A DNA stretch of 64,000 nt from Pengzhenrongella sicca. GTDB lineage: Bacteria; Actinomycetota; Actinomycetes; Actinomycetales; Cellulomonadaceae. The stretch lies in assembly GCF_017569225.1 (NCBI RefSeq), contig NZ_CP071868.1:2232001-2296000 (forward strand), in the 5' to 3' direction. This document shows, piece by piece, positions 1-64,000 of this stretch (its first letter is position 1; each line of letters begins with the position of its first letter). The position numbers and the translations under genes were made by a program. The notes beneath the pieces are model-generated. The model worked only from the letters and a program-made list of their open reading frames with translations, made no database searches and was not told where the DNA came from.

Positions 1-583
1 GGGCGATCTCCCCGATCGCCCAGGTGGGGTCGAGGATCTCGTCGGCGGCGATGCCCGCGACCGGGCTGCCCAGGATCACGCGCGGCACGTCGCCCGCCGT
101 CTCGGTGGTGCTCAGGCCGACGGCCTCGAGGCGGCGCCAGATCTCGGGCACGTCCTCGACCCGGATCCAGTGGATCTGGATGTTCTGCCGGTCGGTGATG
201 TCGGCGGTGCCGCGGCCGAACTCGGTCGAGATCGCCCCGATCGTGCGCAGCTGCTCGGTGGTCAGCGCGCCGCCGTCGATCCGGACCCGGAGCATGAAGT
301 ACCGGTCCTCGAGCTCGTGCGGCTCGAGCGTCGCGGTCCGCCCGCCGTCGATCCCCGGCTTGCGCTGCGTGTACAGGCCCCACCAGCGCAGCCGACCCCG
401 CAGGTCGTCGGCCGGGATCGAGTCGAAGCCGCCCGCGGCGTAGACGTTCTCGATCCGGTCCCGGACGTTCAGGCCGTTGTCGGCGGCCTTGACCACCTCG
501 TTCGGGTTCAGGGGTGCGTGGCCGTCGACCGCCCACTGGCCATTCGGCCGGGACGCGCGCGCGGGGGTGCTGGGCAGGGTCAT
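1..583 (-). CDS. ferredoxin-dependent nitrite/sulfite reductase, N-terminal part (cut by window edge)
   Basis: The first 194 residues are visible; the gene runs off the left edge. The protein opens with a GQWAVDG segment, then NEVVKAADNGLNVRDRIE, a WWGLYTQRKPG block and DRQNIQIHWIRVED, which are typical of the siroheme/4Fe-4S nitrite and sulfite reductase family and form its first ferredoxin-like half-domain. The family reduces sulfite to sulfide or nitrite to ammonium with electrons from ferredoxin in the cytoplasm. The cysteines that hold siroheme and the cluster lie beyond the window, so sulfite and nitrite cannot be told apart here. The ATG at 583 has a GAGG about 8 nt upstream. It is transcribed away from the small HTH gene at 864. 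Confidence 0.88.
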   Translation of the reverse strand, partial: MTLPSTPARASRPNGQWAVDGHAPLNPNEVVKAADNGLNVRDRIENVYAAGGFDSIPADDLRGRLRWWGLYTQRKPGIDGGRTATLEPHELEDRYFMLRVRIDGGALTTEQLRTIGAISTEFGRGTADITDRQNIQIHWIRVEDVPEIWRRLEAVGLSTTETAGDVPRVILGSPVAGIAADEILDPTWAIGEIA

Positions 584-672
584 GGGAGGTCCTCGGGGGT
601 CGAGCGCAGGCGTTGAGCAGAAGTGGGGTTCGGGTTCGGCCGACGGCGGCGGACCCGGACGTGACGCGAGGG

Positions 673-747
673 TCAGCGCCGACACCAGGCGCGGCGCTGG
701 CGGGCGCTCGTGCTGGGGGCGTGCAACGCGCTCGGTCGACTGCTCAC
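673..747 (-). CDS. candidate leader peptide (uORF) upstream of the reductase gene
   Basis: A 24-codon GTG-started frame lies 90 nt upstream of the reductase start, in the same direction. Its product ends in Trp-Cys-Arg-Arg. Actinobacterial sulfur genes are often preceded by short Cys-containing leader peptides that act as attenuators, and the position fits. There is only one Cys codon and no clear Shine-Dalgarno, so this could be chance. Confidence 0.25.
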   Translation of the reverse strand: MSSRPSALHAPSTSARQRRAWCRR

Positions 748-851
748 CCCGTGAGGTTAGGCGCACCGTCCAGATCGCGGTGCGCGTGGCCGCCTCGTGG
801 GACGGTCCGGCCGCGCGCGGCGCGTCGTCGTCCTGGGCCCCCGCGTCAGGT

Positions 852-857
852 TAGTCT
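852..857 (+). promoter_or_regulatory. leaderless-type -10 box TAGTCT
   Basis: TAGTCT ends 6 nt before the ATG at 864, so transcription would begin at or next to the start codon. There is no Shine-Dalgarno between the two. Confidence 0.5.
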
Positions 858-863
858 TGACGC

Positions 864-1076
864 ATGACGACAACGGAGCCGTTCTCAGACACCACCACCG
901 TTCCCGAAAGCCACGTGCGCGCGATCGGGGCCGCGCGCGATGCGCTGCAGGCCGCGGAGCTGCACATGCGCCAGGCCGTGCACGAGGCGCGACGCCAGGG
1001 TGTGACCTGGCAGCAGGTCGGCGACACGCTCGGCACGACGCGGCAGGCCGCGCAGGAGCGCTTCCGCGACCTGTAG
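864..1076 (+). CDS. small helix-turn-helix protein (70 aa)
   Basis: This 70-residue acidic protein has an N-terminal helix-forming stretch (residues about 18-45) followed by GVTWQQVGDTLGTTRQAAQERF. That segment has the spacing of a sigma-70 region 4-like helix-turn-helix (QVGDTLGTTRQAAQERF). I infer a small DNA-binding or regulatory protein; no specific target can be read. The ATG is chosen because a TAGTCT box lies 6 nt upstream, which suggests a leaderless transcript. It is divergent from the reductase gene and followed 132 nt later by a DUF4287 protein gene with its own Shine-Dalgarno. Confidence 0.75.
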   Translation: MTTTEPFSDTTTVPESHVRAIGAARDALQAAELHMRQAVHEARRQGVTWQQVGDTLGTTRQAAQERFRDL

Positions 1077-1208
1077 CCGCAGCCACCGCTCGGCCCGCTG
1101 AACGCGGGCGTGTAGCGAGCACGGCTGACGAGAGTAGGGCTGGCGCGTCGCCACCCGGCAGTGCCATCGTGCGGAGGGTCAGACGAATCCGCCGTCCCGG
1201 AGGCGACG

Positions 1209-1766
1209 ATGTCCACTCCCGAGCAAGCCGCCGCCGCGCAGCTGCGCAACATCGAGCAGGCGACCGGGCGCAGCGTCGCCGACTGGGCCGCCGCGGCCTC
1301 CGCCGCCGGCCTCGAACGACACGGCGAGATCCTCGCCTGGCTCAAGGCGGAACACGGCCTGACGCACGGCAACGCGAACGGGCTCGCGCTCGCCGTGCGG
1401 GCCGCCGCGGCCGGCGGGCCCGCGTCGCCGGACGCCCTCCTGGACGCGCAGTACGCCAAGGGCAAGGCGGCGCTGCGACCGATCTGCGACCTGGTCGTCG
1501 CGACCGCGCGCGGCCTGGGTGACGACGTGAGCGTCGTCGTGCAGAAGTCGGCCGTGAGCCTGCGTCGGGGCAGACAGTTCGCGCTGGTCGAGGCGCCGTC
1601 GGCGGCCCGGGTCCGCCTCGGCTTCAACCTCAAAGGAGCCGAGCCCGCGGGTCGGGTCGTCGCGACCACCGGGATGTGCACGCACTCGGTCGATCTGACG
1701 GGCCCCGCGAACGTCGACGACGAGGTCCGCGCTTGGCTCACGCGCGCGTACGACGCGCGGGCGTAG
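1209..1766 (+). CDS. DUF4287 and DUF5655 domain protein
   Basis: A 185-residue protein. Residues about 5-65 (QLRNIEQATGRSVADW through EHGLTHGNANGLAL) match the DUF4287 type, in which a short helical unit recognises an alpha-helical partner. Residues about 85-180 (AQYAKGKAALRPICDLV, then a VQKSAVSLRRGRQFALVE segment) match DUF5655. Proteins with this pair are common single genes in soil actinobacteria and have no established biochemical role. The start at 1209 is preferred over an upstream in-frame ATG at 1161 because GGAGG sits 5-9 nt upstream and family homology begins there. It stands alone between two differently controlled genes. Confidence 0.8.
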   Translation: MSTPEQAAAAQLRNIEQATGRSVADWAAAASAAGLERHGEILAWLKAEHGLTHGNANGLALAVRAAAAGGPASPDALLDAQYAKGKAALRPICDLVVATARGLGDDVSVVVQKSAVSLRRGRQFALVEAPSAARVRLGFNLKGAEPAGRVVATTGMCTHSVDLTGPANVDDEVRAWLTRAYDARA

Positions 1767-1905
1767 GGCTCGACGACGGTGCGGCGACACTCGGTCACCT
1801 CGGCGTCACCGCGCGCGTCAGGTGAGTGTGCGGCGATGAGTCGTTGTGCCCGCACCGGTCGAGCTTTGCAAGGCTGAACCCGCCGAGTCCGCAAGGAGCG
1901 TCTCC

Positions 1906-3306
1906 ATGACCACCGTCCAGACGGCACCGAACGCCGCGACCCCCGACGACCTCCGCCGGCGCCTCGCCGGCCGGGTGATCGACCCCGGCGACCCCGACTA
2001 CGACACGCTTCGCGCGATGCCGACGGGCGGTGTCGACGCGCGACCGGCGATGATCGCGAGGCCCGTGAGCGACGCCGACGTCGCGGAGGTCATCCGGTTC
2101 GCCCGCGCGTCCGGCCTCGCCCTTGCCGTCCGCAGCGGCGGGCACAGCGGCGCCGCCCACAGCACCGCCGAGGGCGGCCTCGTCCTCGACCTGCGGGACC
2201 TGACGGCCGTCGAGATCGATCCGGGCGACCGGACGGTCTGGGCGGAGGCGGGCCTCACCGCGCGCGAGCTGACGGCAGCGGTCGCGGCGCACGGGCTCGT
2301 CATCGGGTTCGGCGATACCGGCTCGGTCGGAATCTCGGGGATCACGCTCGGTGGCGGGGTCGGGTTCCTCTCGCGCCTGCACGGCCTGACGATCGACAAC
2401 CTGATCGCGGCCGACGTCGTGACCGCCGACGGCCGGGTGCTCCGGGTGCACGAGCACGCGCACCCCGAGCTCTTCTGGGCGCTGCGCGGCGGCGGCGGCA
2501 ACTTCGGGGTCGTGACGCGGTTCCGTTACCGGCTGCGCGCGCTCACCGACGTCGTCGGCGGGATGCTCCTGCTGCCCGCGACGGCGCAGACGGTCGCCGG
2601 GTTCGTCGCCGCGGCGCAGGCCGCGCCGCGAGAGCTGACCACGATCGCCAACGTGATGCCGTGCCCTCCGCTGCCATTCGTGCCGGCCGAGCAGCATGGC
2701 CAGCTGGTCCTGATGGGGCTGCTCTGCTTCGCCGGGAGCGCCGCCGACGCCGAGTGGGCGCTCGCGCCGTTCCGCACGCTCGCCGACCCGCTGGCCGACC
2801 TGCTGCGTCCGCAGCCGTACCCCGAGCTGTTCGGGCCGGAACCGGACGGCCCCCGCCCGACCGCCGTCGTCCGGACGATGTTCGTCGACGAGGTCGGGCC
2901 CGAGCGCGCGGCGACGGTGGTCGACCGCCTGCGGACGAGCGACGCCGCGATGCGGGTCGCGCAGTTCCGCGTGCTCGGGGGAGCGATCGCCCAGGTCGGC
3001 GCGGGGGACACCGCCTATGCGCACCGGTCGAGCCAGATCATGGTGAATGTCGCCGCGGTCTACGACGGCGCGACCGAGCGCGCCGCGCGCACCGCGTGGG
3101 TCCAGGAGGTCGCCGGCCAGCTCGACCAGGGCGACCCCGGGGCGTACGTGAACTTCCTCGGCGACGAGGGACCGGACCGGGTGCGGGCCGCGTATCCGGG
3201 CAGCACGTGGGACCGGCTGGCGGCTGTGAAGGCGACCTACGATCCGACGAACCTCTTCCGGCGCAACCAGAACGTCCCGCCGCCCACGTCCGAACCGGGC
3301 GACTGA
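1906..3306 (+). CDS. FAD-binding oxidoreductase, berberine-bridge (PCMH/BBE) type
   Basis: A 466-residue flavoprotein. An FAD-binding PCMH domain fills residues about 30-220, with RSGGHSGAAHST (the His is the usual covalent FAD anchor), ITLGGGVGFLSR and WALRGGGGNFGVVT. The C-terminal BBE motif is DPTNLFRRNQNV. The cysteine that gives a second FAD bond in plant berberine-bridge enzymes is absent (the region reads GDTGSVGISG), so a single covalent link is inferred. The substrate is unknown; relatives oxidise sugars, alcohols or alkaloid-like compounds. The ATG at 1906 follows AAGGAG at a good spacing and is preferred over an upstream in-frame start at 1846. A paralogue lies at 13571. Confidence 0.88.
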   Translation: MTTVQTAPNAATPDDLRRRLAGRVIDPGDPDYDTLRAMPTGGVDARPAMIARPVSDADVAEVIRFARASGLALAVRSGGHSGAAHSTAEGGLVLDLRDLTAVEIDPGDRTVWAEAGLTARELTAAVAAHGLVIGFGDTGSVGISGITLGGGVGFLSRLHGLTIDNLIAADVVTADGRVLRVHEHAHPELFWALRGGGGNFGVVTRFRYRLRALTDVVGGMLLLPATAQTVAGFVAAAQAAPRELTTIANVMPCPPLPFVPAEQHGQLVLMGLLCFAGSAADAEWALAPFRTLADPLADLLRPQPYPELFGPEPDGPRPTAVVRTMFVDEVGPERAATVVDRLRTSDAAMRVAQFRVLGGAIAQVGAGDTAYAHRSSQIMVNVAAVYDGATERAARTAWVQEVAGQLDQGDPGAYVNFLGDEGPDRVRAAYPGSTWDRLAAVKATYDPTNLFRRNQNVPPPTSEPGD

Positions 3307-3384
3307 CCCGCAGGCTGTGGGGTGCGGCGCCGACGTCGGCGCGGCTGTGGTGCGCGGCCGGCTGGGCTGCGCGGCCGGCGGCCG

Positions 3385-3513
3385 TCAGTCGGTCGCCTTC
3401 TGCACCGCCAGGTCGGTGGCGGCGTGGATCGCCGACGCCGGGCAGTCCGGGTCGCGGACGACCAGCACCAACGAGTCGTCCTGCGACACGTAGAGGCATG
3501 TGCACCTCGTCAT
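3385..3513 (-). CDS. 42-aa cysteine-containing small protein, unrecognised
   Basis: A short frame starting with ATG at 3513 encodes 42 residues: an N-terminal CTC pair of cysteines, a beta-like SLVLVVRDPDCP core and a short helical tail. GGAG stands about 8 nt upstream of the ATG. Composition and codon use look coding, and the frame does not overlap another gene. It lies just downstream of the bldC-type gene but is separated from it by a strong hairpin, so it may be read only when that hairpin is passed, or may have its own promoter. I do not recognise a family; the paired cysteines could bind metal, which is speculation. Confidence 0.5.
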   Translation of the reverse strand: MTRCTCLYVSQDDSLVLVVRDPDCPASAIHAATDLAVQKATD

Positions 3514-3582
3514 GGCAATTCTCCGCTCCGAGCCAGTGCCGGTGCAGCGATCCACTCGGCGGCAGGGTCGCCGCGTGCGGTG

Positions 3583-3620
3583 CCCGGGGGGCGCACGCGC
3601 AATGGCGCACGCCCCCCGGG
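3583..3620 (-). terminator. GC-rich hairpin after the bldC-type gene
   Basis: A perfect 11-bp inverted repeat (CCCGGGGGGCG and its complement at 3583-3593 and 3610-3620) encloses a loop that can itself fold (GCGC-AATG-GCGC). It starts 17 nt past the bldC stop. There is no U-run, as is common for actinobacterial terminators. Confidence 0.7.
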
Positions 3621-3637
3621 CCCGAATCAGTACCGAA

Positions 3638-3838
3638 TCAGCGCCGCTGGGTCGGAACGGCCTCGAGCAGCTCCCGGACTTCTTCTTCGAGGAAGCGGCG
3701 GTGCCCGCCGAGCGTCCTCACCGCGGTGATCTTGCCGCTGTTGGCCCAGCGGGTGACGGTCTTGGGGTCGACCCGGAACATCGTGGCCACCTCGCCCGGC
3801 GTGAGCAGCGGGGTGACGTTCAACGTGGACTTGTGCAT
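3638..3838 (-). CDS. bldC: BldC-type MerR-like DNA-binding regulator
   Basis: A 66-residue single-domain protein: TPGEVATMFRVDPKTVTRW is the winged helix-turn-helix, and TLGGHRRF is the wing that follows in BldC and excisionase-like MerR proteins. Length and sequence closely match Streptomyces BldC, a developmental regulator that binds direct repeats cooperatively. The ATG at 3838 is chosen over one at 3853 because GGAGG lies 8 nt upstream of it and overlaps the earlier ATG. A GEMM-type riboswitch occupies the 5' leader, so translation or transcription is likely governed by a cyclic dinucleotide. The gene ends at a strong hairpin. Its targets cannot be read from this window. Confidence 0.9.
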   Translation of the reverse strand: MHKSTLNVTPLLTPGEVATMFRVDPKTVTRWANSGKITAVRTLGGHRRFLEEEVRELLEAVPTQRR

Positions 3839-3854
3839 GGTGGCTTCCTCCATA

Positions 3855-3936
3855 GTCGTTCGGTAGCTGGGCTACCCCTTCTGGGCCCCTGGCTTTGCGT
3901 CCCCGCCTTCCGACGGGTTTGCTCTTGTCGCTGACC
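3855..3936 (-). ncRNA. GEMM-I-class cyclic-dinucleotide riboswitch in the bldC leader
   Basis: Read on the minus strand, the leader contains GAGCAAACC, a short helix closed by a GGAA (GNRA) tetraloop, then GGGACGCAAAGCC, and a final GGTAGC-CCA-GCTACC helix followed by GAACGAC. These are the hallmark blocks of the GEMM-I (cyclic-di-GMP-I) aptamer in the right order and spacing. By alignment to the Vibrio Vc2 aptamer, the position equal to G20 appears to be A, a change found in GEMM-Ib elements that prefer 3',3'-cGAMP, so the ligand may be c-di-GMP or cGAMP. The Shine-Dalgarno of bldC lies 4 nt past the last helix, which suggests translational control. Confidence 0.85.
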
Positions 3937-4016
3937 TGAAGCGCGGAATCCGACTTACCGGCGTCCGCGCCTTGCTCTACTCATCGGCGGCATACCGGAC
4001 ACCTTGAGGTCCAGTG

Positions 4017-4036
4017 AGTGTGATCTACCTCACACT
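4017..4036. promoter_or_regulatory. perfect GlxR/CRP-family operator
   Basis: The sequence AGTGTGA-TCTACC-TCACACT is a perfect 7-bp inverted repeat around 6 nt and matches the actinobacterial GlxR/Crp consensus TGTGANNTANNTCACA exactly. It lies just upstream of the likely -35 region of yqeY and about 80 nt upstream of the bldC riboswitch, so it could control either gene of the divergent pair. Confidence 0.8.
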
Positions 4037-4060
4037 GGCGGTGACCTGCCGCCCGACGGG

Positions 4061-4066
4061 TAGCCT
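4061..4066 (+). promoter_or_regulatory. leaderless-type -10 box TAGCCT of yqeY
   Basis: TAGCCT ends 8 nt before the ATG at 4075. The GlxR-type operator is centred about 48 bp upstream of that ATG. Confidence 0.5.
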
Positions 4067-4074
4067 GCCTGCGC

Positions 4075-4458
4075 ATGTCCGTACCCGAGTCGATCCCCGC
4101 GCCCCTGCGCCCCATGCTCCGCCACGACCTGACCGCGGCGATCAAGGCCCGCGACGCCGTCGCCGTCGCCGCGGTGCGGGCGCTGCTCGCCGCGATCGAT
4201 GACGCCGAGGCCGCCGCCCCCGGGCGCGCCGACCCCGACGACGCGAGCGAGCACGTGGCCGGCGCGAGCGCGGGCATCGGCCGCAGCGAGGTCGCGCGCA
4301 ACGCCCTGACCGACGCCGCACTCGGTGCGCTGGTCCGGGCCGAGGTCGCGCAGTGGAGGTCGTCCGCGCAGGAGTACGCGGACCTCGGCCGCGTCGACGC
4401 CGCGGCGCGCCTTCGCGCGCAGGCCGACGTCGCGGCTCGCTACGCGGGCCCGCCGTGA
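4075..4458 (+). CDS. GatB/YqeY domain protein
   Basis: A 127-residue, all-helical protein with the YqeY signature near the N terminus (LRHDLTAAIKARDAVAVAAVRALLAAIDDAE), where YqeY proteins carry the helical unit shared with the GatB tail. The central EVARNALTDAALGALVRAEV and the C-terminal LRAQADVAARY keep the family pattern, although it is somewhat shorter than the usual 150 residues. The family may bind tRNA-related substrates; no activity is proven. Its stop overlaps the GTG of the next gene (GTGA), so the two are translationally coupled. The promoter is of leaderless type and carries a GlxR/CRP-like operator. Confidence 0.82.
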   Translation: MSVPESIPAPLRPMLRHDLTAAIKARDAVAVAAVRALLAAIDDAEAAAPGRADPDDASEHVAGASAGIGRSEVARNALTDAALGALVRAEVAQWRSSAQEYADLGRVDAAARLRAQADVAARYAGPP

Positions 4459-4835
4459 CCGCCCAGCGCTGCCCGTGCCTGAGCGGGCTGAGTTACGCCG
4501 AGTGCTGCGAGCCGCTGCATCGGGCCGAGCGGGCGGCGCCGACCGCCGAGCGGCTCATGCGGTCCCGGTTCAGCGCGTTCGCCGTCGGCGACGCCGGCTA
4601 CCTCCGGCGCACCTGGCACCGCTCGACCCGCCCGCCGACCCTGACCCTCGACGCGGGCGTGCGGTGGTACCGGCTGGACGTCCTGGCCACCGTGCGCGGG
4701 GGCTCCGCCGACGCCGACGGCACGGTCGAGTTCAGCGCGTTCTACCGCTCCGCCGACGGTGCAGGAGTTCAGCACGAGGTGAGCCGCTTCGTGCGCGCCG
4801 CCGGGGAGTGGGTCTACCTGGACGCGATCGGCTGA
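4455..4835 (+). CDS. YchJ-family (UPF0225) SEC-C motif protein
   Basis: A 126-residue protein starting with GTG in a 4-nt overlap with yqeY. The N terminus has the zinc-binding SEC-C-like motif CPCLSGLSYAECCEPLH (residues about 5-21), then RLMRSRFSAFAVGD and the TWHRSTRP segment typical of YchJ, and a cystatin/NTF2-like beta fold with VEFSAFYR. The function of YchJ is not established. The SEC-C motif is shared with SecA tails and suggests zinc binding. An upstream extension to 4353 exists but is not protein-like, so the overlapping GTG is preferred. Confidence 0.85.
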   Translation: MTAQRCPCLSGLSYAECCEPLHRAERAAPTAERLMRSRFSAFAVGDAGYLRRTWHRSTRPPTLTLDAGVRWYRLDVLATVRGGSADADGTVEFSAFYRSADGAGVQHEVSRFVRAAGEWVYLDAIG

Positions 4836-4879
4836 CGTCCGCCGCGCGGTCGGGGCGCCACCGTGCCAAGGTCGGGAGG

Positions 4880-5311
4880 ATGAATCACGAGACGGTCATG
4901 GCCTGGGTCGCGGCGTACGAGCGGTCGTGGCGCGACCAGGACGACGCCGGGGTGGGCGAGCTGTTCAGCGACGAGGCGTCGTACCTGCTCTCCCCGTACG
5001 AGCCCCCGCTGGTCGGCCTCGCCGCCATCCGCGACTTCTGGGTCGACACCGAGGGCGATGAGTTCACGTTGAGCGCCGAGGTCGTCGCGGTCGACGGCGC
5101 CGTCGCCGTCGTGCGTGCGCTGGTGCGCTACGGCGGTGATTCGCCGCAGGAGTACACGGACCTCTGGGTGCTCCGGTTCGCGTCCGACGGGCGCGTCGAG
5201 CACTTCGAGGAATGGGCCTACTGGCCGGGCAAGTCGTACACGGCCGAGACCGCCGACGTCGGTGCCGACGCCGACGCCACCTCCGACACCGGCCCCGACA
5301 GCAACGACTGA
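4880..5311 (+). CDS. SnoaL-like / NTF2-fold protein
   Basis: A 143-residue protein with the cone-shaped NTF2/SnoaL-like fold: an N-terminal helix (VMAWVAAYERSWRDQD), LFSDEASYLLSPYEPPLVG, IRDFWVDT and a FEEWAYWPGKS strand near residue 115. The last 25 residues are acidic and disordered. Such proteins are polyketide cyclase-like enzymes or ligand-binding stress proteins, and no catalytic pair is certain here. The ATG at 4880 abuts GGGAGG, which is closer than normal; an ATG six codons later (4898) is the alternative start. A VOC-family gene follows after 3 nt. Confidence 0.75.
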   Translation: MNHETVMAWVAAYERSWRDQDDAGVGELFSDEASYLLSPYEPPLVGLAAIRDFWVDTEGDEFTLSAEVVAVDGAVAVVRALVRYGGDSPQEYTDLWVLRFASDGRVEHFEEWAYWPGKSYTAETADVGADADATSDTGPDSND

Positions 5312-5314
5312 GCC

Positions 5315-5788
5315 GTGCCGCCCGTGTCCGACGCCGCCGCACCGTTCCCCACCGTGCGCCAGGTCGTGCTCGACGGCACCGACGCGCGCGCGCTCGCCGA
5401 GTTCTACCGGGAGCTGCTGGGGCTGACGTACCGCCCCGGCGACGAGCGCCCGCCCGCCGGCGAGCCGGACCCGCTCGGGGCGGACTGGCTGGTGCTGGAG
5501 GTCCCCGGGGGCGGCCGCCTCGCGTTCCAGCAGGTCCCCGTCCTGCCTCCCGCCACCTGGCCGGAGGGTCCCCGACCCCAGATGCTGCACCTCGACCTCA
5601 CCGTGGTGAGCCGGGCCGAGCTCGACCGCCACCACGCCAGCGCGCTCGAGCTGGGGGCCCGGCTGCTGCAGGACCGCGCGAGCGACCCCGACGAGCCCCT
5701 GCGGGTCTACGCCGACCCCGCCGGCCATCCCTTCTGCCTCTTCTTCGACCAGTCCCTAGCCACCGTCCCCGCGCCTAAGGCGCCTTAG
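5315..5788 (+). CDS. VOC (glyoxalase-like) family protein
   Basis: A 157-residue protein with two beta-alpha-beta-beta-beta units of the vicinal-oxygen-chelate fold: TVRQVVLDGTDARALAEFYRELLGL at the N terminus and LHLDLTV, then VYADPAGHPFCLFF, in the second half. Members are glyoxalases, dioxygenases or antibiotic-binding proteins; the substrate is not predictable. It starts with GTG 3 nt after the SnoaL-like gene and is probably co-transcribed; a GTG at 5324 is also possible. The stop codon lies inside a perfect 22-bp palindrome. Confidence 0.8.
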   Translation: MPPVSDAAAPFPTVRQVVLDGTDARALAEFYRELLGLTYRPGDERPPAGEPDPLGADWLVLEVPGGGRLAFQQVPVLPPATWPEGPRPQMLHLDLTVVSRAELDRHHASALELGARLLQDRASDPDEPLRVYADPAGHPFCLFFDQSLATVPAPKAP

Positions 5789-5792
5789 GCGC
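5771..5792. repeat. perfect 22-bp palindrome over the VOC stop codon
   Basis: An uninterrupted, self-complementary sequence with centre AAGGCGCCTT and ends GCGCCT and AGGCGC. It has no loop and overlaps the last codons and stop of the VOC gene. It may be a bidirectional terminator or a dimeric regulator site. Confidence 0.6.
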
Positions 5793-5905
5793 GGCACGCG
5801 ACCCCGGCGCCGAGAGTCGGGGCGACCGACCGATCCGGGCCCGCCCACCTCAGCGGCACCGTGAGTCGTGCGAGCAGATCCGCTCGCGGGCACCGGGAGG
5901 GCGAG

Positions 5906-6046
5906 ATGGACATCATGGCGTGGGGACCAGGCCTGGACTACGAGCTCGAGTACCGCCGCGCGCGGCTCGGCGCGATCTGGGGGCGCCCCCTCTGGACACG
6001 TCGCCGGGCGGGGCTGCCAGGATCGGGGGCATGGCCCGCAGCATGA
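5906..6046 (+). CDS. possible 46-aa small protein coupled to the LuxR-family gene
   Basis: An ATG at 5906 follows a GGGAGGGCGAG Shine-Dalgarno and opens a 46-codon frame beginning MDIMAWGPGLDYELEYRRAR, aromatic and acidic then Arg-rich. Its stop forms an ATGA overlap with an in-frame ATG (6043) of the large regulator, which suggests translational coupling. No family is recognised. Confidence 0.42.
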   Translation: MDIMAWGPGLDYELEYRRARLGAIWGRPLWTRRRAGLPGSGAWPAA

Positions 6047-8949
6047 CGACGACCCCCTTCGTGGCGCGCGAGACCCAGGTGGCCGCGCTCACGGCCGCGC
6101 TGGCGCGCGCGGCAGCGGGCCAGCCCGGCGCCGTGCTCGTGGGCGCCGACGCGGGCGTCGGCAAGACGCGGCTCCTCGGGCACGTCGCCGAGCTCGCCGG
6201 CCGGTCGGGGGCGACGGCCGTGACGGCGCACTGCGTCGACCTCGGCGAGGTCGGGCTGCCGTATTTGCCGTTCGCGGAGGCGCTCACGCAGCTCCGGTCG
6301 CGCGCGGAGGTGGTCGACCGGGTCATCGCGGCCCGGCCCGCCCTCGGCCTGCTGCTGCCGTCGGACGGCGACGACGGGTCGGCCCGCATGGAGGACCAGG
6401 CGGGCCGCCTCCAGCTGTTCGACGCGATCGCGGCGGCGCTCGCCGCCAGCGGACGGCCGGGCGCGCCGCTGCTGCTCATCCTCGAGGACCTGCACTGGGC
6501 GGACTCCTCGAGCCGCGACGTGCTGCGCTTCCTCGTCGCGCGCATGCGCGCCGAGCACGTGCTGCTCGTCGCGAGCTATCGCACCGACGACCTGCACCGG
6601 CGCCACCCGCTGCGCCCGATGCTCGCCGAGTTGTCCCGGCACCCGCGCGTCGAGCGGCTGGACCTGTCCCCGTTCACTCCCGACGAGTTCCGCACGTTCG
6701 CGTCCGCCGTCACGGGCGCGCCGGTGCCCGAGGACCTGCTCCGGAGCGTGCGCGAGCGGTCCGAGGGCAACGCGTACTTCGCCGAGGAGCTGCTTGAGCC
6801 CGGGGCCGCCGCCGCCGCGCTGCCCGGCTCGCTGTCGGACGTGCTCCGCGCCCGCCTCGAGCAGCTCGACCCGGCCGTCCAGCAGCTCGCCCGGGTCGCG
6901 TCGGTCGCCGGTCGCCGGGTCTCCGAGCCGCTCCTGCGGGCGGTCGCCGCGAGCGGCGGTCCGGTCGACCCGGACGCGTTCGACGCCGCGCTGCGCGAGG
7001 CCGTCGCCCGCAACGTGCTCGGCGGCGAGGACGGACGCGTCGCCTTCCGGCACGCGCTCCTGGCCGAGGCGGTCTACGCCGACCTCCTGCCGGGCGAGCA
7101 GACCGCGCTGCACCGCGCCTACCGCCAGGTGCTGACCGCCGACGCCGGGCTCGGCTCGCCCGCGCAGCTCGCCCACCACGCAGCGCGGTCCCACGACCTG
7201 CCGACGGCGCTGCGGGCCTCGCGCGAGGCCGCGCGGGACGCTGCGTACGTGCTCGCGCCCGCCGAGGAGCTGCGCCACCTCGAGACGATCCTGCGGCTGT
7301 GGGAGGCCGTGCCGGGCGCCGAGCAGCTGCTCGCCGAGGACCGGGTCGCGGTGCTGGCGGCGGCCGCGCTGGCCGCGAGCCGCGCCGGGCTGGACGAGCG
7401 GGCCGTCGCGCTCACGCAGGAGGCCGTCACGGCATCGGCCGACGAGCCGGCCCGGCAGGCCGCGCTCCGCTCGCGGCTCGCGCGGTTCCTGCTCACGACC
7501 GACCGCGACCCGGAGGGCTTCGTCGAGGCCGCCCGCGCGCTGGCCGACCTGCCCGCCGGGCCTCCCAGCGCGGAGCGCGCGTGGGCGCTCGCCGTGCACG
7601 CCTGGGCGGCTGTGGCGGTCGACCGGGACGACGAGGCCGAGCGCAGCGCCCTCGCCGCGATCGAGCAGGCCCGCAGCGTGGGGGAGCCCGCGGCCGAGGC
7701 GGACGCGCTCGCGACGCTCGCCGTCCTCGTCGTCGACGACCCCGAGCGGGTCGCCGACCTGCTCGTGCGCGCCCGCGATCGCGCCCGCGAGGCGGGCGAC
7801 CTGGTGACCGAGCTGCGCTGCCACCTGAACCTCGCGTCGACCAGCTACTACGCGGGACTGCTCGATGAGGCCGCGCGGCTGACCGAGGCGGGCCTCGCCC
7901 GGGCGCGCGAGTCGGGGCTGTCGTGGAGCGTCTACGCCGTCCAGCTCAGGCTGTTCGCCGAGCTGGTCCGGTACGCACGGGGGGACCTGTCCCCGCCGTC
8001 GTCCGGGGTCGAGGCCGCACCGCCGAGCGCCTCGGCCTCGCTCGCGGCCGTGCAGCTATACGCGGCCGTCGCCCGCGGCGACGCGGACGCCGTCGAACGC
8101 GGCCGCGCGCTGGAACCCGAGTGGAACCGGGACGCGCAGGTCGCGCTGCTGTCGGGCGGGTGCACGATCGACGCCCTGACGTGGGCCGGCGACACCGGCG
8201 CAGCGGTCGAGCTCGCGCTCGGCCTGATCGAGCACATGGGCGGGGTGTGGGACGACTACTTCCTCGGCGGGATCTGGCTCTCGGCGCTCGGCCTCGGGGC
8301 GCTGGCCGACGCCGCGCACGCCGACCGGCTGGCCGGTCGGGAGCCGCACGACAGCCTCGGCATCGGGGAGCGCCTGCTCGAGCGGGCGGTCACGACGGCG
8401 CGTCGCGGCCGCCCGCGCGGGGGCAGGCTCGGCCCCGAGGGGCGCGCCTGGCTCGCGCGGGCCCGGGCCGAGCACGGCCGGCTCACCGGAGCCAACGATC
8501 CGGAGCTGTGGGCGGCGGCCGCGGCGGAGTTCGCCTACGGCTACCGGTACGAGCAGGCGCGGACGGCGTGGCGATGGGCGCAGGCGCTGCTCGAGGCCGG
8601 CGATCGGGACGGCGCACGGACACAGGCCCAGGCCGCGGAACGGGCCGCGCGGGAGATGGGCGCCGGCCCGCTGCTCGACGCGGTGCACGCCCTCGCGCGC
8701 CGCGGCCGCCTCGACGTGCCGGGCGCGCGGGCTCGCGTGGCGGACCTCCTGACCGCCCGGGAGGCCGAGGTGCTCGCCCTGGTCGCCCACGGGCTGACCA
8801 ACCGGCAGATCGGCGAGCAGCTGTTCATCAGCGGCAAGACGGTGAGCGTGCACGTGTCGAACGTGCTCGCCAAGCTCGGCGCGTCCGGGCGCGCCGAGGC
8901 CGTCGGGATCGCGCACCAGCGCGGGCTGCTCGCCGACGCCAACGGCTGA
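6031..8949 (+). CDS. LAL-type LuxR-family transcriptional regulator with AAA ATPase
   Basis: A 972-residue protein with the layout of large ATP-binding LuxR (LAL/MalT-like) regulators. Walker A is GADAGVGKT (residues 38-46) and Walker B is LILEDLHWAD (about 150). A long helical TPR-like region follows, and a C-terminal LuxR helix-turn-helix starts at LTAREAEVLALVAHGLTNRQ and contains FISGKTVSVHVSNVLAKLGA. Such proteins bind inducers through the central repeats and activate transcription in an ATP-dependent way; the inducer and targets are unknown. Start: ATG 6031, or ATG 6043 if coupled to the small upstream frame. It ends 7 nt before the stop of a convergent pseudogene. Confidence 0.9.
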   Translation: MARSMTTTPFVARETQVAALTAALARAAAGQPGAVLVGADAGVGKTRLLGHVAELAGRSGATAVTAHCVDLGEVGLPYLPFAEALTQLRSRAEVVDRVIAARPALGLLLPSDGDDGSARMEDQAGRLQLFDAIAAALAASGRPGAPLLLILEDLHWADSSSRDVLRFLVARMRAEHVLLVASYRTDDLHRRHPLRPMLAELSRHPRVERLDLSPFTPDEFRTFASAVTGAPVPEDLLRSVRERSEGNAYFAEELLEPGAAAAALPGSLSDVLRARLEQLDPAVQQLARVASVAGRRVSEPLLRAVAASGGPVDPDAFDAALREAVARNVLGGEDGRVAFRHALLAEAVYADLLPGEQTALHRAYRQVLTADAGLGSPAQLAHHAARSHDLPTALRASREAARDAAYVLAPAEELRHLETILRLWEAVPGAEQLLAEDRVAVLAAAALAASRAGLDERAVALTQEAVTASADEPARQAALRSRLARFLLTTDRDPEGFVEAARALADLPAGPPSAERAWALAVHAWAAVAVDRDDEAERSALAAIEQARSVGEPAAEADALATLAVLVVDDPERVADLLVRARDRAREAGDLVTELRCHLNLASTSYYAGLLDEAARLTEAGLARARESGLSWSVYAVQLRLFAELVRYARGDLSPPSSGVEAAPPSASASLAAVQLYAAVARGDADAVERGRALEPEWNRDAQVALLSGGCTIDALTWAGDTGAAVELALGLIEHMGGVWDDYFLGGIWLSALGLGALADAAHADRLAGREPHDSLGIGERLLERAVTTARRGRPRGGRLGPEGRAWLARARAEHGRLTGANDPELWAAAAAEFAYGYRYEQARTAWRWAQALLEAGDRDGARTQAQAAERAAREMGAGPLLDAVHALARRGRLDVPGARARVADLLTAREAEVLALVAHGLTNRQIGEQLFISGKTVSVHVSNVLAKLGASGRAEAVGIAHQRGLLADANG

Positions 8950-8955
8950 GCGGGT

Positions 8956-9806
8956 TCAGGGCGCGTCGCCGGCACTGACCCGTGGCCGCGGCCGGTGCCG
9001 TGGGTCGAGGAGGCGGCCCGCGGCGCGCACGAACGGGGCGGCCGGCACCGTGCGGATCAGCGCAAGCTCCTGCCCGATCGCGGTGGCCTCGTCGAGGAAG
9101 CCGAGGACCCGATCACCCGGGTTCGCCGCGAACAGGCGCTGGAACGCGTCGACGACCGTCGCCGGCTCGCGGCGGACGGCCTCGAGCAGCGTCCGGTCGA
9201 GCACGCGGTGCCGCCGGGGCGCCCGGCCGACGTCGAAGGGGTGCCCCGCGCCGGTGAGCGAGCGCGTGAGGGCGGCGCTGTGCCGCTGCATGCGCGCGTA
9301 GCCGTAGCCGGTGCTCGCCTTCACCATCCCCGCGGGGGCGCCGATCGCGACGACCCGCCGAGCCGGGGGAGGGGCGCGCTGCGGGTCGAGCGCGATGGTG
9401 CCGGCCTAGACCCGGCGGCCGGTGAACCGCAGCGACGCCGCCGCGGGCGCACGCGCGAGCACGCCGTCGGCCACGCGGTCGAGCTCCCGCCCGCTCACCA
9501 CGCGATAGCGGACGCGTCGATCCGGCTCAGGTGGGCCGTGGCGGCGGTCCGGACCCAGCAGCGATCGAACGAGGCCGTCACGGCGGCGTCGAGCCGCCCT
9601 GCCCGGTCCGCCACCCCGGCCCAGTACGCCCAGGAGCGATCGACGAGGCCACGCGAGCCGTCGTCGACGACGACGAGGACCGTGCGGCCGGATCAGTCGC
9701 TCGTGGCCAGGTGGCACGCGAGCAAGAGCCCGCTCGCACCGCCGCCCACGATCACCACGTCGGCATACTCCGGCAGGGCCGCGGCTGCGCGCGACGTGGC
9801 CCACTC
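8956..9806 (-). pseudogene. decayed lycopene cyclase (CrtY/CrtL type)
   Basis: The minus strand encodes a broken FAD-dependent lycopene cyclase. The dinucleotide-binding VVIVGGGASGLLLACHLA is followed by an in-frame TGA (9693-9695), then GRTVLVVVDDGSR and VDRSWAYWAG in the same frame, and a stop at 9495-9497. Homology continues in another frame from about 9510 (RYRVVSGRELDRVADG). An in-frame TAG (9406-9408) is followed by RRVVAIGAPAGMVKASTGYG and the C-terminal third. About 100-130 residues between the two halves are missing compared with the normal length near 390. Two or three stops, a frameshift and a deletion show that the gene is dead. The start codon is unclear. Confidence 0.85.
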
Positions 9807-9942
9807 CCTCTGCTCGGTGCACCTGACGCGATCACGCTAGTTCTCGCGCCGCGTCCCTGCTTAGCACCGCTGGGCGTGCCGCCTGGGCCGATCCGGGCGT
9901 CGGGTTCCTCACATTCGCGCGCCCGGTGCCGAACGGGAGGGT

Positions 9943-11496
9943 GTGACCGCGCACACCGACTCTCCGGCCGCGCACCGTGCGCCGGCGACCGCCGAGCGCC
10001 TGCGCGTCGCGCTCGCAACCGGCGCGCTCGCGGTGCACTACCAACCCGTCGTCGCGCTGCCGTCGGGCCGGGTGTGCGGGGTCGAGGCGCTGGCCCGGTG
10101 GATCGACCCCGTCCTCGGGACCATCACGCCGGACGAGTTCATCCCGATCGCCGAGGCGAGCGGACTGATCCTCGAGCTCGGCGAGTGGGTCCTGCGCACC
10201 GCGTGCGAGCGGGCGGCGACCTCGCCCGACGGCATCGCGGACGACCTCAGCGTGGCGGTCAACGTCTCTCCGCTGCAGCTCGAGCACCCCGAGTTCGTCG
10301 GCGTCGTGATGCGGGCCTTGGCCGACTCGGGCCTGCCGCCGCGCCGGCTGTGCCTGGAGATCACCGAGACGGCGGCCATCATCGACCTGGCGGCCACCGC
10401 CGTCCGGCTGACCGAGCTGCGCCGGCGCGGGATCCAGATCGCGCTGGACGACTTCGGCACCGGCTACTCGTCGCTGACGATGCTGCGGTCCCTGCCGTGG
10501 TCCATCGTCAAGATCGACCGGTCGTTCGTCGCGCGGGTCGCCCGGGGGGCCCAGGACGCCGTGCTCGTCCGGCTCGTGATCGAGGCGGCGCACACGCTCG
10601 GCATGCAGGTGTGCGCTGAGGGAATCGAGGACGCCGACCAGGCGCGCCAGCTCGTCGCGATGGGCTGCGACACGGCCCAGGGCTGGTACTTCGGCCGCGC
10701 CGAGCCGTCGACGCTCCTGCTCACCCGCGCCACCGGCCGGTCGGGGCCGGACATGTTCGACGCCGCCGCGCCGGCGCCCGTCCCGCTCGGGTCCGCCGAC
10801 GAGCTCGTGGTCGTGTCCACCCCCGAAGGGGTGATCACCTACGCGTCGTCGACGTGCCGGACGATGCTGGGCTGGACGCCCCAGCAGCTGGTGGGTACGT
10901 CGGCAACGAGCTACTTCCCGCCGGTCTCACGCATCGAGGACACCTGCGACCGGGCCGTCAGCGGACCGTCCGGTCGGTCGCGGCGGCGCGTCGCGCACCG
11001 CGACGGCGTCGATCGGTGGTTCGACGTCGACACGAAGACCCTGCGTGAGGTGGACGGCCTGCCGGTCGAGATCATCTCGGTGTGCCGTGACGTCACCGCC
11101 GTGGTCGCGGCGCAGCACGAGCTCGCCGACAGCGAGTCGAAGTTCCGGCACGCGTTCGACGACGCGCCCATCGGCATGGCGCTCAGCGGGCTCGACGGCC
11201 GGATCCTGCGGGTCAACGCCGCGTTCGCCCAGATGCTGGGCCGGACGGCGGCGGAGGTGCTCGCCTGCACGGTCGCCGAGCTCACCCACCCGGACGACCG
11301 GGCGCAGGACGTCGCGAACCTCGGTGATCTGAGCACCGGCGCCGCGACGACGCACCACGTCGTCAAGCGCTACCTGCGCCGCGACGGCAGCGCCGTCGCG
11401 GCCACCGTGCGGGCGTCGATGATCAACGACCGCCACGGCCGGCTCGCCTACGTCATCGCCCACATCACCGCGTCGGCGCCCCCTCCCGCCGCCTGA
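9943..11496 (+). CDS. EAL-domain cyclic-di-GMP phosphodiesterase with two C-terminal PAS domains
   Basis: A 517-residue cytosolic protein. The EAL domain fills residues about 15-250 and keeps the catalytic landmarks: [38 protein letters not shown] and the late AEGIED. Two PAS domains follow (about 280-390 and 400-510; the second has [16 protein letters not shown] and THPDD), with a PAC-like RYLRRDGS segment. There is no GGDEF domain and no membrane segment. I infer a c-di-GMP hydrolase tuned by a small-molecule or redox signal sensed by PAS. The EAL-first order is unusual. The GTG start has GGGAGGG close upstream. Confidence 0.88.
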
Positions 11497-11570
11497 AAGC
11501 AGCCGTCGCGCCCGTGACGTGGGATCGTTGTCCCGCAGGCCCGACCACCCTCGAACGGAGCACGACGCCC

Positions 11571-12608
11571 GTGGCTGTCCCCTCGCTCGCCGACACGCTC
11601 GGCCGACCGCTGCGCGACCTGCGGATCTCCGTGACGGACCGGTGCAACTTCCGCTGCGTGTACTGCATGCCCAAGGAGGTGTTCGGCCGCGACCACGCGT
11701 TCCTGCCGCGGGCCGAGCTGCTCACCTTCGAAGAGATCGTTCGATTGGCCCGGATCGCGGTGCGCCACGGCGTCGAGAAGGTCCGGCTGACCGGCGGGGA
11801 GCCGCTGCTGCGCAAGAACCTCCCCGCGCTCGTGGCCGCGCTGGCGGAGCTGCGGACGCCGACCGGCGCCGCGCTCGACATCGCGCTGACGACCAACGGG
11901 TCGCTGCTCGAGCGCATGGCTCCCGCCCTGGCCGACGCCGGCCTGCAGCGCGTGACCGTCTCGCTCGACTCGCTCGACGACGCGACATTCATGGCGATGA
12001 ACGACGTGACGTTCCCGGTGGCGACCGTGCTGCGCGGCATCGACGCCGCCGTGGCGGCCGGGCTCGGCCCGGTCAAGCTCAACATGGTGGTCAAGCGGGG
12101 CCACAACGATCACGACGTCGTGGCGATGGCGCGCCACTTCAAGGGCACGCCGATGGTCCTGCGCTTCATCGAGTACATGGACGTCGGGGCCACCAACGGG
12201 TGGCGGATGGACCAGGTGGTGCCGTCGGCCGAGATCGTGGCGCGCCTGCAGGCCGAGCTGCCGCTCGAGCCCGTGGCCGCGCACGCGCCGGGAGAGACCG
12301 CCGTGCGCTACCGCTACCGCGACGGCGGCGGCGAGATCGGCGTCATCTCCTCGGTCACCGGCGCCTTCTGCCACGCGTGCTCACGCGCCCGGATCTCCAC
12401 CGACGGGAAGCTCTTCACCTGCCTGTTCGCGTCCGGGGGCACCGACCTGCGGGCCCTGCTGCGCGACGGCGGCCCGGACTCGCGCCTCGAGGCGGCGCTC
12501 GCCGGGATCTGGCGGGCCCGCACCGACCGCTACTCCGAGCAACGGGCCGGGGCGACAGGCCGGCCGCGACCCGACGGTCGCGTCGAGATGTCCTACATCG
12601 GCGGCTGA
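11571..12608 (+). CDS. moaA: GTP 3',8-cyclase (molybdenum cofactor step 1)
   Basis: A 345-residue radical-SAM enzyme that starts molybdopterin synthesis from GTP. The N-terminal cluster motif is CNFRCVYC, followed by LTGGEPLLR and [10 protein letters not shown]. The C-terminal substrate-side 4Fe-4S cysteines lie in [10 protein letters not shown] and the following [10 protein letters not shown]. The protein ends in the conserved Gly-Gly tail (SYIGG). The GTG at 11571 is chosen because family homology ([20 protein letters not shown]) starts just after it and CGGAG lies upstream; a GTG at 11514 would add 19 atypical residues. No other moa gene is in the window. It faces the hydrolase gene tail-to-tail. 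Confidence 0.94.
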
Positions 12609-12631
12609 CGCCCCGACCCCTCTGCGCCGAG

Positions 12632-13264
12632 CTACTCGGGCACGACCTCCGCGAGCCACTCGCGCGCCGTCGCCGCGACGGCGGTCAGGCCCACGCGCAG
12701 CGAGTGGTCGCCCGAGACGATCGCGACCGTGCGATCGGCGGCGGCCGGTGGGAGGCCGAACGGGTCCCGATCGCCCTGGATCACCAGCACCGGCACCCGG
12801 GCCGCGTCCAGCTCGGGGAGGCGGCTCGGCGCGGGCGGCCGCCCCGAACGCGCCGGCGGCTGCAGCGGGAACGCGAGGCAGAGCACCCCGATCGCGCCGG
12901 TCGCGACGGCGGTTCGGCACGCGACCCGCGCGCCGGAGGATCGGCCGCCGACGACGAGCGGCAGCCCCGCGAGCACGTCGCCCGCCAGGTGCGCGAGCAC
13001 GGCGGACCACCCGACATCCAGGGTGGGCGCACGCGGCGGCGCGCGCCGGCCCGCGACCCGGTACGGCTGCTCGACCAGCACGACGGTGAACCCGGCCGAC
13101 TGGGCGGCGGCGGTGACGGCGACCAGGTCGCCCGCGTGGATCCCGCCGCCGGCGCCGTGCCCGAGCACGAGCGCCCCGCGGGGACGCTCGGCGACGTGCA
13201 GGTGCGCGGCCGCCGGCCCGTGCGGGGTCGGCACGAGGATCGTGGCTGGGGCAAGCGCTGGCAT
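12632..13264 (-). CDS. alpha/beta hydrolase of the KANL3/Tex30-like type
   Basis: A 210-residue hydrolase fold. It shows GALVLGHGAGG (oxyanion side), the nucleophile elbow GGRSSGAR (G-x-S-x-G with Ser), VLVIQGDRDPFG (acid) and GDHSL (His), so the triad is complete. It belongs with small dienelactone-hydrolase-like or Tex30-like proteins, whose substrate is unknown. ATG 13264 is preferred; longer frames upstream are low-complexity Arg/Ala sequence. The gene is convergent with moaA, with a gap of about 23 nt that contains a small hairpin. Confidence 0.82.
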   Translation of the reverse strand: MPALAPATILVPTPHGPAAAHLHVAERPRGALVLGHGAGGGIHAGDLVAVTAAAQSAGFTVVLVEQPYRVAGRRAPPRAPTLDVGWSAVLAHLAGDVLAGLPLVVGGRSSGARVACRTAVATGAIGVLCLAFPLQPPARSGRPPAPSRLPELDAARVPVLVIQGDRDPFGLPPAAADRTVAIVSGDHSLRVGLTAVAATAREWLAEVVPE

Positions 13265-13389
13265 ACCGACGATGCTGGCACGTGCGGTGGCCGTGCGGTG
13301 GCCGGACCGCCGTAGTCGCGGCACTGTGGCGGCCATGATCGTGCCGCTCGCAGGCAAGCCCGTCTGAACCTGGGCCGCCGACATCCTGC

Positions 13390-13530
13390 GTGCGCCGGCT
13401 CGCCGAGTGGCGCGCGGCCTTGGCGCACCTCGACGCGGAGCCGCGCGAGTGCTGGGCGGCGGCCGACGAGCGCGACCCGAGCGCGTGGCCCGATCCTGAC
13501 GCCTTGACGGTCGTTCCGCCCCGGAAGTAG
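13390..13530 (+). CDS. possible 46-aa protein or gene remnant
   Basis: A GTG-started frame encodes 46 residues with protein-like composition (LAEWRAALAHLDAE, then ERDPSAWPDPDAL). There is no convincing Shine-Dalgarno and no recognised family. It stands immediately upstream of the second flavoprotein gene. It may be the tail of a lost gene. Confidence 0.3.
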   Translation: MRRLAEWRAALAHLDAEPRECWAAADERDPSAWPDPDALTVVPPRK

Positions 13531-13570
13531 CGTCCGGACATCTGTTTGCTCGCTCTCGAGGGAGCCCGCG

Positions 13571-14965
13571 ATGACCATGACCGGGTCGCTGCACGACGAC
13601 CTGCAGGAGCTGCGGTCCAGGGTGCGGGGCCGGGTCCTGGGTAGCCGGGATCCCGGCTTCGACCAGGCCCGAGCGGTATGGAACGCGATGATCGACCGGC
13701 GCCCCGCCGCGATCGTGCGTGCCGCGGGCTCAGCCGACATCGCCCCCACGATCCGCTTCGCGCGAGCTCGAGGCCTCGAGCTCGCGGTCCGCGGCGGCGG
13801 GCACAACGTCGCCGGCCTCGGCACCGTCGCCGGCGGAGTGGTGCTCGACCTGGGCGACCTCACCGCGGTGACCGTCGACCCGGCCGCGCGGACCGTCCGG
13901 GCCGAGGCCGGCGCGACGCTTGCCCACCTCGACGCCGCGACGCACCCGCACGGCCTCGCGGTCCCGATCGGCGTCGTTTCCGGCACCGGGATCGCAGGCC
14001 TCGCCCTGGGCGGCGGGATCGGCTGGCTGACCCGCGCGCATGGGCTCACGGTCGACAACCTGCTCGAGGTCGAGCTGGTGACCGCCGACGGCGAGGTGGT
14101 CAGCGCCGGACCCGCCGTGAACCCCGATCTGTTCTGGGCCCTGCGCGGCGGCGGCGGCAACTTCGGGGTCGTGACCGCCTTCACCTTCCGCGCCCACGTG
14201 CTCGGACCCGACGTGTTCGCCGGGAACTTCATCTACGGCGTCGACCACTGGCGCGAGGCCTGGTCGGCCCTGGCGACCTGGACGCGCGACCTGCCGGACG
14301 ACATGACGGCGATCACGACGACCCTGACCCCGCCGCCGATACTCGAGGCGGGCTCCGAGCCTCTGCTGATCGTCGGGTTCGCGTGGGCCTCACCCGACCG
14401 CGGGGCCGGCAAGGCGCTCGTCGGACGCCTGCGCGGGCTCGCCCCGCCGGACGACGAGGAGACCGGCGACGTCCCCTGGGTGCAGTGGCAGTCGGCGTTC
14501 GACCCGATCTTCCCCCGCGGCGTCCGAGCGTACTGGCGCAACGCCTCGTTCGACCGGCTCGACGGCGACGTCATTGACGTGCTCGTCCGGCGCGGCGCCG
14601 AGCAGACCTGGACAGGCACGGCGTTCGACGTGCACCACCTCGGCGGCGCGTTCGGCCGCGTCCCGGCGGGGGCGACGCCCTTCCCGCACCGGGACGCCGG
14701 GTTCTGGCTGAACATCTACGGGTTCTGGACCGACCCCGGCGACGACGCCGCGCGGGTCGACTTCGTCCGCGGCATGTCCGCCGACCTCGAGCCGTTCGCG
14801 ACCGGCGGGCACTACGTCAACTTCCAGGGCCACGACGAGGCCGACCGGCAGGCGATCGGCGCGGAGCGGACCTTCGACGCGGGCACGCTCGCCCGGCTGC
14901 GCGACGTCAAGCGTCGCTACGACCCGGAGAACGTGTTCCGAATCAACCACAACATCGTCCCGTGA
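13571..14965 (+). CDS. FAD-binding oxidoreductase, berberine-bridge type (paralogue)
   Basis: A 464-residue paralogue of the flavoprotein at 1906. The FAD-binding PCMH domain (residues about 40-210) includes RGGGHNVAGLGT with the FAD-linking His, LALGGGIGWLTR and WALRGGGGNFGVVT. The BBE tail is RYDPENVFRINHNI. As in the paralogue, the second-site Cys is missing (GVVSGTGIAG), so a single histidyl-FAD bond is inferred. The substrate is unknown. ATG 13571 has GGGAGC about 8 nt upstream. The gene stands alone, with a VOC-family gene 74 nt downstream under its own promoter. Confidence 0.9.
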   Translation: MTMTGSLHDDLQELRSRVRGRVLGSRDPGFDQARAVWNAMIDRRPAAIVRAAGSADIAPTIRFARARGLELAVRGGGHNVAGLGTVAGGVVLDLGDLTAVTVDPAARTVRAEAGATLAHLDAATHPHGLAVPIGVVSGTGIAGLALGGGIGWLTRAHGLTVDNLLEVELVTADGEVVSAGPAVNPDLFWALRGGGGNFGVVTAFTFRAHVLGPDVFAGNFIYGVDHWREAWSALATWTRDLPDDMTAITTTLTPPPILEAGSEPLLIVGFAWASPDRGAGKALVGRLRGLAPPDDEETGDVPWVQWQSAFDPIFPRGVRAYWRNASFDRLDGDVIDVLVRRGAEQTWTGTAFDVHHLGGAFGRVPAGATPFPHRDAGFWLNIYGFWTDPGDDAARVDFVRGMSADLEPFATGGHYVNFQGHDEADRQAIGAERTFDAGTLARLRDVKRRYDPENVFRINHNIVP

Positions 14966-15027
14966 CCGCCGAATCGTTCCGTGACCGCGCCGACCACGAT
15001 TCGCGGCGGCGCCCGGGCGGGGCTGAG

Positions 15028-15033
15028 TAGGCT
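15028..15033 (+). promoter_or_regulatory. leaderless-type -10 box TAGGCT
   Basis: TAGGCT ends 6 nt before the ATG at 15040, with no Shine-Dalgarno between. Confidence 0.5.
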
Positions 15034-15039
15034 CGGCGC

Positions 15040-15396
15040 ATGAGCCTTGAGTGGGAGCAGGTCATCGTCGACGCAGCGCGCCCGGCCGAGCTGGGGCGGT
15101 GGTGGGCGCGGGCCCTGGGGTGGGTCGTCGTGGACGAGGCCGAGGACGAGTTCGAGATCCGGCCCGAGGCCGACCGGACGCCGGGGCTCCTGTTCGTGGC
15201 CGTGCCCGAGCCGAAGGTGATCAAGAACCGCCTGCACCTGGACCTGCGGCCCCAGGACCAGTCGGCCGAGGTCGCCCGCCTGGTCGCGCTCGGGGCCTGC
15301 CCCGCCGACATCGGGCAGGGCGAGCAGACGTGGGTGGTGCTCGCCGATCCCGAGGGCAACGAGTTCTGCGTGCTCTCGGCCCGCGCGGGCGGCTGA
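15040..15396 (+). CDS. VOC / glyoxalase-like domain protein
   Basis: A 118-residue single-domain protein of the glyoxalase-like (Glyoxalase_6) type: VIVDAARPAELGRWWARALGW, the central NRLHLDLRPQDQ and the closing LADPEGNEFCVL. Two such units are needed for a VOC active site, so it should act as a dimer. Similar proteins are abundant in actinobacteria without defined substrates. It appears to be transcribed as a leaderless mRNA from the TAGGCT box 6 nt upstream. It shares no sequence-specific link with the flanking genes. Confidence 0.85.
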   Translation: MSLEWEQVIVDAARPAELGRWWARALGWVVVDEAEDEFEIRPEADRTPGLLFVAVPEPKVIKNRLHLDLRPQDQSAEVARLVALGACPADIGQGEQTWVVLADPEGNEFCVLSARAGG

Positions 15397-15543
15397 CCGC
15401 ACGTCACCCGGACGCGGTCTTGCCGCGAGCCGGGTGCGGTGGAAGTGTCGATCGCAGGGGGTGCTGGGCGGGCGCGGGCGTCGGTGCCGCGCGGCTCCCG
15501 GCACAGGGTGCCTGGCGTTGGGATGCACGGGACGAGGCCAGTG

Positions 15544-16296
15544 ATGGCACCATCAGGACCGAGCGGGTCGGCCGCCTGGACGAGCGGCCACCTTGCGGGC
15601 GAGTTGCGGGACCTGCTCCTGGCGACCGAGTCCGTCGAAGCGTTCCTGCAGCAGCTTGTGGGCATCGCGGTCGAGGCGATCGGCGAGGACGTCTCCGCCG
15701 GCATCACGGTCGCGCGCAGCGGCCACCCGGCGACGGTCGCGAGCAGCGACGCCGACGCCGCGCAGTTCGACGAGGTGCAGTACGGGCCTGACCAGGGCCC
15801 GTGCCTGACCGCGATGCGCGCCAACAAGGTCGTCCTGATCCAGGACATGGCCTCGGACGAGCGGTTCAGCAAGTACCGCATGCGCGCGCTCAGCCTCGGG
15901 GCGCGCTCGTCGATGTCGCTCCCGCTCGCCGGCGGGAACGAGGCGGTCGGGGCGCTGAATCTGTACTCGCGGGCCCCGCACACGTTCGGGCCCCGCGCGC
16001 AGGCGCAGGCCCAGCGGTTCGCCGACGAGGCGTCGCGCGCGCTGAGCCTCGCGGTCCATCTGGTGCGCGGCGTCGAGGTCACCGACCAGCTCCGCGCGGC
16101 ACTGACCTCTCGGACGATCATCGACCAGGCGATCGGGATCATCATGGGCCAGAACCGCTGCTCGGCGGACGTCGCGTTCGGCGTGCTGCGGAACGCGTCG
16201 CAGAATCGCAACGTCAAGCTCCGCACGGTGGCGACCGAGATCGTCACCGCGGTCGGCAAGGCCGAGGCGTCCACCGGGCACCAGTTCGTCGACTGA
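15544..16296 (+). CDS. GAF-ANTAR RNA-binding antiterminator
   Basis: About 250 residues. A GAF domain fills residues about 15-165 (LLLATESVEAFLQQLVGIAV, QYGPDQGPCLTAM, SMSLPLAGGNEAVGALNLYS). The ANTAR domain is C-terminal (LTSRTIIDQAIGIIMGQN, then DVAFGVLRNASQNRNVKLR). ANTAR proteins bind tandem hairpins in leader RNAs and prevent termination, with the GAF domain sensing a signal. The target RNA is not evident nearby. The start is uncertain: ATG 15544 or ATG 15523; upstream sequence back to 15439 is open but atypical. Confidence 0.85.
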   Translation: MAPSGPSGSAAWTSGHLAGELRDLLLATESVEAFLQQLVGIAVEAIGEDVSAGITVARSGHPATVASSDADAAQFDEVQYGPDQGPCLTAMRANKVVLIQDMASDERFSKYRMRALSLGARSSMSLPLAGGNEAVGALNLYSRAPHTFGPRAQAQAQRFADEASRALSLAVHLVRGVEVTDQLRAALTSRTIIDQAIGIIMGQNRCSADVAFGVLRNASQNRNVKLRTVATEIVTAVGKAEASTGHQFVD

Positions 16297-16372
16297 GCAG
16301 CGGGATGGTCCCCTTCGAGCCGAAAACGTCGCAAGCGCTCAGGACTTCTCGCCGCCGGCCGATAGTTCGACT

Positions 16373-17443
16373 GTGAGGATCGAACCGAGAGCCCGTCCAC
16401 AGGAAGCGCCGAGGACCGTTCGGGTGACCCCGGTCACCCCAGTGGTCGGATGGGTCACGCAGCACATTCCCGCGCAGCTGGGGCAGGTCGGCCCCGCCGC
16501 GGGCGCGGGGATCGCGCTGCTCGCGGTGTCGAAGGTGATCGTCCTGGCCAGCGCGCCGTTCCTCGGCTTGAACGGATCCGCGTGGCGGACTCTCGCCGCG
16601 ATCACGGTCGTCATGGTCCTCGCCATCCTCGCGGCCACCCGCGCGCCGTGGAGCTCTTGGTCGCCCGAGGCGACCCTCGCGTTTCCGTTCGTGGGCCTGC
16701 TCGGCTTCACGGTGCTCGGACTTCGTACCGACTCGGTCGCGTCGGCGTACCTCGGAGTGATCCCGCTGTGGTTCTTGTACGTCGGCTTGTTCCACCGCCT
16801 CCGTTCGGGCGTGCTGCTGGTCCCGGTGGCGGCGGCCACCTATGTCGCGATGGTCGACATACTCCTTCCGTCGACGTTCGTCCGCCTCGTCATCTACGGT
16901 GCCGTGTGGTTCGCGATCAGCGGCATCCTCGCGGTCACGTCGAGCCAGCAGCGCCTGGTCACGCGGTACCTCGAGGAGGCGAACCACACCGACCCGCTCA
17001 CGGGGCTCGGCAACCGGCGCGGGCTCGACCCGCGCCTGGCCGCCGTCGTCGAGGGCGACTGCGTCGTGCTGTGCGACCTCGACCTGTTCAAGTCGATCAA
17101 CGACGCGTTCGGGCATGCCGCGGGCGACGAGGTCCTCGCCCAGTTCGGCAGGACGATCGACCAGCTGCTGCGGCGGCGCGACTACGCGGCCCGGTACGGC
17201 GGGGAGGAGTTCGTGCTCATCCTCGTGCGCACCACCCCGAACCAGGCGATCGCGGCGCTGACCGCCCTGCGCGCGGAGTGGCTGGACGTCGGGGCCGGGG
17301 TGACCTTCTCTGCGGGGATCGCCGAGGTGCCCGCAAGGCCGCTGCCGGGGGCAGTGCTCGCCGCGGCGGACGCGGCGCTGTACGAGGCGAAGGCCGCGGG
17401 GCGCGACCGCTTCCACGTCGCGGCGGCCAGCCCGATCGTCTGA
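16373..17443 (+). CDS. membrane-bound diguanylate cyclase
   Basis: A 356-residue protein. Residues about 45-195 hold five or six hydrophobic helices (for example GIALLAVSKVIVLA and LAAITVVMVLAILAA). The GGDEF domain (about 205-350) has DPLTGLGNRRGL, CDLDLFKSIND, FGHAAGDE and an intact YGGEEF active site. The guanine-reading Asn and Asp are the canonical ones, so it should make c-di-GMP. An RRRD product-inhibition I-site stands five residues before GGEEF. The start is GTG at 16373. It is followed 21 nt later by aroK, which has its own leaderless-type promoter. The sensed signal is unknown. Confidence 0.9.
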   Translation: MRIEPRARPQEAPRTVRVTPVTPVVGWVTQHIPAQLGQVGPAAGAGIALLAVSKVIVLASAPFLGLNGSAWRTLAAITVVMVLAILAATRAPWSSWSPEATLAFPFVGLLGFTVLGLRTDSVASAYLGVIPLWFLYVGLFHRLRSGVLLVPVAAATYVAMVDILLPSTFVRLVIYGAVWFAISGILAVTSSQQRLVTRYLEEANHTDPLTGLGNRRGLDPRLAAVVEGDCVVLCDLDLFKSINDAFGHAAGDEVLAQFGRTIDQLLRRRDYAARYGGEEFVLILVRTTPNQAIAALTALRAEWLDVGAGVTFSAGIAEVPARPLPGAVLAAADAALYEAKAAGRDRFHVAAASPIV

Positions 17444-17452
17444 TCGGACGGG

Positions 17453-17458
17453 TAGTCT
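17453..17458 (+). promoter_or_regulatory. leaderless-type -10 box TAGTCT of aroK
   Basis: TAGTCT ends 6 nt before the GTG at 17465. Confidence 0.5.
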
Positions 17459-17464
17459 CCGGGC

Positions 17465-18085
17465 GTGCCACCGCTGACCCCCACGCCCACCCCGCCCGCC
17501 GCCCCGCGCGCGCCGCGGGCTCCGCGCGCCGTGCTGGTCGGCCCCCCCGGCTCGGGCAAGTCGACCGTCGCCCGGCTGCTCGCGCGCGAGCTCGGCGTCG
17601 CGCCACGGGACACCGATGTCGACATTGAGCGTTCCGCCGGCAAGCCGATCAGCGAGATCTTCGTCGACGACGGCGAGCCCCACTTCCGTGACCTCGAGCG
17701 CGACGCCGTCACGTCCGCCCTCGCGAGCCACGCCGGCGTCCTGGCGCTCGGCGGCGGCGCGGTGCTCGACCCGCACACCGAGGCGGCGCTCGCCGCGTAC
17801 GCGGCCGCGGGCGGCGCCGTCGTGTTCCTGGACGTCTCGCTCGCGCACGCGGCCCCGCGCGTCGGGTTCAACCAGGCGCGACCGCTGCTGCTCGGCAACC
17901 CGCGCTCGCAGTGGCAGGCGCTGATGGAGCGCCGACGCCCGGTCTACCGCCGCGTCGCGACCCTCGTGGTCTCGACCGACGCCCGCAGCCCGGCGCAGGT
18001 CGCGCACGAGATCGCCGCCGCGCTGCGAGCCACCCCGCCCCGCGACGCTGGCGCCGTCCACCACGAGTCCGGAGCACCGCAATGA
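17465..18085 (+). CDS. aroK: shikimate kinase
   Basis: A 206-residue kinase that phosphorylates shikimate at the 3-OH with ATP. Walker A is GPPGSGKST (residues about 24-32), the shikimate-binding region contains DTDVDIE and PHFRDLE, and the GGGAV glycine loop and the lid Arg in GFNQARPLL are present. An N-terminal 18-residue Pro/Ala-rich tail and a disordered C terminus make it longer than the usual 170. The stop overlaps aroB by ATGA. The chorismate synthase gene aroC, commonly upstream in related genomes, is not here; a diguanylate cyclase gene takes that place. Confidence 0.92.
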   Translation: MPPLTPTPTPPAAPRAPRAPRAVLVGPPGSGKSTVARLLARELGVAPRDTDVDIERSAGKPISEIFVDDGEPHFRDLERDAVTSALASHAGVLALGGGAVLDPHTEAALAAYAAAGGAVVFLDVSLAHAAPRVGFNQARPLLLGNPRSQWQALMERRRPVYRRVATLVVSTDARSPAQVAHEIAAALRATPPRDAGAVHHESGAPQ

Positions 18086-19233
18086 ACGACCTCAACCGAA
18101 CGACCACGCGGGTCGTGCGCGTCGGCGGCGACCAGCCCTACGACGTCGTGCTCGGGCGCCGCCTCCTCGGCGAGCTGCCGGCGTTGCTCGGCGACGGCGT
18201 CCGGCGCGTGCTCGTCATCGCGACGCAGGCGATGGCCGCGTCGGCCGAGGCGGTACGGGCGGACCTCGCCGAGTCCGGGTACGAGGCGCTGCTCGCGGAG
18301 GTGCCCGACGCCGAGGGCGCAAAGACCGCCGAGGTCGCCGGGTTCTGCTGGCAGGTGCTCGGCCAGGCCAACTTCACGCGGTCCGACGCGATCGTCTCGC
18401 TCGGCGGCGGCGCGACGACCGACCTCGCGGGATTCGTCGCGTCCACCTGGCTGCGCGGCATCACGGTCGTGCACATCCCGACGACACTGCTCGGGATGGT
18501 CGACGCGGCGGTGGGCGGCAAGACCGCGATCAACACCGCCGAGGGCAAGAACCTCGTCGGCACGTTCTACCCGCCGGCCGGCGTGCTGTGCGACCTCGCG
18601 GCGCTCGAGTCCCTGCCGACGTTCGACTTCGTGGCCGGCCTCGGCGAGGTCATCAAGTGCGGGTTCATCGCCGACCCGCGCATCCTCGAGCTCATCGAGG
18701 CGGACCCCGCGGGGATCGTCGCGCGCGGCGGGAAGCTTGCCGAGGGCGGCACGAGCGAGGACGTCCTGCTCGAGCTGATCGAGCGGTCGGTCCGGGTCAA
18801 GGCCGCGGTGGTGGGGGAGGACCTCACCGACCACGGCGCGCGGGAGATCCTCAACTACGGGCACACGTTCGCGCACGCGATCGAACAGGTCGAGCGGTAC
18901 TCGTGGCGGCACGGCGCGGCCGTGTCGGTGGGCATGGTGTTCGCGGCCGAGCTCGCGCGGCTCGCGGGCCGGCTCGCCGACGACGTCGTCGATCGCCACC
19001 GCGCGATCCTCACGTCCGTGGGGCTGCCGGTGAGCTACCGCGGCGACCGCTGGGACAAGCTGCTCGGCGTGATGCGCCGCGACAAGAAGACCCGCGGCGA
19101 CTTGCTCCGGTTCGTGGTGCTCGAGGCGGTCGCCAAGCCGGCCCGCCTCGAGGGCCCAGACCCGGTCCTGCTGGCAGCCGCCTACGCCGAGATCAGCGAG
19201 GGCGCCCCCACCCCCCGCACGATCCCCCTCTAG
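18082..19233 (+). CDS. aroB: 3-dehydroquinate synthase
   Basis: A 383-residue enzyme that turns DAHP into 3-dehydroquinate with NAD and a divalent metal, the second step of the shikimate pathway. Visible family blocks are SLGGGATTDLAGFVASTWLRG (NAD-binding), TTLLGMVDAAVGGKTAIN, GLGEVIKCGFI, the metal-binding region NYGHTFAHAIE, and RDKKTRGD near the C terminus. The ATG lies in an ATGA overlap with aroK, so the genes are translationally coupled. The stop codon is followed at once by a C-rich tract and the first copy of the palindromic repeat family, which may also serve as terminator. Confidence 0.96.
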   Translation: MNDLNRTTTRVVRVGGDQPYDVVLGRRLLGELPALLGDGVRRVLVIATQAMAASAEAVRADLAESGYEALLAEVPDAEGAKTAEVAGFCWQVLGQANFTRSDAIVSLGGGATTDLAGFVASTWLRGITVVHIPTTLLGMVDAAVGGKTAINTAEGKNLVGTFYPPAGVLCDLAALESLPTFDFVAGLGEVIKCGFIADPRILELIEADPAGIVARGGKLAEGGTSEDVLLELIERSVRVKAAVVGEDLTDHGAREILNYGHTFAHAIEQVERYSWRHGAAVSVGMVFAAELARLAGRLADDVVDRHRAILTSVGLPVSYRGDRWDKLLGVMRRDKKTRGDLLRFVVLEAVAKPARLEGPDPVLLAAAYAEISEGAPTPRTIPL

Positions 19234-19335
19234 CCCCCGCCCGCCCGCCCGCCCCCGCCCGCCCCCGCCCGCCCCCGCCCGTCCCGGTTTTCAGAGGTTT
19301 CGGTGCGGGTGGCGCACCGAAACCTCGGAAAACCG
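19234..19335 (+). repeat. palindromic repeat family copy 1 with C-rich tract
   Basis: 19234-19284 is almost pure C/G with repeated CCCGCCCGCC units. 19285-19335 is a near-perfect palindrome: 23-nt arms with one mismatch, CGGTTTTC(A/C)GAGG through TTTCGGTGCG, around a 5-nt loop. The same arm consensus recurs at 19856, 20983 and 58204. Orientation is tract first, palindrome second on the plus strand. It sits directly after aroB and may end that transcript. Confidence 0.85.
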
Positions 19336-19355
19336 CGTCCTGAGAGGGTGGCGGC

Positions 19356-19361
19356 TAGGGT
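19356..19361 (+). promoter_or_regulatory. leaderless-type -10 box TAGGGT of aroQ
   Basis: TAGGGT ends 6 nt before the ATG at 19368 and lies 20 nt past repeat copy 1. Confidence 0.5.
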
Positions 19362-19367
19362 TCGCGC

Positions 19368-19814
19368 ATGACTGGTGTGCTGGTGCTGAACGGACCGAAC
19401 CTCGGCCGGCTCGGGGTGCGTGAGCCCGAGGTGTACGGCGCGGCGTCGCACGCCGACCTCGTCGCCGCCGCGACGAGCTGGGGTACCGGTCTCGGGCTCA
19501 CGGTCGAGGTGCGGCAGAGCGACGACGAGTCCGAGCTGGTCGGCTGGTTGCACGGGGCCGTCGACGCCGGCACGCACGTCGTGCTCAACCCCGCGGCCTT
19601 CACGCACTACTCCTACGCGCTGCGCGACGCCGCGGCCCAGGTGACCAGCGCCGGCCTCCTGCTCGTCGAGGTGCACCTGTCCAACCCGGCCGCACGCGAG
19701 AACTTCCGCCGCCTGTCGGTGATCGGCGAGGTCGCCACGGGGACGATCGCCGGCTTCGGCTTCGACAGCTACCGCCTAGCCCTCACAGCACTAGCAACCC
19801 GCCTAGCGACCTAA
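19368..19814 (+). CDS. aroQ: type II 3-dehydroquinate dehydratase
   Basis: A 148-residue dodecameric-type dehydratase that makes 3-dehydroshikimate. NGPNLGRLGVREPEVYG carries the catalytic Arg and Tyr, NPAAFTHYSYALRDA is the substrate-binding Asn/Thr/Ser region, and VHLSNPAARENFRRLS carries the catalytic His and a conserved Arg. It acts between AroB and AroE in the shikimate pathway, which fits the neighbouring aroK-aroB. The start ATG has a TAGGGT box 6 nt upstream (leaderless type), so it is probably transcribed separately from aroB. Repeat copies 1 and 2 lie on either side of the gene. Confidence 0.95.
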   Translation: MTGVLVLNGPNLGRLGVREPEVYGAASHADLVAAATSWGTGLGLTVEVRQSDDESELVGWLHGAVDAGTHVVLNPAAFTHYSYALRDAAAQVTSAGLLLVEVHLSNPAARENFRRLSVIGEVATGTIAGFGFDSYRLALTALATRLAT

Positions 19815-19906
19815 CCCGCTCACCCGCCTCGCCCCGCCCCGCCCCGCCCCCCGCCCGGTTTTCAGCGAATAGTGTGCGTCTCGCGCACCGATTCCTCAGG
19901 AAAGCG
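19815..19906 (+). repeat. palindromic repeat family copy 2 with C-rich tract
   Basis: 19815-19855 is C-rich (GCCCCGCCCC units). 19856-19906 is a degenerate palindrome with TTTTCAGCGAAT on the left and CGCGCACCGATTCCTCAGG on the right. Orientation is the same as copy 1. Its right arm overlaps the last codons and stop of the minus-strand DUF559 gene. Confidence 0.75.
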
Positions 19907-20879
19907 TGTCCGCTAGGCGGTGGAGCGCCGTCGTGATCTGGCGCACGACCTCCGTCGGCCCCTCCGTCAGGTCCTGCCAGGTGAACCGGAGCACCGTCAG
20001 GCCGGCGTTGACCAGCCGGTTCTGGCGGGTCCGGTCACCCTGGAACTGGTCGGCGCCGTGGTAGGCCACGCCGTCGACCTCGATGACCAGCCCGACCGCG
20101 GGGAACAGCACGTCCGCGCGGCCGATGGTGCCGTCTGCGTCGACGACCGGCACGTCGGCCAGCCACCCGGTGATGCCGGCGTTCGTGAGGATCGCGTGCA
20201 GGCGGCGCTCCGCCGGTCCCATCGCGCCCGTCCGGGTGTCGGCGAGCGCGCGGCGTCGGCGGGTGTTGCCCCACCGGCGAGGACGTTGCGCGAGCGCCAG
20301 CTCGAGCTCCTCCCGGCTGTAGAGCTCACGCGTCAGCGCCCAGATCACCAGGTGCTCGGACGTGCGGTCGTCCAGCCGGCCGATGCAGTCGAACAGCGTG
20401 CGCGCGAAGGTCGTGATCGGGGCGCGGCCGGCGCGCGAGACGTCCGCGGGCCGAACCGCGAACTGGTGGGGGCTGAGCGCGCCCCGGGCGGCCCGCGGGG
20501 ACGGGACGAGGACGTGCACGCGGCCGTCGTCCGGGACCGGAAGGCGGTGCACCCGCGCCGCGGTCCCGAGGCAGACGACGGCGTCCGGCCAGCTGAGCCA
20601 CGCGCCGTGCGCGAGGTGCCAGGGCGTGAGCTCGAGCCCGGCGGGCGCGAGCGCGGCCCCGACGACCGTCACCCAGCGGCCCGTCTGGCGTCGCCGCCGA
20701 ACCTGCGCAACCGTCATCCCGGCCGCCACCGCCTGCGCGCCGGTGAACAGCCCCGCCTGGCGCACCGCGACCGCGGGCGCCCACCCGGCCGGATACCGGG
20801 CGGCCGGAAGCCGAGCCGCCGGACGAAGCCCTGCCGGATCTCGGTCTGCCGGATGGTGCGCTGGAGCTCGATCGGTCAT
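19896..20879 (-). CDS. AbiEi-like antitoxin-domain plus DUF559 (Vsr-like) protein
   Basis: A 327-residue protein. After a 40-residue Pro/Ala/Arg-rich tail (repeating P-A-x-R), residues about 40-90 form an AbiEi-type winged-helix start (GLFTGAQAVAAGMTVAQVRRR), then a middle domain with TTFARTLFDCIGRL. The C-terminal DUF559 domain has the Vsr/restriction-endonuclease fold pattern: AERRLHAIL, RADVLFPAVGLVIEVDGVAYH and QNRLVNAGLTVLRFTW. The D and E-x-D residues look intact. Such genes are widespread in actinobacteria with unknown roles. ATG 20879 has GGAG about 10 nt upstream. Repeat copies 2 and 3 bracket the gene in inverted orientation. Confidence 0.82.
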   Translation of the reverse strand: MTDRAPAHHPADRDPAGLRPAARLPAARYPAGWAPAVAVRQAGLFTGAQAVAAGMTVAQVRRRRQTGRWVTVVGAALAPAGLELTPWHLAHGAWLSWPDAVVCLGTAARVHRLPVPDDGRVHVLVPSPRAARGALSPHQFAVRPADVSRAGRAPITTFARTLFDCIGRLDDRTSEHLVIWALTRELYSREELELALAQRPRRWGNTRRRRALADTRTGAMGPAERRLHAILTNAGITGWLADVPVVDADGTIGRADVLFPAVGLVIEVDGVAYHGADQFQGDRTRQNRLVNAGLTVLRFTWQDLTEGPTEVVRQITTALHRLADTLS

Positions 20880-20982
20880 GCCGCACGCTCCCTCGCGGGC
20901 GAACCCAGGTCGAGAGTCCCGCGCACGCCCTGTGCACACCGCTGCGCCGACCCCGCCTGTGGTCGCCCACATCCCCACTAGG

Positions 20983-21117
20983 CCGGAAATCAGCGGAATC
21001 CGCTCGTCTCGCGCACCGAATCCTCTGAAAACCGGGTGGGGGAGGGGCGGGGGGGAGGGGCGGGGCGGGGTGGGGGGGAGACAAGGGGGTGGGGTTGTTG
21101 GGGTGGGTACCAGGGGG
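20983..21117 (-). repeat. palindromic repeat family copy 3 with G-rich tract
   Basis: 20983-21035 is a palindrome whose right half (CGCACCGAATCCTCTGAAAA then CCGG) is close to the consensus while the left half has diverged. 21036-21117 is G-rich on the plus strand with about ten runs of four or more G. Relative to copies 1 and 2 the order is reversed, so the unit is in opposite orientation. It precedes the SatD-like gene. Confidence 0.8.
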
Positions 21118-21123
21118 TAGGGT
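21118..21123 (+). promoter_or_regulatory. leaderless-type -10 box TAGGGT
   Basis: TAGGGT ends 6 nt before the ATG at 21130. The upstream promoter region is entirely within the G-rich tract. Confidence 0.5.
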
Positions 21124-21129
21124 TGTGGG

Positions 21130-21825
21130 ATGTTCGTGTTGACGATCGATCAGGTGGGGAGCCGGCGGGTCGGGGACCGCGTCGACGAGCTGCTGAGCGC
21201 GTTTAGGACGCTACCGGCCGCGGCCATCGGCGCCCGGGGAGTCGTGCGGCCGTTCGAGCGGACGGTCGGCGACGAAGTCCAGGCCGTCGTGTCCGAGGCG
21301 ACCGTCGCCGTCGACCTCGCGCTGACCATCCTGCGCCGCGGGGGCTGGAGCGTCGGGATCGGCTCGGGTCCCGTCGAGCTCCCGCTGCCGCCGACGGCGC
21401 GGGCCGGCACCGGCGAGGCGTTCTACCTTGCGCGGGGCGCGGTCGAGCGCGCGAAGAGCCGCGTCCGCGCCGTGCCGCTGTCGGTCGGGGGAGCGGATGC
21501 GGCGGCGGCAGCCGACGCCGAGGCCGTCCTGGTCCTCGTGGCCGCCGTGGCCGGGCGCCGCACCGCGGCTGGCTGGGAGGTCATCGACACGCTCGGGGCG
21601 GCCGGTGTGGGTGCCCGCCAGGAGGATGTCGCCATGCGCCTGGGAATCACGCAGCAAGCGGTCAGTCAGCGGCTCCGCACCGCGCTCTGGGCCGAGGAGC
21701 TCGCCGCGCGGCCGCTCGCCGCGCGCCTGCTCGACGCCGCGGGCGTCGATCATCGCCACGACACCGCGGGCGTCGACGGCGTGGGCGTCGGCAGCTCGGG
21801 CATCGGCAGCTCGGTGACCCGATGA
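21130..21825 (+). CDS. SatD-like / cyclase-fold protein with C-terminal HTH
   Basis: A 231-residue protein. It starts with LTIDQVGSRR and continues with VRPFERTVGDEVQAV and GGWSVGIGSGPVELPLP, the pattern of SatD-like proteins that resemble a nucleotide-cyclase fold with the catalytic metals not assured. Residues about 155-195 (QEDVAMRLGITQQAVSQRLRTA) form a helix-turn-helix. The tail is Gly/Val/Asp-rich and disordered. SatD-family genes usually travel with a small membrane protein gene, as here (ATGA overlap). A regulatory role for the pair is inferred; no ligand is known. The promoter is of leaderless type within a G-rich tract. Confidence 0.65.
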   Translation: MFVLTIDQVGSRRVGDRVDELLSAFRTLPAAAIGARGVVRPFERTVGDEVQAVVSEATVAVDLALTILRRGGWSVGIGSGPVELPLPPTARAGTGEAFYLARGAVERAKSRVRAVPLSVGGADAAAAADAEAVLVLVAAVAGRRTAAGWEVIDTLGAAGVGARQEDVAMRLGITQQAVSQRLRTALWAEELAARPLAARLLDAAGVDHRHDTAGVDGVGVGSSGIGSSVTR

Positions 21826-22289
21826 ACGGCTGGCTCGTCGCGCTCGTGGCCGTGGGCGCGCTGACCCTGTCCGTCGCCGGGGGTTGGGCCGCGACGGTCG
21901 TCGTCCTGCGGCTCGCCTCGCGGTCCGGCGACGCCGGCCCCCCGCCCGGCCCGACGCCCCCGGCTTCCGGCGCCAGCACGACCCCCGCCGGCGGTACCGC
22001 CCCGACCCTGGCCGCAACCGGCCCGGCCGGCGCCGAGTCCGTCCTGCGGGGCGGTACCTGGATCGGGCTGCTCGAGCGACTCGCGATCACCGGCGCCCTG
22101 CTCGCGGGCTACCCGGCCGCCATCGCGTTCGTCATCGCGATCAAGGGTTTGGGCCGGTACCCCGAGCTGCGCGAGAACCCTGCGGCGTCCGAGCGGTTCG
22201 TCATCGGCACCCTCACCTCGATGGTGTGGGCGGCCCTGGCGGGGGTTGGCGGTCTCGCGCTGCTCGGCGGCGCGATCATCCCCGGCTGA
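21822..22289 (+). CDS. small membrane protein paired with the SatD-like gene
   Basis: A 155-residue protein with one N-terminal helix ([20 protein letters not shown]), a Pro/Thr/Ala-rich linker (residues about 38-75), and two more hydrophobic helices ([19 protein letters not shown] and [20 protein letters not shown]). Between them lies the conserved-looking [22 protein letters not shown]. The start overlaps the SatD-like stop by ATGA, so the two are translationally coupled. No enzymatic motif is present; I infer a membrane partner of the cyclase-fold protein. Confidence 0.72.
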
Positions 22290-22298
22290 ATGCCGCGA

Positions 22299-22304
22299 TA
22301 GAAT
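22299..22304 (+). promoter_or_regulatory. -10 box TAGAAT of efp
   Basis: TAGAAT lies 76 nt before the efp start. Unlike its neighbours, efp has a normal leader with an AGGAAG Shine-Dalgarno. Confidence 0.45.
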
Positions 22305-22380
22305 CACGGTCGGTCTGGCGCCGGGCTGCTCGCGGCACTGGCGCCCCGCACCTTCTCAACTCGACAGGAAGCAGCCACCC

Positions 22381-22944
22381 GTGGCCACGACGAATGACCT
22401 GAAGAACGGCACCGTGCTCAAGATCGACGGCCAGCTCTGGACCGTCATCGACTTCCAGCACGTCAAGCCGGGCAAGGGCGGCGCGTTCGTCCGCACCAAG
22501 CTCAAGAGCGTGCTGTCGGGCAAGGTCGTGGACAAGACGTTCAACGCCGGCCTGAAGATCGAGACGGCCAACGTCGACAAGCGCGACATGCAGTACCTGT
22601 ACAAGGACGGCACCGACTTCGTCTTCATGGACACCTCGACGTTCGACCAGATCATGGTCTCCGAGGCAACCGTCGGGGACGCCACCCGCTTCCTGCTCGA
22701 GAACCAGAACGCCCTCGTCGCGACCCACGACGGCGCACCGCTGTACGTCGAGCTGCCGCCGTCCGTCGTGCTCGAGGTCAGCTACACCGAGCCCGGCCTG
22801 CAGGGCGACCGCTCCACGGGCGGGACCAAGCCGGCCACGCTCGAGACGGGCCACGAGATCCAGGTCCCGCTCTTCATCGAGACCGGCACCAAGGTCAAGG
22901 TGGACACGCGCGACAGCGGCTACCTCGGCCGAGTGAACGACTGA
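22381..22944 (+). CDS. efp: translation elongation factor P
   Basis: A 187-residue EF-P that rescues ribosomes stalled at polyproline. Domain I holds the tip loop PGKGGAF with the Lys that reaches the peptidyl-transferase centre ([10 protein letters not shown], residues about 27-36). The OB-fold domains II and III follow, with the family signature near [17 protein letters not shown]. The GTG at 22381 is chosen because AGGAAG stands about 8 nt upstream; in-frame codons from 22246 onward are unlike EF-P. nusB follows after 2 nt, a common actinobacterial pairing. Confidence 0.96.
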
Positions 22945-22946
22945 CG

Positions 22947-23363
22947 ATGGGTGCTCGTACCAAGGCCCGCAAGCGCGCTCTCGACGTGCTGTTCGAGGCG
23001 GAGCAGCGGCAGGTCGATCCCGTGACCCTGCTCGCGCAGCGCATCACGCAGCCGGGCACCGAGGCGGCGCTGCCGCAGTACTCGATCGAGATCGTCGAGG
23101 GCGTCGTCGCCGAGCAGGACCGCATCGACGAGCTGCTCACCACGCACTCGCACGGGTGGACCCTCGAGCGGATGCCGGCGGTCGACCGCGGCCTGCTGCG
23201 CATCGGCACGTGGGAGATCCTCTACAACGCGGGCGTGCCGGACGCCGTCGCGGTGAACGAGGCCGTCGAGCTCGCGCGCACGCTGTCGACCGACGACTCC
23301 CCGACGTTCGTCAACGGGCTGCTCGGCCGCATCCTCGACCTCAAGCCGACGATTCTCGCGTAA
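22947..23363 (+). CDS. nusB: transcription antitermination factor NusB
   Basis: A 138-residue all-helical protein: TKARKRALDVLFEAEQR at the N terminus, the central YSIEIVEGVV, and the RGLLRIGTWEIL, AVNEAVELAR and FVNGLLGRIL motifs of NusB. It binds boxA RNA with NusE (S10) and supports rRNA antitermination. It starts 2 nt after efp and is surely co-transcribed. It is convergent with the GGDEF-EAL gene, and a short CTGAG/CTCAG inverted repeat lies in the 27-nt gap. Confidence 0.95.
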   Translation: MGARTKARKRALDVLFEAEQRQVDPVTLLAQRITQPGTEAALPQYSIEIVEGVVAEQDRIDELLTTHSHGWTLERMPAVDRGLLRIGTWEILYNAGVPDAVAVNEAVELARTLSTDDSPTFVNGLLGRILDLKPTILA

Positions 23364-23390
23364 CCGGATCTGCAGCCTGAGTCACCCGGC

Positions 23391-25664
23391 TCAGACCGAG
23401 TCCGCTCTCCTGATCGGCCCGGTCACGACGTCGCCGGCCAGGTCGACGCGGCGGGGCGCCTGCGCGGACGGGCGGCCGAGCAGGTAGCCCTGCAGCTTCG
23501 GGACGCCGAGCGCGGCCAGCGTGTCGAGCTGGTCGCTTCGTTCGACGCCCTCGGCGATGACGTCGAGGCCGTAGGCCTGCGCGAGCGTCACGATCGCACG
23601 GACGACGGCGACGCCGCCCGGCAGATCGAGGTCGTGCACGAACGCCTGGTCGATCTTGAGGACGTCCACGGGCAGCGTCGCGAGCCGGGCGAACGAGCTG
23701 TAGCCCGTGCCGAAGTCGTCGATCGAGACGCGGGCGCCGAGCGCGCGGACGGACGTCAGGGCTGCGATGACGTGGGTGAGGTCCTCGAGCAGCGCGCTCT
23801 CGGTGATCTCGAGCGTGAGCAGGTGCCAGTTGTCGTCGCCCCAATCGAGCCGCAGGTGCTCGAGGAACAGCGGCTCGGCGAGCTGGCGGGCCGCGACGTT
23901 CACCGCGACGGGCAGGCCGAGTCGTTCGGCGCCAGCGCGCGCCAGCGTCACCAGCCGGCGCCCGATCGGCACGATCAGCCCGGTCTCCTCGGCGAAGGCT
24001 ATCCACTGCGCCGGCATCCGCACCCCGTCGGGGTGCTGCCAGCGCACGAGCGCCTCGACGCTGACGACCTCGAGGGTCGCCGCGTCGACGATCGGCTGGA
24101 AGTGCAGCACCAGCTCGTCGCGCTCGAGGGCGAGGTCGAGGTCGCGGCGCAGGCTCTGCTCCGTCAGCATGCGGGTGCGCAGCGCGTCGTCGAACACGAC
24201 GACGCCGCCCGGTCGCCGTTTGGCCTCGAACATCGCGGTGTCCGCCTCGCGGAGCAGCTGCTCGGGGTCGGTGGTGCCCCCGGGCGCCCACAGCGCGATG
24301 CCGACCGACAACGACAGCGCGACCTCGTCCGGCGCGTCGAGATCGCCGCCGGTGTGGATGCGCTTCGCAAGCTCGACGAGGTCTCCACCGGAGATCTCGC
24401 CCTCGATCACGACGACGAACTCGTCGCCCCCGAACCGCGCCACGACGTCCGTCGAGGCCACATTCGCCTGCAGGTGGCGCGCGGTGCGGCGCAACAGGTA
24501 GTCGCCCCAGGCGTGCCCGTGCTGGTCGTTGCCGACCTTGAAGCCGTCGATGTCGCAGTACAGGACGCCGAGCCGGGTGCCGTTCTGGCCCGCGCGCGCG
24601 ACCGCCTGCGCGAGGTGGCGCTCGAGCGCGCGGCGGTTCGGCACGAGCGTGAGCGAGTCGGTGAAGGCCGCCTCGCGCAGCTCGTCCGCGAGCTGGACCC
24701 GCTCGGCCGTGACCGAGACGAGCCGGCGCAGGTCGTCGAGGAAGCCGCGGGCCAACGGGTCCGGCTCGAGCCCGGCCACGGAGTGGAAGTCCGTCGAGAA
24801 CCGACCGCGCGACAACGCGCGCATGGTGCCCACGATCGACGGGTCGTCGAGCTGCTCGCGGGCCGCGGTCTGCGCGAGCGCGAGCAGCGAGCGGGGCTCC
24901 CTGGCGAACCACGAGTCGTTCCCGATCGAGGCGAGCGCGTCGCGCATGCCGTGCTGGCGTCGCGCCTGCTTCTCGGCGACGCGCCCGCGGATGACCCGCA
25001 TGGCCTGCAGCAGGACGACGAGGGGGATGGCCCAGACGCTGGCCAGCAGCTCGACGGCGGGCCCGGGCGGCAGGAGGAGGGCACCGAGCAGGGCCCCGAC
25101 GCTCGCGACACCGGCGGCCTGGGCGGCCAGGCGGACCCGGCTCGCGGGCATCCGCATGATCGAGGTGACGGCGTACCAGATCACGACGGCGAGGGGGGCG
25201 ACGATCGACAGCACCACGAGCACGCCGTACGACGACAGGCCGCCGGCGACCTCGCGGGCGTAGGCGAGGTCGGTCGCGAGCCACAGCGCGATGCGCGCGG
25301 CGACCAGGACGCTCGTGAGCACCACGTACCACCGGATCGGCCGGCCGCCCGCGAAGACCTTGATCGCGGGAAGCGCCAGGAGCAGCGTCGCGGTGAGCGC
25401 GGCGGACCTCCCGAACTGAGCGATCTCGAGACCGCGGCCGGCGGGCATCGCTGCCACGGCGCCGTTGAGCAGGAAGAGCACCGCGAGGGCGGCGGTCCAC
25501 GCCATCAACCACGCGGCGGACACGGTGCGACGGTCGGTCCGCCAGTCCGCCCAGTGCTGGTAGCAGAGCGCGCTGATGTAGCCGGCAGTCACGCACTGCG
25601 CGACGGCCGCCCACCCGGCGACGGAGTTCTCCACCTCGGTACTATCGGTCGCCGGGCCGGGCAT
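23391..25664 (-). CDS. membrane GGDEF-EAL protein (cyclic-di-GMP turnover)
   Basis: A 757-residue protein. About seven hydrophobic helices occupy residues 17-220. GGDEF lies at about 330-485 with CDIDGFKVGND, GHAWGD and an intact FGGDEF. EAL lies at about 500-735 with [31 protein letters not shown] and KIDQAFV. Both active sites look complete, so it may synthesise and hydrolyse c-di-GMP. The product-inhibition I-site (RxxD) before GGDEF is not kept (the region reads ASTD). The N-terminal helices probably sense a membrane or extracellular cue. It is divergent from the pyr operon. Confidence 0.92.
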   Translation of the reverse strand: MPGPATDSTEVENSVAGWAAVAQCVTAGYISALCYQHWADWRTDRRTVSAAWLMAWTAALAVLFLLNGAVAAMPAGRGLEIAQFGRSAALTATLLLALPAIKVFAGGRPIRWYVVLTSVLVAARIALWLATDLAYAREVAGGLSSYGVLVVLSIVAPLAVVIWYAVTSIMRMPASRVRLAAQAAGVASVGALLGALLLPPGPAVELLASVWAIPLVVLLQAMRVIRGRVAEKQARRQHGMRDALASIGNDSWFAREPRSLLALAQTAAREQLDDPSIVGTMRALSRGRFSTDFHSVAGLEPDPLARGFLDDLRRLVSVTAERVQLADELREAAFTDSLTLVPNRRALERHLAQAVARAGQNGTRLGVLYCDIDGFKVGNDQHGHAWGDYLLRRTARHLQANVASTDVVARFGGDEFVVVIEGEISGGDLVELAKRIHTGGDLDAPDEVALSLSVGIALWAPGGTTDPEQLLREADTAMFEAKRRPGGVVVFDDALRTRMLTEQSLRRDLDLALERDELVLHFQPIVDAATLEVVSVEALVRWQHPDGVRMPAQWIAFAEETGLIVPIGRRLVTLARAGAERLGLPVAVNVAARQLAEPLFLEHLRLDWGDDNWHLLTLEITESALLEDLTHVIAALTSVRALGARVSIDDFGTGYSSFARLATLPVDVLKIDQAFVHDLDLPGGVAVVRAIVTLAQAYGLDVIAEGVERSDQLDTLAALGVPKLQGYLLGRPSAQAPRRVDLAGDVVTGPIRRADSV

Positions 25665-25818
25665 CTGAACCCTGACGCGCGAGCAACCTCAGGTTTGCCC
25701 GAGTTGGCAGGATCTGACCCCCAAGGCCAGTTCCGGTCATCACCGAGCGTTCGCACGCAAAATCGAGCACCTTCGAGCACCTGGTGTGGACGCCGGGGCG
25801 ACCGCCCCGGCACGGCGG

Positions 25819-25824
25819 TAAGAT
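25819..25824 (+). promoter_or_regulatory. -10 box TAAGAT of the pyr operon
   Basis: TAAGAT lies about 60 nt before pyrR, which leaves room for the PyrR-binding leader. Confidence 0.5.
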
Positions 25825-25851
25825 CCTGCCCTGGCAGACATTCCTTTAAGG

Positions 25852-25870
25852 CCCGTCCTGTGAGGCGGGG
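25852..25870 (+). promoter_or_regulatory. PyrR-binding RNA hairpin in the pyr leader
   Basis: CCCGTCCTGTGAGGCGGGG folds as a CCCG/CGGG stem with a bulged U, two CC/GG pairs and a UGUGA loop. It contains GUCCUGUGAGGCG, which fits the PyrR anti-antiterminator consensus (URUCCNGNGAGGYU type). It lies right beside the GGAAGGAG Shine-Dalgarno of pyrR. As in mycobacteria, PyrR-UMP binding is expected to block translation initiation. Confidence 0.8.
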
Positions 25871-25884
25871 AAGGAGCACGTCAG

Positions 25885-26472
25885 ATGACAGCTGGACCCG
25901 TTGTGCCCCGTGCGAGCGGACCGACCCTCGTGCTCGGCGCCCCCGAGATCGTGCGGGCGCTGACCCGCATCGCCCACGAGATCCTCGAGCGCAACAAGGG
26001 CGGCTCCGACCTCGTGCTGCTCGGCATCCCGACCCGCGGCCTCCCGCTCGCGGTCCGGCTCGCGGCCCGCCTCGCGGCCGTCGAGCCCGGTCTCGACGCC
26101 GCCGCGCTCGTCGGCAGCCTCGACGTGACGATGTACCGCGACGACCTGCGCCACCACCCGACCCGCGCGATCGGCGCGACCCAGCTGCCGGCGTCGGGCA
26201 TCGACGGCAAGATCGTCGTCCTGGTCGACGACGTCCTGTACTCGGGCCGCACGATCCGGGCGGCGCTCGACGCGATCAGCGACCTCGGCCGGCCCCGGGC
26301 GGTCCAGCTCGCCGCGCTCGTGGACCGCGGCCACCGCGAGCTGCCGATCCGCCCCGACTACGTCGGCAAGAACCTGCCGACGTCGCACCACGAGCGCGTA
26401 CGCGTGCTGCTCACCGAGACGGACGGCGAGGACGCCGTACTCATTGAGGACCCGGACGGGGGCGCACGATGA
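25885..26472 (+). CDS. pyrR: PyrR regulator / uracil phosphoribosyltransferase
   Basis: A 195-residue type I phosphoribosyltransferase. The PRPP loop is [17 protein letters not shown] (residues about 111-127), and [14 protein letters not shown] and [11 protein letters not shown] are the other family blocks. PyrR binds UMP/UTP and the pyr leader RNA to repress pyrimidine genes, and has weak uracil phosphoribosyltransferase activity. It is the first gene of the operon; the start follows GGAAGGAG and the PyrR hairpin. Its stop overlaps pyrB by ATGA. Confidence 0.96.
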
Positions 26473-27512
26473 GGCACCTGCTGTCCACCGCGGACCTCGA
26501 CCGCGCCGCGGCCATCGGCATCCTCGACACCGCCGCCCAGATGGCCGCGACCCAGTCGCGCGAGATCAAGAAGCTGCCCACGCTGCGCGGGCGCACGGTC
26601 GTCAACCTGTTCTTCGAGGACTCGACCCGGACCCGCATCTCGTTCGAGACCGCCGCCAAGCGGCTCTCGGCCGACGTCATCAACTTCTCGGCCAAGGGGT
26701 CGAGCGTGTCCAAGGGCGAGTCGCTCAAGGACACGGCGCTGACCCTGCAGGCGATGGGCGCTGACGCCGTCGTCATCCGGCACCAGGCCTCGGGCGCGCC
26801 GCACACCCTGGCGCACTCCGGCTGGGTCGACGGCGCCGTGATCAACGCCGGCGACGGCACCCACCAGCACCCGACGCAGGCGCTCCTGGACGCGTACACG
26901 ATCCGGCGCCACCTGGTCGGCCTGCGCGGGGGAGCGGACCCCGCCGGGCGCGACCTCGCCGGGCTCAAGGTCGCGATCGTCGGGGACGTGCTGCACTCCC
27001 GCGTCGCCCGGTCCAACGTCCTGCTGCTGCGCACCCTCGGCGCGGACGTCACGCTCGTCGCGCCACCCACGCTCGTGCCGGTCGGCGTCGAGACGTGGCC
27101 GTGCCGGGTCTCGTACCACCTCGACGAGGTGCTGCGCGAGCAGCAGCCGGACGCGATCATGATGCTGCGGGTCCAGCGCGAGCGGATGACCGCCGGCGGC
27201 GCGGGCGGCGCGTTCTTCCCGAACCCGCTCGAGTACACGCGCGGGTACGGGCTCGACGCGCGCCGGCTCCGGCTGCTGCCGGACCACGCGATCGTCATGC
27301 ACCCCGGCCCGATGAACCGCGGCCTCGAGATCTCCGCCGACGCCGCCGACTCGGCCCGCGCCGTGATCGTCGAGCAGGTGGCCAACGGGGTCGCTGTGCG
27401 GATGGCGGTGCTGTACCTGCTGCTCGCGGGCGACCAGCGGCCCGCCGAGGCGGCGCAGTCGGGCGCACGCCCCGACCGAGTACTGACCGACGAGAGGGTG
27501 GGGATCGCGTGA
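26469..27512 (+). CDS. pyrB: aspartate carbamoyltransferase catalytic subunit
   Basis: A 347-residue enzyme that joins carbamoyl phosphate and aspartate. [14 protein letters not shown] binds carbamoyl phosphate, [17 protein letters not shown] is the HPTQ motif, and [10 protein letters not shown] closes the aspartate domain. A polar C-terminal tail of about 25 residues extends past the usual end. The ATG overlaps pyrR, and the stop overlaps the GTG of pyrC (GTGA), so the operon is tightly coupled. No regulatory PyrI chain is encoded nearby. Confidence 0.97.
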
Positions 27513-28900
27513 CCGGCGAGGCGCACGACGGCGAGACCAGGTACGTCCTGCGCGGCGCGGCGCCGCTCGGCGGTGAGCCGACCGACCTGCTGCTCGCGGG
27601 CGGCGTGATCGCCGCGATCGGCGCCGACGTCGAGGCGGCGCTGGCCGCCACCGCGGCCGCGCCGGGCGCCGGCGAGCTCGTGGAGCTCGACGCGCGCGGG
27701 CTCGTCGCGCTGCCGGGGCTCGTGGACCTGCACACGCACCTGCGCGAGCCCGGCCGCGAGGACGCCGAGACGGTCGAGTCCGGCACCCGCGCCGCCGCGC
27801 TCGGCGGGTTCACCTCGGTGCACGCGATGGCCAATACGACGCCGGTCGCGGACACGGCGGGCGTCGTCGAGCAGGTGTGGCGGCTCGGCCGCGACGCCGG
27901 CTGGGTCGACGTGCACCCCGTCGGCGCCGTCAGCGTCGGCCTGGGCGGGACGCACCTCGCCGAGCTCGGCGCGATGGCCACGTCGGCCGCGCGGGTGCGC
28001 GTGTTCTCCGACGACGGCAAGTGCGTCACGGACCCGGTCCTGATGCGCCGCGCTCTCGAGTACGTCAAGGCCTTCGACGGCGTCATCGCGCAGCACTCGC
28101 AGGAGGACCGGCTCACGGCCGGCGCCCAGATGAACGAGGGCGTCGTGTCGGCCGAGCTGGGCCTGGCGGGCTGGCCCGCCGTCGCCGAGGAGGCGATCAT
28201 CGCGCGCGACGTGCTGCTCGCCGAGCACGTCGGGTCGCGCCTGCACGTGTGCCACCTGTCCACGGCCGGGTCGGTCGACCTGATCCGCTGGGCCAAGGCG
28301 CGGGGCATCGCCGTCACGGCCGAGGTCACGCCGCACCACCTGCTGCTCACGGACGACCTGGTGCGCGGGTACTCGCCGATCTTCAAGGTCAACCCGCCGC
28401 TGCGCACCGCGGCCGACGTCGAGGCGGTGCGCGCGGGCCTCGCGGACGGCACGATCGACATCGTCGCGACCGACCACGCCCCGCACACCCGCGAGGACAA
28501 GGACTGCGAGTGGGCCGCCGCGGCCAACGGGATGACCGGCCTCGAGACGGCGCTCAGCGTCGTCCAGCTCACGATGGTCGACACCGGGCGCCTGACCTGG
28601 GCCGACGTCGCGCGCGTGATGTCGAGCGCGCCCGCCGCCATCGGGCGGATCACCGCGGGCGACCGCCCGCAGGGGCGCCCGCTCGCCGTCGGCGAGCCCG
28701 CGAACCTCACGCTCGTGGACCCGGCCGCGCGCTGGGTGGTCGATCCCGAGATGCAGGCCACCGCGAGCGCGAACTCCCCGTTCACCGGGCGCGAGCTGCC
28801 GGGGCGGGTCGTCGCGACGTTCCTCCGCGGGCGCGCGACCGTGCTCGCCGGGCACGCCGTCGCGCGCACGCCGGCCGCGGCCTATGGGCGCGCGAGCTGA
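27509..28900 (+). CDS. pyrC: dihydroorotase
   Basis: A 463-residue type I dihydroorotase that cyclises carbamoyl aspartate. The metal motif is [10 protein letters not shown] (residues about 73-82), with the substrate-binding AMANTTPV, a central [21 protein letters not shown], the catalytic Asp in VATDHAPHT, and [10 protein letters not shown]. The N terminus has a longer beta-sandwich segment than most. GTG 27509 overlaps the pyrB stop. The stop TGA shares an A with the next gene's ATG. Confidence 0.97.
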
Positions 28901-29490
28901 TGCCGCCCCTGCTGACCGTCGCGCTCCTCGCACTGGCCTGCGCCGCCGTCTGCGCGGCGATGGTCGCGGGCTGGCGCGGGCGCGCCCGCCGTACGGCCGT
29001 CGTCGTGCCCGAGCTGCCCGACTTCCCCGCGGCCGACGACGCCGCGCTCGGCCCCGCGCGCACCGCCCCCATCGAGGGCACCTACGTCTCGAGCACGCTC
29101 GCGGGCGACTGGCTCGACCGCGTCGTCGTGCACGACCTCGGCGTCCGGTCCCGCGCCGTGACCACCGTGCACGCCGGCGGGGTGTGCGTGCAGCGCACGG
29201 GCGCCCGCGACCTGTTCATCCCCGCGGCCGCGCTGCGCGGCGCCGCGCCGGCGGCCGGCATGGCCGGGAAGTTCGTCGGCCGCGACGGCCTCGTCGTGCT
29301 GACCTGGCAGGCCCCCGGGCCCGGCGGGACGGCGCTCGACACCGGCCTGCGACCGCGGCGCGCCGCCGACCGCGCGCTGCTGCTCGAGGCGGTGCGCACG
29401 CTCGTCGCCGCGGCCGCCGACCCACCCCCGCACTCACCTGACCGCAGCGGCGCCGACCAGCCCGGCGCGACCACGAAGGAGCACCCGTGA
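28900..29490 (+). CDS. one-helix membrane protein of the pyr operon (PH-like)
   Basis: A 196-residue protein. The N-terminal helix [21 protein letters not shown] anchors it. A cytosolic beta-rich domain ([20 protein letters not shown] through [20 protein letters not shown] and DGLVVLTWQ) resembles the PH-like domain found in conserved actinobacterial proteins at this operon position. The tail is disordered. It sits between pyrC and carA with a TGATG junction upstream and a GTGA overlap downstream. Its role is unknown; the fixed position hints at a link to pyrimidine or carbamoyl phosphate metabolism. Confidence 0.75.
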
Positions 29491-30695
29491 ACGAGCCCAG
29501 CCCGGCCACCCTCGTCCTGGAGGACGGCCGCACGTTCGCCGGCGCGGCCTACGGCGCGCGCGGACGCACGCGGGGGGAGATCGTCTTCAACACCGGCATG
29601 ACCGGCTACCAGGAGACGCTCACCGACCCGTCGTACCACCGCCAGATCGTCGTCATGACGGCGCCGCACATCGGCAACACGGGGGTCAACGCCGACGACG
29701 CCGAGTCCGCGCGCGTGTGGGTCGCCGGGTTCGTCGTGCGCGATCCGGCGCGCCGCGCGTCCAACTGGCGCGCGACGGGCTCGCTCGACGACGCGCTGGT
29801 CGCCGAGTCCGTCGTCGGGATCTCGGGGATCGACACGCGCGCGCTCACGCGGCACCTGCGCGAGCGGGGCGTGATGCGCGCCGGCATCTTCTCGGGCCCG
29901 GCGCTCACGGGACCCGACGGGACCCGGCGCACCGACGCCGACCTGGTCGCCGACGTGCGGCAGGCCCCCGCGATGGCGGGCGCCGACCTCGCCGGCGAGG
30001 TCTCGACCGACGCGGCCTACGTCGTCGAACCGCTCGGTCCCGACGGCGCGCCGCTCGCCGAGCCCGTCGCGACCGTCGTCGCCGTCGACCTCGGCATCAA
30101 GGCGATGACCCCGCAGCGGCTCGCCGAGCGGGGCGTGCGGGTGCACGTGCTCCCGTCGGCCGCGACGATCGCGGACATCGAGGAGATCGGGCCGGACGGG
30201 GTGTTCTACTCCAACGGACCCGGCGACCCGGCCGCCGCGACCCACGAGGTCGAACTGCTGCGGTCCGTGCTCGACCGGCGGATCCCGTTCTTCGGCATCT
30301 GCTACGGCAACCAGATCCTCGGCCGCGCGCTCGGCTACGGCACCTACAAGCTCGCGTACGGCCACCGCGGCGTGAACCAGCCGGTGCTCGACCGCGCGAC
30401 CGGCAAGGTCGAGATCACCGCGCACAACCACGGCTTCGCGGTGGACGCGCCGCTCGAGGGCGAGTCGGTCGCGCCGTACGACGGCGGTCGGTACGGCCGC
30501 GTCGTCGTGTCCCACATCGGCCTCAACGACCAGGTCGTCGAGGGCCTGAACGCGCTCGACCTGCCCGCCTTCTCGGTGCAGTACCACCCCGAGGCCGCCG
30601 CGGGCCCGCACGACGCCGCGTACCTGTTCGACCGCTTCGTCGACCTGATGGCGAGCCCGACCGCCGGCCCAGACACCCCGAAGGAACTCGCCTGA
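29487..30695 (+). CDS. carA: carbamoyl-phosphate synthase small subunit
   Basis: A 402-residue glutaminase chain that feeds ammonia to CarB. The N-terminal domain shows [13 protein letters not shown] and [13 protein letters not shown]. The class I glutamine amidotransferase domain has the nucleophile Cys in FFGICYGNQ (usually GICLGHQ), and the His/Glu pair in [19 protein letters not shown] is a family block. GTG 29487 overlaps the previous stop, and the stop TGA shares an A with carB (TGATG). Product flows to both pyrimidines and arginine. Confidence 0.97.
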
Positions 30696-33600
30696 TGCCC
30701 CGCCGCACCGATATCTCCAGCGTCCTCGTGATCGGCTCCGGGCCGATCGTCATCGGCCAGGCCGCCGAGTTCGACTACTCCGGGACCCAGGCGTGCCGCG
30801 TCCTGCGCGAGGAGGGCCTGCGCGTCATCCTGGTCAACTCCAACCCGGCCACGATCATGACCGACCCCGAGTTCGCCGACGCGACCTACATCGAGCCCAT
30901 CACGCTCGCCGTGCTGACGTCCATCATCGCCAAGGAGCGCCCGGACGCGTTGCTGCCGACCCTCGGCGGGCAGACGGCGCTGAACGCGGCGATCGAGCTC
31001 AGCGACGCGGGCGTGCTCGAGGAGTACGGCGTCGAGCTCATCGGCGCGAACATCGAGGCGATCAACCTCGCGGAGGACCGGCTGCTGTTCAAGGGCGTCG
31101 TCGAGCGGTGCGGCGCCGAGAGCGCGCGGTCGGTCATCGCGCACACTCTGGACGAGTGCCTCGCGGCGGTCGCCGACCTGGGCTACCCGGTGGTGGTTCG
31201 GCCGTCGTTCACGATGGGCGGGCTCGGGTCCGGGATCGCGTACGACGAGGCGGGGCTGCGCCAGATCGCCGGCCAGGGCCTGCACTACTCGCCGACCACC
31301 GAGGTGCTGATGGAGGAGTCCATCCTCGGCTGGAAGGAGTACGAGCTCGAGCTGATGCGCGACCGCGCCGACAACGTCGTGGTCGTCTGCTCGATCGAGA
31401 ACGTCGACCCCGTCGGCGTGCACACCGGCGACTCCGTGACGGTGGCGCCCGCGCTCACCCTCACGGACCGCGAGTTCCAGCGCATGCGGGACATCGGCAT
31501 CGCGGTCATCCGCGAGGTCGGGGTCGACACCGGCGGCTGCAACATCCAGTACGCGGTGCACCCCGGCACGGGCCGCATCGTCGTCATCGAGATGAACCCA
31601 CGCGTGTCGCGGTCGTCGGCGCTGGCGTCGAAGGCGACGGGCTTCCCGATCGCGAAGATCGCCGCGCGGCTCGCGGTCGGCTACACGCTCGACGAGATCA
31701 CCAACGACATCACCGGGTCGACGCCCGCGTCGTTCGAGCCCACGCTCGACTACGTCGTGGTCAAGGTGCCGCGGTTCGCGTTCGAGAAGTTCCCGGCGGC
31801 CGACGACACGCTCACCACGACGATGAAGAGCGTCGGCGAGGCTATGGCGCTCGGGCGCAACTTCACCGAGGCGCTCGGCAAGGCCATGCGCTCCCTCGAC
31901 ACGCGCGACTCGGTCTTCCGCTGGGACGGCGCGCCGCTCACCGGCGACGCCCTGGCGGCGCTCGTCGCGACCATCTCGCGGCCCACCGAGCACCGCCTCG
32001 TCGACGTCCAGCAGGTCCTGTGGGCCGGCGTCTCGCTCGAGGACGCGCACGCCGCGACCGGGATCGACCCCTGGTTCCTCGACCAGATCCAGCTCGTGAA
32101 CGAGGTCGCGGCCGCGACGGCGGCGGCGCGGGAGCTCAGCCGGGACGTCCTGGTGCGGGCCAAGCGCAACGGGCTGTCCGACGCGCAGATCGCCCAGCTG
32201 CGCGGCGTGAGCGAGGACGCGGTTCGGCTCACGCGCCACGTGCTGCACCTGCGGCCCGTCTACAAGACCGTGGACACGTGCGCCGCCGAGTTCGCCGCCA
32301 GCACGCCGTACCACTACTCCTGCTACGACGACGAGACCGAGGTGCGCCCGCGGTCCCGGCCGGCGATCCTCATCCTCGGCTCGGGACCCAACCGGATTGG
32401 CCAGGGCATCGAGTTCGACTACTCGTGCGTGCACGCGGCCCTGGCCCTGCGCGGCGAGTTCGAGACCGTGATGGTCAACTGCAACCCCGAGACCGTCTCG
32501 ACCGACTACGACACCTCCGACCGGCTGTACTTCGAGCCCCTCACGTTCGAGGACGTGCTCGAGGTCTACGAGGCCGAGCTCGCCGCCGGCCCCGTCGCAG
32601 GCATCATCGTGCAGCTCGGCGGCCAGACGCCGCTGTCGCTCGCACAGCGCCTGGCCGACGCCGGGCTGCCGATCCTGGGCACGTCGCCCGAGGCGATCGA
32701 CTCGGCCGAGGACCGCGGCGTGTTCGGCAAGGTGCTCGCCGACGCGGGCCTGCCCGCGCCCGCGTTCGGGATCGCCACGACGCCCCAGCAGGCGCTCGAG
32801 GTCGCCACGTCGATCGGCTACCCCGTGCTCGTGCGGCCCTCGTACGTGCTCGGCGGGCGCGGCATGGAGATCGTCTACACCGACGGCCAGCTGGCCCACT
32901 ACGTCCAGCGCGCGTTCGACGAGGCGCACGGCGCGCCCGCGGGCTCGAACGCGCCCCTGCTGATCGACCGGTTCCTCGACGACGCGATCGAGATCGACGT
33001 CGATGCGCTGTTCGACGGCACCGAGATGTTCCTCGGCGGCGTGATGGAGCACATCGAAGAGGCCGGCATCCACTCCGGCGACTCGGCGTGCACGCTGCCG
33101 CCGGTCACGCTCTCGCTCACCGAGCTCGAGCGGATCCGCCGCTCGACCGAGGCGATCGGGCGCGGCGTCGGCGTCCGCGGGCTGCTCAACGTGCAGTTCG
33201 CCCTGGTCAGCGACGTGCTGTACGTGCTTGAGGCCAACCCGCGCGCGTCGCGCACCGTCCCGTTCGTGTCGAAGGCGACGGGCGTCTCGCTCGCGAAGGC
33301 CGCGGCGCTCGTCATGGCCGGGCACACGATCGCGGACCTGCGCGCCAGCGGCATCCTCCCGCTCGTGGACGGGGGAGTGCTCGACCTCGACGCACCGATC
33401 GCCGTGAAGGAGGCCGTGCTGCCGTTCAAGCGGTTCCGCACCTCCGACGGCATGGTCGTCGACACGGTCCTCGGCCCGGAGATGAAGTCGACCGGCGAGG
33501 TGATGGGCTTCGACGTCGACTTCCCGACGGCGTTCGCGAAGTCCCAGGCCGCGGCGTACGGCGGCCTGCCGACCTCGGGCACCGTGTTCATCTCGGTGGC

Positions 33601-34096
33601 CGACCGGGACAAGCGCTCGATCGTGTTCCCGATCAAGCGCCTCGTCGAGCTGGGCTTCGAGATCCTGGCGACCGAGGGCACCGCGGGAGTGCTGCGCCGC
33701 AGCGGCATCCCCTCGCGCGTCGTGCGCAAGTTCTCCTCCGGCCGCGGCCCCGGCGACGAGCCGACGATCGTCGACCTGATCCGCGCCGGCGAGGTCGACA
33801 TGGTGGTCAACACCCCCTCGGGCCAGGGCGCCCGCGCCGACGGCTACGAGATCCGCACCGCGACCACGGCGGCTGACAAGGCCATCGTCACGACGGTCCA
33901 GCAGCTCGGCGCCGCCGTCCAGGGCATCGAGGCGGCGCTCGCCGGGCCGTTCGCGGTCCGGAGCCTGCAGGAGCACGACGCCGACGCGCTGGCCCGGCGC
34001 CAGGGGCTCGCCGCGCGCACCGCGGCGGCCGCCCTCACCGCCGGTGCGGCCGACGGCGCCGACGGCGCCACGCTGGCCGCCGCGGTCGTGGCGTGA
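30695..34096 (+). CDS. carB: carbamoyl-phosphate synthase large subunit
   Basis: An 1133-residue synthetase with two homologous ATP-grasp halves. The first half has [42 protein letters not shown] and [18 protein letters not shown]. The second has [32 protein letters not shown] and [18 protein letters not shown]. The C-terminal MGS-like allosteric domain (about 960-1090) includes [16 protein letters not shown]. The last 40 residues form an Ala-rich tail that makes it longer than most. It overlaps pyrF by GTGA. The full set of catalytic and gating segments looks intact. Confidence 0.98.
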
Positions 34097-34974
34097 GCCC
34101 CGGCCGCAGCCGGACGCCGTTCGGCGCCCGCCTGGCCACCGCCATGGACGTGCACGGGCCCCTGTGCGTCGGCATCGACCCGCACCCGGGCCTGCTCGCC
34201 GCCTGGGGGCTGCCCGACGACGCCACGGGGATGCGCGAGTTCGCCGCCCGGGTGATGGACGCCGTCGGCGGGCATGTCGCGGCGGTCAAGCCGCAGTCGG
34301 CCCTGTTCGAGCGGCACGGCTCCGCCGGCGTCGCCGTGCTCGAGGAGGTCGTCGCGGCCGGCCGCTCGGCCGGCACGCTCGTCATCGTCGACGCCAAGCG
34401 CGGCGACATCGGCTCGACCATGACCGCCTACGCCGACGCCTACCTACGCGACGGGTCCCCGCTGGCCGGCGACGCCCTGACCGTCTCGCCGTTCCTGGGC
34501 TTCGGCTCGCTCGGCCCGGCCGTCGAGGCCGCGCTCGCCACCGGGCGCGGCCTGTTCGTGCTGGCCCTGACGTCCAACCCCGAGGGCGCGAGCGTCCAGC
34601 ACGCCGCCGCGCCCGCGCCGGCGACCGACAGCGTCGCGGGCATGATCGCCGCCGCGGCAGGCGAGCTCAACGCGGCGGAACTCGCGCGCACGGGCGCGCA
34701 GCTCGGTTCGGTCGGCCTCGTCGTGGGCGCGACGGTGGGCGACGCCGTGCGCCGGCTGGGCCTCGACCTCGCCGCGGTGCGCGGCCCGCTGCTGGCCCCG
34801 GGCGTCGGCGCGCAGGGGGCGGGAGCCGCGGAACTGGCCGCCGTGTTCGGTGCCGCGCGCGGCGCGGTGCTCGCCTCGTCCTCCCGGTCCGTCCTCGCGG
34901 CGGGGCCCGACGTCAGCGCGTTGCGCGAGGCTGCGCGGCGCGGCGCGGACAACGCCACAATTGCCCTACGCTAG
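34093..34974 (+). CDS. pyrF: orotidine 5'-phosphate decarboxylase (type 2)
   Basis: A 293-residue decarboxylase that makes UMP. The signature [15 protein letters not shown] (residues about 98-112) holds the Asp-Lys-Asp charge network; [11 protein letters not shown] and [10 protein letters not shown] are earlier substrate-binding blocks. It is of the longer type 2 (about 270-290 residues) common in actinobacteria. GTG 34093 overlaps carB. It is the last gene of the operon; pyrD and pyrE are not in the window. A long hairpin follows 55 nt downstream. Confidence 0.95.
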
Positions 34975-35029
34975 GGCGCTCAGCATCTTTCAAGCAGGTG
35001 CTGGCAGGACACTGCATGACCCCCGATCC

Positions 35030-35073
35030 GTGACCGCGCTCCACCCCGGCCCCAATCGGCCGGAGGCGGTCAC
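35030..35073 (+). terminator. stem-loop after the pyr operon
   Basis: GTGACCGC and GCGGTCAC pair, then CTCC with GGAG after a one-nt bulge, closing over an inner GGCC pair. The 44-nt hairpin lies 55 nt after pyrF and ahead of the mihF promoter. Confidence 0.6.
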
Positions 35074-35086
35074 GACACGGCCCGCA

Positions 35087-35115
35087 TTGCCTCTGGGCGG
35101 CGCGGTCGCTAGGTT
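35087..35115 (+). promoter_or_regulatory. mihF promoter
   Basis: TTGCCT (35087-35092), a 17-nt spacer and TAGGTT (35110-35115) form a good sigma-70-like promoter that leaves a leader of about 33 nt with a GAGGTG Shine-Dalgarno. Confidence 0.6.
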
Positions 35116-35154
35116 CAGAAGCACGTTCCCACCACCACGATGAGGTGACATCGC

Positions 35155-35466
35155 GTGGCCCTTCCGCCGCTCACTCCCGAACAACGTGCTGCCGCGTTGC
35201 AGAAGGCCACCGCGGCGCGGCAAGCCCGCGCCGAGGTCAAGAACCGCCTCAAGTACTCCCAGGGCTCGATCTCCGAAGTGATCGCCCAGGGCCAGCAGGA
35301 CGACGTCATCGGCAAGCTCAAGGTCGTCGCCCTGCTCGAGTCCATGCCGGGCGTCGGCAAGGTCAAGGCCCGAGCGATCATGTCCGAGATCGGGATCTCC
35401 GAGACCCGGCGGGTCCGCGGGCTCGGCCCGCACCAGGCGAAGGCGCTCGTCGAGCGCTTCGGCTGA
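35155..35466 (+). CDS. mihF: actinobacterial integration host factor
   Basis: A 103-residue nucleoid-associated protein unrelated to proteobacterial IHF. An N-terminal helix ([23 protein letters not shown]) leads to [15 protein letters not shown] and the helix-two-turns-helix [22 protein letters not shown], with [19 protein letters not shown] at the end. It bends DNA and supports phage integration and chromosome architecture. The GTG start follows GAGGTG. It sits between pyrF and gmk, its normal place in actinobacteria, with its own promoter and terminator. Confidence 0.96.
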
Positions 35467-35485
35467 CCCGAGGCCGGGGCAGTCG

Positions 35486-35514
35486 CGGGCGGGGTCTATC
35501 CTCGACCCCGCCCG
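35486..35514 (+). terminator. perfect hairpin after mihF
   Basis: An 11-bp perfect stem, CGGGCGGGGTC with GACCCCGCCCG, around a 7-nt loop, 20 nt after the mihF stop. The loop holds TATCCT, which could double as a -10 box for gmk. Confidence 0.8.
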
Positions 35515-35585
35515 TTCCGCTCGTGCTCGCGCCCGCTCGACGGTGCACGGACGCCCGCACAACCTTCAGGAGACCCGCCCCGCCC

Positions 35586-36152
35586 ATGACGTCGTCAGCC
35601 CGGCTCGCCGTCCTCGCCGGACCCACCGCCGTCGGCAAGGGAACCGTCTCCGCCGACATCCGCGCGCGCTACCCCGAGGTCTGGCTCTCCGTGTCGGCGA
35701 CGACTCGGTCGGCCCGCCCGGGCGAGGTCGACGGGGTGCACTACCACTTCGTGACCGACTCCGTCTTCGACCGCATGGTCGCCGGCGGCGAGCTGCTCGA
35801 GTGGGCCGTCGTGCACGGCAAGAACCGGTACGGCACCCCGCGTGCGCCCGTCGAGGCGCGGCTCGCCGCGGGGGAGCCCGCGCTGCTCGAGATCGATCTG
35901 CAGGGCGCGCGTCAGGTCCGCCAGACGATGCCGGGCGCGCTGTTCGTGTTCCTCACCCCACCGTCGTGGGCCGAGCTCGAACGCCGGCTCGTCGGGCGGG
36001 GCACCGAGGGCCCGGCCGAGCGCGAGCGGCGCCTGACCACGGCCAAGGTGGAGCTCGCCGCGGAGCCGGAGTTCGACGTCTCGATCGTGAACGACGACGT
36101 GCACCGCGCCACGGACGAGCTCATCCAGGTCATGGGACTGCCGACCCGGTAG
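35586..36152 (+). CDS. gmk: guanylate kinase
   Basis: A 188-residue kinase that converts GMP to GDP. The P-loop is GPTAVGKGT (a variant of the usual GPSGVGKGT). [19 protein letters not shown] is the GMP-binding block, [14 protein letters not shown] follows, and [11 protein letters not shown] and [14 protein letters not shown] complete the family pattern. An AGGAG stands rather far (about 14 nt) upstream of ATG 35586. It is followed by rpoZ, as in most actinobacteria. Confidence 0.95.
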
Positions 36153-36183
36153 ACTATGTCGCTGGTCCACCCCACGAGCCCAC

Positions 36184-36212
36184 GTGCCACCGGCGATCGA
36201 CACCGGTGGCAC
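36184..36212 (+). terminator. 10-bp perfect hairpin between gmk and rpoZ
   Basis: GTGCCACCGG and CCGGTGGCAC flank a 9-nt loop. A TAGACT box at 36150-36155, overlapping the gmk stop, could drive rpoZ, so the hairpin would then lie in the rpoZ leader and may attenuate it. Confidence 0.6.
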
Positions 36213-36250
36213 GGCCCGAAGATCCGCATCGAGATCCACCAGGAGCACAT

Positions 36251-36514
36251 GTGTCCGGAACCGTCGCCGCGCCCATCGGCATCACCGACCCGCCCATCGA
36301 CAAGCTGCTCGAGAAGGCCGACTCCAAGTACGCCCTGGTGATCTACTCCGCCAAGCGCGCCCGCCAGATCAACGCGTACTACTCGCAGCTCAACGAGGGC
36401 CTGCTCGAGTACGTCGGGCCGCTCGTCGAGACCCGCCCGCAGGAGAAGCCGCTGTCGATCGCGATGCGCGAGATCAACCAGGGCCTGCTCACCATCACGC
36501 CCACCGACGCCTGA
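36251..36514 (+). CDS. rpoZ: RNA polymerase omega subunit
   Basis: An 87-residue omega chain: [32 protein letters not shown] is the conserved core that clamps beta-prime, followed by the actinobacterial [22 protein letters not shown] tail. The GTG start at 36251 has AGGAG 5 nt upstream; the ATG two bases earlier is in another frame. It is needed for RNA polymerase assembly and (p)ppGpp-linked behaviour in some bacteria. The leader contains a 10-bp perfect hairpin. Confidence 0.95.
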
Positions 36515-36542
36515 GCCCAGGGCACTGAACGGCGGCTCGCAC

Positions 36543-37745
36543 GTGCGCATCGTCCTCGGAGTTGCCGGCGGGATCGCCGCGTACAAGGCGGTCCTGCTGC
36601 TACGGCTGCTGCGTGAGGCCGGCCACGAGGTGCGGGTCGTCCCGACCCGGGCCGCGCTGGAGTTCGTCGGCCGGCCGACGTGGGAGGCCCTGTCCGGGCA
36701 GCCCGCGACGTCCGACGTTTTCGACGACGCCGCGCACGTCCCGCACGTCACGCTGGGGCAGGGCGCCGACCTCGTGATCGTCGCGCCGGCCACGGCCGAC
36801 CTGCTCTCGCGCGCCGCCACGGGCCGGGCCGACGACCTGCTCACGTCCACGCTGCTCACCGCGAGCTGCCCCGTGCTGCTCGCCCCCGCGATGCACACGG
36901 AGATGTGGCAGCACGCGGCGACCCGCGCGAACGTCGCGACGCTGCGCGCCCGCGGGGTGCACGTGCTCGAACCCGCGCAGGGCCGCCTGACCGGCACGGA
37001 CACGGGGCCGGGCCGCCTGCCGGAGCCCGCGGAGATCGCCGCCGCGGCGCTCGAGCTCGTCGTCGCGCACCCCCAGGACCTCGCCGGCCGGCACGTCGTC
37101 GTCTCCGCGGGCGGCACGCGCGAGCCGCTCGACCCGGTGCGCTACCTCGGCAACCGGTCCTCCGGGCGGCAGGGGTACGCGCTCGCGCGCGCGGCCCGCG
37201 CCCGCGGGGCTCGCGTGACCCTCGTCGCCGCGAACGTGACGCTGCCCGCCCCGGCCGGCGTCGCCGTCGTCGCCGTCGAGACCACGGCCGAGCTGCGCGA
37301 GCAGGTGCGTGCCGCGGCGCGCACCGCCGACGTCGTCGTGATGGCGGCCGCCGTCGCCGACTTCCGGCCCGTCGTCGCCGCGAGCCACAAGATCAAGAAG
37401 CGCGCCGACGGGCTGATCGAGCCCATCGTGCTCGAGGTCAACCCCGACATCCTGGCCGAGCTCGCGGCCCAGCGCCTGGTGCCCGGGCAGGTCGTGGTCG
37501 GGTTCGCCGCCGAGACGGGCGACGAGAGCGCCGACGTCGTCGAGCACGGCCGGGCCAAGGCCCGCCGCAAGGGCGCCGACCTGCTCGCCGTGAACGCCGT
37601 CGGCGGCGGGCTCGGGTTCGGCGCCGTCGACAACGCCGTCACCATCCTCGACGGGCGCGGCGAGGTCGTCGGCAAGTGCGCCGGCACCAAGGACCAGGTC
37701 GCCCACGCGGTGTGGGACGCGGTCGGGCCGTTGCTGCGGCGCTAG
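36543..37745 (+). CDS. coaBC: bifunctional phosphopantothenoylcysteine synthetase/decarboxylase
   Basis: A 400-residue CoA-pathway enzyme. The N-terminal CoaC flavoprotein half (about 1-180) has [11 protein letters not shown], the active His in [18 protein letters not shown], and APAMHTEMW. The CoaB half (about 185-400) has [30 protein letters not shown], the lysines of HKIKKRADG and the VVGFAAET block. It joins cysteine to phosphopantothenate using CTP, then decarboxylates it. The start is GTG at 36543. It follows rpoZ after 28 nt and is probably co-transcribed with it. Confidence 0.95.
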
Positions 37746-37798
37746 CGGTACTACCCAGCCGGCCGGCGGAGCTGGTGAGGACACCGGGACCGCGCTAC

Positions 37799-37804
37799 TA
37801 CGCT
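37799..37804 (+). promoter_or_regulatory. leaderless-type -10 box TACGCT of metK
   Basis: TACGCT ends 6 nt before the ATG at 37811. No SAM riboswitch is seen upstream. Confidence 0.5.
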
Positions 37805-37810
37805 GGGCCC

Positions 37811-39013
37811 ATGACTGCTGCCGACTTGCGCCTGTTCACGTCAGAGTCCGTGACGGAGGGCCACCCCGACAAGGTCTGTGACCAGATCTCCGACGCGATC
37901 CTCGACGCGCTGCTCGAGCAGGACCCCGCCGCCCGCGTGGCCGTCGAGACCATGGTCACGACCGGGCTCGTGCACGTGGCCGGCGAGGTGACCACGAGCG
38001 CGTACGTCGAGATCCCGCAGGTCGTGCGACAGGTGGTCCGCGAGATCGGATACACGTCGTCCCGGATCGGGTTCGACGGCGACTCGTGCGGCGTGTCCGT
38101 CTCGATCGGCGCACAGTCGCCCGACATCGCGCAGGGCGTCGACAAGGCCTGGGAGATGCGCCAGGACGCGGGCGACCTCGACCCGCTCGACGCCCAGGGC
38201 GCCGGCGACCAGGGGTTCATGTTCGGGTACGCGAGCGACGAGACGCCGTCGCTCATGCCGCTGCCGATCTGGCTGTCGCACCGGCTCGCTGAGCGGCTCG
38301 CGCTGGTCCGCAAGCAGGGGCTCGTGCCCGGGCTGCGGCCGGACGGCAAGACCCAGGTGACCATCGGGTACGACGGCGACCGCCCCGTCCGGGTCGACAC
38401 CGTGGTGGTCTCGACCCAGCACGACCCCGACGTCCAGCTCGAGACCGAGCTGGCGCCGCGGATCGCCGAGCTCGTCGTGGCCCCCGTGCTCGCGACCGTC
38501 GACCTCGACGCCGCCGGCTTCCGGCTGCTCGTCAACCCGACCGGGATGTTCGTCATCGGCGGGCCGCAGGGCGACGCCGGGCTCACCGGCCGCAAGATCA
38601 TCGTCGACACCTACGGCGGCATGGCACGCCACGGCGGCGGCGCGTTCTCCGGCAAGGACCCGTCGAAGGTGGACCGGTCCGGCGCCTACGCGATGCGCTG
38701 GGTCGCCAAGAACGTCGTGGCCGCGGGGCTCGCGCGGCGCTGCGAGGTGCAGGTCGCCTACGCGATCGGCAAGGCGCAGCCCGTCGGCGTGTACGTCGAG
38801 ACGTTCGGCACCGAGACCGTCCCGCTCGGCCGGCTCACGGCCGCGATCCGCGACGTGTTCGACCTCCGGCCGGCCGCGATCATCCGCGACCTGGACCTCC
38901 TGCGGCCGATCTACCGGTCCACTGCGGCCTACGGGCACTTCGGCCGCGAGCTGCCCGACTTCACCTGGGAGCGCACCGACCGCGTCGCCGACCTCCAGTC
39001 GCACTTCTCCTGA
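37811..39013 (+). CDS. metK: S-adenosylmethionine synthase
   Basis: A 400-residue enzyme that makes SAM from methionine and [23 protein letters not shown] at the N terminus, the [12 protein letters not shown] hexapeptide region, and [20 protein letters not shown] are the diagnostic blocks of the three-domain family. All metal-binding acidic residues in these blocks look normal. It follows coaBC after 65 nt with its own leaderless-type promoter and ends in a hairpin that overlaps the stop codon. Confidence 0.98.
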
Positions 39014-39030
39014 CCCGCCCGCGGCGGGTC
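39012..39030 (+). terminator. hairpin at the metK stop
   Basis: GACCCGCC-CGC-GGCGGGTC, an 8-bp perfect stem with a 3-nt loop, begins inside the stop codon. Confidence 0.65.
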
Positions 39031-39152
39031 GCGCCGCCGGGGTGGCCGGCGGTGGCGGCGCTGCCTGTGGAGGCGCTGCCTGTGGAGGCGCGCGGCGGCG
39101 CGTGGGCGACGCGTGGTGGGATGACGCGGTGGGGAATGACGCGGTGGACGAC

Positions 39153-41345
39153 GTGAGCGAGGCAACCCGTGGCGGTGGCGCCGCGGCGGACGGCGAGCAG
39201 CTGATGCTCGCGGGGCTGCCCGCGGCGCGCGCTCCCCGCGCCCCGCGCTCGGCGGCCGCGGTCCCGATCGCGGCGGAGCTGCCCGTCGCCCGCGTGTGCA
39301 TCGACCTTCCGCCGGCCCACCTCGACCGCGCGTTCGAGTACCTCGTGCCGGCCGCGCTCGACGACGTCGCCCGCCCCGGCACGCGCATCAAGCTCCGGTT
39401 CGGCCGGCAGGACGTGGACGGCTTCCTGCTCGAGCGCGTCGCCGTCGCCGAGCACGCGGGCGAGCTCGCGCCCGTGCGCAAGGTCGTCTCCGGCGAGGCC
39501 GTGCTGACGCCGGAGGTGCGCCGACTCGCCCGCGCGGTCGCCGACCGGTACGCCGGCACCCTCGCGGACGTGCTGCGCCTCGCGATCCCGCCCCGGCACG
39601 CGCGGGTCGAGGCCGAGTCGGCCGCGGCGACCCCGGCCTTGCCGGGCGCGCCAACCGCGCCGGCCCTGCCGGACGCACCGGCCCTGCCGGGCGCGCCGAC
39701 CCCAGCCGCGCCGACGCCGTCGGGCACGGCCTGGGCCGACCACCGCGGCGGGGGCGCCTTCCTCGCGCACCTGAGCGCCGGGCACGCGCCTCGCGCGGTG
39801 TGGACCGCCCTTCCGGGCGGGCCCGGTCGCGGGTGGGCGGACGCGATCGCGCAGGCCGTTGTCGCCACCGCGCTCAGCGGCCGCGGCTCGCTCGTCGTGG
39901 TGCCCGACGCGCGCGACGTCGACCAGGTGGCGGCCGCGCTCGTCAGCGCCGGCGTCGCGGCCTGGGCGCCGGGCGCCGCCGGTGGGTTCACGCGCCTCAC
40001 GGCGGACGACGGCCCGGCGCAGCGGTACCGGTCGTTCCTCGCGGTGCTGCGCGGGGGCGCGCAGGTCGCGATCGGCACCCGCGCCGCGGCGTGGGCCCCG
40101 GTGCGCGACCTCGGCCTCGTCGTGTGCTGGGATGACTCCGACGACCTGCACGCGGAGCCGCGCGCGCCGTACCCGCACGTGCGCGAGGTCCTCGCGCTGC
40201 GGGCGGAGCTGCTCGGCTGCGCCGCGCTCATCGGCGGTCACGCCCGCACGACCGAGGCCCAGCAGCTCGTGGCCGCCGGCTGGGCGCAGCCGCTGCAGGC
40301 CGACCGCGCGACCGTGCGCGCCCGGACCCCCCGCGTGCGCGCGCTCACCTCGATCGACCTGGCCCGCGAGGGCGCCGCGGGGGCCGCCCGCCTGCCGGGG
40401 GAGGCCTGGCAGGCCGCGCGCAAGGCCCTCGCGGTCGGCCCCGTGCTGGTCCAGGTCCCGCGCGCCGGGTACCTGCCGGCGGTCGCGTGCGCGCGCTGTC
40501 GCGCCATCGCGCGGTGCGGCGCCTGCCACGGCCCGCTCGCCCTCGGCTCGGCCGCGGGCGTCCCGCAGTGCACCTGGTGCGGCGTGCTCGCGACCGGCTG
40601 GCGCTGCGACGAGTGCGGCGCGGGCGCGCTGCGCTCGATCCGTGTCGGCTCCGACCGGACCGCGGAGGAGCTGGGTCGCGCCTTCCCGGGGGTCCCCGTG
40701 CGGATCTCGGGAGCGTCGTCGGTCGCGGGCGTGCTCGCGCGGGTCGAGGACCGGCCGGCGCTCGTCGTCGCGACGCCGGGGGCCGAGCCGGTCGCCGACG
40801 GCGGCTACGCCGCGGCGCTGCTCCTGGACGCCGCCGTCAGCACGGCACGCGTATCCCTGCACACGGGGGAGGAGGCCGTGCACCGGTGGCTGACCGCCGC
40901 GGCGCTCGTGCGCCCGGCCGGCGAGGGTGGCGTCGTGCTGCTCGTGGGCGACGCCGCGCCCGCGCCCACGCAGGCGCTCGTGCGCTGGGACCCGGTGGGT
41001 TTCGCGGAGCGCGAGCTGGCCGAGCGCGCCGAGCTCGCCCTGCCGCCCGCGGTGCGGATCGCGGCCGTCACCGGCACCCGGGACGCCGTCCTGGCCGTGC
41101 TCGCACGGCTCGACCTGCCCGCCGGCGCACAGGTGCTCGGACCCGTCGCGGTCGACGAGCCGGCGCGACCGGGGGCCCGGGACGGCGGGGGCACGCTCGA
41201 GCGACCGGTGCGCGCCATCATCCGGGCACCGCTGCCCGCCGGCGGCGCCCTCGCGGCCACGCTCGCGGCGTCGGCGGCGGTGCGCAGCCTGCGCCGGGAG
41301 ACCGGCACGGCCCGGATCCAGCTCGACCCACGGGAGATGATGTGA
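39153..41345 (+). CDS. priA: PriA-like primosomal protein, probably without helicase activity
   Basis: About 730 residues. The N-terminal DNA-binding domain (VARVCIDLPPAHLDRAFEYLVP) and the zinc-binding region (CARC, CGAC, CTWCG, CDEC; residues about 450-500) are kept. Walker A is lost (PGGPGRGWAD instead of GxTGSGKT) and the DEEH box reads WDDSDD, as is known for actinobacterial PriA. I infer a structural role in replication restart rather than unwinding. A Pro/Ala linker (PALPGAP-type repeats, residues about 170-200) is atypical. The start is uncertain: GTG 39153, or in-frame GTGs at 39102 or 39042. The stop overlaps the HAD gene. Confidence 0.88.
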   Translation: MSEATRGGGAAADGEQLMLAGLPAARAPRAPRSAAAVPIAAELPVARVCIDLPPAHLDRAFEYLVPAALDDVARPGTRIKLRFGRQDVDGFLLERVAVAEHAGELAPVRKVVSGEAVLTPEVRRLARAVADRYAGTLADVLRLAIPPRHARVEAESAAATPALPGAPTAPALPDAPALPGAPTPAAPTPSGTAWADHRGGGAFLAHLSAGHAPRAVWTALPGGPGRGWADAIAQAVVATALSGRGSLVVVPDARDVDQVAAALVSAGVAAWAPGAAGGFTRLTADDGPAQRYRSFLAVLRGGAQVAIGTRAAAWAPVRDLGLVVCWDDSDDLHAEPRAPYPHVREVLALRAELLGCAALIGGHARTTEAQQLVAAGWAQPLQADRATVRARTPRVRALTSIDLAREGAAGAARLPGEAWQAARKALAVGPVLVQVPRAGYLPAVACARCRAIARCGACHGPLALGSAAGVPQCTWCGVLATGWRCDECGAGALRSIRVGSDRTAEELGRAFPGVPVRISGASSVAGVLARVEDRPALVVATPGAEPVADGGYAAALLLDAAVSTARVSLHTGEEAVHRWLTAAALVRPAGEGGVVLLVGDAAPAPTQALVRWDPVGFAERELAERAELALPPAVRIAAVTGTRDAVLAVLARLDLPAGAQVLGPVAVDEPARPGARDGGGTLERPVRAIIRAPLPAGGALAATLAASAAVRSLRRETGTARIQLDPREMM

Positions 41346-41974
41346 CGGACGGTATCGACGCGGTCGTGTTCGACCTCGGCAACGTGCTGGTGCGCTGGGA
41401 CCCCTACCTGCCGTTCCACGGCCGGATGGCGCGCGCCGACGTCGACGAGTTCTTCGCCGAGATCGACTTCGCACGGTTCAACCAGCGGCAGGACGCGGGC
41501 CGCAGCTGGGCGCAGGCGCGCGCGTGGACCGCCGAGCGGTTCCCGCAACACGTGGGGGCGGTCGACCTGTACCTCGAGCATTTCGCGGCCTCGCTGCCGG
41601 GCCCGGTCGCGGGGTCGGCCGCGGTGGTGCGCGAGCTCGTCGCGGGCGGCGTACGGGTGCTGGGGCTGACCAACTGGTCGGCCGAGACGTACCGGCACGC
41701 GGTTCCGGCCGCGCCGGCGATCGGCCTGCTCGAGGGCGTGGTCGTTTCCGGGCAGGAGGGCGTCGCCAAGCCCGACCCGAGGATCTTCGCGGTGCTGCGC
41801 GAGCGCTACGGGCTCGACCCAGAGCGAACGGTCTTCACGGACGACTCGCCCGTGAACGTCGCGGCGGCGGCGCGCGCCGGCTTCCACGGCCTGCTGTTCA
41901 CGGACGCCGCCACGCTGCGCCGGGACCTGCGCACGCACGGCCTGCCCGTCGGGGCCCCGCCGCCCCGCACCTAG
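41342..41974 (+). CDS. HAD-family hydrolase (YihX-like)
   Basis: A 210-residue haloacid-dehalogenase-type phosphatase. Motif I is VVFDLGNVLVRWD, in which the second Asp position is Gly as in the YihX-like subfamily. Motif II is GLTNWS, motif III is the Lys in GVAKPDPRIF, and motif IV is FTDDSPVNVAAA. YihX-like enzymes act on sugar phosphates such as glucose 1-phosphate; the substrate here is not proven. GTG 41342 overlaps the priA stop by 4 nt, so expression is coupled to priA. Confidence 0.85.
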   Translation: MTDGIDAVVFDLGNVLVRWDPYLPFHGRMARADVDEFFAEIDFARFNQRQDAGRSWAQARAWTAERFPQHVGAVDLYLEHFAASLPGPVAGSAAVVRELVAGGVRVLGLTNWSAETYRHAVPAAPAIGLLEGVVVSGQEGVAKPDPRIFAVLRERYGLDPERTVFTDDSPVNVAAAARAGFHGLLFTDAATLRRDLRTHGLPVGAPPPRT

Positions 41975-41977
41975 ACT
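41972..41977 (+). promoter_or_regulatory. leaderless-type -10 box TAGACT of fmt
   Basis: TAGACT ends 6 nt before ATG 41984 and overlaps the stop codon of the HAD gene. Confidence 0.5.
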
Positions 41978-41983
41978 CGCCGC

Positions 41984-42931
41984 ATGCGATTGCTCTTTGC
42001 CGGCACCCCGCAGGTCGCCGTACCTGCCCTGGAGGCTCTGCTCGACTCCCGGCACGAGGTGGTCGCCGTGCTCACCCGGCCGGACGCCCGCGCCGGGCGG
42101 GGCCGGACCCTCGCGGCCAGCCCGATCAAGCGCCGCGCCGCCGAGGCGGGGCTCGAGGTGCTGACCCCGCGCCGCCCCGGCGACGACGACTTCCAGCGGC
42201 GGCTGGCCGAGCTCACGGTCGACTGCGCGCCCGTCGTCGCGTACGGCGCGCTCCTGCCGGCCGCGGTGCTGAGCACCCCGAAGAACGGCTGGGTCAACCT
42301 GCACTTCTCGGTGCTTCCCGCCTGGCGCGGCGCCGCGCCGGTGCAGCACGCCGTCATCGCCGGCGACGAGGTCACCGGCGCGAGCACGTTCCTGATCGAG
42401 AAGGGCCTCGACACCGGGCCCGTGTTCGGCACGCTGACCGAGACCATCCGCCCGCGCGACACCGCCGGCGACCTGCTCGGGCGCCTCGCCGTCGGCGGCG
42501 CGAGCCTGCTCGTCGCGACGCTCGACGCGATCGAGTCCGGCGACGTCAGCCCCGTCCCGCAACCCACCGTCGGGATCAGCCAGGCGCCGCGACTGGAGGT
42601 CGACGACGCCCGCGTGCGCTGGGAGCACCCCGCTGCGGCGGTCGACCGCCGGGTCCGCGGCTGCACCCCGGCTCCGGGCGCCTGGACCACGACCCCCGAC
42701 GGCGCTCGGCTCAAGCTCGGCCCCGTGCTGCCCCGGCCGGACGTCACCGACCTCGCGCCCGGCGCCGTCCGCGCCGGCCGGGACGAGGTGCTGGTCGGCA
42801 CCGCCACCCACGCCGTCGCCCTCGGCGACGTGTCGCCCGCGGGCAAGCGCGCGATGGCGGCCGCGGACTGGGCGCGCGGCGCCCGGCTGCCCGCCGACGC
42901 CGTCCTCGGCTCCGAGCAGGTCGCGGCATGA
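41984..42931 (+). CDS. fmt: methionyl-tRNA formyltransferase
   Basis: A 315-residue enzyme that formylates initiator Met-tRNA using 10-formyl-THF. [19 protein letters not shown] starts the Rossmann fold. The catalytic Asn and His are in [17 protein letters not shown] (a variant of the usual HASLLP) and the Asp in GLDTGPVF. The C-terminal OB-like domain binds tRNA. The absence of def nearby is notable only because fmt and def often pair. The stop overlaps rsmB by ATGA, forming a translation-linked pair. Confidence 0.95.
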
Positions 42932-44520
42932 GCGCCGAGGAGCACGGCCCGGCGCGCAGCGACCGGCCCGAGGGCGGCCGCGGCCCCGACCAGCGGGGCG
43001 GCGGTTCCGACCGCCGGGAAGGCGGCTCCGATCACCGTGACGCGCGCGGTCGCGAGCGGGGCGCCGCACGCGCGAGTGGGCAGGGCCACCGCACCGCCGC
43101 CGCGCCGGCCGCGCGCCGGCGGGGGACCGACCTCGCCCGCGGCGCCGCGTTCGACGTCCTGCGCGCGGTCGACGGCTCCGACTCCTACGCCAACCTGGTG
43201 CTGCCCCCGATGCTGCGCGACCGGGGCATCTCGGGCCGCGACGCGGCCTTCGCCACGGAGCTCGCCTACGGCACGCTGCGGCTGCGCGGCCGCTACGACG
43301 CCATCATCGAGATCTGCGCCGCGCGCACCCTCGACCGGATCGAGCCCGAGGTGCTCGACCTGCTCCGCCTCGGGACGCACCAGCTCCTCGGCATGCGGGT
43401 CCCCGCGCACGCGGCGGTCTCCGAGACGGTCGGCCTCGCGCGCGAGCGGACCGGCGTCGGCAGCGGGCAGTTCGTCAACGCGGTGCTGCGGTCCGTCGGA
43501 CGGGAGTCCCTCGAGACGTGGCTGGAGAAGGTCGGCGCCGCGGCCGACCCGGCCGGCACCGACCCCGTCGCGCGGCTCGCCGCGACCGAGAGCCATCCCA
43601 CCTGGGTGACCCGCGCGCTGCGCGAGGCGCTCGTCGGCAACGGCCGGTCCGCGGAGGAGCTCGGCGACCTGCTGCGCGCCGACAACGTCGCGCCGCACGT
43701 GACCCTCGTCGCGCGACCCGGCCTGATCCGCACCTACGACCTGCTGCAGCAGACCCGCAACGCGGGGACCCGCGGGCGCTGGGCCTCGACCGCCGTCGTG
43801 CTCAGCGGGGGAGACCCCGGCGGAATCCCCGCGATCCGCGACGGGCTCGCCGGGGTGCAGGACGAGGGCAGCCAGCTGGTCACCCTCGCGCTCGCCGCGG
43901 CCAACCTCATCGGGGAGCGGGACGAGCGCTGGCTCGACCTGTGCGCCGGGCCTGGAGGCAAGGCCGCGCTGCTCGGGATGCTCGCGCACGAGCGCGGCGC
44001 CCGGATCGTCGCGAACGAGGTCACCCCGCACCGCGTGCGGCTCGTCGAGCACGCGCTCGCGTCGCTACCGCCCGAGGCCGTCGAGGAGATCCGCACCGGC
44101 GACGGCCGAGCCGTCGGGCAGGACGAGCCGGGCAGCTACGACCGCGTGCTCGTCGACGCGCCGTGCACGGGGCTCGGCGCGCTGCGCCGGCGGCCCGAGG
44201 CCCGGTGGCGGCGCACGCCCGCCGACCTCAGCCAGCTCGGGGCGCTGCAGCGCGAGCTGCTCGCCTCCGCACTGGACGCCGTCCGGCCCGGCGGCGTGGT
44301 CGGCTACGTCACCTGTTCGCCGCACCTCGCCGAGACGCAGCTCGTGGTCAAGGACGTGCTCCGCAAGCGCGACGACGTCGAGATCCTCGACGCGCGGTCG
44401 GCCGTGCGGCGAGTCGCGGGCAACGCGATCCCGCTCGGCGAGCGGCACGACATCCAGCTCTGGCCGCACGTGCACGGCACCGACGCAATGCACCTGACGC
44501 TGCTGCGCAAGCACCCTTGA
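42928..44520 (+). CDS. rsmB: 16S rRNA m5C967 methyltransferase
   Basis: A 530-residue enzyme. The first 65 residues are a Gly/Arg/Asp-rich low-complexity tail, probably disordered. A NusB-like RNA-binding domain follows (about 70-200; [20 protein letters not shown]). The methyltransferase domain carries the SAM motif [14 protein letters not shown], the motif IV cysteine DAPCTGLG and the catalytic [10 protein letters not shown] (motif VI). It modifies C967 of 16S rRNA. It is coupled to fmt by ATGA, and a short hairpin lies 23 nt past its stop. Confidence 0.94.
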
Positions 44521-44542
44521 GCGGACGCGGCTCGCCCGGGTT

Positions 44543-44558
44543 CGCCCGGGTTCGGGCG
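44543..44558 (+). terminator. CGCCCG-GGTT-CGGGCG hairpin after rsmB
   Basis: A 6-bp perfect stem with a GGTT loop, preceded by a second CGCCCGGGTT copy (a 10-nt direct repeat). It starts 23 nt after the rsmB stop. Confidence 0.55.
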
Positions 44559-44999
44559 GAGAGCGGGTCGCGACCTCCGCGCGGGCAACGAGCCGCGCCT
44601 TCCGTCCGTGGGCCAGGGAGCCGCGCCGCCCGTGGGGCAGCGACCTCGCCGTCCGCGCGGAGCATGTGACTGCTGGGACAGAAGTGGTCCACCGCCCGAC
44701 CTCAGCAGTCCTAGCAGCCACTCCCGCACCATGGTCCGCGCGGACGGTGCTCGACCCTGCGCTACCTGCACGCTCCCGGCCCACACGTCGGCCCGCGCTT
44801 CGGCGCGCACACCGGCACGCGGCCGATCCTCACCGCCGCACCAGGGACGCACGTGACGCGTGAGACGCAGGGGACGTCACACCAGTCACTCGAGCACCAC
44901 GCGCACCTCGCGCGTCGGTGCGGTCCGGGCTCCCGGCGCGGTTCGGGCTTCCGGTCCGGGCGCCCCGGCGCGACCCCCGCGGCCAGGGTCACCGGCCGG
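44559..44999. other. gene-free stretch with inverted repeats before rpe
   Basis: No credible protein or known RNA is seen in these 440 nt. Two structured spots stand out. GACTGCTG at 44668-44675 pairs with CAGCAGTC at 44703-44710 and encloses a GGAC/GTCC hairpin. GTGACG at 44853-44858 pairs with CGTCAC at 44875-44880. Open frames here have Arg/Pro-rich composition typical of noise in GC-rich DNA. Confidence 0.5.
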
Positions 45000-45005
45000 T
45001 ACCGT
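45000..45005 (+). promoter_or_regulatory. leaderless-type -10 box TACCGT of rpe
   Basis: TACCGT ends 7 nt before the ATG at 45013. Confidence 0.45.
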
Positions 45006-45012
45006 GACCCGC

Positions 45013-45681
45013 ATGGCCGCCCTGATCAACCCCAGCATCCTGTCCGCTGACTTCGCGAACCTCGAGCGCGACCTCGGCGCGATCGCGAACGCCGACTACG
45101 CGCACGTCGACGTCATGGACAACCACTTCGTGCCGAACCTGACGCTCGGCCTCCCGCTGGTCGAGCGGCTCGCGCAGGTCTCCCCGGTGCCGCTCGACGT
45201 GCACCTGATGATCGAGGACCCGGACCGTTGGGCACCCGGGTTCGCCGAGGCCGGCGCCGCCTCGGTGACCTTCCACGCCGAGGCTGCGCAGGCTCCGGTC
45301 CGGCTGGCGCGAGAGCTGCGGCGGCTCGGCGCCCGGGCCGGGCTCGCGCTGCGCCCGGCGACGCCGGTCGAGCCGTTCCTCGACCTGCTCGCGGAGGTCG
45401 ACATGCTGCTCGTGATGACCGTCGAGCCCGGCTTCGGCGGCCAGTCGTTCATCGATGGCACCCTGCCGAAGATCCGCCGCGCGCGCGCCGCGATCGCCGA
45501 CGCCGGCCTCGACGTCTGGGTCCAGGTCGACGGCGGGGTGTCTCGGCAGACGATCGAGCGCATCGCCGACGCCGGCGCGAACGTCTTCGTCGCGGGCTCG
45601 GCCGTGTACGGCGCGGACAGCCCTGCCGCCGAGATCGACGCCCTGCGCGCCCTGGCAACGTCCGCCCAGCACGTGCACTGA
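45013..45681 (+). CDS. rpe: ribulose-phosphate 3-epimerase
   Basis: A 222-residue TIM-barrel enzyme that interconverts ribulose 5-phosphate and xylulose 5-phosphate. [32 protein letters not shown] (metal and catalytic Asp), [21 protein letters not shown] and [10 protein letters not shown] are present in order. Its product ribulose 5-phosphate is a precursor of riboflavin, and the rib operon follows, a common actinobacterial arrangement. ATG 45013 is chosen because homology begins there; the open frame to 44860 is not protein-like. Confidence 0.95.
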
Positions 45682-45697
45682 GCCCACCGGCGGGTGT

Positions 45698-45715
45698 CCC
45701 GCGGCTCCCAGCGGG
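45698..45715 (+). terminator. possible terminator after rpe
   Basis: CCCGC and GCGGG pair around an 8-nt loop, 16 nt after the rpe stop. The stem is short. Confidence 0.35.
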
Positions 45716-45800
45716 TAAGCCGTGCACAGGCTCGAGCTTGCCGCGCGCCCGCTCGGGCCTGCCCCGCGGGGAGCACGGTCGGGCTGTGGCATGATCGCGG

Positions 45801-45806
45801 TAGAAC
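45801..45806 (+). promoter_or_regulatory. -10 box TAGAAC of the rib operon
   Basis: TAGAAC lies just ahead of the FMN riboswitch, giving a transcript start near 45813. Confidence 0.45.
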
Positions 45807-45813
45807 ACACACG

Positions 45814-45946
45814 TGCTCCGGGGTCGGTGAAAATCCGAGCCGGCGGTGACAGTCCGCGACCCGATCGAGACCCCTGCCCGGGGAATCGAGCGGTTGACCT
45901 GGTGAAACTCCGGGACCGACGGTGAAAGTCCGGATGGGAGGAGCAA
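45814..45946 (+). ncRNA. FMN riboswitch (RFN element)
   Basis: The conserved RFN blocks appear in order: GGGTCGGTGAAAATCCGAG, CCGGCGGTGACAGTCCGCGA, GGTTGACCTGGTGAAACTCC, GACGGTGAAAGTCC and GGATGGGAGGAG. FMN binding is known to switch off riboflavin genes. Downstream, 45951-46050 can form GC-rich hairpins (for example CGCTC and GAGCG arms near 45989) that may act as the terminator part. ribD starts 107 nt after the aptamer. Confidence 0.96.
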
Positions 45947-46053
45947 CGTGGCGGTGTGCGCGGCCTCGGCCGTCGCACCCGTGGTGACGCGCGCGCTCCC
46001 CGAGCGCTCGCGCCGCCCATCGTCCCCGGAGCCGCTCAGGCACGGGAGGCTGC

Positions 46054-47247
46054 ATGGCGATCACCGGCACCGCACGACGCGACGACGCGCCGCGCGTCGG
46101 CACCGCGACCCGCTCCGACCCAGCGCAGCATTTCGCCCCCGCGCCCCACGCCGACCGTGAGCACGACGTGGAGCTCGCCGCCATGGACCTCGCCCTCGAC
46201 CTCGCCCGCCGCGGCCCGGCCCACGGGCCGAACCCCCAGGTCGGCTGCGTGCTGCTCGCCGCGCCGTCGCTGACCGACCCGCCCGCCGCCGACCCGTCCG
46301 CCGCCGGCGACCTCGCCGGCCGGGTGCTCGCGCAGGGCTGGCACCGGGGCGCCGGCACGCCGCACGCCGAGGCGGCCGCGCTCGCCGCAGCGCGCGTGGC
46401 AGGCGTCGACGTGCGCGACGCGACGGCGGTCGTCACCCTCGAGCCGTGCAACCACACCGGCCGCACCGGTCCGTGCGCGAAGGCGCTGCTCGATGCGGGG
46501 ATCGCACGCGTCGTGATCGCGGTGGCGGACCCGAACCGGGTCGCGGCGGGCGGCGCGGACGTCCTGCGCGCCGCGGGCGTCGACGTCGAGGTCGGGGTGC
46601 GCGAGGCCGCCGGCCGCGAACTGCTGCGCACCTGGCTCGCCGCCGTCGAGCGCGAGCGACCGTTCGTCACCCTCAAGCTCGCGACCAGCCTCGACGGCCG
46701 GATAGCCGCGCGCGACGGCTCGAGCCGGTGGATCACGTCCGACGTCGCCCGCCAGCACGCGCACGACCTGCGCGCCCAGGTCGACGCCATCGCCGTCGGC
46801 ACCGGCACCGCCCTCACCGACGACCCGACGCTCACCGCGCGCAACGCCGCCGGCGAGCTCACGGGCCACCAGCCGCTGCGGGTCGTCGTCGGCGACCGCG
46901 AGCTCCCGGCGACGGCGCGCCTGCGCGGCCCCGGCGGCGAGCTCGTGCACCTGCGCACGCACGACGTCGGCAAGGTGCTCGCCGAGCTGCACCGCCGCGA
47001 GGTGCGCCACCTGCTCGTCGAGGGCGGGCCGACCCTGGCGGCCGCCTTCCTGCGCGCGGGCGTCGTCGACGAGATCCACGCCTACGTCGCGCCCGTGCTG
47101 CTCGGGGCCGGCGCCGCCGCCGTCGCCGACCTCGGCATCGACTCGATCGGCGGGGCGCTGCGCTTCGTCGCGCGCGACCCGGTCCCGCTCGGGCCGGACG
47201 TGCTCATCGTCGCGACCCCCACGCCCCGTACCCAGAAGGAGACCTGA
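46054..47247 (+). CDS. ribD: bifunctional riboflavin deaminase/reductase
   Basis: A 397-residue enzyme. After a 30-residue disordered tail, the zinc deaminase domain (about 32-175) has the His-Ala-Glu motif in PHAEAAAL and the cysteines in EPCNHTGRTGPCAKAL. The reductase domain (about 185-390) has FVTLKLATSLDGRIA, VGTGTALTDDP and LLVEGGPTLAAAFL. It carries out steps two and three of riboflavin synthesis. ATG 46054 follows GGGAGG at a normal distance. An unrelated GTG directly after the riboswitch is in another frame. The stop shares an A with ribE (TGATG). Confidence 0.95.
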   Translation: MAITGTARRDDAPRVGTATRSDPAQHFAPAPHADREHDVELAAMDLALDLARRGPAHGPNPQVGCVLLAAPSLTDPPAADPSAAGDLAGRVLAQGWHRGAGTPHAEAAALAAARVAGVDVRDATAVVTLEPCNHTGRTGPCAKALLDAGIARVVIAVADPNRVAAGGADVLRAAGVDVEVGVREAAGRELLRTWLAAVERERPFVTLKLATSLDGRIAARDGSSRWITSDVARQHAHDLRAQVDAIAVGTGTALTDDPTLTARNAAGELTGHQPLRVVVGDRELPATARLRGPGGELVHLRTHDVGKVLAELHRREVRHLLVEGGPTLAAAFLRAGVVDEIHAYVAPVLLGAGAAAVADLGIDSIGGALRFVARDPVPLGPDVLIVATPTPRTQKET

Positions 47248-47870
47248 TGTTCACCGGAATCATCGAGGAGCTCGGCACGGTCGTCGCGCTCGAGCGCGCG
47301 AGCGGCCCGGCGGGCGGCCGGGACGCCGACGCCCGGATCACCGTCCGCGGCCCGCTGGTCACGTCCGACGCCGCGCTCGGCGACTCGATCTCCGTCGCCG
47401 GGGTGTGCCTGACGGTCGCGGCGCTGGGCGAGGGCACCTTCACGTCGGACGTCATGCCCGAGTCCCTGCGCCGCACCTCCCTCGGCGACCTCGAGCCCGG
47501 CGCAGCCGTCAACCTCGAGCGCGCGGTCCGCGCCGACGGCCGGCTCGGGGGGCACGTCGTGTCCGGGCACGTCGACGGCGTCGGCCGCATCCTGAGCCGC
47601 GCCCCCGGGCCGCGGTGGGACGACGTCGTCGTCGCGATGCCACCCGAGCTCGCCGGCTACGTCGCCGAGAAGGGCTCGATCACGATCAGCGGCGTCTCGC
47701 TCACCGTGACGACCGTCGGCCCGGACAGCTTCGGGGTGAGCCTGATCCCGACAACGCTCGCCGCGACGACCCTCGGGGCGCTGCGCGTCGGCGACCCCGT
47801 CAACCTGGAGGTAGATGTGATGGCGAAGTACGTCGAGCGACTGCTCACCACGGCCGGGGTGCTCCGATGA
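47247..47870 (+). CDS. ribE: riboflavin synthase alpha chain
   Basis: A 207-residue enzyme made of two lumazine-binding barrels. The first starts [13 protein letters not shown] and holds [13 protein letters not shown]. The second follows [13 protein letters not shown] and holds [13 protein letters not shown]. It dismutates two lumazines into riboflavin. Length and both motifs are typical. It is overlapped by ribBA (ATGA) and shares an A of its ATG with the ribD stop. The operon therefore reads ribD-ribE-ribBA-ribH. Confidence 0.96.
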
Positions 47871-49255
47871 GCCGTCCCGCCGCGGCGGCGCTGCCGACGC
47901 CGCGCGACCCGGCCGCCGACGCCCCGCGCCCCGCGGGCGCCGACGGCGAGATCCGGCTCGGCACCATCGAGCAGGCGCTGGACGCGCTGCGCGAGGGCCG
48001 CCCGGTGCTGGTCGCCGACTCGCCGGACCGCGAGAACGAGGCCGACGTCGTGCTCGCGGCCGGCTCCGCGACGCCCGAGTGGATCGCCTGGACCATCCGG
48101 CACTCGTCGGGCTACCTGTGCGCGCCGATGACCTCCGAACGCGCGGACGCCCTGGAGCTGCCGCTGATGGTCCCGCACAGCCAGGACCCGCGCCGCACCG
48201 CGTACACCGTGACCGTCGACGCGGCGCGCGGCGTCACGACCGGCATCTCCGCGCACGACCGGGCGCGCACCCTCCGGGTCCTGGCCAACCCGGGCTCGGG
48301 CGCCGTCGACCTGATCCGGCCCGGGCATGTGCTGCCGCTGCGCGCCGTCCCGGGCGGGGTACTGCACCGCGCGGGTCACACCGAGGCGGCCGTCGACCTG
48401 TGCCGGCTCGCCGGTCTCGCGCCCGTCGGCGCGATCTCCGAGCTCGTCAACGACGACGGCACCATGATGCGGCTCGGCCAGGCCGCTCACCTGGCCGTCC
48501 GGGACGAGCTGGTGCTCATCACGATCGCCGACCTGATCGCGTGGCGCCGCGCGCACGGCGACGTCCCGGCGACGGCGGCGGCCGACGACGACGGCGCCCC
48601 GGCGATGCCGCGCGTGCACGCCGGCGCGATCGCTGCGCTGCCCACCCGGCACGGGACGTTCCGCGTGCACTCCTACCGGGACCTGCGCACCGGCGCCGAC
48701 CACGTCGCGCTCGTGTCGGTCCAGCCGTGGGCGGGCACCCCGATCGTCCGGGTGCACTCCGAGTGCCTCACCGGCGACGCGTTCAGCTCGCTGCGTTGCG
48801 ACTGCGGCCCGCAGCTCGACGCCTCGCTCGAGCGGGCGGCCGCCGAGGGCGGCATCGTCGTCTACGTGCGCGGCCACGAGGGCCGCGGGATCGGGCTCGC
48901 GTCCAAGATCGCGGCCTACGAGCTCCAGGACTCCGGCCGGGACACCGTGCAGGCGAACCTCGACCTCGGCTGGCCCGCAGACCGGCGCGAGTACGGCGCC
49001 GCGGCGGCGATCCTCACCGACCTCGGCGCCCGCCGCGTGCGGCTGCTCACCAACAACCCGGCGAAGGTCCTCGGCCTGCGCGCGCACGGCGTCGAGGTCA
49101 CCGAGATGATCGGTCTCGAGGTCGGCCACACCCCGCAGAACGCCGGCTACCTGCACACGAAGGCGGCCGAGATGGGCCACCTGCTCACCCACCCCGCTGG
49201 CGGCCCCGCCGGCGCAACCCACCTGCCCGTCACCCCCGAGGAGATCCCCACATGA
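47867..49255 (+). CDS. ribBA: DHBP synthase / GTP cyclohydrolase II
   Basis: A 462-residue bifunctional enzyme. The RibB half (about 28-235) has [33 protein letters not shown] and [13 protein letters not shown]. The RibA half (about 255-450) has the zinc site [28 protein letters not shown] and LLTNNPAKV. It makes dihydroxybutanone phosphate from ribulose 5-phosphate (linked to the upstream rpe) and opens GTP to start the pathway. ATGA overlaps occur at both ends. All zinc ligands are present. Confidence 0.97.
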
Positions 49256-49719
49256 GCGGTACCGGAGCACCCGACCTGCAGGTCGACGGCAGCGGCTTGT
49301 ACGTCACCATCGTCGCCGCACGCTGGCACACCGTCGTCATGGACGGCCTGCTCGCGGGCGCGCGGCGCGCGCTGGTCGCCGCCGGCGTCACGGAGATCCG
49401 CGAGGTCCGCGTGCCCGGCTCGTTCGAGCTGCCCATCGCGGCGTCGCGCGCCGCCCACCACCGCGCGGACGCGATCGTCGCGCTCGGCGTCGTCATCCGC
49501 GGCGGCACCCCGCACTTCGAGTACGTCTGCCAGGCCGCGACCCAGGGCCTGTCCGACGTCGCGCTGCGCTCGGGCGTCCCGGTCGGGTTCGGGCTGCTGA
49601 CCTGCGACGACGAGGCGCAGGCCATCGACCGCGCCGGGCTGCCCGGCTCGCACGAGGACAAGGGCGCCGACGCGGCGAACGCCGCGATCGCGACCGTCCT
49701 CGCCCTGCGCGGCATCTGA
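49252..49719 (+). CDS. ribH: 6,7-dimethyl-8-ribityllumazine synthase
   Basis: A 155-residue subunit of the icosahedral or pentameric lumazine synthase. [20 protein letters not shown] binds substrate, [11 protein letters not shown] is the phosphate-side loop, [17 protein letters not shown] holds the catalytic His, and [18 protein letters not shown] follows. Slight departures (RWHT for RFN-type residues) are seen in actinobacterial enzymes. ATGA overlap with ribBA; pnuX-like gene 3 nt downstream. Confidence 0.95.
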
Positions 49720-49721
49720 CC

Positions 49722-50408
49722 GTGGGAGTGCTCGGCTGGCTCTTCGACGCCCAGGTCTCGATCGCCGGGCACCCCATCCTGTGGCGCGAGATCATCGGGA
49801 ACCTGTTCGGCCTCGCGTCCGCCGTGGGCGGGTTGCGCCGCCAGATCTGGGCCTGGCCGGTCGGCATCGTGGGCAACGCGCTGCTGTTCACCGTCTTCCT
49901 CGGCGGCGTGTTCAACACCCCGCAGGCGACGGACCTGTACGGCCAGGCCGGCCGGCAGGTGTTCTTCATCGCCGTCGCGGTCTACGGCTGGGTGCGCTGG
50001 AGCTCGACCCGCCGCGCGAGCGGGGGCGAGGGCCCGGCCGTCGTGCCGCGCTGGGCCGGCCGCAGGGGCTGGATCCAGCTCGGGACGGTCGCGGTGGTCG
50101 GGACCGCCGGCTGCTACCTGCTCTTTCGCGAGCTGGGCTCGTACGGCCCGCTCGCCGACGCGTGGATCTTCACCGGCAGCCTGCTCGCCACCTACGGCAT
50201 GGCGCGCGGCTGGACCGAGTTCTGGCTGATCTGGATCGCGGTCGACGCCGTCGGCGTCCCCCTCCTCCTGCAGGCCGGGTACTACCCGTCGGCGGTGCTC
50301 TACCTCGTGTACGCGGGCGTCGTCCTCTACGGCTTCACGGTCTGGCTACGGGCCCAGCGCACCGAGGCTCCGCAGCGCGTGACGGCCGCCGCCGGCTCCG
50401 GCGTCTAG
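49722..50408 (+). CDS. pnuX: PnuC-family transporter, probably riboflavin uptake (PnuX)
   Basis: A 228-residue membrane protein with about seven helices and PnuC-family features: WREIIGNLFGLASAVGGLRRQIWAWPVGIVGN is cut by family aromatic residues, and a late WTEFWLIWIAVDAVGVPLLL region matches the substrate-binding helices. Family members carry nicotinamide riboside, thiamine or riboflavin. Its place as last gene of an FMN-riboswitch operon (as for PnuX of Corynebacterium glutamicum) suggests riboflavin import. It starts with GTG 3 nt after ribH. Confidence 0.85.
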   Translation: MGVLGWLFDAQVSIAGHPILWREIIGNLFGLASAVGGLRRQIWAWPVGIVGNALLFTVFLGGVFNTPQATDLYGQAGRQVFFIAVAVYGWVRWSSTRRASGGEGPAVVPRWAGRRGWIQLGTVAVVGTAGCYLLFRELGSYGPLADAWIFTGSLLATYGMARGWTEFWLIWIAVDAVGVPLLLQAGYYPSAVLYLVYAGVVLYGFTVWLRAQRTEAPQRVTAAAGSGV

Positions 50409-50411
50409 GCT
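50406..50411 (+). promoter_or_regulatory. leaderless-type -10 box TAGGCT of hisE
   Basis: TAGGCT overlaps the pnuX stop and ends 6 nt before the hisE GTG at 50418. Confidence 0.5.
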
Positions 50412-50417
50412 GGGTGC

Positions 50418-50681
50418 GTGAAAACGTTTGACTCCCTGTTCGCCGAGCTGACCGCCAAGGCCGCCGCTCGCCCCGCCGGATCCGGCACCGTCGCCGAGCT
50501 GGACGGCGGCGTGCACGCCATCGGCAAGAAGGTCGTCGAGGAGGCGGCCGAGGTCTGGATCGCCGCGGAGTACGAGGGCGGGGCCCGCACCGCGGAGGAG
50601 ATCTCGCAGCTGCTCTACCACCTGCAGGTCATGATGATCGCGTGCGACCTCACGCTCGAGGACGTCTACGCGCATCTGTGA
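50418..50681 (+). CDS. hisE: phosphoribosyl-ATP diphosphatase
   Basis: An 87-residue MazG-like enzyme of histidine synthesis that hydrolyses PR-ATP. The core [18 protein letters not shown] is the metal-binding helix pair, and [16 protein letters not shown] closes the bundle. As usual in actinobacteria it is a separate protein directly upstream of hisG. The start is GTG with a leaderless-type box. A 113-nt spacer separates it from hisG. Confidence 0.95.
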
Positions 50682-50794
50682 CCGCGCGGGGCCGCGGCCC
50701 GGTTCGACCAGCGCGTCGCACGCCCCAGCCCGTCGCTCGGCCCCTCGTCTCGCACACCCAGCCCGCCACCCCTGAGTTCTTCCGTGAGGATCCC

Positions 50795-51640
50795 GTGTTC
50801 CGCATCGCCGTCCCGAACAAGGGCTCGCTGTCCGAGCCCGCCGCGACCATGCTCAAGAAGGCCGGGTACCGCCAGCGGCGCGACCCGCGCGACCTGGTGC
50901 TGCAGGACCCGGCCAACGACGTCGAGTTCTTCTTCCTGCGCCCGCGCGACATCGCGGTCTACGTCGGCTCCGGCACGGTCGACGCCGGCATCACCGGCCG
51001 CGACCTGCTGCTCGACTCGGGCGCGCACGCCGTCGAGCACCTCCCGCTCGGCTTCGCCGGATCGACCTTCCGGTATGCCGGCCCCCAGGACCGCGTCACC
51101 GCGGTCGAGCAGATCCACGGCCTGCGGGTCGCGACGTCGTACCCCGTGCTCGTCACCGGGCACCTCGCGGCCCGCGGCGTGACGGCGACGGTCGTGCGGC
51201 TCGACGGCGCGGTCGAGTCCGCGGTCCAGCTCGGCATCGCCGACGTCGTCGCCGACGTCGTCTCGACCGGCACCACCCTGCGCGGCGCGGGCCTGGTCGT
51301 CTTCGGCGACCCGATCCTCGTGTCCGAGGCGGTGCTGATCCGCCCCGCCGACGCCGAGGCCGGCGTCGGCCTCGAGACGCTCACCCGCCGCCTGCAGGGC
51401 GTGCTCGTCGCCGACCAGTACGTGCTGATGGACTACGACGTGCCGACGGCGCAGGTCGAGCGCGCGATCGCGATCACGCCCGGGCTCGAGTCGCCGACCG
51501 TCTCGCCGCTGCACAAGCAGGACTGGTCCGCGGTGCGCGCGATGGTCCGCAGGGACCAGACGAACCAGGTGATGGACGATCTCTACGACATCGGCGCCCG
51601 CGCCATCCTCGTCACGTCGATCCACGCCTGCCGGCTCTAG
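50795..51640 (+). CDS. hisG: ATP phosphoribosyltransferase (long form)
   Basis: A 281-residue first enzyme of histidine synthesis. [15 protein letters not shown] begins the catalytic domain, and the PRPP loop lies in [22 protein letters not shown]. The C-terminal ACT-like domain ([18 protein letters not shown]) marks the long, HisZ-independent form that is inhibited by histidine. GTG 50795 has AGGAT upstream and matches family starts; the open frame from 50642 overlaps hisE and is not protein-like. Confidence 0.95.
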
Positions 51641-51643
51641 GCC

Positions 51644-52150
51644 GTGGCCGGGCCCGCCGCGCCGCCACCGGTACCCGAACCTGGTTCGGCCGCCGGAGCG
51701 CGCGCGGCGGCGCTGGCCACCCTGTACGCGCCGTTCCGCCCCCGGCTCGCCCGCTGGGTGTCGCTCGTCCTCGCGGCGATCGTGGCGGTCGGCACGCCCG
51801 CGCTGGTGCTCACGATCGAGGGCACGTACGGATTCCTCGACCTCGCGGGTTTCGCGATAGTCGGCGGCGCGATCGTCTGGTTCTGCTGGCGGCAGGCGAG
51901 CGTGTGCGCCGTCGTGGATGAGCAGGGCATCGCCGTGCGCAACCTGCTGCTGTCCCGCCGGCTCGACTGGGCCGAGATCGTGTCGGTCCGGTTCGGCGCG
52001 GGCCGGCCGTGGGTCCAGCTCGACCTCGCGGACGGCGACACGCTCGCCGTGATGGGCGTCCAGCGGGCCGACGGCGCTCGCTCGGTGTCCGAGGCGAGCC
52101 GCCTCGCGACCCTGGTGGCGCTGCACACCCGCACGTCGCGCGACGACTGA
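51644..52150 (+). CDS. PH-domain membrane protein
   Basis: A 168-residue protein with a Pro/Ala-rich start, two hydrophobic helices (SLVLAAIVAVGTPALVL and LAGFAIVGGAIVWFCW) and a small cytosolic PH-like domain (VVDEQGIAVRNLLLSRRLDWAEIVSVRFGAG is the strand-rich core). Such proteins often follow hisG in actinobacteria; their role is unknown. It starts with GTG 3 nt after hisG and is likely in the same transcript. Confidence 0.8.
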   Translation: MAGPAAPPPVPEPGSAAGARAAALATLYAPFRPRLARWVSLVLAAIVAVGTPALVLTIEGTYGFLDLAGFAIVGGAIVWFCWRQASVCAVVDEQGIAVRNLLLSRRLDWAEIVSVRFGAGRPWVQLDLADGDTLAVMGVQRADGARSVSEASRLATLVALHTRTSRDD

Positions 52151-52189
52151 CCCGCCGCGCGACCAACGCGTAGGGAGTGCGCCGCCCGC

Positions 52190-53437
52190 TCAGGACAGCA
52201 GCCGGGCGGCGTGCACGCCCGCGGCCGCGGCCGCGAGGAACGCCGCCGGGTCCTGGGCCAGGCCGCGGCCCATCGTGGAGAGCCGGACGGGCGAGGCCGC
52301 CAGCGCCGCGAGCAGGTCCTCGCCGGCGTCGACCCGCACGAGGCGGTGCCGCCCGGTCGGCGCGACGAGCGCGAGTGCCTGCTGGTTGATGCGGGCACCC
52401 AGGGCGTCGAGCGAGCCGGCCTCGAGCGGCGGCACGCCGTCGGCGTCCGCGACGCCCTCGAAGGGGCCGGGCGGGAACACCGGTACGACGACGTCGGCCG
52501 GCGCGAGCGCGACGCGCCCGTACGCGGTGAGCGAGTGGTGGGAGATGCCGAGATGCCGCTCGCGCTCGTCCGCGCCCGAGACCCGCAGCGACGCGATCGG
52601 CCGACCCCCGAGCGTGCCGGCCGCGTTCACGGCCTCGCCCGCGGCGACGCCCGAGAAGCCCCAGCGCGTGCCCGTCCCCAGGTTTCCGGGCCCCTGCGCG
52701 ACGACGACGAGGTCGGCGCCCACGACGAGCCGCGCCGCGAGCAGCGCCGTGTGCACGGTGACCGCTTCGAGGTCCCCGCCGAACGCCTGCCCGGCGGTCA
52801 GGCACGCCTCGATCCAGCCCGCCTCGCGCAGCCCGGCGACGGTCCGGGAAAACCACGCCGGCAGCGCACCGCCGTCCGACATCACGTAGGCGACCCGCGG
52901 CGCGGGCCGGCCGGCGAGCGCGGCGCCGTGCCGCGCGCCGGCGATGATCGCGGGCAGCGCGGAGTGCAGGTCGGCGATCACCACGGGCAGGCCGGCGAGG
53001 TCGTCGGCGTCGCGCAACAGCTCGTGGTGGGCGGACTCCTGCTCGTCGACGCCGAGCACGAGCGCCTGGAGCGGGGTGTAGCGGGCCTTGACCAGGTGCC
53101 CGGGTCCGGCCGCGGGATCCGGGGGCGGGGCGTCGGGCAGGGCCACGACGAGCGCGTACCCGCCGGTACCGAGGCCCCGGGCGAGCGCCGAGACGTTGAG
53201 CAGGACGCGGTCGCCGACCGCCGGGTCGCCCACCAGGCCCGGGTACGCGAGCGCGCGCACCTCGGTGCCGTCGGGCAGCACCGCCCCGTCCTGTGCGGCG
53301 GGCGCGAGGTCGGCGGGCGCGAGGTCGGCGGCCGCGACGTCGTCGGCCCCCGTGCCCCCAAGCCGGACCCGGATCTCCTGGGCACCCGACCAGGTCGAAC
53401 CGCGCGAGACTACGACTCCGGTACGCCAGGTGATCAC
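52190..53437 (-). CDS. DUF3866 family protein
   Basis: A 415-residue protein of the actinobacterial DUF3866 family. ITWRTGVVVSRGSTWSGAQEI starts it, then GDRVLLNVSALARGLGTGGYALVVA, HLVKARYTPLQALVLGVDEQ, and AYVMSDGGALPAWFSRTVAGL. A central VAQGPGNLGTGTRWGFSGVA is the most distinctive block. The biochemical role is unknown; it is regularly next to pafBC, as here, and may belong to the same DNA-damage or proteasome-linked neighbourhood. GTG 53437 is chosen because a TACCGT box lies 6 nt upstream on the minus strand and homology starts there. It is divergent from pafB. Confidence 0.85.
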   Translation of the reverse strand: MITWRTGVVVSRGSTWSGAQEIRVRLGGTGADDVAAADLAPADLAPAAQDGAVLPDGTEVRALAYPGLVGDPAVGDRVLLNVSALARGLGTGGYALVVALPDAPPPDPAAGPGHLVKARYTPLQALVLGVDEQESAHHELLRDADDLAGLPVVIADLHSALPAIIAGARHGAALAGRPAPRVAYVMSDGGALPAWFSRTVAGLREAGWIEACLTAGQAFGGDLEAVTVHTALLAARLVVGADLVVVAQGPGNLGTGTRWGFSGVAAGEAVNAAGTLGGRPIASLRVSGADERERHLGISHHSLTAYGRVALAPADVVVPVFPPGPFEGVADADGVPPLEAGSLDALGARINQQALALVAPTGRHRLVRVDAGEDLLAALAASPVRLSTMGRGLAQDPAAFLAAAAAGVHAARLLS

Positions 53438-53443
53438 GACCTC

Positions 53444-53449
53444 ACGGTA
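53444..53449 (-). promoter_or_regulatory. leaderless-type -10 box TACCGT of the DUF3866 gene
   Basis: On the minus strand TACCGT ends 6 nt before the GTG at 53437. Confidence 0.45.
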
Positions 53450-53491
53450 TCGGCTGGCGCGAGCCGGGCGAGCCGCGCCCCGGCGATCGTC

Positions 53492-53497
53492 TAGCCT
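53492..53497 (+). promoter_or_regulatory. leaderless-type -10 box TAGCCT of pafB
   Basis: TAGCCT ends 8 nt before ATG 53506. The divergent DUF3866 promoter is only about 45 bp away, so the two promoters share one short region. Confidence 0.45.
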
Positions 53498-53505
53498 GGG
53501 CTCCG

Positions 53506-54615
53506 ATGCCCGCACAGACCCATCCCGCCGAGCGCCTGCTCAACCTCGTGATCGCCCTGGTCAACACGGCCGGCCGCCTCACGAAGGAGCAGATCCGCAC
53601 CACCGTCGCGGGGTACGCCGACGCAACCTCCGGCGACGCCTTCGAGCGGATGTTCGAGCGGGACAAGGACGCGCTGCGCGAGCTGGGCATCCCCATCCTG
53701 ACCGTCGTGGGCAGCGGCCACAGCGACGACGTCGGGTACCGCGTGGACCAGGAGGCGTACGCGCTGCCGGCGATCGACCTGACGGCGGCCGAGCTCGGCG
53801 TGCTCTCGCTCGCGGCCGAGTTCTGGCAGGACAAGTCGCTGCGCACCGACGCCCGCCGCGCGCTGTCGAAGCTTCGCGCCGTCGGGGTCGCGCCGAGCGG
53901 TGCCGACCTGGTCGCGGGCCTCGCCCCGCGGGTGCGCGCCGCGGGGGAGTCGTTCGGGCCGCTGTTGGACGCCGTCCAGGCCCGCCAGCCGGTGTCGTTC
54001 ACCTATCGCGCCGCGAGCACCGGCGACGTCCGGGACCGCGTCGTCGAGCCGTGGCGGCTGCTCGCCCGGCGCGGCGGCTGGTACGTGATCGGACGCGACC
54101 AGGGCCGGGACGCGCCGCGCTCGTTCCGGCTGAGCCGCATCGAGGGCCGCGTGCAGGCGGTCGGCGCGCCGGGCTCCTACGAGATCCCCGCCGACCTCGA
54201 CGCCGCCGCGATCCTCGAGGCGCGCTCGAGCGAGCGCCCGCGCGTCGCGACCCTCGCGCTGCGCCCCGAGCGGGCCAGCGCGCTGCGCTCGCGCGCGGCA
54301 GACCCGGCGAGCCCGGTGGACCTGGCCGAGCCCGACCTGACGACCGACCCCGACATCGTCCCGCTGCTCGCGCACCGGGACCTCGTCCGCGTGCCCTTCG
54401 CGGGGGTCTCCGACCTCGCGGACGAGATCGCGGGCTACGCCGACGCCGTCGTCGTCCTCGCGCCCGCGGACCTGCGGGCCGCGGTGCTGCGCCGGCTGCG
54501 CGCCGCGGCGACCCTCGACACGCTCGACCAGGCCGACACGCTCGACCAGGTCGACACGCTCGACCAGGTCGACGCGGGCGACGCGCCCGGACCCCAGGAG
54601 GAACCCCGTGGCTGA
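53506..54615 (+). CDS. pafB: WYL-domain transcriptional activator PafB
   Basis: A 369-residue protein. The N-terminal winged helix-turn-helix (about 8-80; ERLLNLVIALVNTAGRLTKEQI) is followed by the WYL domain (about 155-220; PVSFTYRAAS and GGWYVIGRD, with WYV for WYL) and a C-terminal WCX region. PafB with PafC activates the LexA-independent DNA-damage response in actinobacteria. The C-terminal tail holds three 6-residue repeats (DTLDQV type) encoded by an 18-bp tandem repeat. It overlaps pafC by 8 nt. Confidence 0.92.
   Translation: MPAQTHPAERLLNLVIALVNTAGRLTKEQIRTTVAGYADATSGDAFERMFERDKDALRELGIPILTVVGSGHSDDVGYRVDQEAYALPAIDLTAAELGVLSLAAEFWQDKSLRTDARRALSKLRAVGVAPSGADLVAGLAPRVRAAGESFGPLLDAVQARQPVSFTYRAASTGDVRDRVVEPWRLLARRGGWYVIGRDQGRDAPRSFRLSRIEGRVQAVGAPGSYEIPADLDAAAILEARSSERPRVATLALRPERASALRSRAADPASPVDLAEPDLTTDPDIVPLLAHRDLVRVPFAGVSDLADEIAGYADAVVVLAPADLRAAVLRRLRAAATLDTLDQADTLDQVDTLDQVDAGDAPGPQEEPRG
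54517..54570 (+). repeat. three tandem copies of an 18-bp unit in pafB
   Basis: GACACGCTCGACCAGGYC is repeated three times in frame and encodes Asp-Thr-Leu-Asp-Gln-(Ala/Val) units at the end of PafB. Copies differ at one base, so the array is recent. Confidence 0.9.
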
Positions 54616-55576
54616 ACGGGCGAGCGACCGGCTGCTGCGCATGCTCGGCATGATCACCTACCTCGACCGGCAGGCGGGCGTGACCGTCGAGCAGCTCGCC
54701 ACCCAGTTCGGGGTGCCGACCCGGCAGGTGATCGAGGACATCGACACGCTCTGGGTGACCGGCACCCCCGGGTACTGGCCGCACGACCTCATCGACTTCG
54801 ACGCCGCCTCGTACGACCAGGGCGTCGTCCGCCTCGTCGAGTCCCGCGGCATGACCCGCCCGCTGCGGCTCGGCACGCGGGAGGCGGTCGCGCTGATCGC
54901 CGCGCTGCGTGCCATGCGCGCGGCGCTGGCGACCGGGCTGGACCGGGGCCGCACCGCGGTGCTGACGTCGGCGCTCGAGAAGCTCACCGCGGCGACGGGC
55001 GAGGCGGCGGCCGCCGTCGACGTCCGGCTGGCGGTCGAGGGCGCCCCCGAGGTCGTCGACGCCCTTCGCGAGGCCCTCGAGCGCGGCCGCCGGCTACGGC
55101 TGCGCTACGTCACCGCGGCGGACGTCACGAGCGAGCGCGAGGTCGACCCGATCCGCCTGCTCACCGAGGACGAGCACTCCTACCTGCTGGCCTGGTGCTA
55201 CCGCGCCGAGGACGAGCGGCTCTTCCGGGTGGACCGCGTGCTGGCGGCCGAGGTGCTCGACACGCCCGCCGCCGCCCATGCCGTCCGCCCCCGCACTCCT
55301 GCCTTCGCCCCCGGCCCCGACGGCGAGCTCGTGACCCTCGAGCTGGGCAGCCGGGCCCGGTGGATCGCCGAGCAGGTGCCCGTCGAGAGCGTCGAGAACC
55401 TGCCGGGTGGCGGGTTCCGGATCGGCCTGCGCATCGCGGACCCGGCCTGGCTGCGGCACCTGCTGCTGCAGACCGCCGCCGAGGTGCGCGCCGTCGCACC
55501 CGCACGCGTCGCGGCCGAGGCGGCGGACGCCGCCCGCGCCGCGCTGGCGGCCTACGGCCCGCTGGCCGACCGCTGA
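54608..55576 (+). CDS. pafC: WYL-domain transcriptional activator PafC
   Basis: A 322-residue partner of PafB. The N-terminal helix-turn-helix (RLLRMLGMITYLDRQAGVTVEQLATQFGVPTRQVIEDID) is followed by a WYL domain (about 160-225; RRLRLRYVTAAD and YLLAWCYRAEDERLFRVDRV) and a WCX segment (WIAEQVPVESVENLPGGGFRI). PafB and PafC work as a heterodimer with RNA polymerase at DNA-damage promoters. GTG 54608 overlaps pafB by 8 nt, so synthesis is coupled. Confidence 0.92.
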   Translation: MAERASDRLLRMLGMITYLDRQAGVTVEQLATQFGVPTRQVIEDIDTLWVTGTPGYWPHDLIDFDAASYDQGVVRLVESRGMTRPLRLGTREAVALIAALRAMRAALATGLDRGRTAVLTSALEKLTAATGEAAAAVDVRLAVEGAPEVVDALREALERGRRLRLRYVTAADVTSEREVDPIRLLTEDEHSYLLAWCYRAEDERLFRVDRVLAAEVLDTPAAAHAVRPRTPAFAPGPDGELVTLELGSRARWIAEQVPVESVENLPGGGFRIGLRIADPAWLRHLLLQTAAEVRAVAPARVAAEAADAARAALAAYGPLADR

Positions 55577-55590
55577 CCTGGCCGGCCCGG

Positions 55591-55596
55591 TAGCCT
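55591..55596 (+). promoter_or_regulatory. leaderless-type -10 box TAGCCT
   Basis: TAGCCT ends 6 nt before ATG 55603. Confidence 0.5.
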
Positions 55597-55602
55597 GCCG
55601 TC

Positions 55603-55926
55603 ATGCTCTGGTTCACGATCTGGACGTTGCTCGTGCTCGGCACGCTCGCGGGCGGGTTCTTCCTCGGCCGCGACCTGTGGCGCAAGGGCAAGGCGCTGCT
55701 CGCCGAGCTCGGCCGGGCGGGCGAGCTCGCGGAGGCGCTCAGCGCGCGCGCCGACGAGCTCGCGGAGCTGGCACAGACGCCCGCGCCGGGTCACGACCTG
55801 TTCGCGGACCGCTCGGGTCCGCTCGAGCGGCTCGCGGTCCTGCGGACCGAGCGCGCGGGGCGGCGCGAGGTCCGCCGCCTGCGCAACGACCGCATCGTCC
55901 GGGGCTGGCGGGCGTACACGCGCTGA
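55603..55926 (+). CDS. conserved one-helix protein between pafC and tatA
   Basis: A 107-residue protein with one N-terminal membrane helix (WFTIWTLLVLGTLAGGFFLG) and a long charged cytosolic helix (RKGKALLAELGRAGELAEAL and following), likely coiled. The tail is Arg-rich. No enzyme motif is present. The TAGCCT box 6 nt upstream suggests a leaderless mRNA. Position between pafC and tatA suggests a small membrane scaffold, but its function is unknown. Confidence 0.72.
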   Translation: MLWFTIWTLLVLGTLAGGFFLGRDLWRKGKALLAELGRAGELAEALSARADELAELAQTPAPGHDLFADRSGPLERLAVLRTERAGRREVRRLRNDRIVRGWRAYTR

Positions 55927-55971
55927 CCAGTCCGTTCACCCCGGGTGCCGAGCGCGCGGGGGCTCCGGGGT

Positions 55972-55977
55972 TAGTCT
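55972..55977 (+). promoter_or_regulatory. -10 box TAGTCT of tatA
   Basis: TAGTCT lies 41 nt before the tatA start, so this operon has a leader and a Shine-Dalgarno (TAAGGAT). Confidence 0.45.
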
Positions 55978-56018
55978 TTTGCAAGACATCACGTGCACGA
56001 GAGTAAGGATGGGTCGTC

Positions 56019-56357
56019 ATGCCGAACCTCAAACCGGGCGAGATCGCGCTGATCCTGCTCATCGTGCTGCTGCTGTTCGGCGCGAAGCGCCTGCCGGATC
56101 TCGCGCGCAGCGTCGGGAAGTCGCTCAAGATCCTCAAGACCGAGGTCAAGGACCTGGGCGACGACGACGCGCCCGTCGCCCCCAGCGCACCGGCGAATGC
56201 CGCACCGCCGGTCGCGACGACGCCGGTCGCGCCAGTCGTGCCGACCGTTGTCGCCCCGCCGGTCGTCACCCCGCCGGTCGTCATCCCCGAGCCGTACAGC
56301 AGCGCGCCGGCGAGCCGCACCCCGTCCGGCGACGACGCCGACCGCAAGCAGGTCTAG
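56019..56357 (+). CDS. tatA: Sec-independent (Tat) translocase subunit TatA
   Basis: A 112-residue subunit: a short periplasmic start, one membrane helix (IALILLIVLLLF), the FGAKRLPDLARSVGKSLKI hinge and amphipathic helix, and an acidic then Pro/Val-rich tail with repeated PPVV units that is longer than usual. TatA forms the transient pore for folded twin-arginine proteins. tatC follows 6 nt later, which confirms the assignment. TatB is not encoded beside it. Confidence 0.94.
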   Translation: MPNLKPGEIALILLIVLLLFGAKRLPDLARSVGKSLKILKTEVKDLGDDDAPVAPSAPANAAPPVATTPVAPVVPTVVAPPVVTPPVVIPEPYSSAPASRTPSGDDADRKQV

Positions 56358-56363
56358 CCGCAC

Positions 56364-57269
56364 GTGATCGCACGTCCCACCCGGCGACGCAGCACCGATG
56401 CCGGGCGCATGCCGCTGCGTGCTCACCTGATCGAGCTGCGCAAGCGCGTCATCCTCGCCTCGATCGGCCTGCTCGTCGGCGCGGTGGCCGGCTGGGTGGT
56501 GTACCCGACGGTCTTCGCGATCCTGCAGGCGCCGGTGGTCGAGCTCAACGAGGCGCGCGGCCAGCTGATCGCGTTGAACTTCAGCGGGGTCGTCTCCGCG
56601 TTCGACATGCAGCTCAAGGTCTCCCTGTTCGTCGGGGTGCTCGCCTCGAGCCCGTGGTGGCTGTACCAGCTGTGGGCGTTCATCACGCCCGGGCTCACCC
56701 GGCGCGAGCGGTTGATCAGCGTGGGGTTCCTCAGCGCCGCCGTCCCGCTCTTCCTGACGGGCGCGGGGCTCGCGTGGTGGCTGCTGCCGAAGGCGGTCGG
56801 GCTGCTCACGGGCTTCACCCCGGCGGACTCGACGAACCTCATCTCGGCGCAGGAGTACCTCACCTTCGTGATGCGCATGGTCCTCGCGTTCGGCGCGGGC
56901 TTCCTCGTGCCCGTGATCATGGTCGCGCTGACGATGGTCGGGCTCGTCGCGGGCCGCACCTGGCTCGCGGGGTGGCGGGTCGCGGTGCTGCTCGCGTTCG
57001 TGTTCGGCGCCGTCGCGACGCCCACCGGCGACGCGATCTCGATGCTGGTGCTCGCCGTGCCGATCACGGCCCTGTACTTCGCCGCCGTCGCGATCGGCAT
57101 CGGGCACGACCGGCGCGCCGCCAAGCGCGCGGCCGCCGAGGAGCTGGCCGAGGCCGCGGCCGACGGGCCCGACCCTGCCGTCGAGGACCCCGCCGTCGAG
57201 CCGGGGGACGCCGCCGTCGAGCCGGGGGACGCCGCCGGGCACATCCCCGACGCCGACGGACCCCGGTGA
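56364..57269 (+). CDS. tatC: Tat translocase core subunit TatC
   Basis: A 301-residue membrane protein with six helices. MPLRAHLIELRKRVILASIG is the cytosolic start, then the family-defining PVVELNEARG region, SLFVGVLASSPWWLYQLWAFITPGL split over helix two, and the conserved RRERLISVGFLS. It recognises the twin-arginine signal peptide. The C-terminal tail carries a direct repeat (AVEPGDA twice). GTG 56364 follows tatA after 6 nt; the stop overlaps the lipid kinase by GTGA. Confidence 0.95.
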   Translation: MIARPTRRRSTDAGRMPLRAHLIELRKRVILASIGLLVGAVAGWVVYPTVFAILQAPVVELNEARGQLIALNFSGVVSAFDMQLKVSLFVGVLASSPWWLYQLWAFITPGLTRRERLISVGFLSAAVPLFLTGAGLAWWLLPKAVGLLTGFTPADSTNLISAQEYLTFVMRMVLAFGAGFLVPVIMVALTMVGLVAGRTWLAGWRVAVLLAFVFGAVATPTGDAISMLVLAVPITALYFAAVAIGIGHDRRAAKRAAAEELAEAAADGPDPAVEDPAVEPGDAAVEPGDAAGHIPDADGPR

Positions 57270-58180
57270 GCCACCTCGGGGTCGTGATCAACCCGACCGC
57301 GGGCCGGGGCCGGGGATCAGACGTGGGCGCGCAGGCCCTCGCGGTGCTGCGCCGGCGCGGCCACACCGTCGAGGACCTCTCGGCGCCGAGCCTCACCGAG
57401 GCGACCGCGCGGGCCCGGCACGCGGCCGTCGCAGGGCTCGACGCGATCGTCGTCGTCGGCGGCGACGGCATGACCCACCTCGGGGTCAACGTCGTCGCCG
57501 ACACGGACCTGCCGCTCGGCATCGTGCCCGGCGGGACGGGCAACGACATCGCGCGGTCGCTCGGTCTGCCGCACGGCGACGTCGCCGCGGCCGTCGCGGC
57601 GATCGAACACGGCCTCGCGCACGGGCCGCGGCGGATCGACGCCGTCAGCGCGGGTCCGCCCGAGCACAGCGCGCGCGAGTGGTTCGTCGGCGTCCTGTCC
57701 TGCGGCTTCGACGCCGCGGTCAACGCCCGCGCCAACTCGATGACCTGGCCCGGCGGCAGCGCGCGCTACGTCCGGGCGATCGCCGCCGAGCTCGGACGGT
57801 TCGCCCCGTACGGCTACCGGCTGACGCTCGACGACGCCGTGTGGGAGTCCGCGGGCACGCTCGTGGCCGTCGCGAACTCGCCGGTCTTCGGGGGCGGCGT
57901 GCGGATCGCGCCCGACGCGCTGATGGACGACGGGCTGCTCGACGTCGTCGTCGCGGGGCCGTTCACCAAGCCGGGGATCGTCGGCATCTTCCCGGGCATG
58001 TACCGGGGCCGGCACCTGCGCCACCCGGCCGTGCAGGTGTTCCGCTCCACCACCGTGCTGATCGAACCGATCCTGGCGCTGGGCGCGCACCCGCCGGCGG
58101 CGTTCGCCGACGGCGAGCGCCTGGGCCCCCTCCCGCTGCGCGCCACTCTCCACCCGGCCGCCCTCTCGGTCCTCACGTAG
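57266..58180 (+). CDS. diacylglycerol-kinase-type lipid kinase
   Basis: A 304-residue DagK/YegS-like kinase. NPTAGRGRG begins the nucleotide-binding domain, VVVGGDGMTHLG is the GGDG motif, and GIVPGGTGNDIARSLGLP is the catalytic loop. The beta-sandwich C-terminal domain has ANSPVFGGGVRIAPDALMDDGLLDVVV. Members phosphorylate diacylglycerol or related lipids. Its position between tatC and helY is common in actinobacteria. The GTG overlaps tatC by 4 nt. Repeat copy 4 follows the stop. Confidence 0.9.
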   Translation: MSHLGVVINPTAGRGRGSDVGAQALAVLRRRGHTVEDLSAPSLTEATARARHAAVAGLDAIVVVGGDGMTHLGVNVVADTDLPLGIVPGGTGNDIARSLGLPHGDVAAAVAAIEHGLAHGPRRIDAVSAGPPEHSAREWFVGVLSCGFDAAVNARANSMTWPGGSARYVRAIAAELGRFAPYGYRLTLDDAVWESAGTLVAVANSPVFGGGVRIAPDALMDDGLLDVVVAGPFTKPGIVGIFPGMYRGRHLRHPAVQVFRSTTVLIEPILALGAHPPAAFADGERLGPLPLRATLHPAALSVLT

Positions 58181-58203
58181 CCCTCGCCCGCGCGCTACGC
58201 GAC

Positions 58204-58286
58204 CCGCTTTTCAGGGGATTCGGTGCGCCCGGCGGACAGATTCCCCTGAAAACCGGGTCGCTGCGGGGGAGGGGGGCTGCGGTGCT
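58204..58286 (-). repeat. palindromic repeat family copy 4 with G-rich tract
   Basis: 58204-58256 holds arms TTTTCAGGGGATTC and ATTCCCCTGAAAACC with four mismatches over 23 nt. 58257-58286 is G-rich and leads straight into the helY promoter. Orientation is the same as copy 3. It lies 39 kb from the other three copies. Confidence 0.8.
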
Positions 58287-58292
58287 TAGGGT
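58287..58292 (+). promoter_or_regulatory. leaderless-type -10 box TAGGGT of helY
   Basis: TAGGGT ends 6 nt before GTG 58299 and lies in the G-rich tract beside repeat copy 4, as for the SatD-like gene. Confidence 0.5.
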
Positions 58293-58298
58293 TGGGGG

Positions 58299-61166
58299 GT
58301 GGCTGGTGATGCGCGTGTGCCCTCGTTCGAGCGGTTCTCCCTGGCGCGGGCGGTTCCACCGTCGGCGGACGGCGCGGCGCTCGCCGCGTTCCGCGAGCTG
58401 ATCGGCTTCGAGCTCGACGACTTCCAGGTGGCGGGGTGCGCCGCGCTCGAGGCCGGCCGCGGCGTGCTTGTGGCGGCGCCGACGGGCGCCGGCAAGACGG
58501 TCGTCGGCGAGTTCGCCATCCAGCTCGCCCTCGCGGGGGGCCGCAAGGCGTTCTACACGACCCCGATCAAGGCGCTCTCGAACCAGAAGTTCGGCGACCT
58601 CGTGCGCCGCTACGGGCCAGAGAGCGTCGGGCTGCTCACGGGCGACACCTCGGTCAACGGCGACGCGCCGGTCGTCGTCATGACGACCGAGGTGCTGCGC
58701 AACATGCTCTACGCCGGGTCGTCGGCGCTCGACGGCCTCGGCTACGTCGTCATGGACGAGGTGCACTACCTCGCGGACCGCATGCGCGGCCCCGTCTGGG
58801 AAGAGGTGATCATCCACCTCGCGCCCGACGTGCAGCTCGTCTCCCTGTCCGCGACCGTCTCCAACGCGGAGGAGTTCGGCGACTGGCTCGAGATGGTCCG
58901 CGGGGACACGGCGGTCGTCGTCAGCGAGCACCGGCCCGTGCCGCTGGGACAGCTCGTGCTCGCGCGCGGGCAGCTGTTCGACCTGTACGCGGGCCACGTC
59001 GACCCGACCGCGCCCGGCGTCAACCCGCCGATCAACCCCGAGCTCGCCGACGCGCTGCGCCGCCGCGAGGCCGGGTCGGGTGGCCCGGGCGGCCGCAACG
59101 CACACGGCGGCCGCGGCCCGACCGGACGCGGCGACCGCGGCTTCCGGGGCCGGGGCGGCGCACCCGGCGGCTCGCCGCGACCGAGTTTCCGGCCGACGCC
59201 GCGGCCCGCCGTCGTCGACCTGCTCGCCGGCGCCGGGCTGCTCCCGGCTATCGTGTTCATCTTCTCCCGGGCGGGCTGCCAGGGCGCCGTCGGCCAGTGC
59301 CTCGCGGCTGGGCTCCGGCTCACCACGCCCGCGCAGGAGGCGCAGATCCGCGAGCTGGTCGAGGAGCGCTGCGCGACCATCCCGCCCGAGGACCTCGACG
59401 TGCTCGGCTTCTGGGACTGGAGCGACGCGCTGGCGCGGGGGATCGCGGCGCATCACGCCGGCATGCTCCCGGTGTTCAAGGAGACCGTCGAGGACCTGTT
59501 CTCGCGCGGGCTGGTCAAGGTCGTGTTCGCGACCGAGACCCTCGCGCTCGGGATCAACATGCCGGCCCGCTCCGTCGTGCTCGAGAAGCTCATCAAGTGG
59601 GACGGCTCCGCGCACGTCGACATGACCCCGGGGGAGTACACCCAGCTCACGGGGCGCGCCGGCCGGCGCGGCATCGACCCCGAGGGCCACGCCGTGGTCA
59701 TCGACAACCCGGGCCTCGACCCGGTCGAGCTCGCCGGGCTCGCGTCCAAGCGCCTGTACCCGCTGCGTTCTAGCTTCCGCCCGACCTACAACATGGCCGT
59801 CAACCTCGTCGCCCAGGTCGGGCGCGAGCGCGCCCGCGAGGTGCTCGAGACGTCGTTCGCGCAGTTCCAGGCGGACCGCGGCGTCGTCGGCCTCGCGAAG
59901 CAGGCCAAGGCCCACACCGAGGCCCTCGAGGGGTACGCCGAGGCGATGCGGTGCCACCTCGGGGACTTTGCGGAGTACGCGGCGCTGCGCCGGGCGATCA
60001 CCGAACGCGAGCAGGGGCTCACGCGCGACGCCGCCCGCGAGCGGCGCGAGGCCGCGGCCCGGTCGCTCGAGGGCCTGCAGGTCGGTGACGTCCTGGAGAT
60101 CGCGACCGGGCGCCGCGCCGGCCACGCCGTGGTCCTGGACCCGGGCTCCGACGGCGGGTTCGAGGGGCCCCGCCCGACGCTCCTGCTCGAGGACCGCCAG
60201 GTGCGGCGCGTTTCGATCGCCGAGGTGCCCGACGGCGTCCGCACCATCGGCTCGATGCGCGTGCCCCGCGGCTTCAACGGTCGCAACCCCGCCGCGCGCC
60301 GCGAGCTCGCCGCCGACCTGCGCGAGTGGCTGCCCGAGCCCGCCGCGAAGCGCGGCGGACGACGGCGCGGCCCCGCCGGCGGCCCCAAGGCCGCGACCGA
60401 CGACGCCGCCCTCGCCGGGCTGCGCCGGCAGGTGCGCGCGCACCCGTGCCACGCGTGCCCCGACCGCGAGGAGCACGCACGCTGGGCCGAGCGCTGGGAC
60501 CGGCTGCGCCGCGAGCACGCCGCGTTGGTCACCCGGATCGAGGGGCGCACGAGCTCGATCGCCCGCGTCTTCGACCGCATCTGCGACGTCCTCGAGCGGC
60601 TCGGCTACCTCGCCACGCGCCACGACGACGACGGCACGCGCGGGCGCGTGACCGTCACGGCGGACGGGCAGTGGTTGCGCCGCCTGTACGCCGAGAACGA
60701 CCTGCTGGTGGCCGAATGCCTGCGCCGCGGCAGCTGGGAGCAGCTGGACCCCGCGGCGCTGGCGGCCGCGGTCTCGACGGTGGTGTACTCCGCGCGCCGC
60801 GACGACCACGAGGGCGAGCCCCGGATCCCGGGCGGGCCGGGCAGCAAGCTCGCGCGGGCCCTCGCGGAGATGGCCGAGATCGGCTCCGAGCTGGACGCGC
60901 TCGAGGCGGCGCACCAGATCGAGTCCACGGGCCCGCTCGACCTCGGCATCGTCGCGGCGGTGCACCGGTGGGCGGCGGGGCGCAGCCTCGAGGCCGTCCT
61001 GGGCAGCAGCGACCTCGCGGCCGGCGACTTCGTCCGCTGGTGCAAGCAGATCATCGACCTGCTCGACCAGATCGCGCAGGCCGCGCCGAGCGCCCACGTG
61101 CGCGACTCGGCGCGCCGCGGCGTCGTCGCCCTGCGCCGGGGAGTGGTCGCCTACTCCTCGCTTTGA
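58299..61166 (+). CDS. helY: Ski2-like superfamily 2 RNA/DNA helicase
   Basis: A 955-residue DExH helicase. Walker A is AAPTGAGKT, then TTPIKALSNQKF, the DEVHYL box, SLSATVSN, and the late helicase motifs GIAAHHAGML, FATETLALGINMPA and QLTGRAGRRGID. The C-terminal third has the Ski2-like arch and winged-helix pattern (for example ALEAAHQIESTGPLDLG). A 45-residue Gly/Arg-rich insert (residues about 255-300) lies between the two RecA domains and may bind RNA. It is the actinobacterial HelY type. The start is GTG; the promoter is of leaderless type. Confidence 0.93.
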   Translation: MAGDARVPSFERFSLARAVPPSADGAALAAFRELIGFELDDFQVAGCAALEAGRGVLVAAPTGAGKTVVGEFAIQLALAGGRKAFYTTPIKALSNQKFGDLVRRYGPESVGLLTGDTSVNGDAPVVVMTTEVLRNMLYAGSSALDGLGYVVMDEVHYLADRMRGPVWEEVIIHLAPDVQLVSLSATVSNAEEFGDWLEMVRGDTAVVVSEHRPVPLGQLVLARGQLFDLYAGHVDPTAPGVNPPINPELADALRRREAGSGGPGGRNAHGGRGPTGRGDRGFRGRGGAPGGSPRPSFRPTPRPAVVDLLAGAGLLPAIVFIFSRAGCQGAVGQCLAAGLRLTTPAQEAQIRELVEERCATIPPEDLDVLGFWDWSDALARGIAAHHAGMLPVFKETVEDLFSRGLVKVVFATETLALGINMPARSVVLEKLIKWDGSAHVDMTPGEYTQLTGRAGRRGIDPEGHAVVIDNPGLDPVELAGLASKRLYPLRSSFRPTYNMAVNLVAQVGRERAREVLETSFAQFQADRGVVGLAKQAKAHTEALEGYAEAMRCHLGDFAEYAALRRAITEREQGLTRDAARERREAAARSLEGLQVGDVLEIATGRRAGHAVVLDPGSDGGFEGPRPTLLLEDRQVRRVSIAEVPDGVRTIGSMRVPRGFNGRNPAARRELAADLREWLPEPAAKRGGRRRGPAGGPKAATDDAALAGLRRQVRAHPCHACPDREEHARWAERWDRLRREHAALVTRIEGRTSSIARVFDRICDVLERLGYLATRHDDDGTRGRVTVTADGQWLRRLYAENDLLVAECLRRGSWEQLDPAALAAAVSTVVYSARRDDHEGEPRIPGGPGSKLARALAEMAEIGSELDALEAAHQIESTGPLDLGIVAAVHRWAAGRSLEAVLGSSDLAAGDFVRWCKQIIDLLDQIAQAAPSAHVRDSARRGVVALRRGVVAYSSL

Positions 61167-61198
61167 GCGCCGGCCCGCCGTCCGCCGCGCGCGGGGCC

Positions 61199-61204
61199 TA
61201 TCGT
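61199..61204 (+). promoter_or_regulatory. leaderless-type -10 box TATCGT
   Basis: TATCGT ends 8 nt before GTG 61213. Confidence 0.4.
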
Positions 61205-61212
61205 GTCCGCCT

Positions 61213-62868
61213 GTGAGCTCCACCCTGTACCGCCACGGCGTGATCCACTCCCCGACCGACCCGTTCGCCGAGGCGGTGCTGGTGAGCGACGGCGTCGTCG
61301 CCTGGCTCGGCGCTGACGACACCGCCGCGGGCCTGGCGGCTGCCGCCGACGACGTCGTCGACCTCGACGGCGCGCTCGTCGCGCCCGCGTTCGTCGACGC
61401 GCACGCCCACCTGCTCGAGACCGGCTTCGCGCTCGACGGGCTCGACCTGTCGGTCGCCGCCGGGGTGCGCTCGCTCGCCGACGCCCTCGCTGCGCTCGCC
61501 CGGGCCGCCGACGACGCCCGCCGCGCCGGCGCGGACGGCCCCCTCCTCGGGCACGGCTGGGACGAGAACGACTGGCCCGAGGGCCGGGCACCCACGCGCG
61601 CCGAGCTCGATGCGGCGGCCGGCGGCGCCCCGGTCTACCTGGCGCGCGTCGACGTGCACTCCGCCGTCGTGTCGTCGTCCTTTGCCGCCGTCGCGGGCCT
61701 CGCCGGCCTGCCCGGGTGGGACGACGGCACCGTCCGGTTCGAGGCCCACCACGCCGCACGCGAGGCGGCCCGCGAGGTCGACCCCGCGCGCCGCGAGGAC
61801 CTCTACCGCCGCGCGCTCGGCGCGGCCGCCGCCCAGGGGATCGCGTCGGTGCACGAGCACGGCGCCCCCTACATCGACACCCGGGTGGGCCTGGCCGCGC
61901 TGCTCAGCCTGACCGCGCAGGCGAGCGGCGGTCTCCCGCACCTGGTCGGGTACCGCGGCGAGCTCTGCGAGACGACGGACGACGCGCGGGCGATCCTGGC
62001 CGCGATCCCGGGCCTCACCGGCATCGGGGGAGACCTCAACGTCGACGGCTCGCTCGGCTCCCACACCGCGGCCCTGCGCACGCCCTACCGGGACCGGCCG
62101 ACGGGACCGACGGGCGCGGCGGGGTCCGGGTCGCTGTACCTGAGCGCGGAGCAGATCTGCAACCACCTCGCGGCGGTGACCCGCGCCGGGGTGCAGGCCG
62201 GCTTCCACATCATCGGTGACCGCGCGATGGACGAGTTCCTCATCGGCCTGCGCGCGGCGAGCGACGTCGAGGGGCTCGCCGCGATCCGCCGCGCCGGCCA
62301 CCGCGTCGAGCATGCCGAGCTGGTGGACGCCCCCACGCTCGCGGCGCTCGTCCTGCTCGGGATCCGGCTCAGCGTGCAACCCGCGTTCGACGCCGCGTGG
62401 GGCGGGCCCGACGGGATGTACGCCGCGCGCCTCGGCGCGAGCCGCGCGGCCGCACTCAACCCGCTCGCCGACCTCGTCGCGGCGGGCGTGCCGATGGCGT
62501 TCGGCTCCGACTCGCCCGTCACGCCCTTCGACCCCTGGGCGGCCGTGAGCGCCGCCGTGACCCACCACGAGCCCGACCAGCGCATCTCGGCCCGCGCGGC
62601 GTTCCGCGCGCACACGCGCGGCGGCTGGCGGCTCGCCGGCCTCGACCACACGGGCGCCGGCGAGATCCGGGTCGGCGCCCCGGCGCACCTCGCGCTCTGG
62701 CGCGCCGAGCACCTCGTCGTCCAGGCGGCCGACGGGCGGGTCTCGTCGTGGAGCACCGACGCCCGCGCAGGCAGCCCGCTGCTGCCCGAGGTGGGCCCCG
62801 ACGCGGCCCCGCCGGTCTGCCTGCGCACGGTGCGCGCCGGCGTCGTCATCCACGACGCGTTGGGCTGA
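61213..62868 (+). CDS. YtcJ-like amidohydrolase (Amidohydro_3)
   Basis: A 551-residue metal-dependent hydrolase. The N-terminal composite domain leads to VAPAFVDAHAHLLETG (HxH metal motif). The barrel holds HGWDENDWPEG, a central HIIGDRAMDEFL, GHRVEHAELVDA and the late metal Asp in AFGSDSPVTPFDPW. The tail rebuilds the beta-sandwich (GAPAHLALWRAEHLVV). YtcJ relatives act on N-acyl or exoenzyme-type amides; the substrate is unknown. It is separated from helY by 46 nt with its own promoter. Confidence 0.9.
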   Translation: MSSTLYRHGVIHSPTDPFAEAVLVSDGVVAWLGADDTAAGLAAAADDVVDLDGALVAPAFVDAHAHLLETGFALDGLDLSVAAGVRSLADALAALARAADDARRAGADGPLLGHGWDENDWPEGRAPTRAELDAAAGGAPVYLARVDVHSAVVSSSFAAVAGLAGLPGWDDGTVRFEAHHAAREAAREVDPARREDLYRRALGAAAAQGIASVHEHGAPYIDTRVGLAALLSLTAQASGGLPHLVGYRGELCETTDDARAILAAIPGLTGIGGDLNVDGSLGSHTAALRTPYRDRPTGPTGAAGSGSLYLSAEQICNHLAAVTRAGVQAGFHIIGDRAMDEFLIGLRAASDVEGLAAIRRAGHRVEHAELVDAPTLAALVLLGIRLSVQPAFDAAWGGPDGMYAARLGASRAAALNPLADLVAAGVPMAFGSDSPVTPFDPWAAVSAAVTHHEPDQRISARAAFRAHTRGGWRLAGLDHTGAGEIRVGAPAHLALWRAEHLVVQAADGRVSSWSTDARAGSPLLPEVGPDAAPPVCLRTVRAGVVIHDALG

Positions 62869-63013
62869 CGCGCCCTGCGGGCGACGCGCCGGCGGCCGCC
62901 GCGGGCGACACGCGGCGACACACCCTTGCGACACGCCGCGAACGACATGCCGATCGTGCGCGGGCCCGCCCGGCTGACCTGGACGGACGTCACTGAACTG
63001 GGGGAACGTCGCC

Positions 63014-63041
63014 TTGACACCCCTGCTGTACCCGGTAGGTT
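63014..63041 (+). promoter_or_regulatory. near-consensus sigma-70-type promoter
   Basis: TTGACA (63014-63019), a 16-nt spacer and TAGGTT (63036-63041) make the best -35/-10 pair seen in the window. The predicted transcript start is near 63048. Confidence 0.7.
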
Positions 63042-63047
63042 CACCTT

Positions 63048-63300
63048 CTGTTCCGCCTTTACCGGCGCACAACACGTCCCGTCTCCCAGGCTTCGCCCGG
63101 GAACGAGGCGGGCACCGGCTGGACCCGCGTGTTCAACAGAGAACGGGCACGACCCCTTGCAGGGACGGCGCCTGGTACGAAGGACACGCGGGTCGGTCGG
63201 GCGGTGCGACGGTGGCTCGGGACCGCCTCCGACAGCGTCGTCGCAGGCCCCCGTTCGCTACCCACCTACCTCACCCGCCCCGGTCCGGGCGTCGGGGCTC
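63048..63300 (+). ncRNA. candidate small RNA or long leader upstream of lnt
   Basis: Between the strong promoter and the hairpin at 63277-63298 lie about 250 nt without a convincing reading frame. lnt seems to have its own promoter beyond the hairpin. Either a stand-alone RNA or a long attenuated leader would explain this. No known RNA family was recognised. Confidence 0.4.
63277..63298 (+). terminator. GCCCCG/CGGGGC hairpin before lnt
   Basis: A 6-bp perfect stem around a 10-nt GC-rich loop, 23 nt upstream of the lnt -10 box. Confidence 0.45.
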
Positions 63301-63320
63301 TGACCGCCCCGTGCCTGTCG

Positions 63321-63326
63321 TACCCT
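63321..63326 (+). promoter_or_regulatory. leaderless-type -10 box TACCCT of lnt
   Basis: TACCCT ends 6 nt before GTG 63333. Confidence 0.5.
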
Positions 63327-63332
63327 TCTCGC

Positions 63333-64000
63333 GTGCCCCAGCCCGAGCCGAACCGTTGGTGGGCCCTCGGGCTCGCCGCCGCCGGCGGGCTGCTGACCAA
63401 CGCCGCCTTCCCCGACCAGGGCTGGTGGGGCGCCGGCTTCGTCGGCATGGCCCTGCTGTTCCTCGCGCTGCGACGCGACAGCGCCCGCTGGAACGCCCTC
63501 GTCGGCTTCGTGTGGGGGCTCGCCTTCTTTGCCCCGCACATCGAGTGGGCCGACTACGTGGTCGGCCGGGTGCCGTGGGCGGCGCTCACGGTGTTCGAGG
63601 CCCTGTACATCGCGCTCTTCGGCGTGGCCTGGACCTGGGCGCGGCGCGGGCAGGCGATCTGGCGCGGCCCGTGGTTGCAGGCGTCGGCGTTCGTGCTGCT
63701 GTGGGTCGCGATCGAGGAGCTGCGCTCGACGGCTCCGTTCGGGGGATTCCCGTGGGGCCGCCTCGCGTTCTCCCAGGCCGACTCGCCGCTCGCCCGACTC
63801 GCGTGGCTCGGCGGCGCGCCGCTCGTGTCGGCCGCGGTCGCGGCGATCGGGGTGCTCGGCGCGATCTGCCTCCTCGCCGCGCGCCGCCTGCGGATCAGCC
63901 GGACGTTCGCGACCGGCGCCGTCGCCGGCGCTGTGCTCCTCGCGGGCCTCGTGATCCCCCTGGACACCCAGGCGCAGGCCGGCGAGCTCCGGGTCGGCGC
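63333..64000 (+). CDS. lnt: apolipoprotein N-acyltransferase, N-terminal part (cut by window edge)
   Basis: The first 222 residues of a membrane protein. WWALGLAAAGGLLTNAAFPDQGWW starts the first helices; at least five hydrophobic segments follow, with the family block EELRSTAPFGGFPWGRLAFSQ near residue 130 (PFGGFPWG is diagnostic). The nitrilase-like catalytic domain lies beyond the window. Lnt adds the third acyl chain to lipoproteins at the outer face of the cell membrane. GTG 63333 has a TACCCT box 6 nt upstream. Confidence 0.9.
   Translation, partial: MPQPEPNRWWALGLAAAGGLLTNAAFPDQGWWGAGFVGMALLFLALRRDSARWNALVGFVWGLAFFAPHIEWADYVVGRVPWAALTVFEALYIALFGVAWTWARRGQAIWRGPWLQASAFVLLWVAIEELRSTAPFGGFPWGRLAFSQADSPLARLAWLGGAPLVSAAVAAIGVLGAICLLAARRLRISRTFATGAVAGAVLLAGLVIPLDTQAQAGELRVG

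Follow-up and report, generated by a model that had tools for sequence, protein, structure and literature searches.

In GEMM-I riboswitches (RF01051; Vc2), c-di-GMP is contacted by G20, A47 and C92. GEMM-I RNAs with the G20A change have been treated as cGAMP binders (PMC6274999, in excerpt), a G20A mutant was able to bind cGAMP as well (PMC7288161, in excerpt), and cGAMP was bound by 12 of the 17 GEMM-I RNAs of Geobacter sulfurreducens (PMC8835794, in excerpt). The Streptomyces regulator BldC directly activates a diguanylate cyclase gene (PMC6428758, in excerpt); it contacts DNA through K26, R30, W31, R47 and R48 and packs head to tail through E16, F21, R22, V23, T42, L43 and G44 (PMC5859096, in excerpt). 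Among the matches listed from the open-licence literature, we found none that treats riboswitch, bldC and c-di-GMP together, and none whose title or opening abstract lines describe a GEMM RNA before bldC.

Here we analyze a GEMM-I aptamer in front of a bldC gene in a 64,000-nucleotide stretch of the Pengzhenrongella sicca genome (the window, whose numbering is used throughout). The RNA resembles Vc2 in its sequence and structure model, junction motifs, A47, C92 and GNRA-type loop, and differs from it in having A rather than G at position 20, in its bldC target and in the short, highly conserved ends found in bldC-leader aptamers. It shares A20 with the 3',3'-cGAMP riboswitches of Geobacter (GEMM-Ib), whereas its P2 closing pair is G-C instead of C-G (PMC6274999, in excerpt). 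As in Streptomyces development under c-di-GMP and BldD, c-di-GMP would be coupled to a Bld-family regulator, here through an RNA sensor on the mRNA in a motility context and not through a nucleotide-bound repressor protein. The reading that we think reasonably probable is that of a flagella-linked, riboswitch-gated bldC paralogue in which c-di-GMP gates translation.

A GEMM-I aptamer directly precedes a bldC paralogue

From 4008 to 3638 the minus strand carries, in order, a promoter, a stem-loop, the GEMM-I aptamer, a Shine-Dalgarno sequence and a 66-codon ORF:

3981..4008, minus strand: putative FliA/sigma-28-type promoter, CTCA-N17-CCGATGA, located by a genome-wide pattern
3939..3972, minus strand: stem-loop between promoter and aptamer (fold z -2.86)
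3858..3932, minus strand: GEMM-I (c-di-GMP-I) riboswitch aptamer (RF01051 60.7 bits, RF03167 60.5 bits)
3923..3923, minus strand: A at the position of Vc2 G20, the letter before GCAAACC (alignment to RF03167, consensus G)
3896..3896, minus strand: A at position 47, the letter after GGGACGC (alignment to RF03167, consensus G)
3862..3876, minus strand: alternative hairpin, GGTAGC (3876-3871)-CCA-GCTACC (3867-3862), in an unconstrained fold and in a centroid structure
3847..3851, minus strand: Shine-Dalgarno GGAGG, 6 nt past the aptamer and 8 nt ahead of the ATG (from the sequence)
3638..3838, stop included, minus strand: bldC paralogue of 66 aa (NCBIfam NF033787 HTH_BldC, 99.9 bits, cut-off 77)

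An additional ATG at 3853 overlaps the Shine-Dalgarno, and 3838 is the likelier start of bldC.

A sequence-only reading of this DNA had proposed a GEMM-class riboswitch ahead of a bldC homologue, to be checked with Infernal and RF01051 on the minus strand. That search returned 60.7 bits against a cut-off of 35 (E 3.5e-11 in a search of one genome), the ORF behind the aptamer matches HTH_BldC at 99.9 bits, and GAGCAAACC, the GGAA-capped helix and GGGACGCAAAGCC are all present where the reading had placed them. The C aligned with C92 is also present (3863). The 4.4 Mb single-contig genome has four RF01051 matches (65.3, 60.7, 59.8 and 56.3 bits), the second being the window copy. Across 52 unique bldC leaders, P2 and P3 covary (columns 20-29 as GT, AT, GC and TA; columns 50-65 as AT, GT, GC and CG), the aptamer closing pairs are nearly invariant and hence carry little covariation information, and most aptamers have the short, highly conserved ends CAGCGA and CCGAACG. 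The model scores and the conservation across the family together exclude a chance origin of the window aptamer.

A cmscan of the whole window, from which one lower-scoring overlapping match from the same clan was omitted, also matched the aptamer to c-di-GMP-I-GGC (RF03167; 3932-3858, minus strand) at 60.5 bits, marginal to the gathering score of 59 (E 8.7e-12). We take the name of that family to mean G at positions 20 and 47, and we rejected membership of this variant because the window has A, not the consensus G, at both signature columns.

Two structural details of the sequence-only reading needed correction. It had taken GGTAGC/GCTACC as the closing helix, but in the RNAalifold consensus of the 52 unique bldC leaders these bases are the 3' side of P3 and the strand beyond, so that the hairpin is a competitor which would use up C92 and is incompatible with the folded aptamer. 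This hairpin appears in the minimum free energy structure computed from the aptamer start. For a slightly extended segment it appears in the centroid, the minimum free energy structure there being another fold. It was rejected as a functional switch because the other bldC leaders do not conserve its sequence. The reading also had the RNA end 4 nt before the Shine-Dalgarno, and the Rfam aptamer ends 6 nt before GGAGG. Two folding results count against our main reading: the thermodynamic fold of the window leader alone is unremarkable (z -1.07), and the Shine-Dalgarno and ATG can be buried by a local hairpin that does not need the aptamer. Elsewhere in the window lies an FMN riboswitch (RF00050; 45810-45949, plus strand; 88.9 bits).

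The best solved relatives of the window protein are 6ama_A (E 1.2e-25) and 6amk_A (E 1.8e-24), which we take to be BldC structures. As in Streptomyces BldC, the whole protein is a MerR-like wHTH, and the DNA-contact and head-to-tail residues named in PMC5859096 (in excerpt) are retained at the same numbers; these residues form invariant or almost invariant columns of the BldC alignment. Unlike Streptomyces BldC, the window protein has V40 for I40, a GEMM-I leader and a FliA-type promoter, and is a paralogue. The genome has three BldC paralogues, the window gene among them. One of the others (L003) is a second GEMM-bldC copy, with G20; the third (L279) is canonical-looking, and in its leader we saw no aptamer, none of the genome's four RF01051 matches being located there. 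Judged by these sequences, the window gene is a paralogue and not the genome's canonical-looking bldC.

Distribution of the GEMM-I and bldC arrangement

RF01051 matches were found in 50 of 150 family genomes (the window's own included), in 7 of 25 genera. Of the 150 matches listed, the true total being at least 150, our family counts cover 149, of which 34 were read as loci and 115 were fetched. The sequence-only reading had suggested searching related genomes for the same bldC leader, and it is there: bldC lies directly behind GEMM-I in 56 of the 149 family copies among the matches listed, in Cellulomonas and Actinotalea. The 150th listed match (G138:C31, L351) has G20 and no BldC frame within 200 bases behind it. 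At least one GEMM-bldC pair occurs in 47 of the 50 GEMM-bearing family genomes (own included, among the matches examined), and a 48th genome, G030, has a pair found through a genus search only. Of the 56 bldC rows among the matches listed, 55 have their start codon 11-20 nt past the aptamer; the remaining row (L125) has a BldC frame with no start by the rule used.

A pattern of aptamer plus BldC codons, run over GTDB genome contigs, returned 68 stretches, titled Cellulomonas or Actinotalea (59, one of them misspelt), actinobacterial MAGs (seven), Cellulosimicrobium cellulans (one) and a Proteobacteria MAG (one). The BldC of this last row (L221) is, by eye, identical to that of family genome G036 (L053). 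In the wider class, GEMM-I was found in 43 of 394 genomes (own included), and none of the 28 judged copies outside the family is followed by bldC (29 were fetched from 58 matches listed, and L248 was left out because its sequence ends 25 bases past the aptamer). The frames behind these outside copies, read as sequences with no family scan, include type IV pilin-like, response-regulator-like and secreted ones. GEMM-I directly before bldC is a family trait. As a separate observation, GEMM-I precedes type IV pilin-like frames in other actinobacterial lineages (L254, L257-L261, L263, L264 and others).

A different kind of gene also recurs behind these aptamers. About 49 of the 149 family copies among the matches listed (counted by eye) precede ORFs of about 43-66 aa that start 10-15 nt past the aptamer and in most cases have an RWAAxA...PxQ ending (for example L037, L044, L049, L098 and L102). 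A Pfam scan of two of these ORFs and an NCBIfam scan of one of the two gave no match. These ORFs appear to form a family of small proteins under riboswitch control. On the idea that they might be decayed BldC, an hhalign comparison of the small proteins with BldC gave a probability of 9 and E 0.0037. A C-terminal motif that seemed common to FliA and the small proteins was dropped as not general, having been seen in the window's sigma factor and a handful of relatives.

A flagellar-type promoter and a distinct leader lineage

The pattern CTCAN{17,18}CCGATRA had 15 matches genome-wide against none in a backwards control. Three of the four Flagellin_N genes are preceded by CTCA-N17-CCGATAA, with the same spacing as the window promoter, and the other genes behind pattern sites, by Pfam, encode a flagellar rod protein, FlbD, CheB, a response regulator, PilM, EAL, GGDEF and NIT-HAMP, in addition to the window bldC. 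A FliA/WhiG-like sigma factor gene lies just ahead of the flagellins, its best model being TIGR02479 at 165.6 bits, below the cut-off of 189.6. Counting against our main reading, three of the 15 sites (L306, L307 and L309, with no Pfam scan) face no recognised motility gene, and several sites fall inside long open frames, which are common in GC-rich DNA. The flagellin-derived spacing was used in place of another pattern, CTCA-N15/16-GCCGA, which was rejected on the scattered positions and genes of its matches (8 of 149 upstream regions; shuffled mean 0.43), and a TCAAG-initial pattern was non-discriminating (10 genome matches against 6 backwards). No consensus for an Actinoplanes FliA promoter was found in the open-licence literature.

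A looser form of this promoter marks a subset of the bldC leaders. T1 leaders often carry TTGCAC-N17-CATAGT, by eye an ordinary-looking promoter; T2 leaders, among them that of the window bldC, are those with a P3 of GGGG/CCC type. T2 was defined from the aptamer alone, and TCAA-N15..18-NCGAT was then sought within 110 bases. This motif is present in all eight T2 family rows (among the matches listed) and in two of three T2 GTDB rows, the third (L204) having a TAAA variant, and in none of 47 T1 family rows (among the matches listed) or 65 T1 GTDB rows; the two sets overlap, with GTDB rows L184 and L234 repeating family rows. For L143 the counted family row came from its neighbour aptamer, while its own aptamer has G20, BldC with a start codon likewise nearby, and the FliA-type motif. 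A loose FliA-like motif also occurs outside bldC leaders, ahead of L164 and L170. In a BldC tree of 88 rows, the eight T2 rows split from the 80 others with branch support 94/88, on few columns and with one very long branch (L152).

All nine T2 segments that were folded have a stem between promoter and aptamer (z -0.64 to -3.35). The stem sequences vary by eye (GAGGC/GCCUC, GAGGU/ACCUC, GAGUC/GACUC and GCGCGGA/UCCGCGC), and because they differ while the stem persists, the comparison suggests selection acting on the pairing. An automatic alignment of the 5' segments, including two non-T2 rows, yielded no consensus structure (energy 0), and the stem may serve only to bridge the start site to the aptamer. 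Two short elements also recur upstream: the octamer CGGGTGAA lies within 200 bases upstream of 65 of the 149 family aptamers among the matches listed, and TGTCC is found repeatedly within the promoter spacers of T1 and T2 leaders. A common regulator behind both is possible.

T2-like copies appear patchily by sequence, which counts against our main reading: in the four further genomes of the window's genus, 13 GEMM-I copies were read and none is T2-like, and neither is a fourteenth (L322). One genome has a tandem pair of full T2 promoter-stem-aptamer-bldC units (L143 and L158), their aptamers 436 bases apart. In L156 and L175 the T2 promoter, stem and aptamer are retained and the BldC frame has decayed; L152 retains the same elements with a much diverged BldC. 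These degenerate relatives, the patchiness of T2 and an A20 that is unique among the family bldC leaders (among the matches listed) would all fit a window aptamer that is a decaying relic with no regulatory role. We regard this as very improbable, as the window aptamer scores as high as other copies and has intact junction motifs, its BldC is intact with the contact residues kept, and its promoter and 5' stem are conserved.

The promoter and 5' stem that the window shares with other T2 leaders suggest a motility rather than a sporulation role. Cellulomonas is not known to sporulate. The sequence-only reading had proposed that the nucleotide may act directly on BldC through RNA, as a different route for c-di-GMP into a Bld-type network. 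The first part agrees with a GEMM-I RNA directly before a genuine BldC, a route unlike that through BldD; the network part, taken in its sporulation sense, found no support, because the canonical-looking bldC (L279) shows no aptamer and the window gene is a paralogue with a flagellar-type promoter.

Position 20 and the ligand

The sequence-only reading had noted an apparent A at position 20 and left the ligand open between c-di-GMP and cGAMP. The alignment confirms the A, at window 3923, which we take to be Vc2 position 20, with 3896 as position 47. Position 20 is G in 139, A in seven, C in two and T in one of the 149 family copies among the matches listed; position 47 is A in 148 of the same 149, the remaining row being unreadable by the pattern. 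A20 occurs in one of the 56 family bldC leaders among the matches listed, the window's own (L108 has C), and in one of the 68 GTDB aptamer-bldC stretches (L220, a MAG). Other T2 bldC leaders retain G20, as do the remaining three GEMM-I RNAs of the window's genome. The family A20 copies among the matches listed precede differing kinds of frame, including secreted-type and small ones, and A20 looks tolerated in the family rather than selected as a class.

The genome has 34 GGDEF matches. The Asp of GHxxGD marks ordinary diguanylate cyclases, and GHxxGS the Hypr type. The purine-selectivity residue is Asp in all 27 readable domains of the 34, with no GHxxGS among them. One CD-NTase is encoded (L294:991-1995, minus strand; SMODS 50.9 bits, PADLOC Cyclase 496.6 bits).

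This CD-NTase, the A20 itself and the binding of cGAMP by G20A GEMM-I RNAs (PMC6274999 and PMC7288161, both in excerpt) are what would speak for a window RNA that is a GEMM-Ib-like 3',3'-cGAMP switch or a dual-ligand switch, the three G20 RNAs of the genome reading another nucleotide. We consider this unlikely: A20 has a scattered occurrence (seven of 149 family copies, one of 56 family bldC leaders, both among the matches listed, and one of 68 GTDB stretches) and stands ahead of different kinds of frame, no Hypr-type GGDEF is present among the readable domains, and the window P2 starts with G-C where the cGAMP riboswitch has C15-G40 (PMC6274999, in excerpt). Quite unlikely too is the fuller scheme in which the flagella-type BldC is gated by 3',3'-cGAMP, or by both nucleotides, and the sister GEMM-bldC copy responds to c-di-GMP; if true, two BldC paralogues would answer through two promoters to two cyclic dinucleotides, one of them possibly an alarm nucleotide made by the CD-NTase of the same cell. 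The cGAMP hint of the sequence-only reading rests on this A, which is weak evidence because A20 is sporadic in the family, and all 27 readable GGDEF domains carry the Asp of ordinary diguanylate cyclases. On these comparisons, c-di-GMP is the favoured ligand.

If c-di-GMP is the ligand, A20 could set its affinity, so that c-di-GMP would be sensed only at high concentration and the FliA-type copy would answer later than the G20 copy L003. The aptamer is otherwise intact and its 60.7 bits exceed the 59.8 and 56.3 of two other copies, the other T2 bldC leaders retain G20, and the genome, with its 34 GGDEF matches, seems to support a rich c-di-GMP economy; the sporadic occurrence of A20 is equally compatible with drift, and we hold this proposal as tentative. 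For the main reading, A20 in place of the Vc2 G counts against.

Proposed mechanism

The aptamer, the BldC family, the form of the promoter and their conservation are read directly from the DNA, and on them the following model can be built. A FliA-type promoter would give an mRNA with the 5' stem-loop, the GEMM-I aptamer, six nucleotides, the Shine-Dalgarno and bldC. Binding of a cyclic dinucleotide, most likely c-di-GMP, would lock the aptamer junction and 3' strand, and the locked aptamer would set the accessibility of the adjacent ribosome site. Output of the BldC paralogue would then require a particular c-di-GMP state in addition to the flagellar sigma factor. We infer the ligand, the translational level, the ON direction, the dependence on FliA and gene targets in motility or surface life.

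With a start codon 11-20 nt past the aptamer there is no space for a terminator in between, and hence the simplest view is that bldC is controlled at translation initiation. Across the 52 unique leaders, predicted pairing of the Shine-Dalgarno averaged 0.505 when the leaders were native, 0.506 after their tails had been swapped in 8 rounds and 0.418 when the aptamers had been shuffled in 4 rounds. We rejected a tailored anti-Shine-Dalgarno platform, since pairing is equal in native and tail-swapped leaders. The modest excess over shuffled aptamers hints at a block in the apo state, and the unfolded aptamer sequence is predicted to have a general tendency to pair with the Shine-Dalgarno, with no tailored partner. 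Together with the EAL frame behind another GEMM-I copy of the genome (L004), this tendency weakly favours an ON switch, which we judge slightly likelier than an OFF switch.

In the opposite direction, c-di-GMP would pack the aptamer against the Shine-Dalgarno and block the ribosome, and BldC would be made in motile cells with low c-di-GMP. This has something to recommend it, with the aptamer ending just 6 nt before the Shine-Dalgarno and a flagellar-type promoter that suggests a need in the motile state. The EAL frame fits feedback through an ON switch, and the aptamer raises predicted Shine-Dalgarno pairing above that of shuffled aptamers; both objections are weak, and the OFF switch is a possibility that we doubt without dismissing.

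Significance

In the reading of a flagella-linked bldC paralogue whose translation is gated by c-di-GMP, BldC would gain a defined input signal from the conserved RNA sensor that precedes its gene in dozens of genomes of Cellulomonas and Actinotalea. Through the FliA-type copy, BldC would be linked to flagella, and the sensor of that copy may link swimming to gene control. If true, a Bld-type regulator would be coupled to cyclic dinucleotides through RNA in a lineage beyond Streptomyces.
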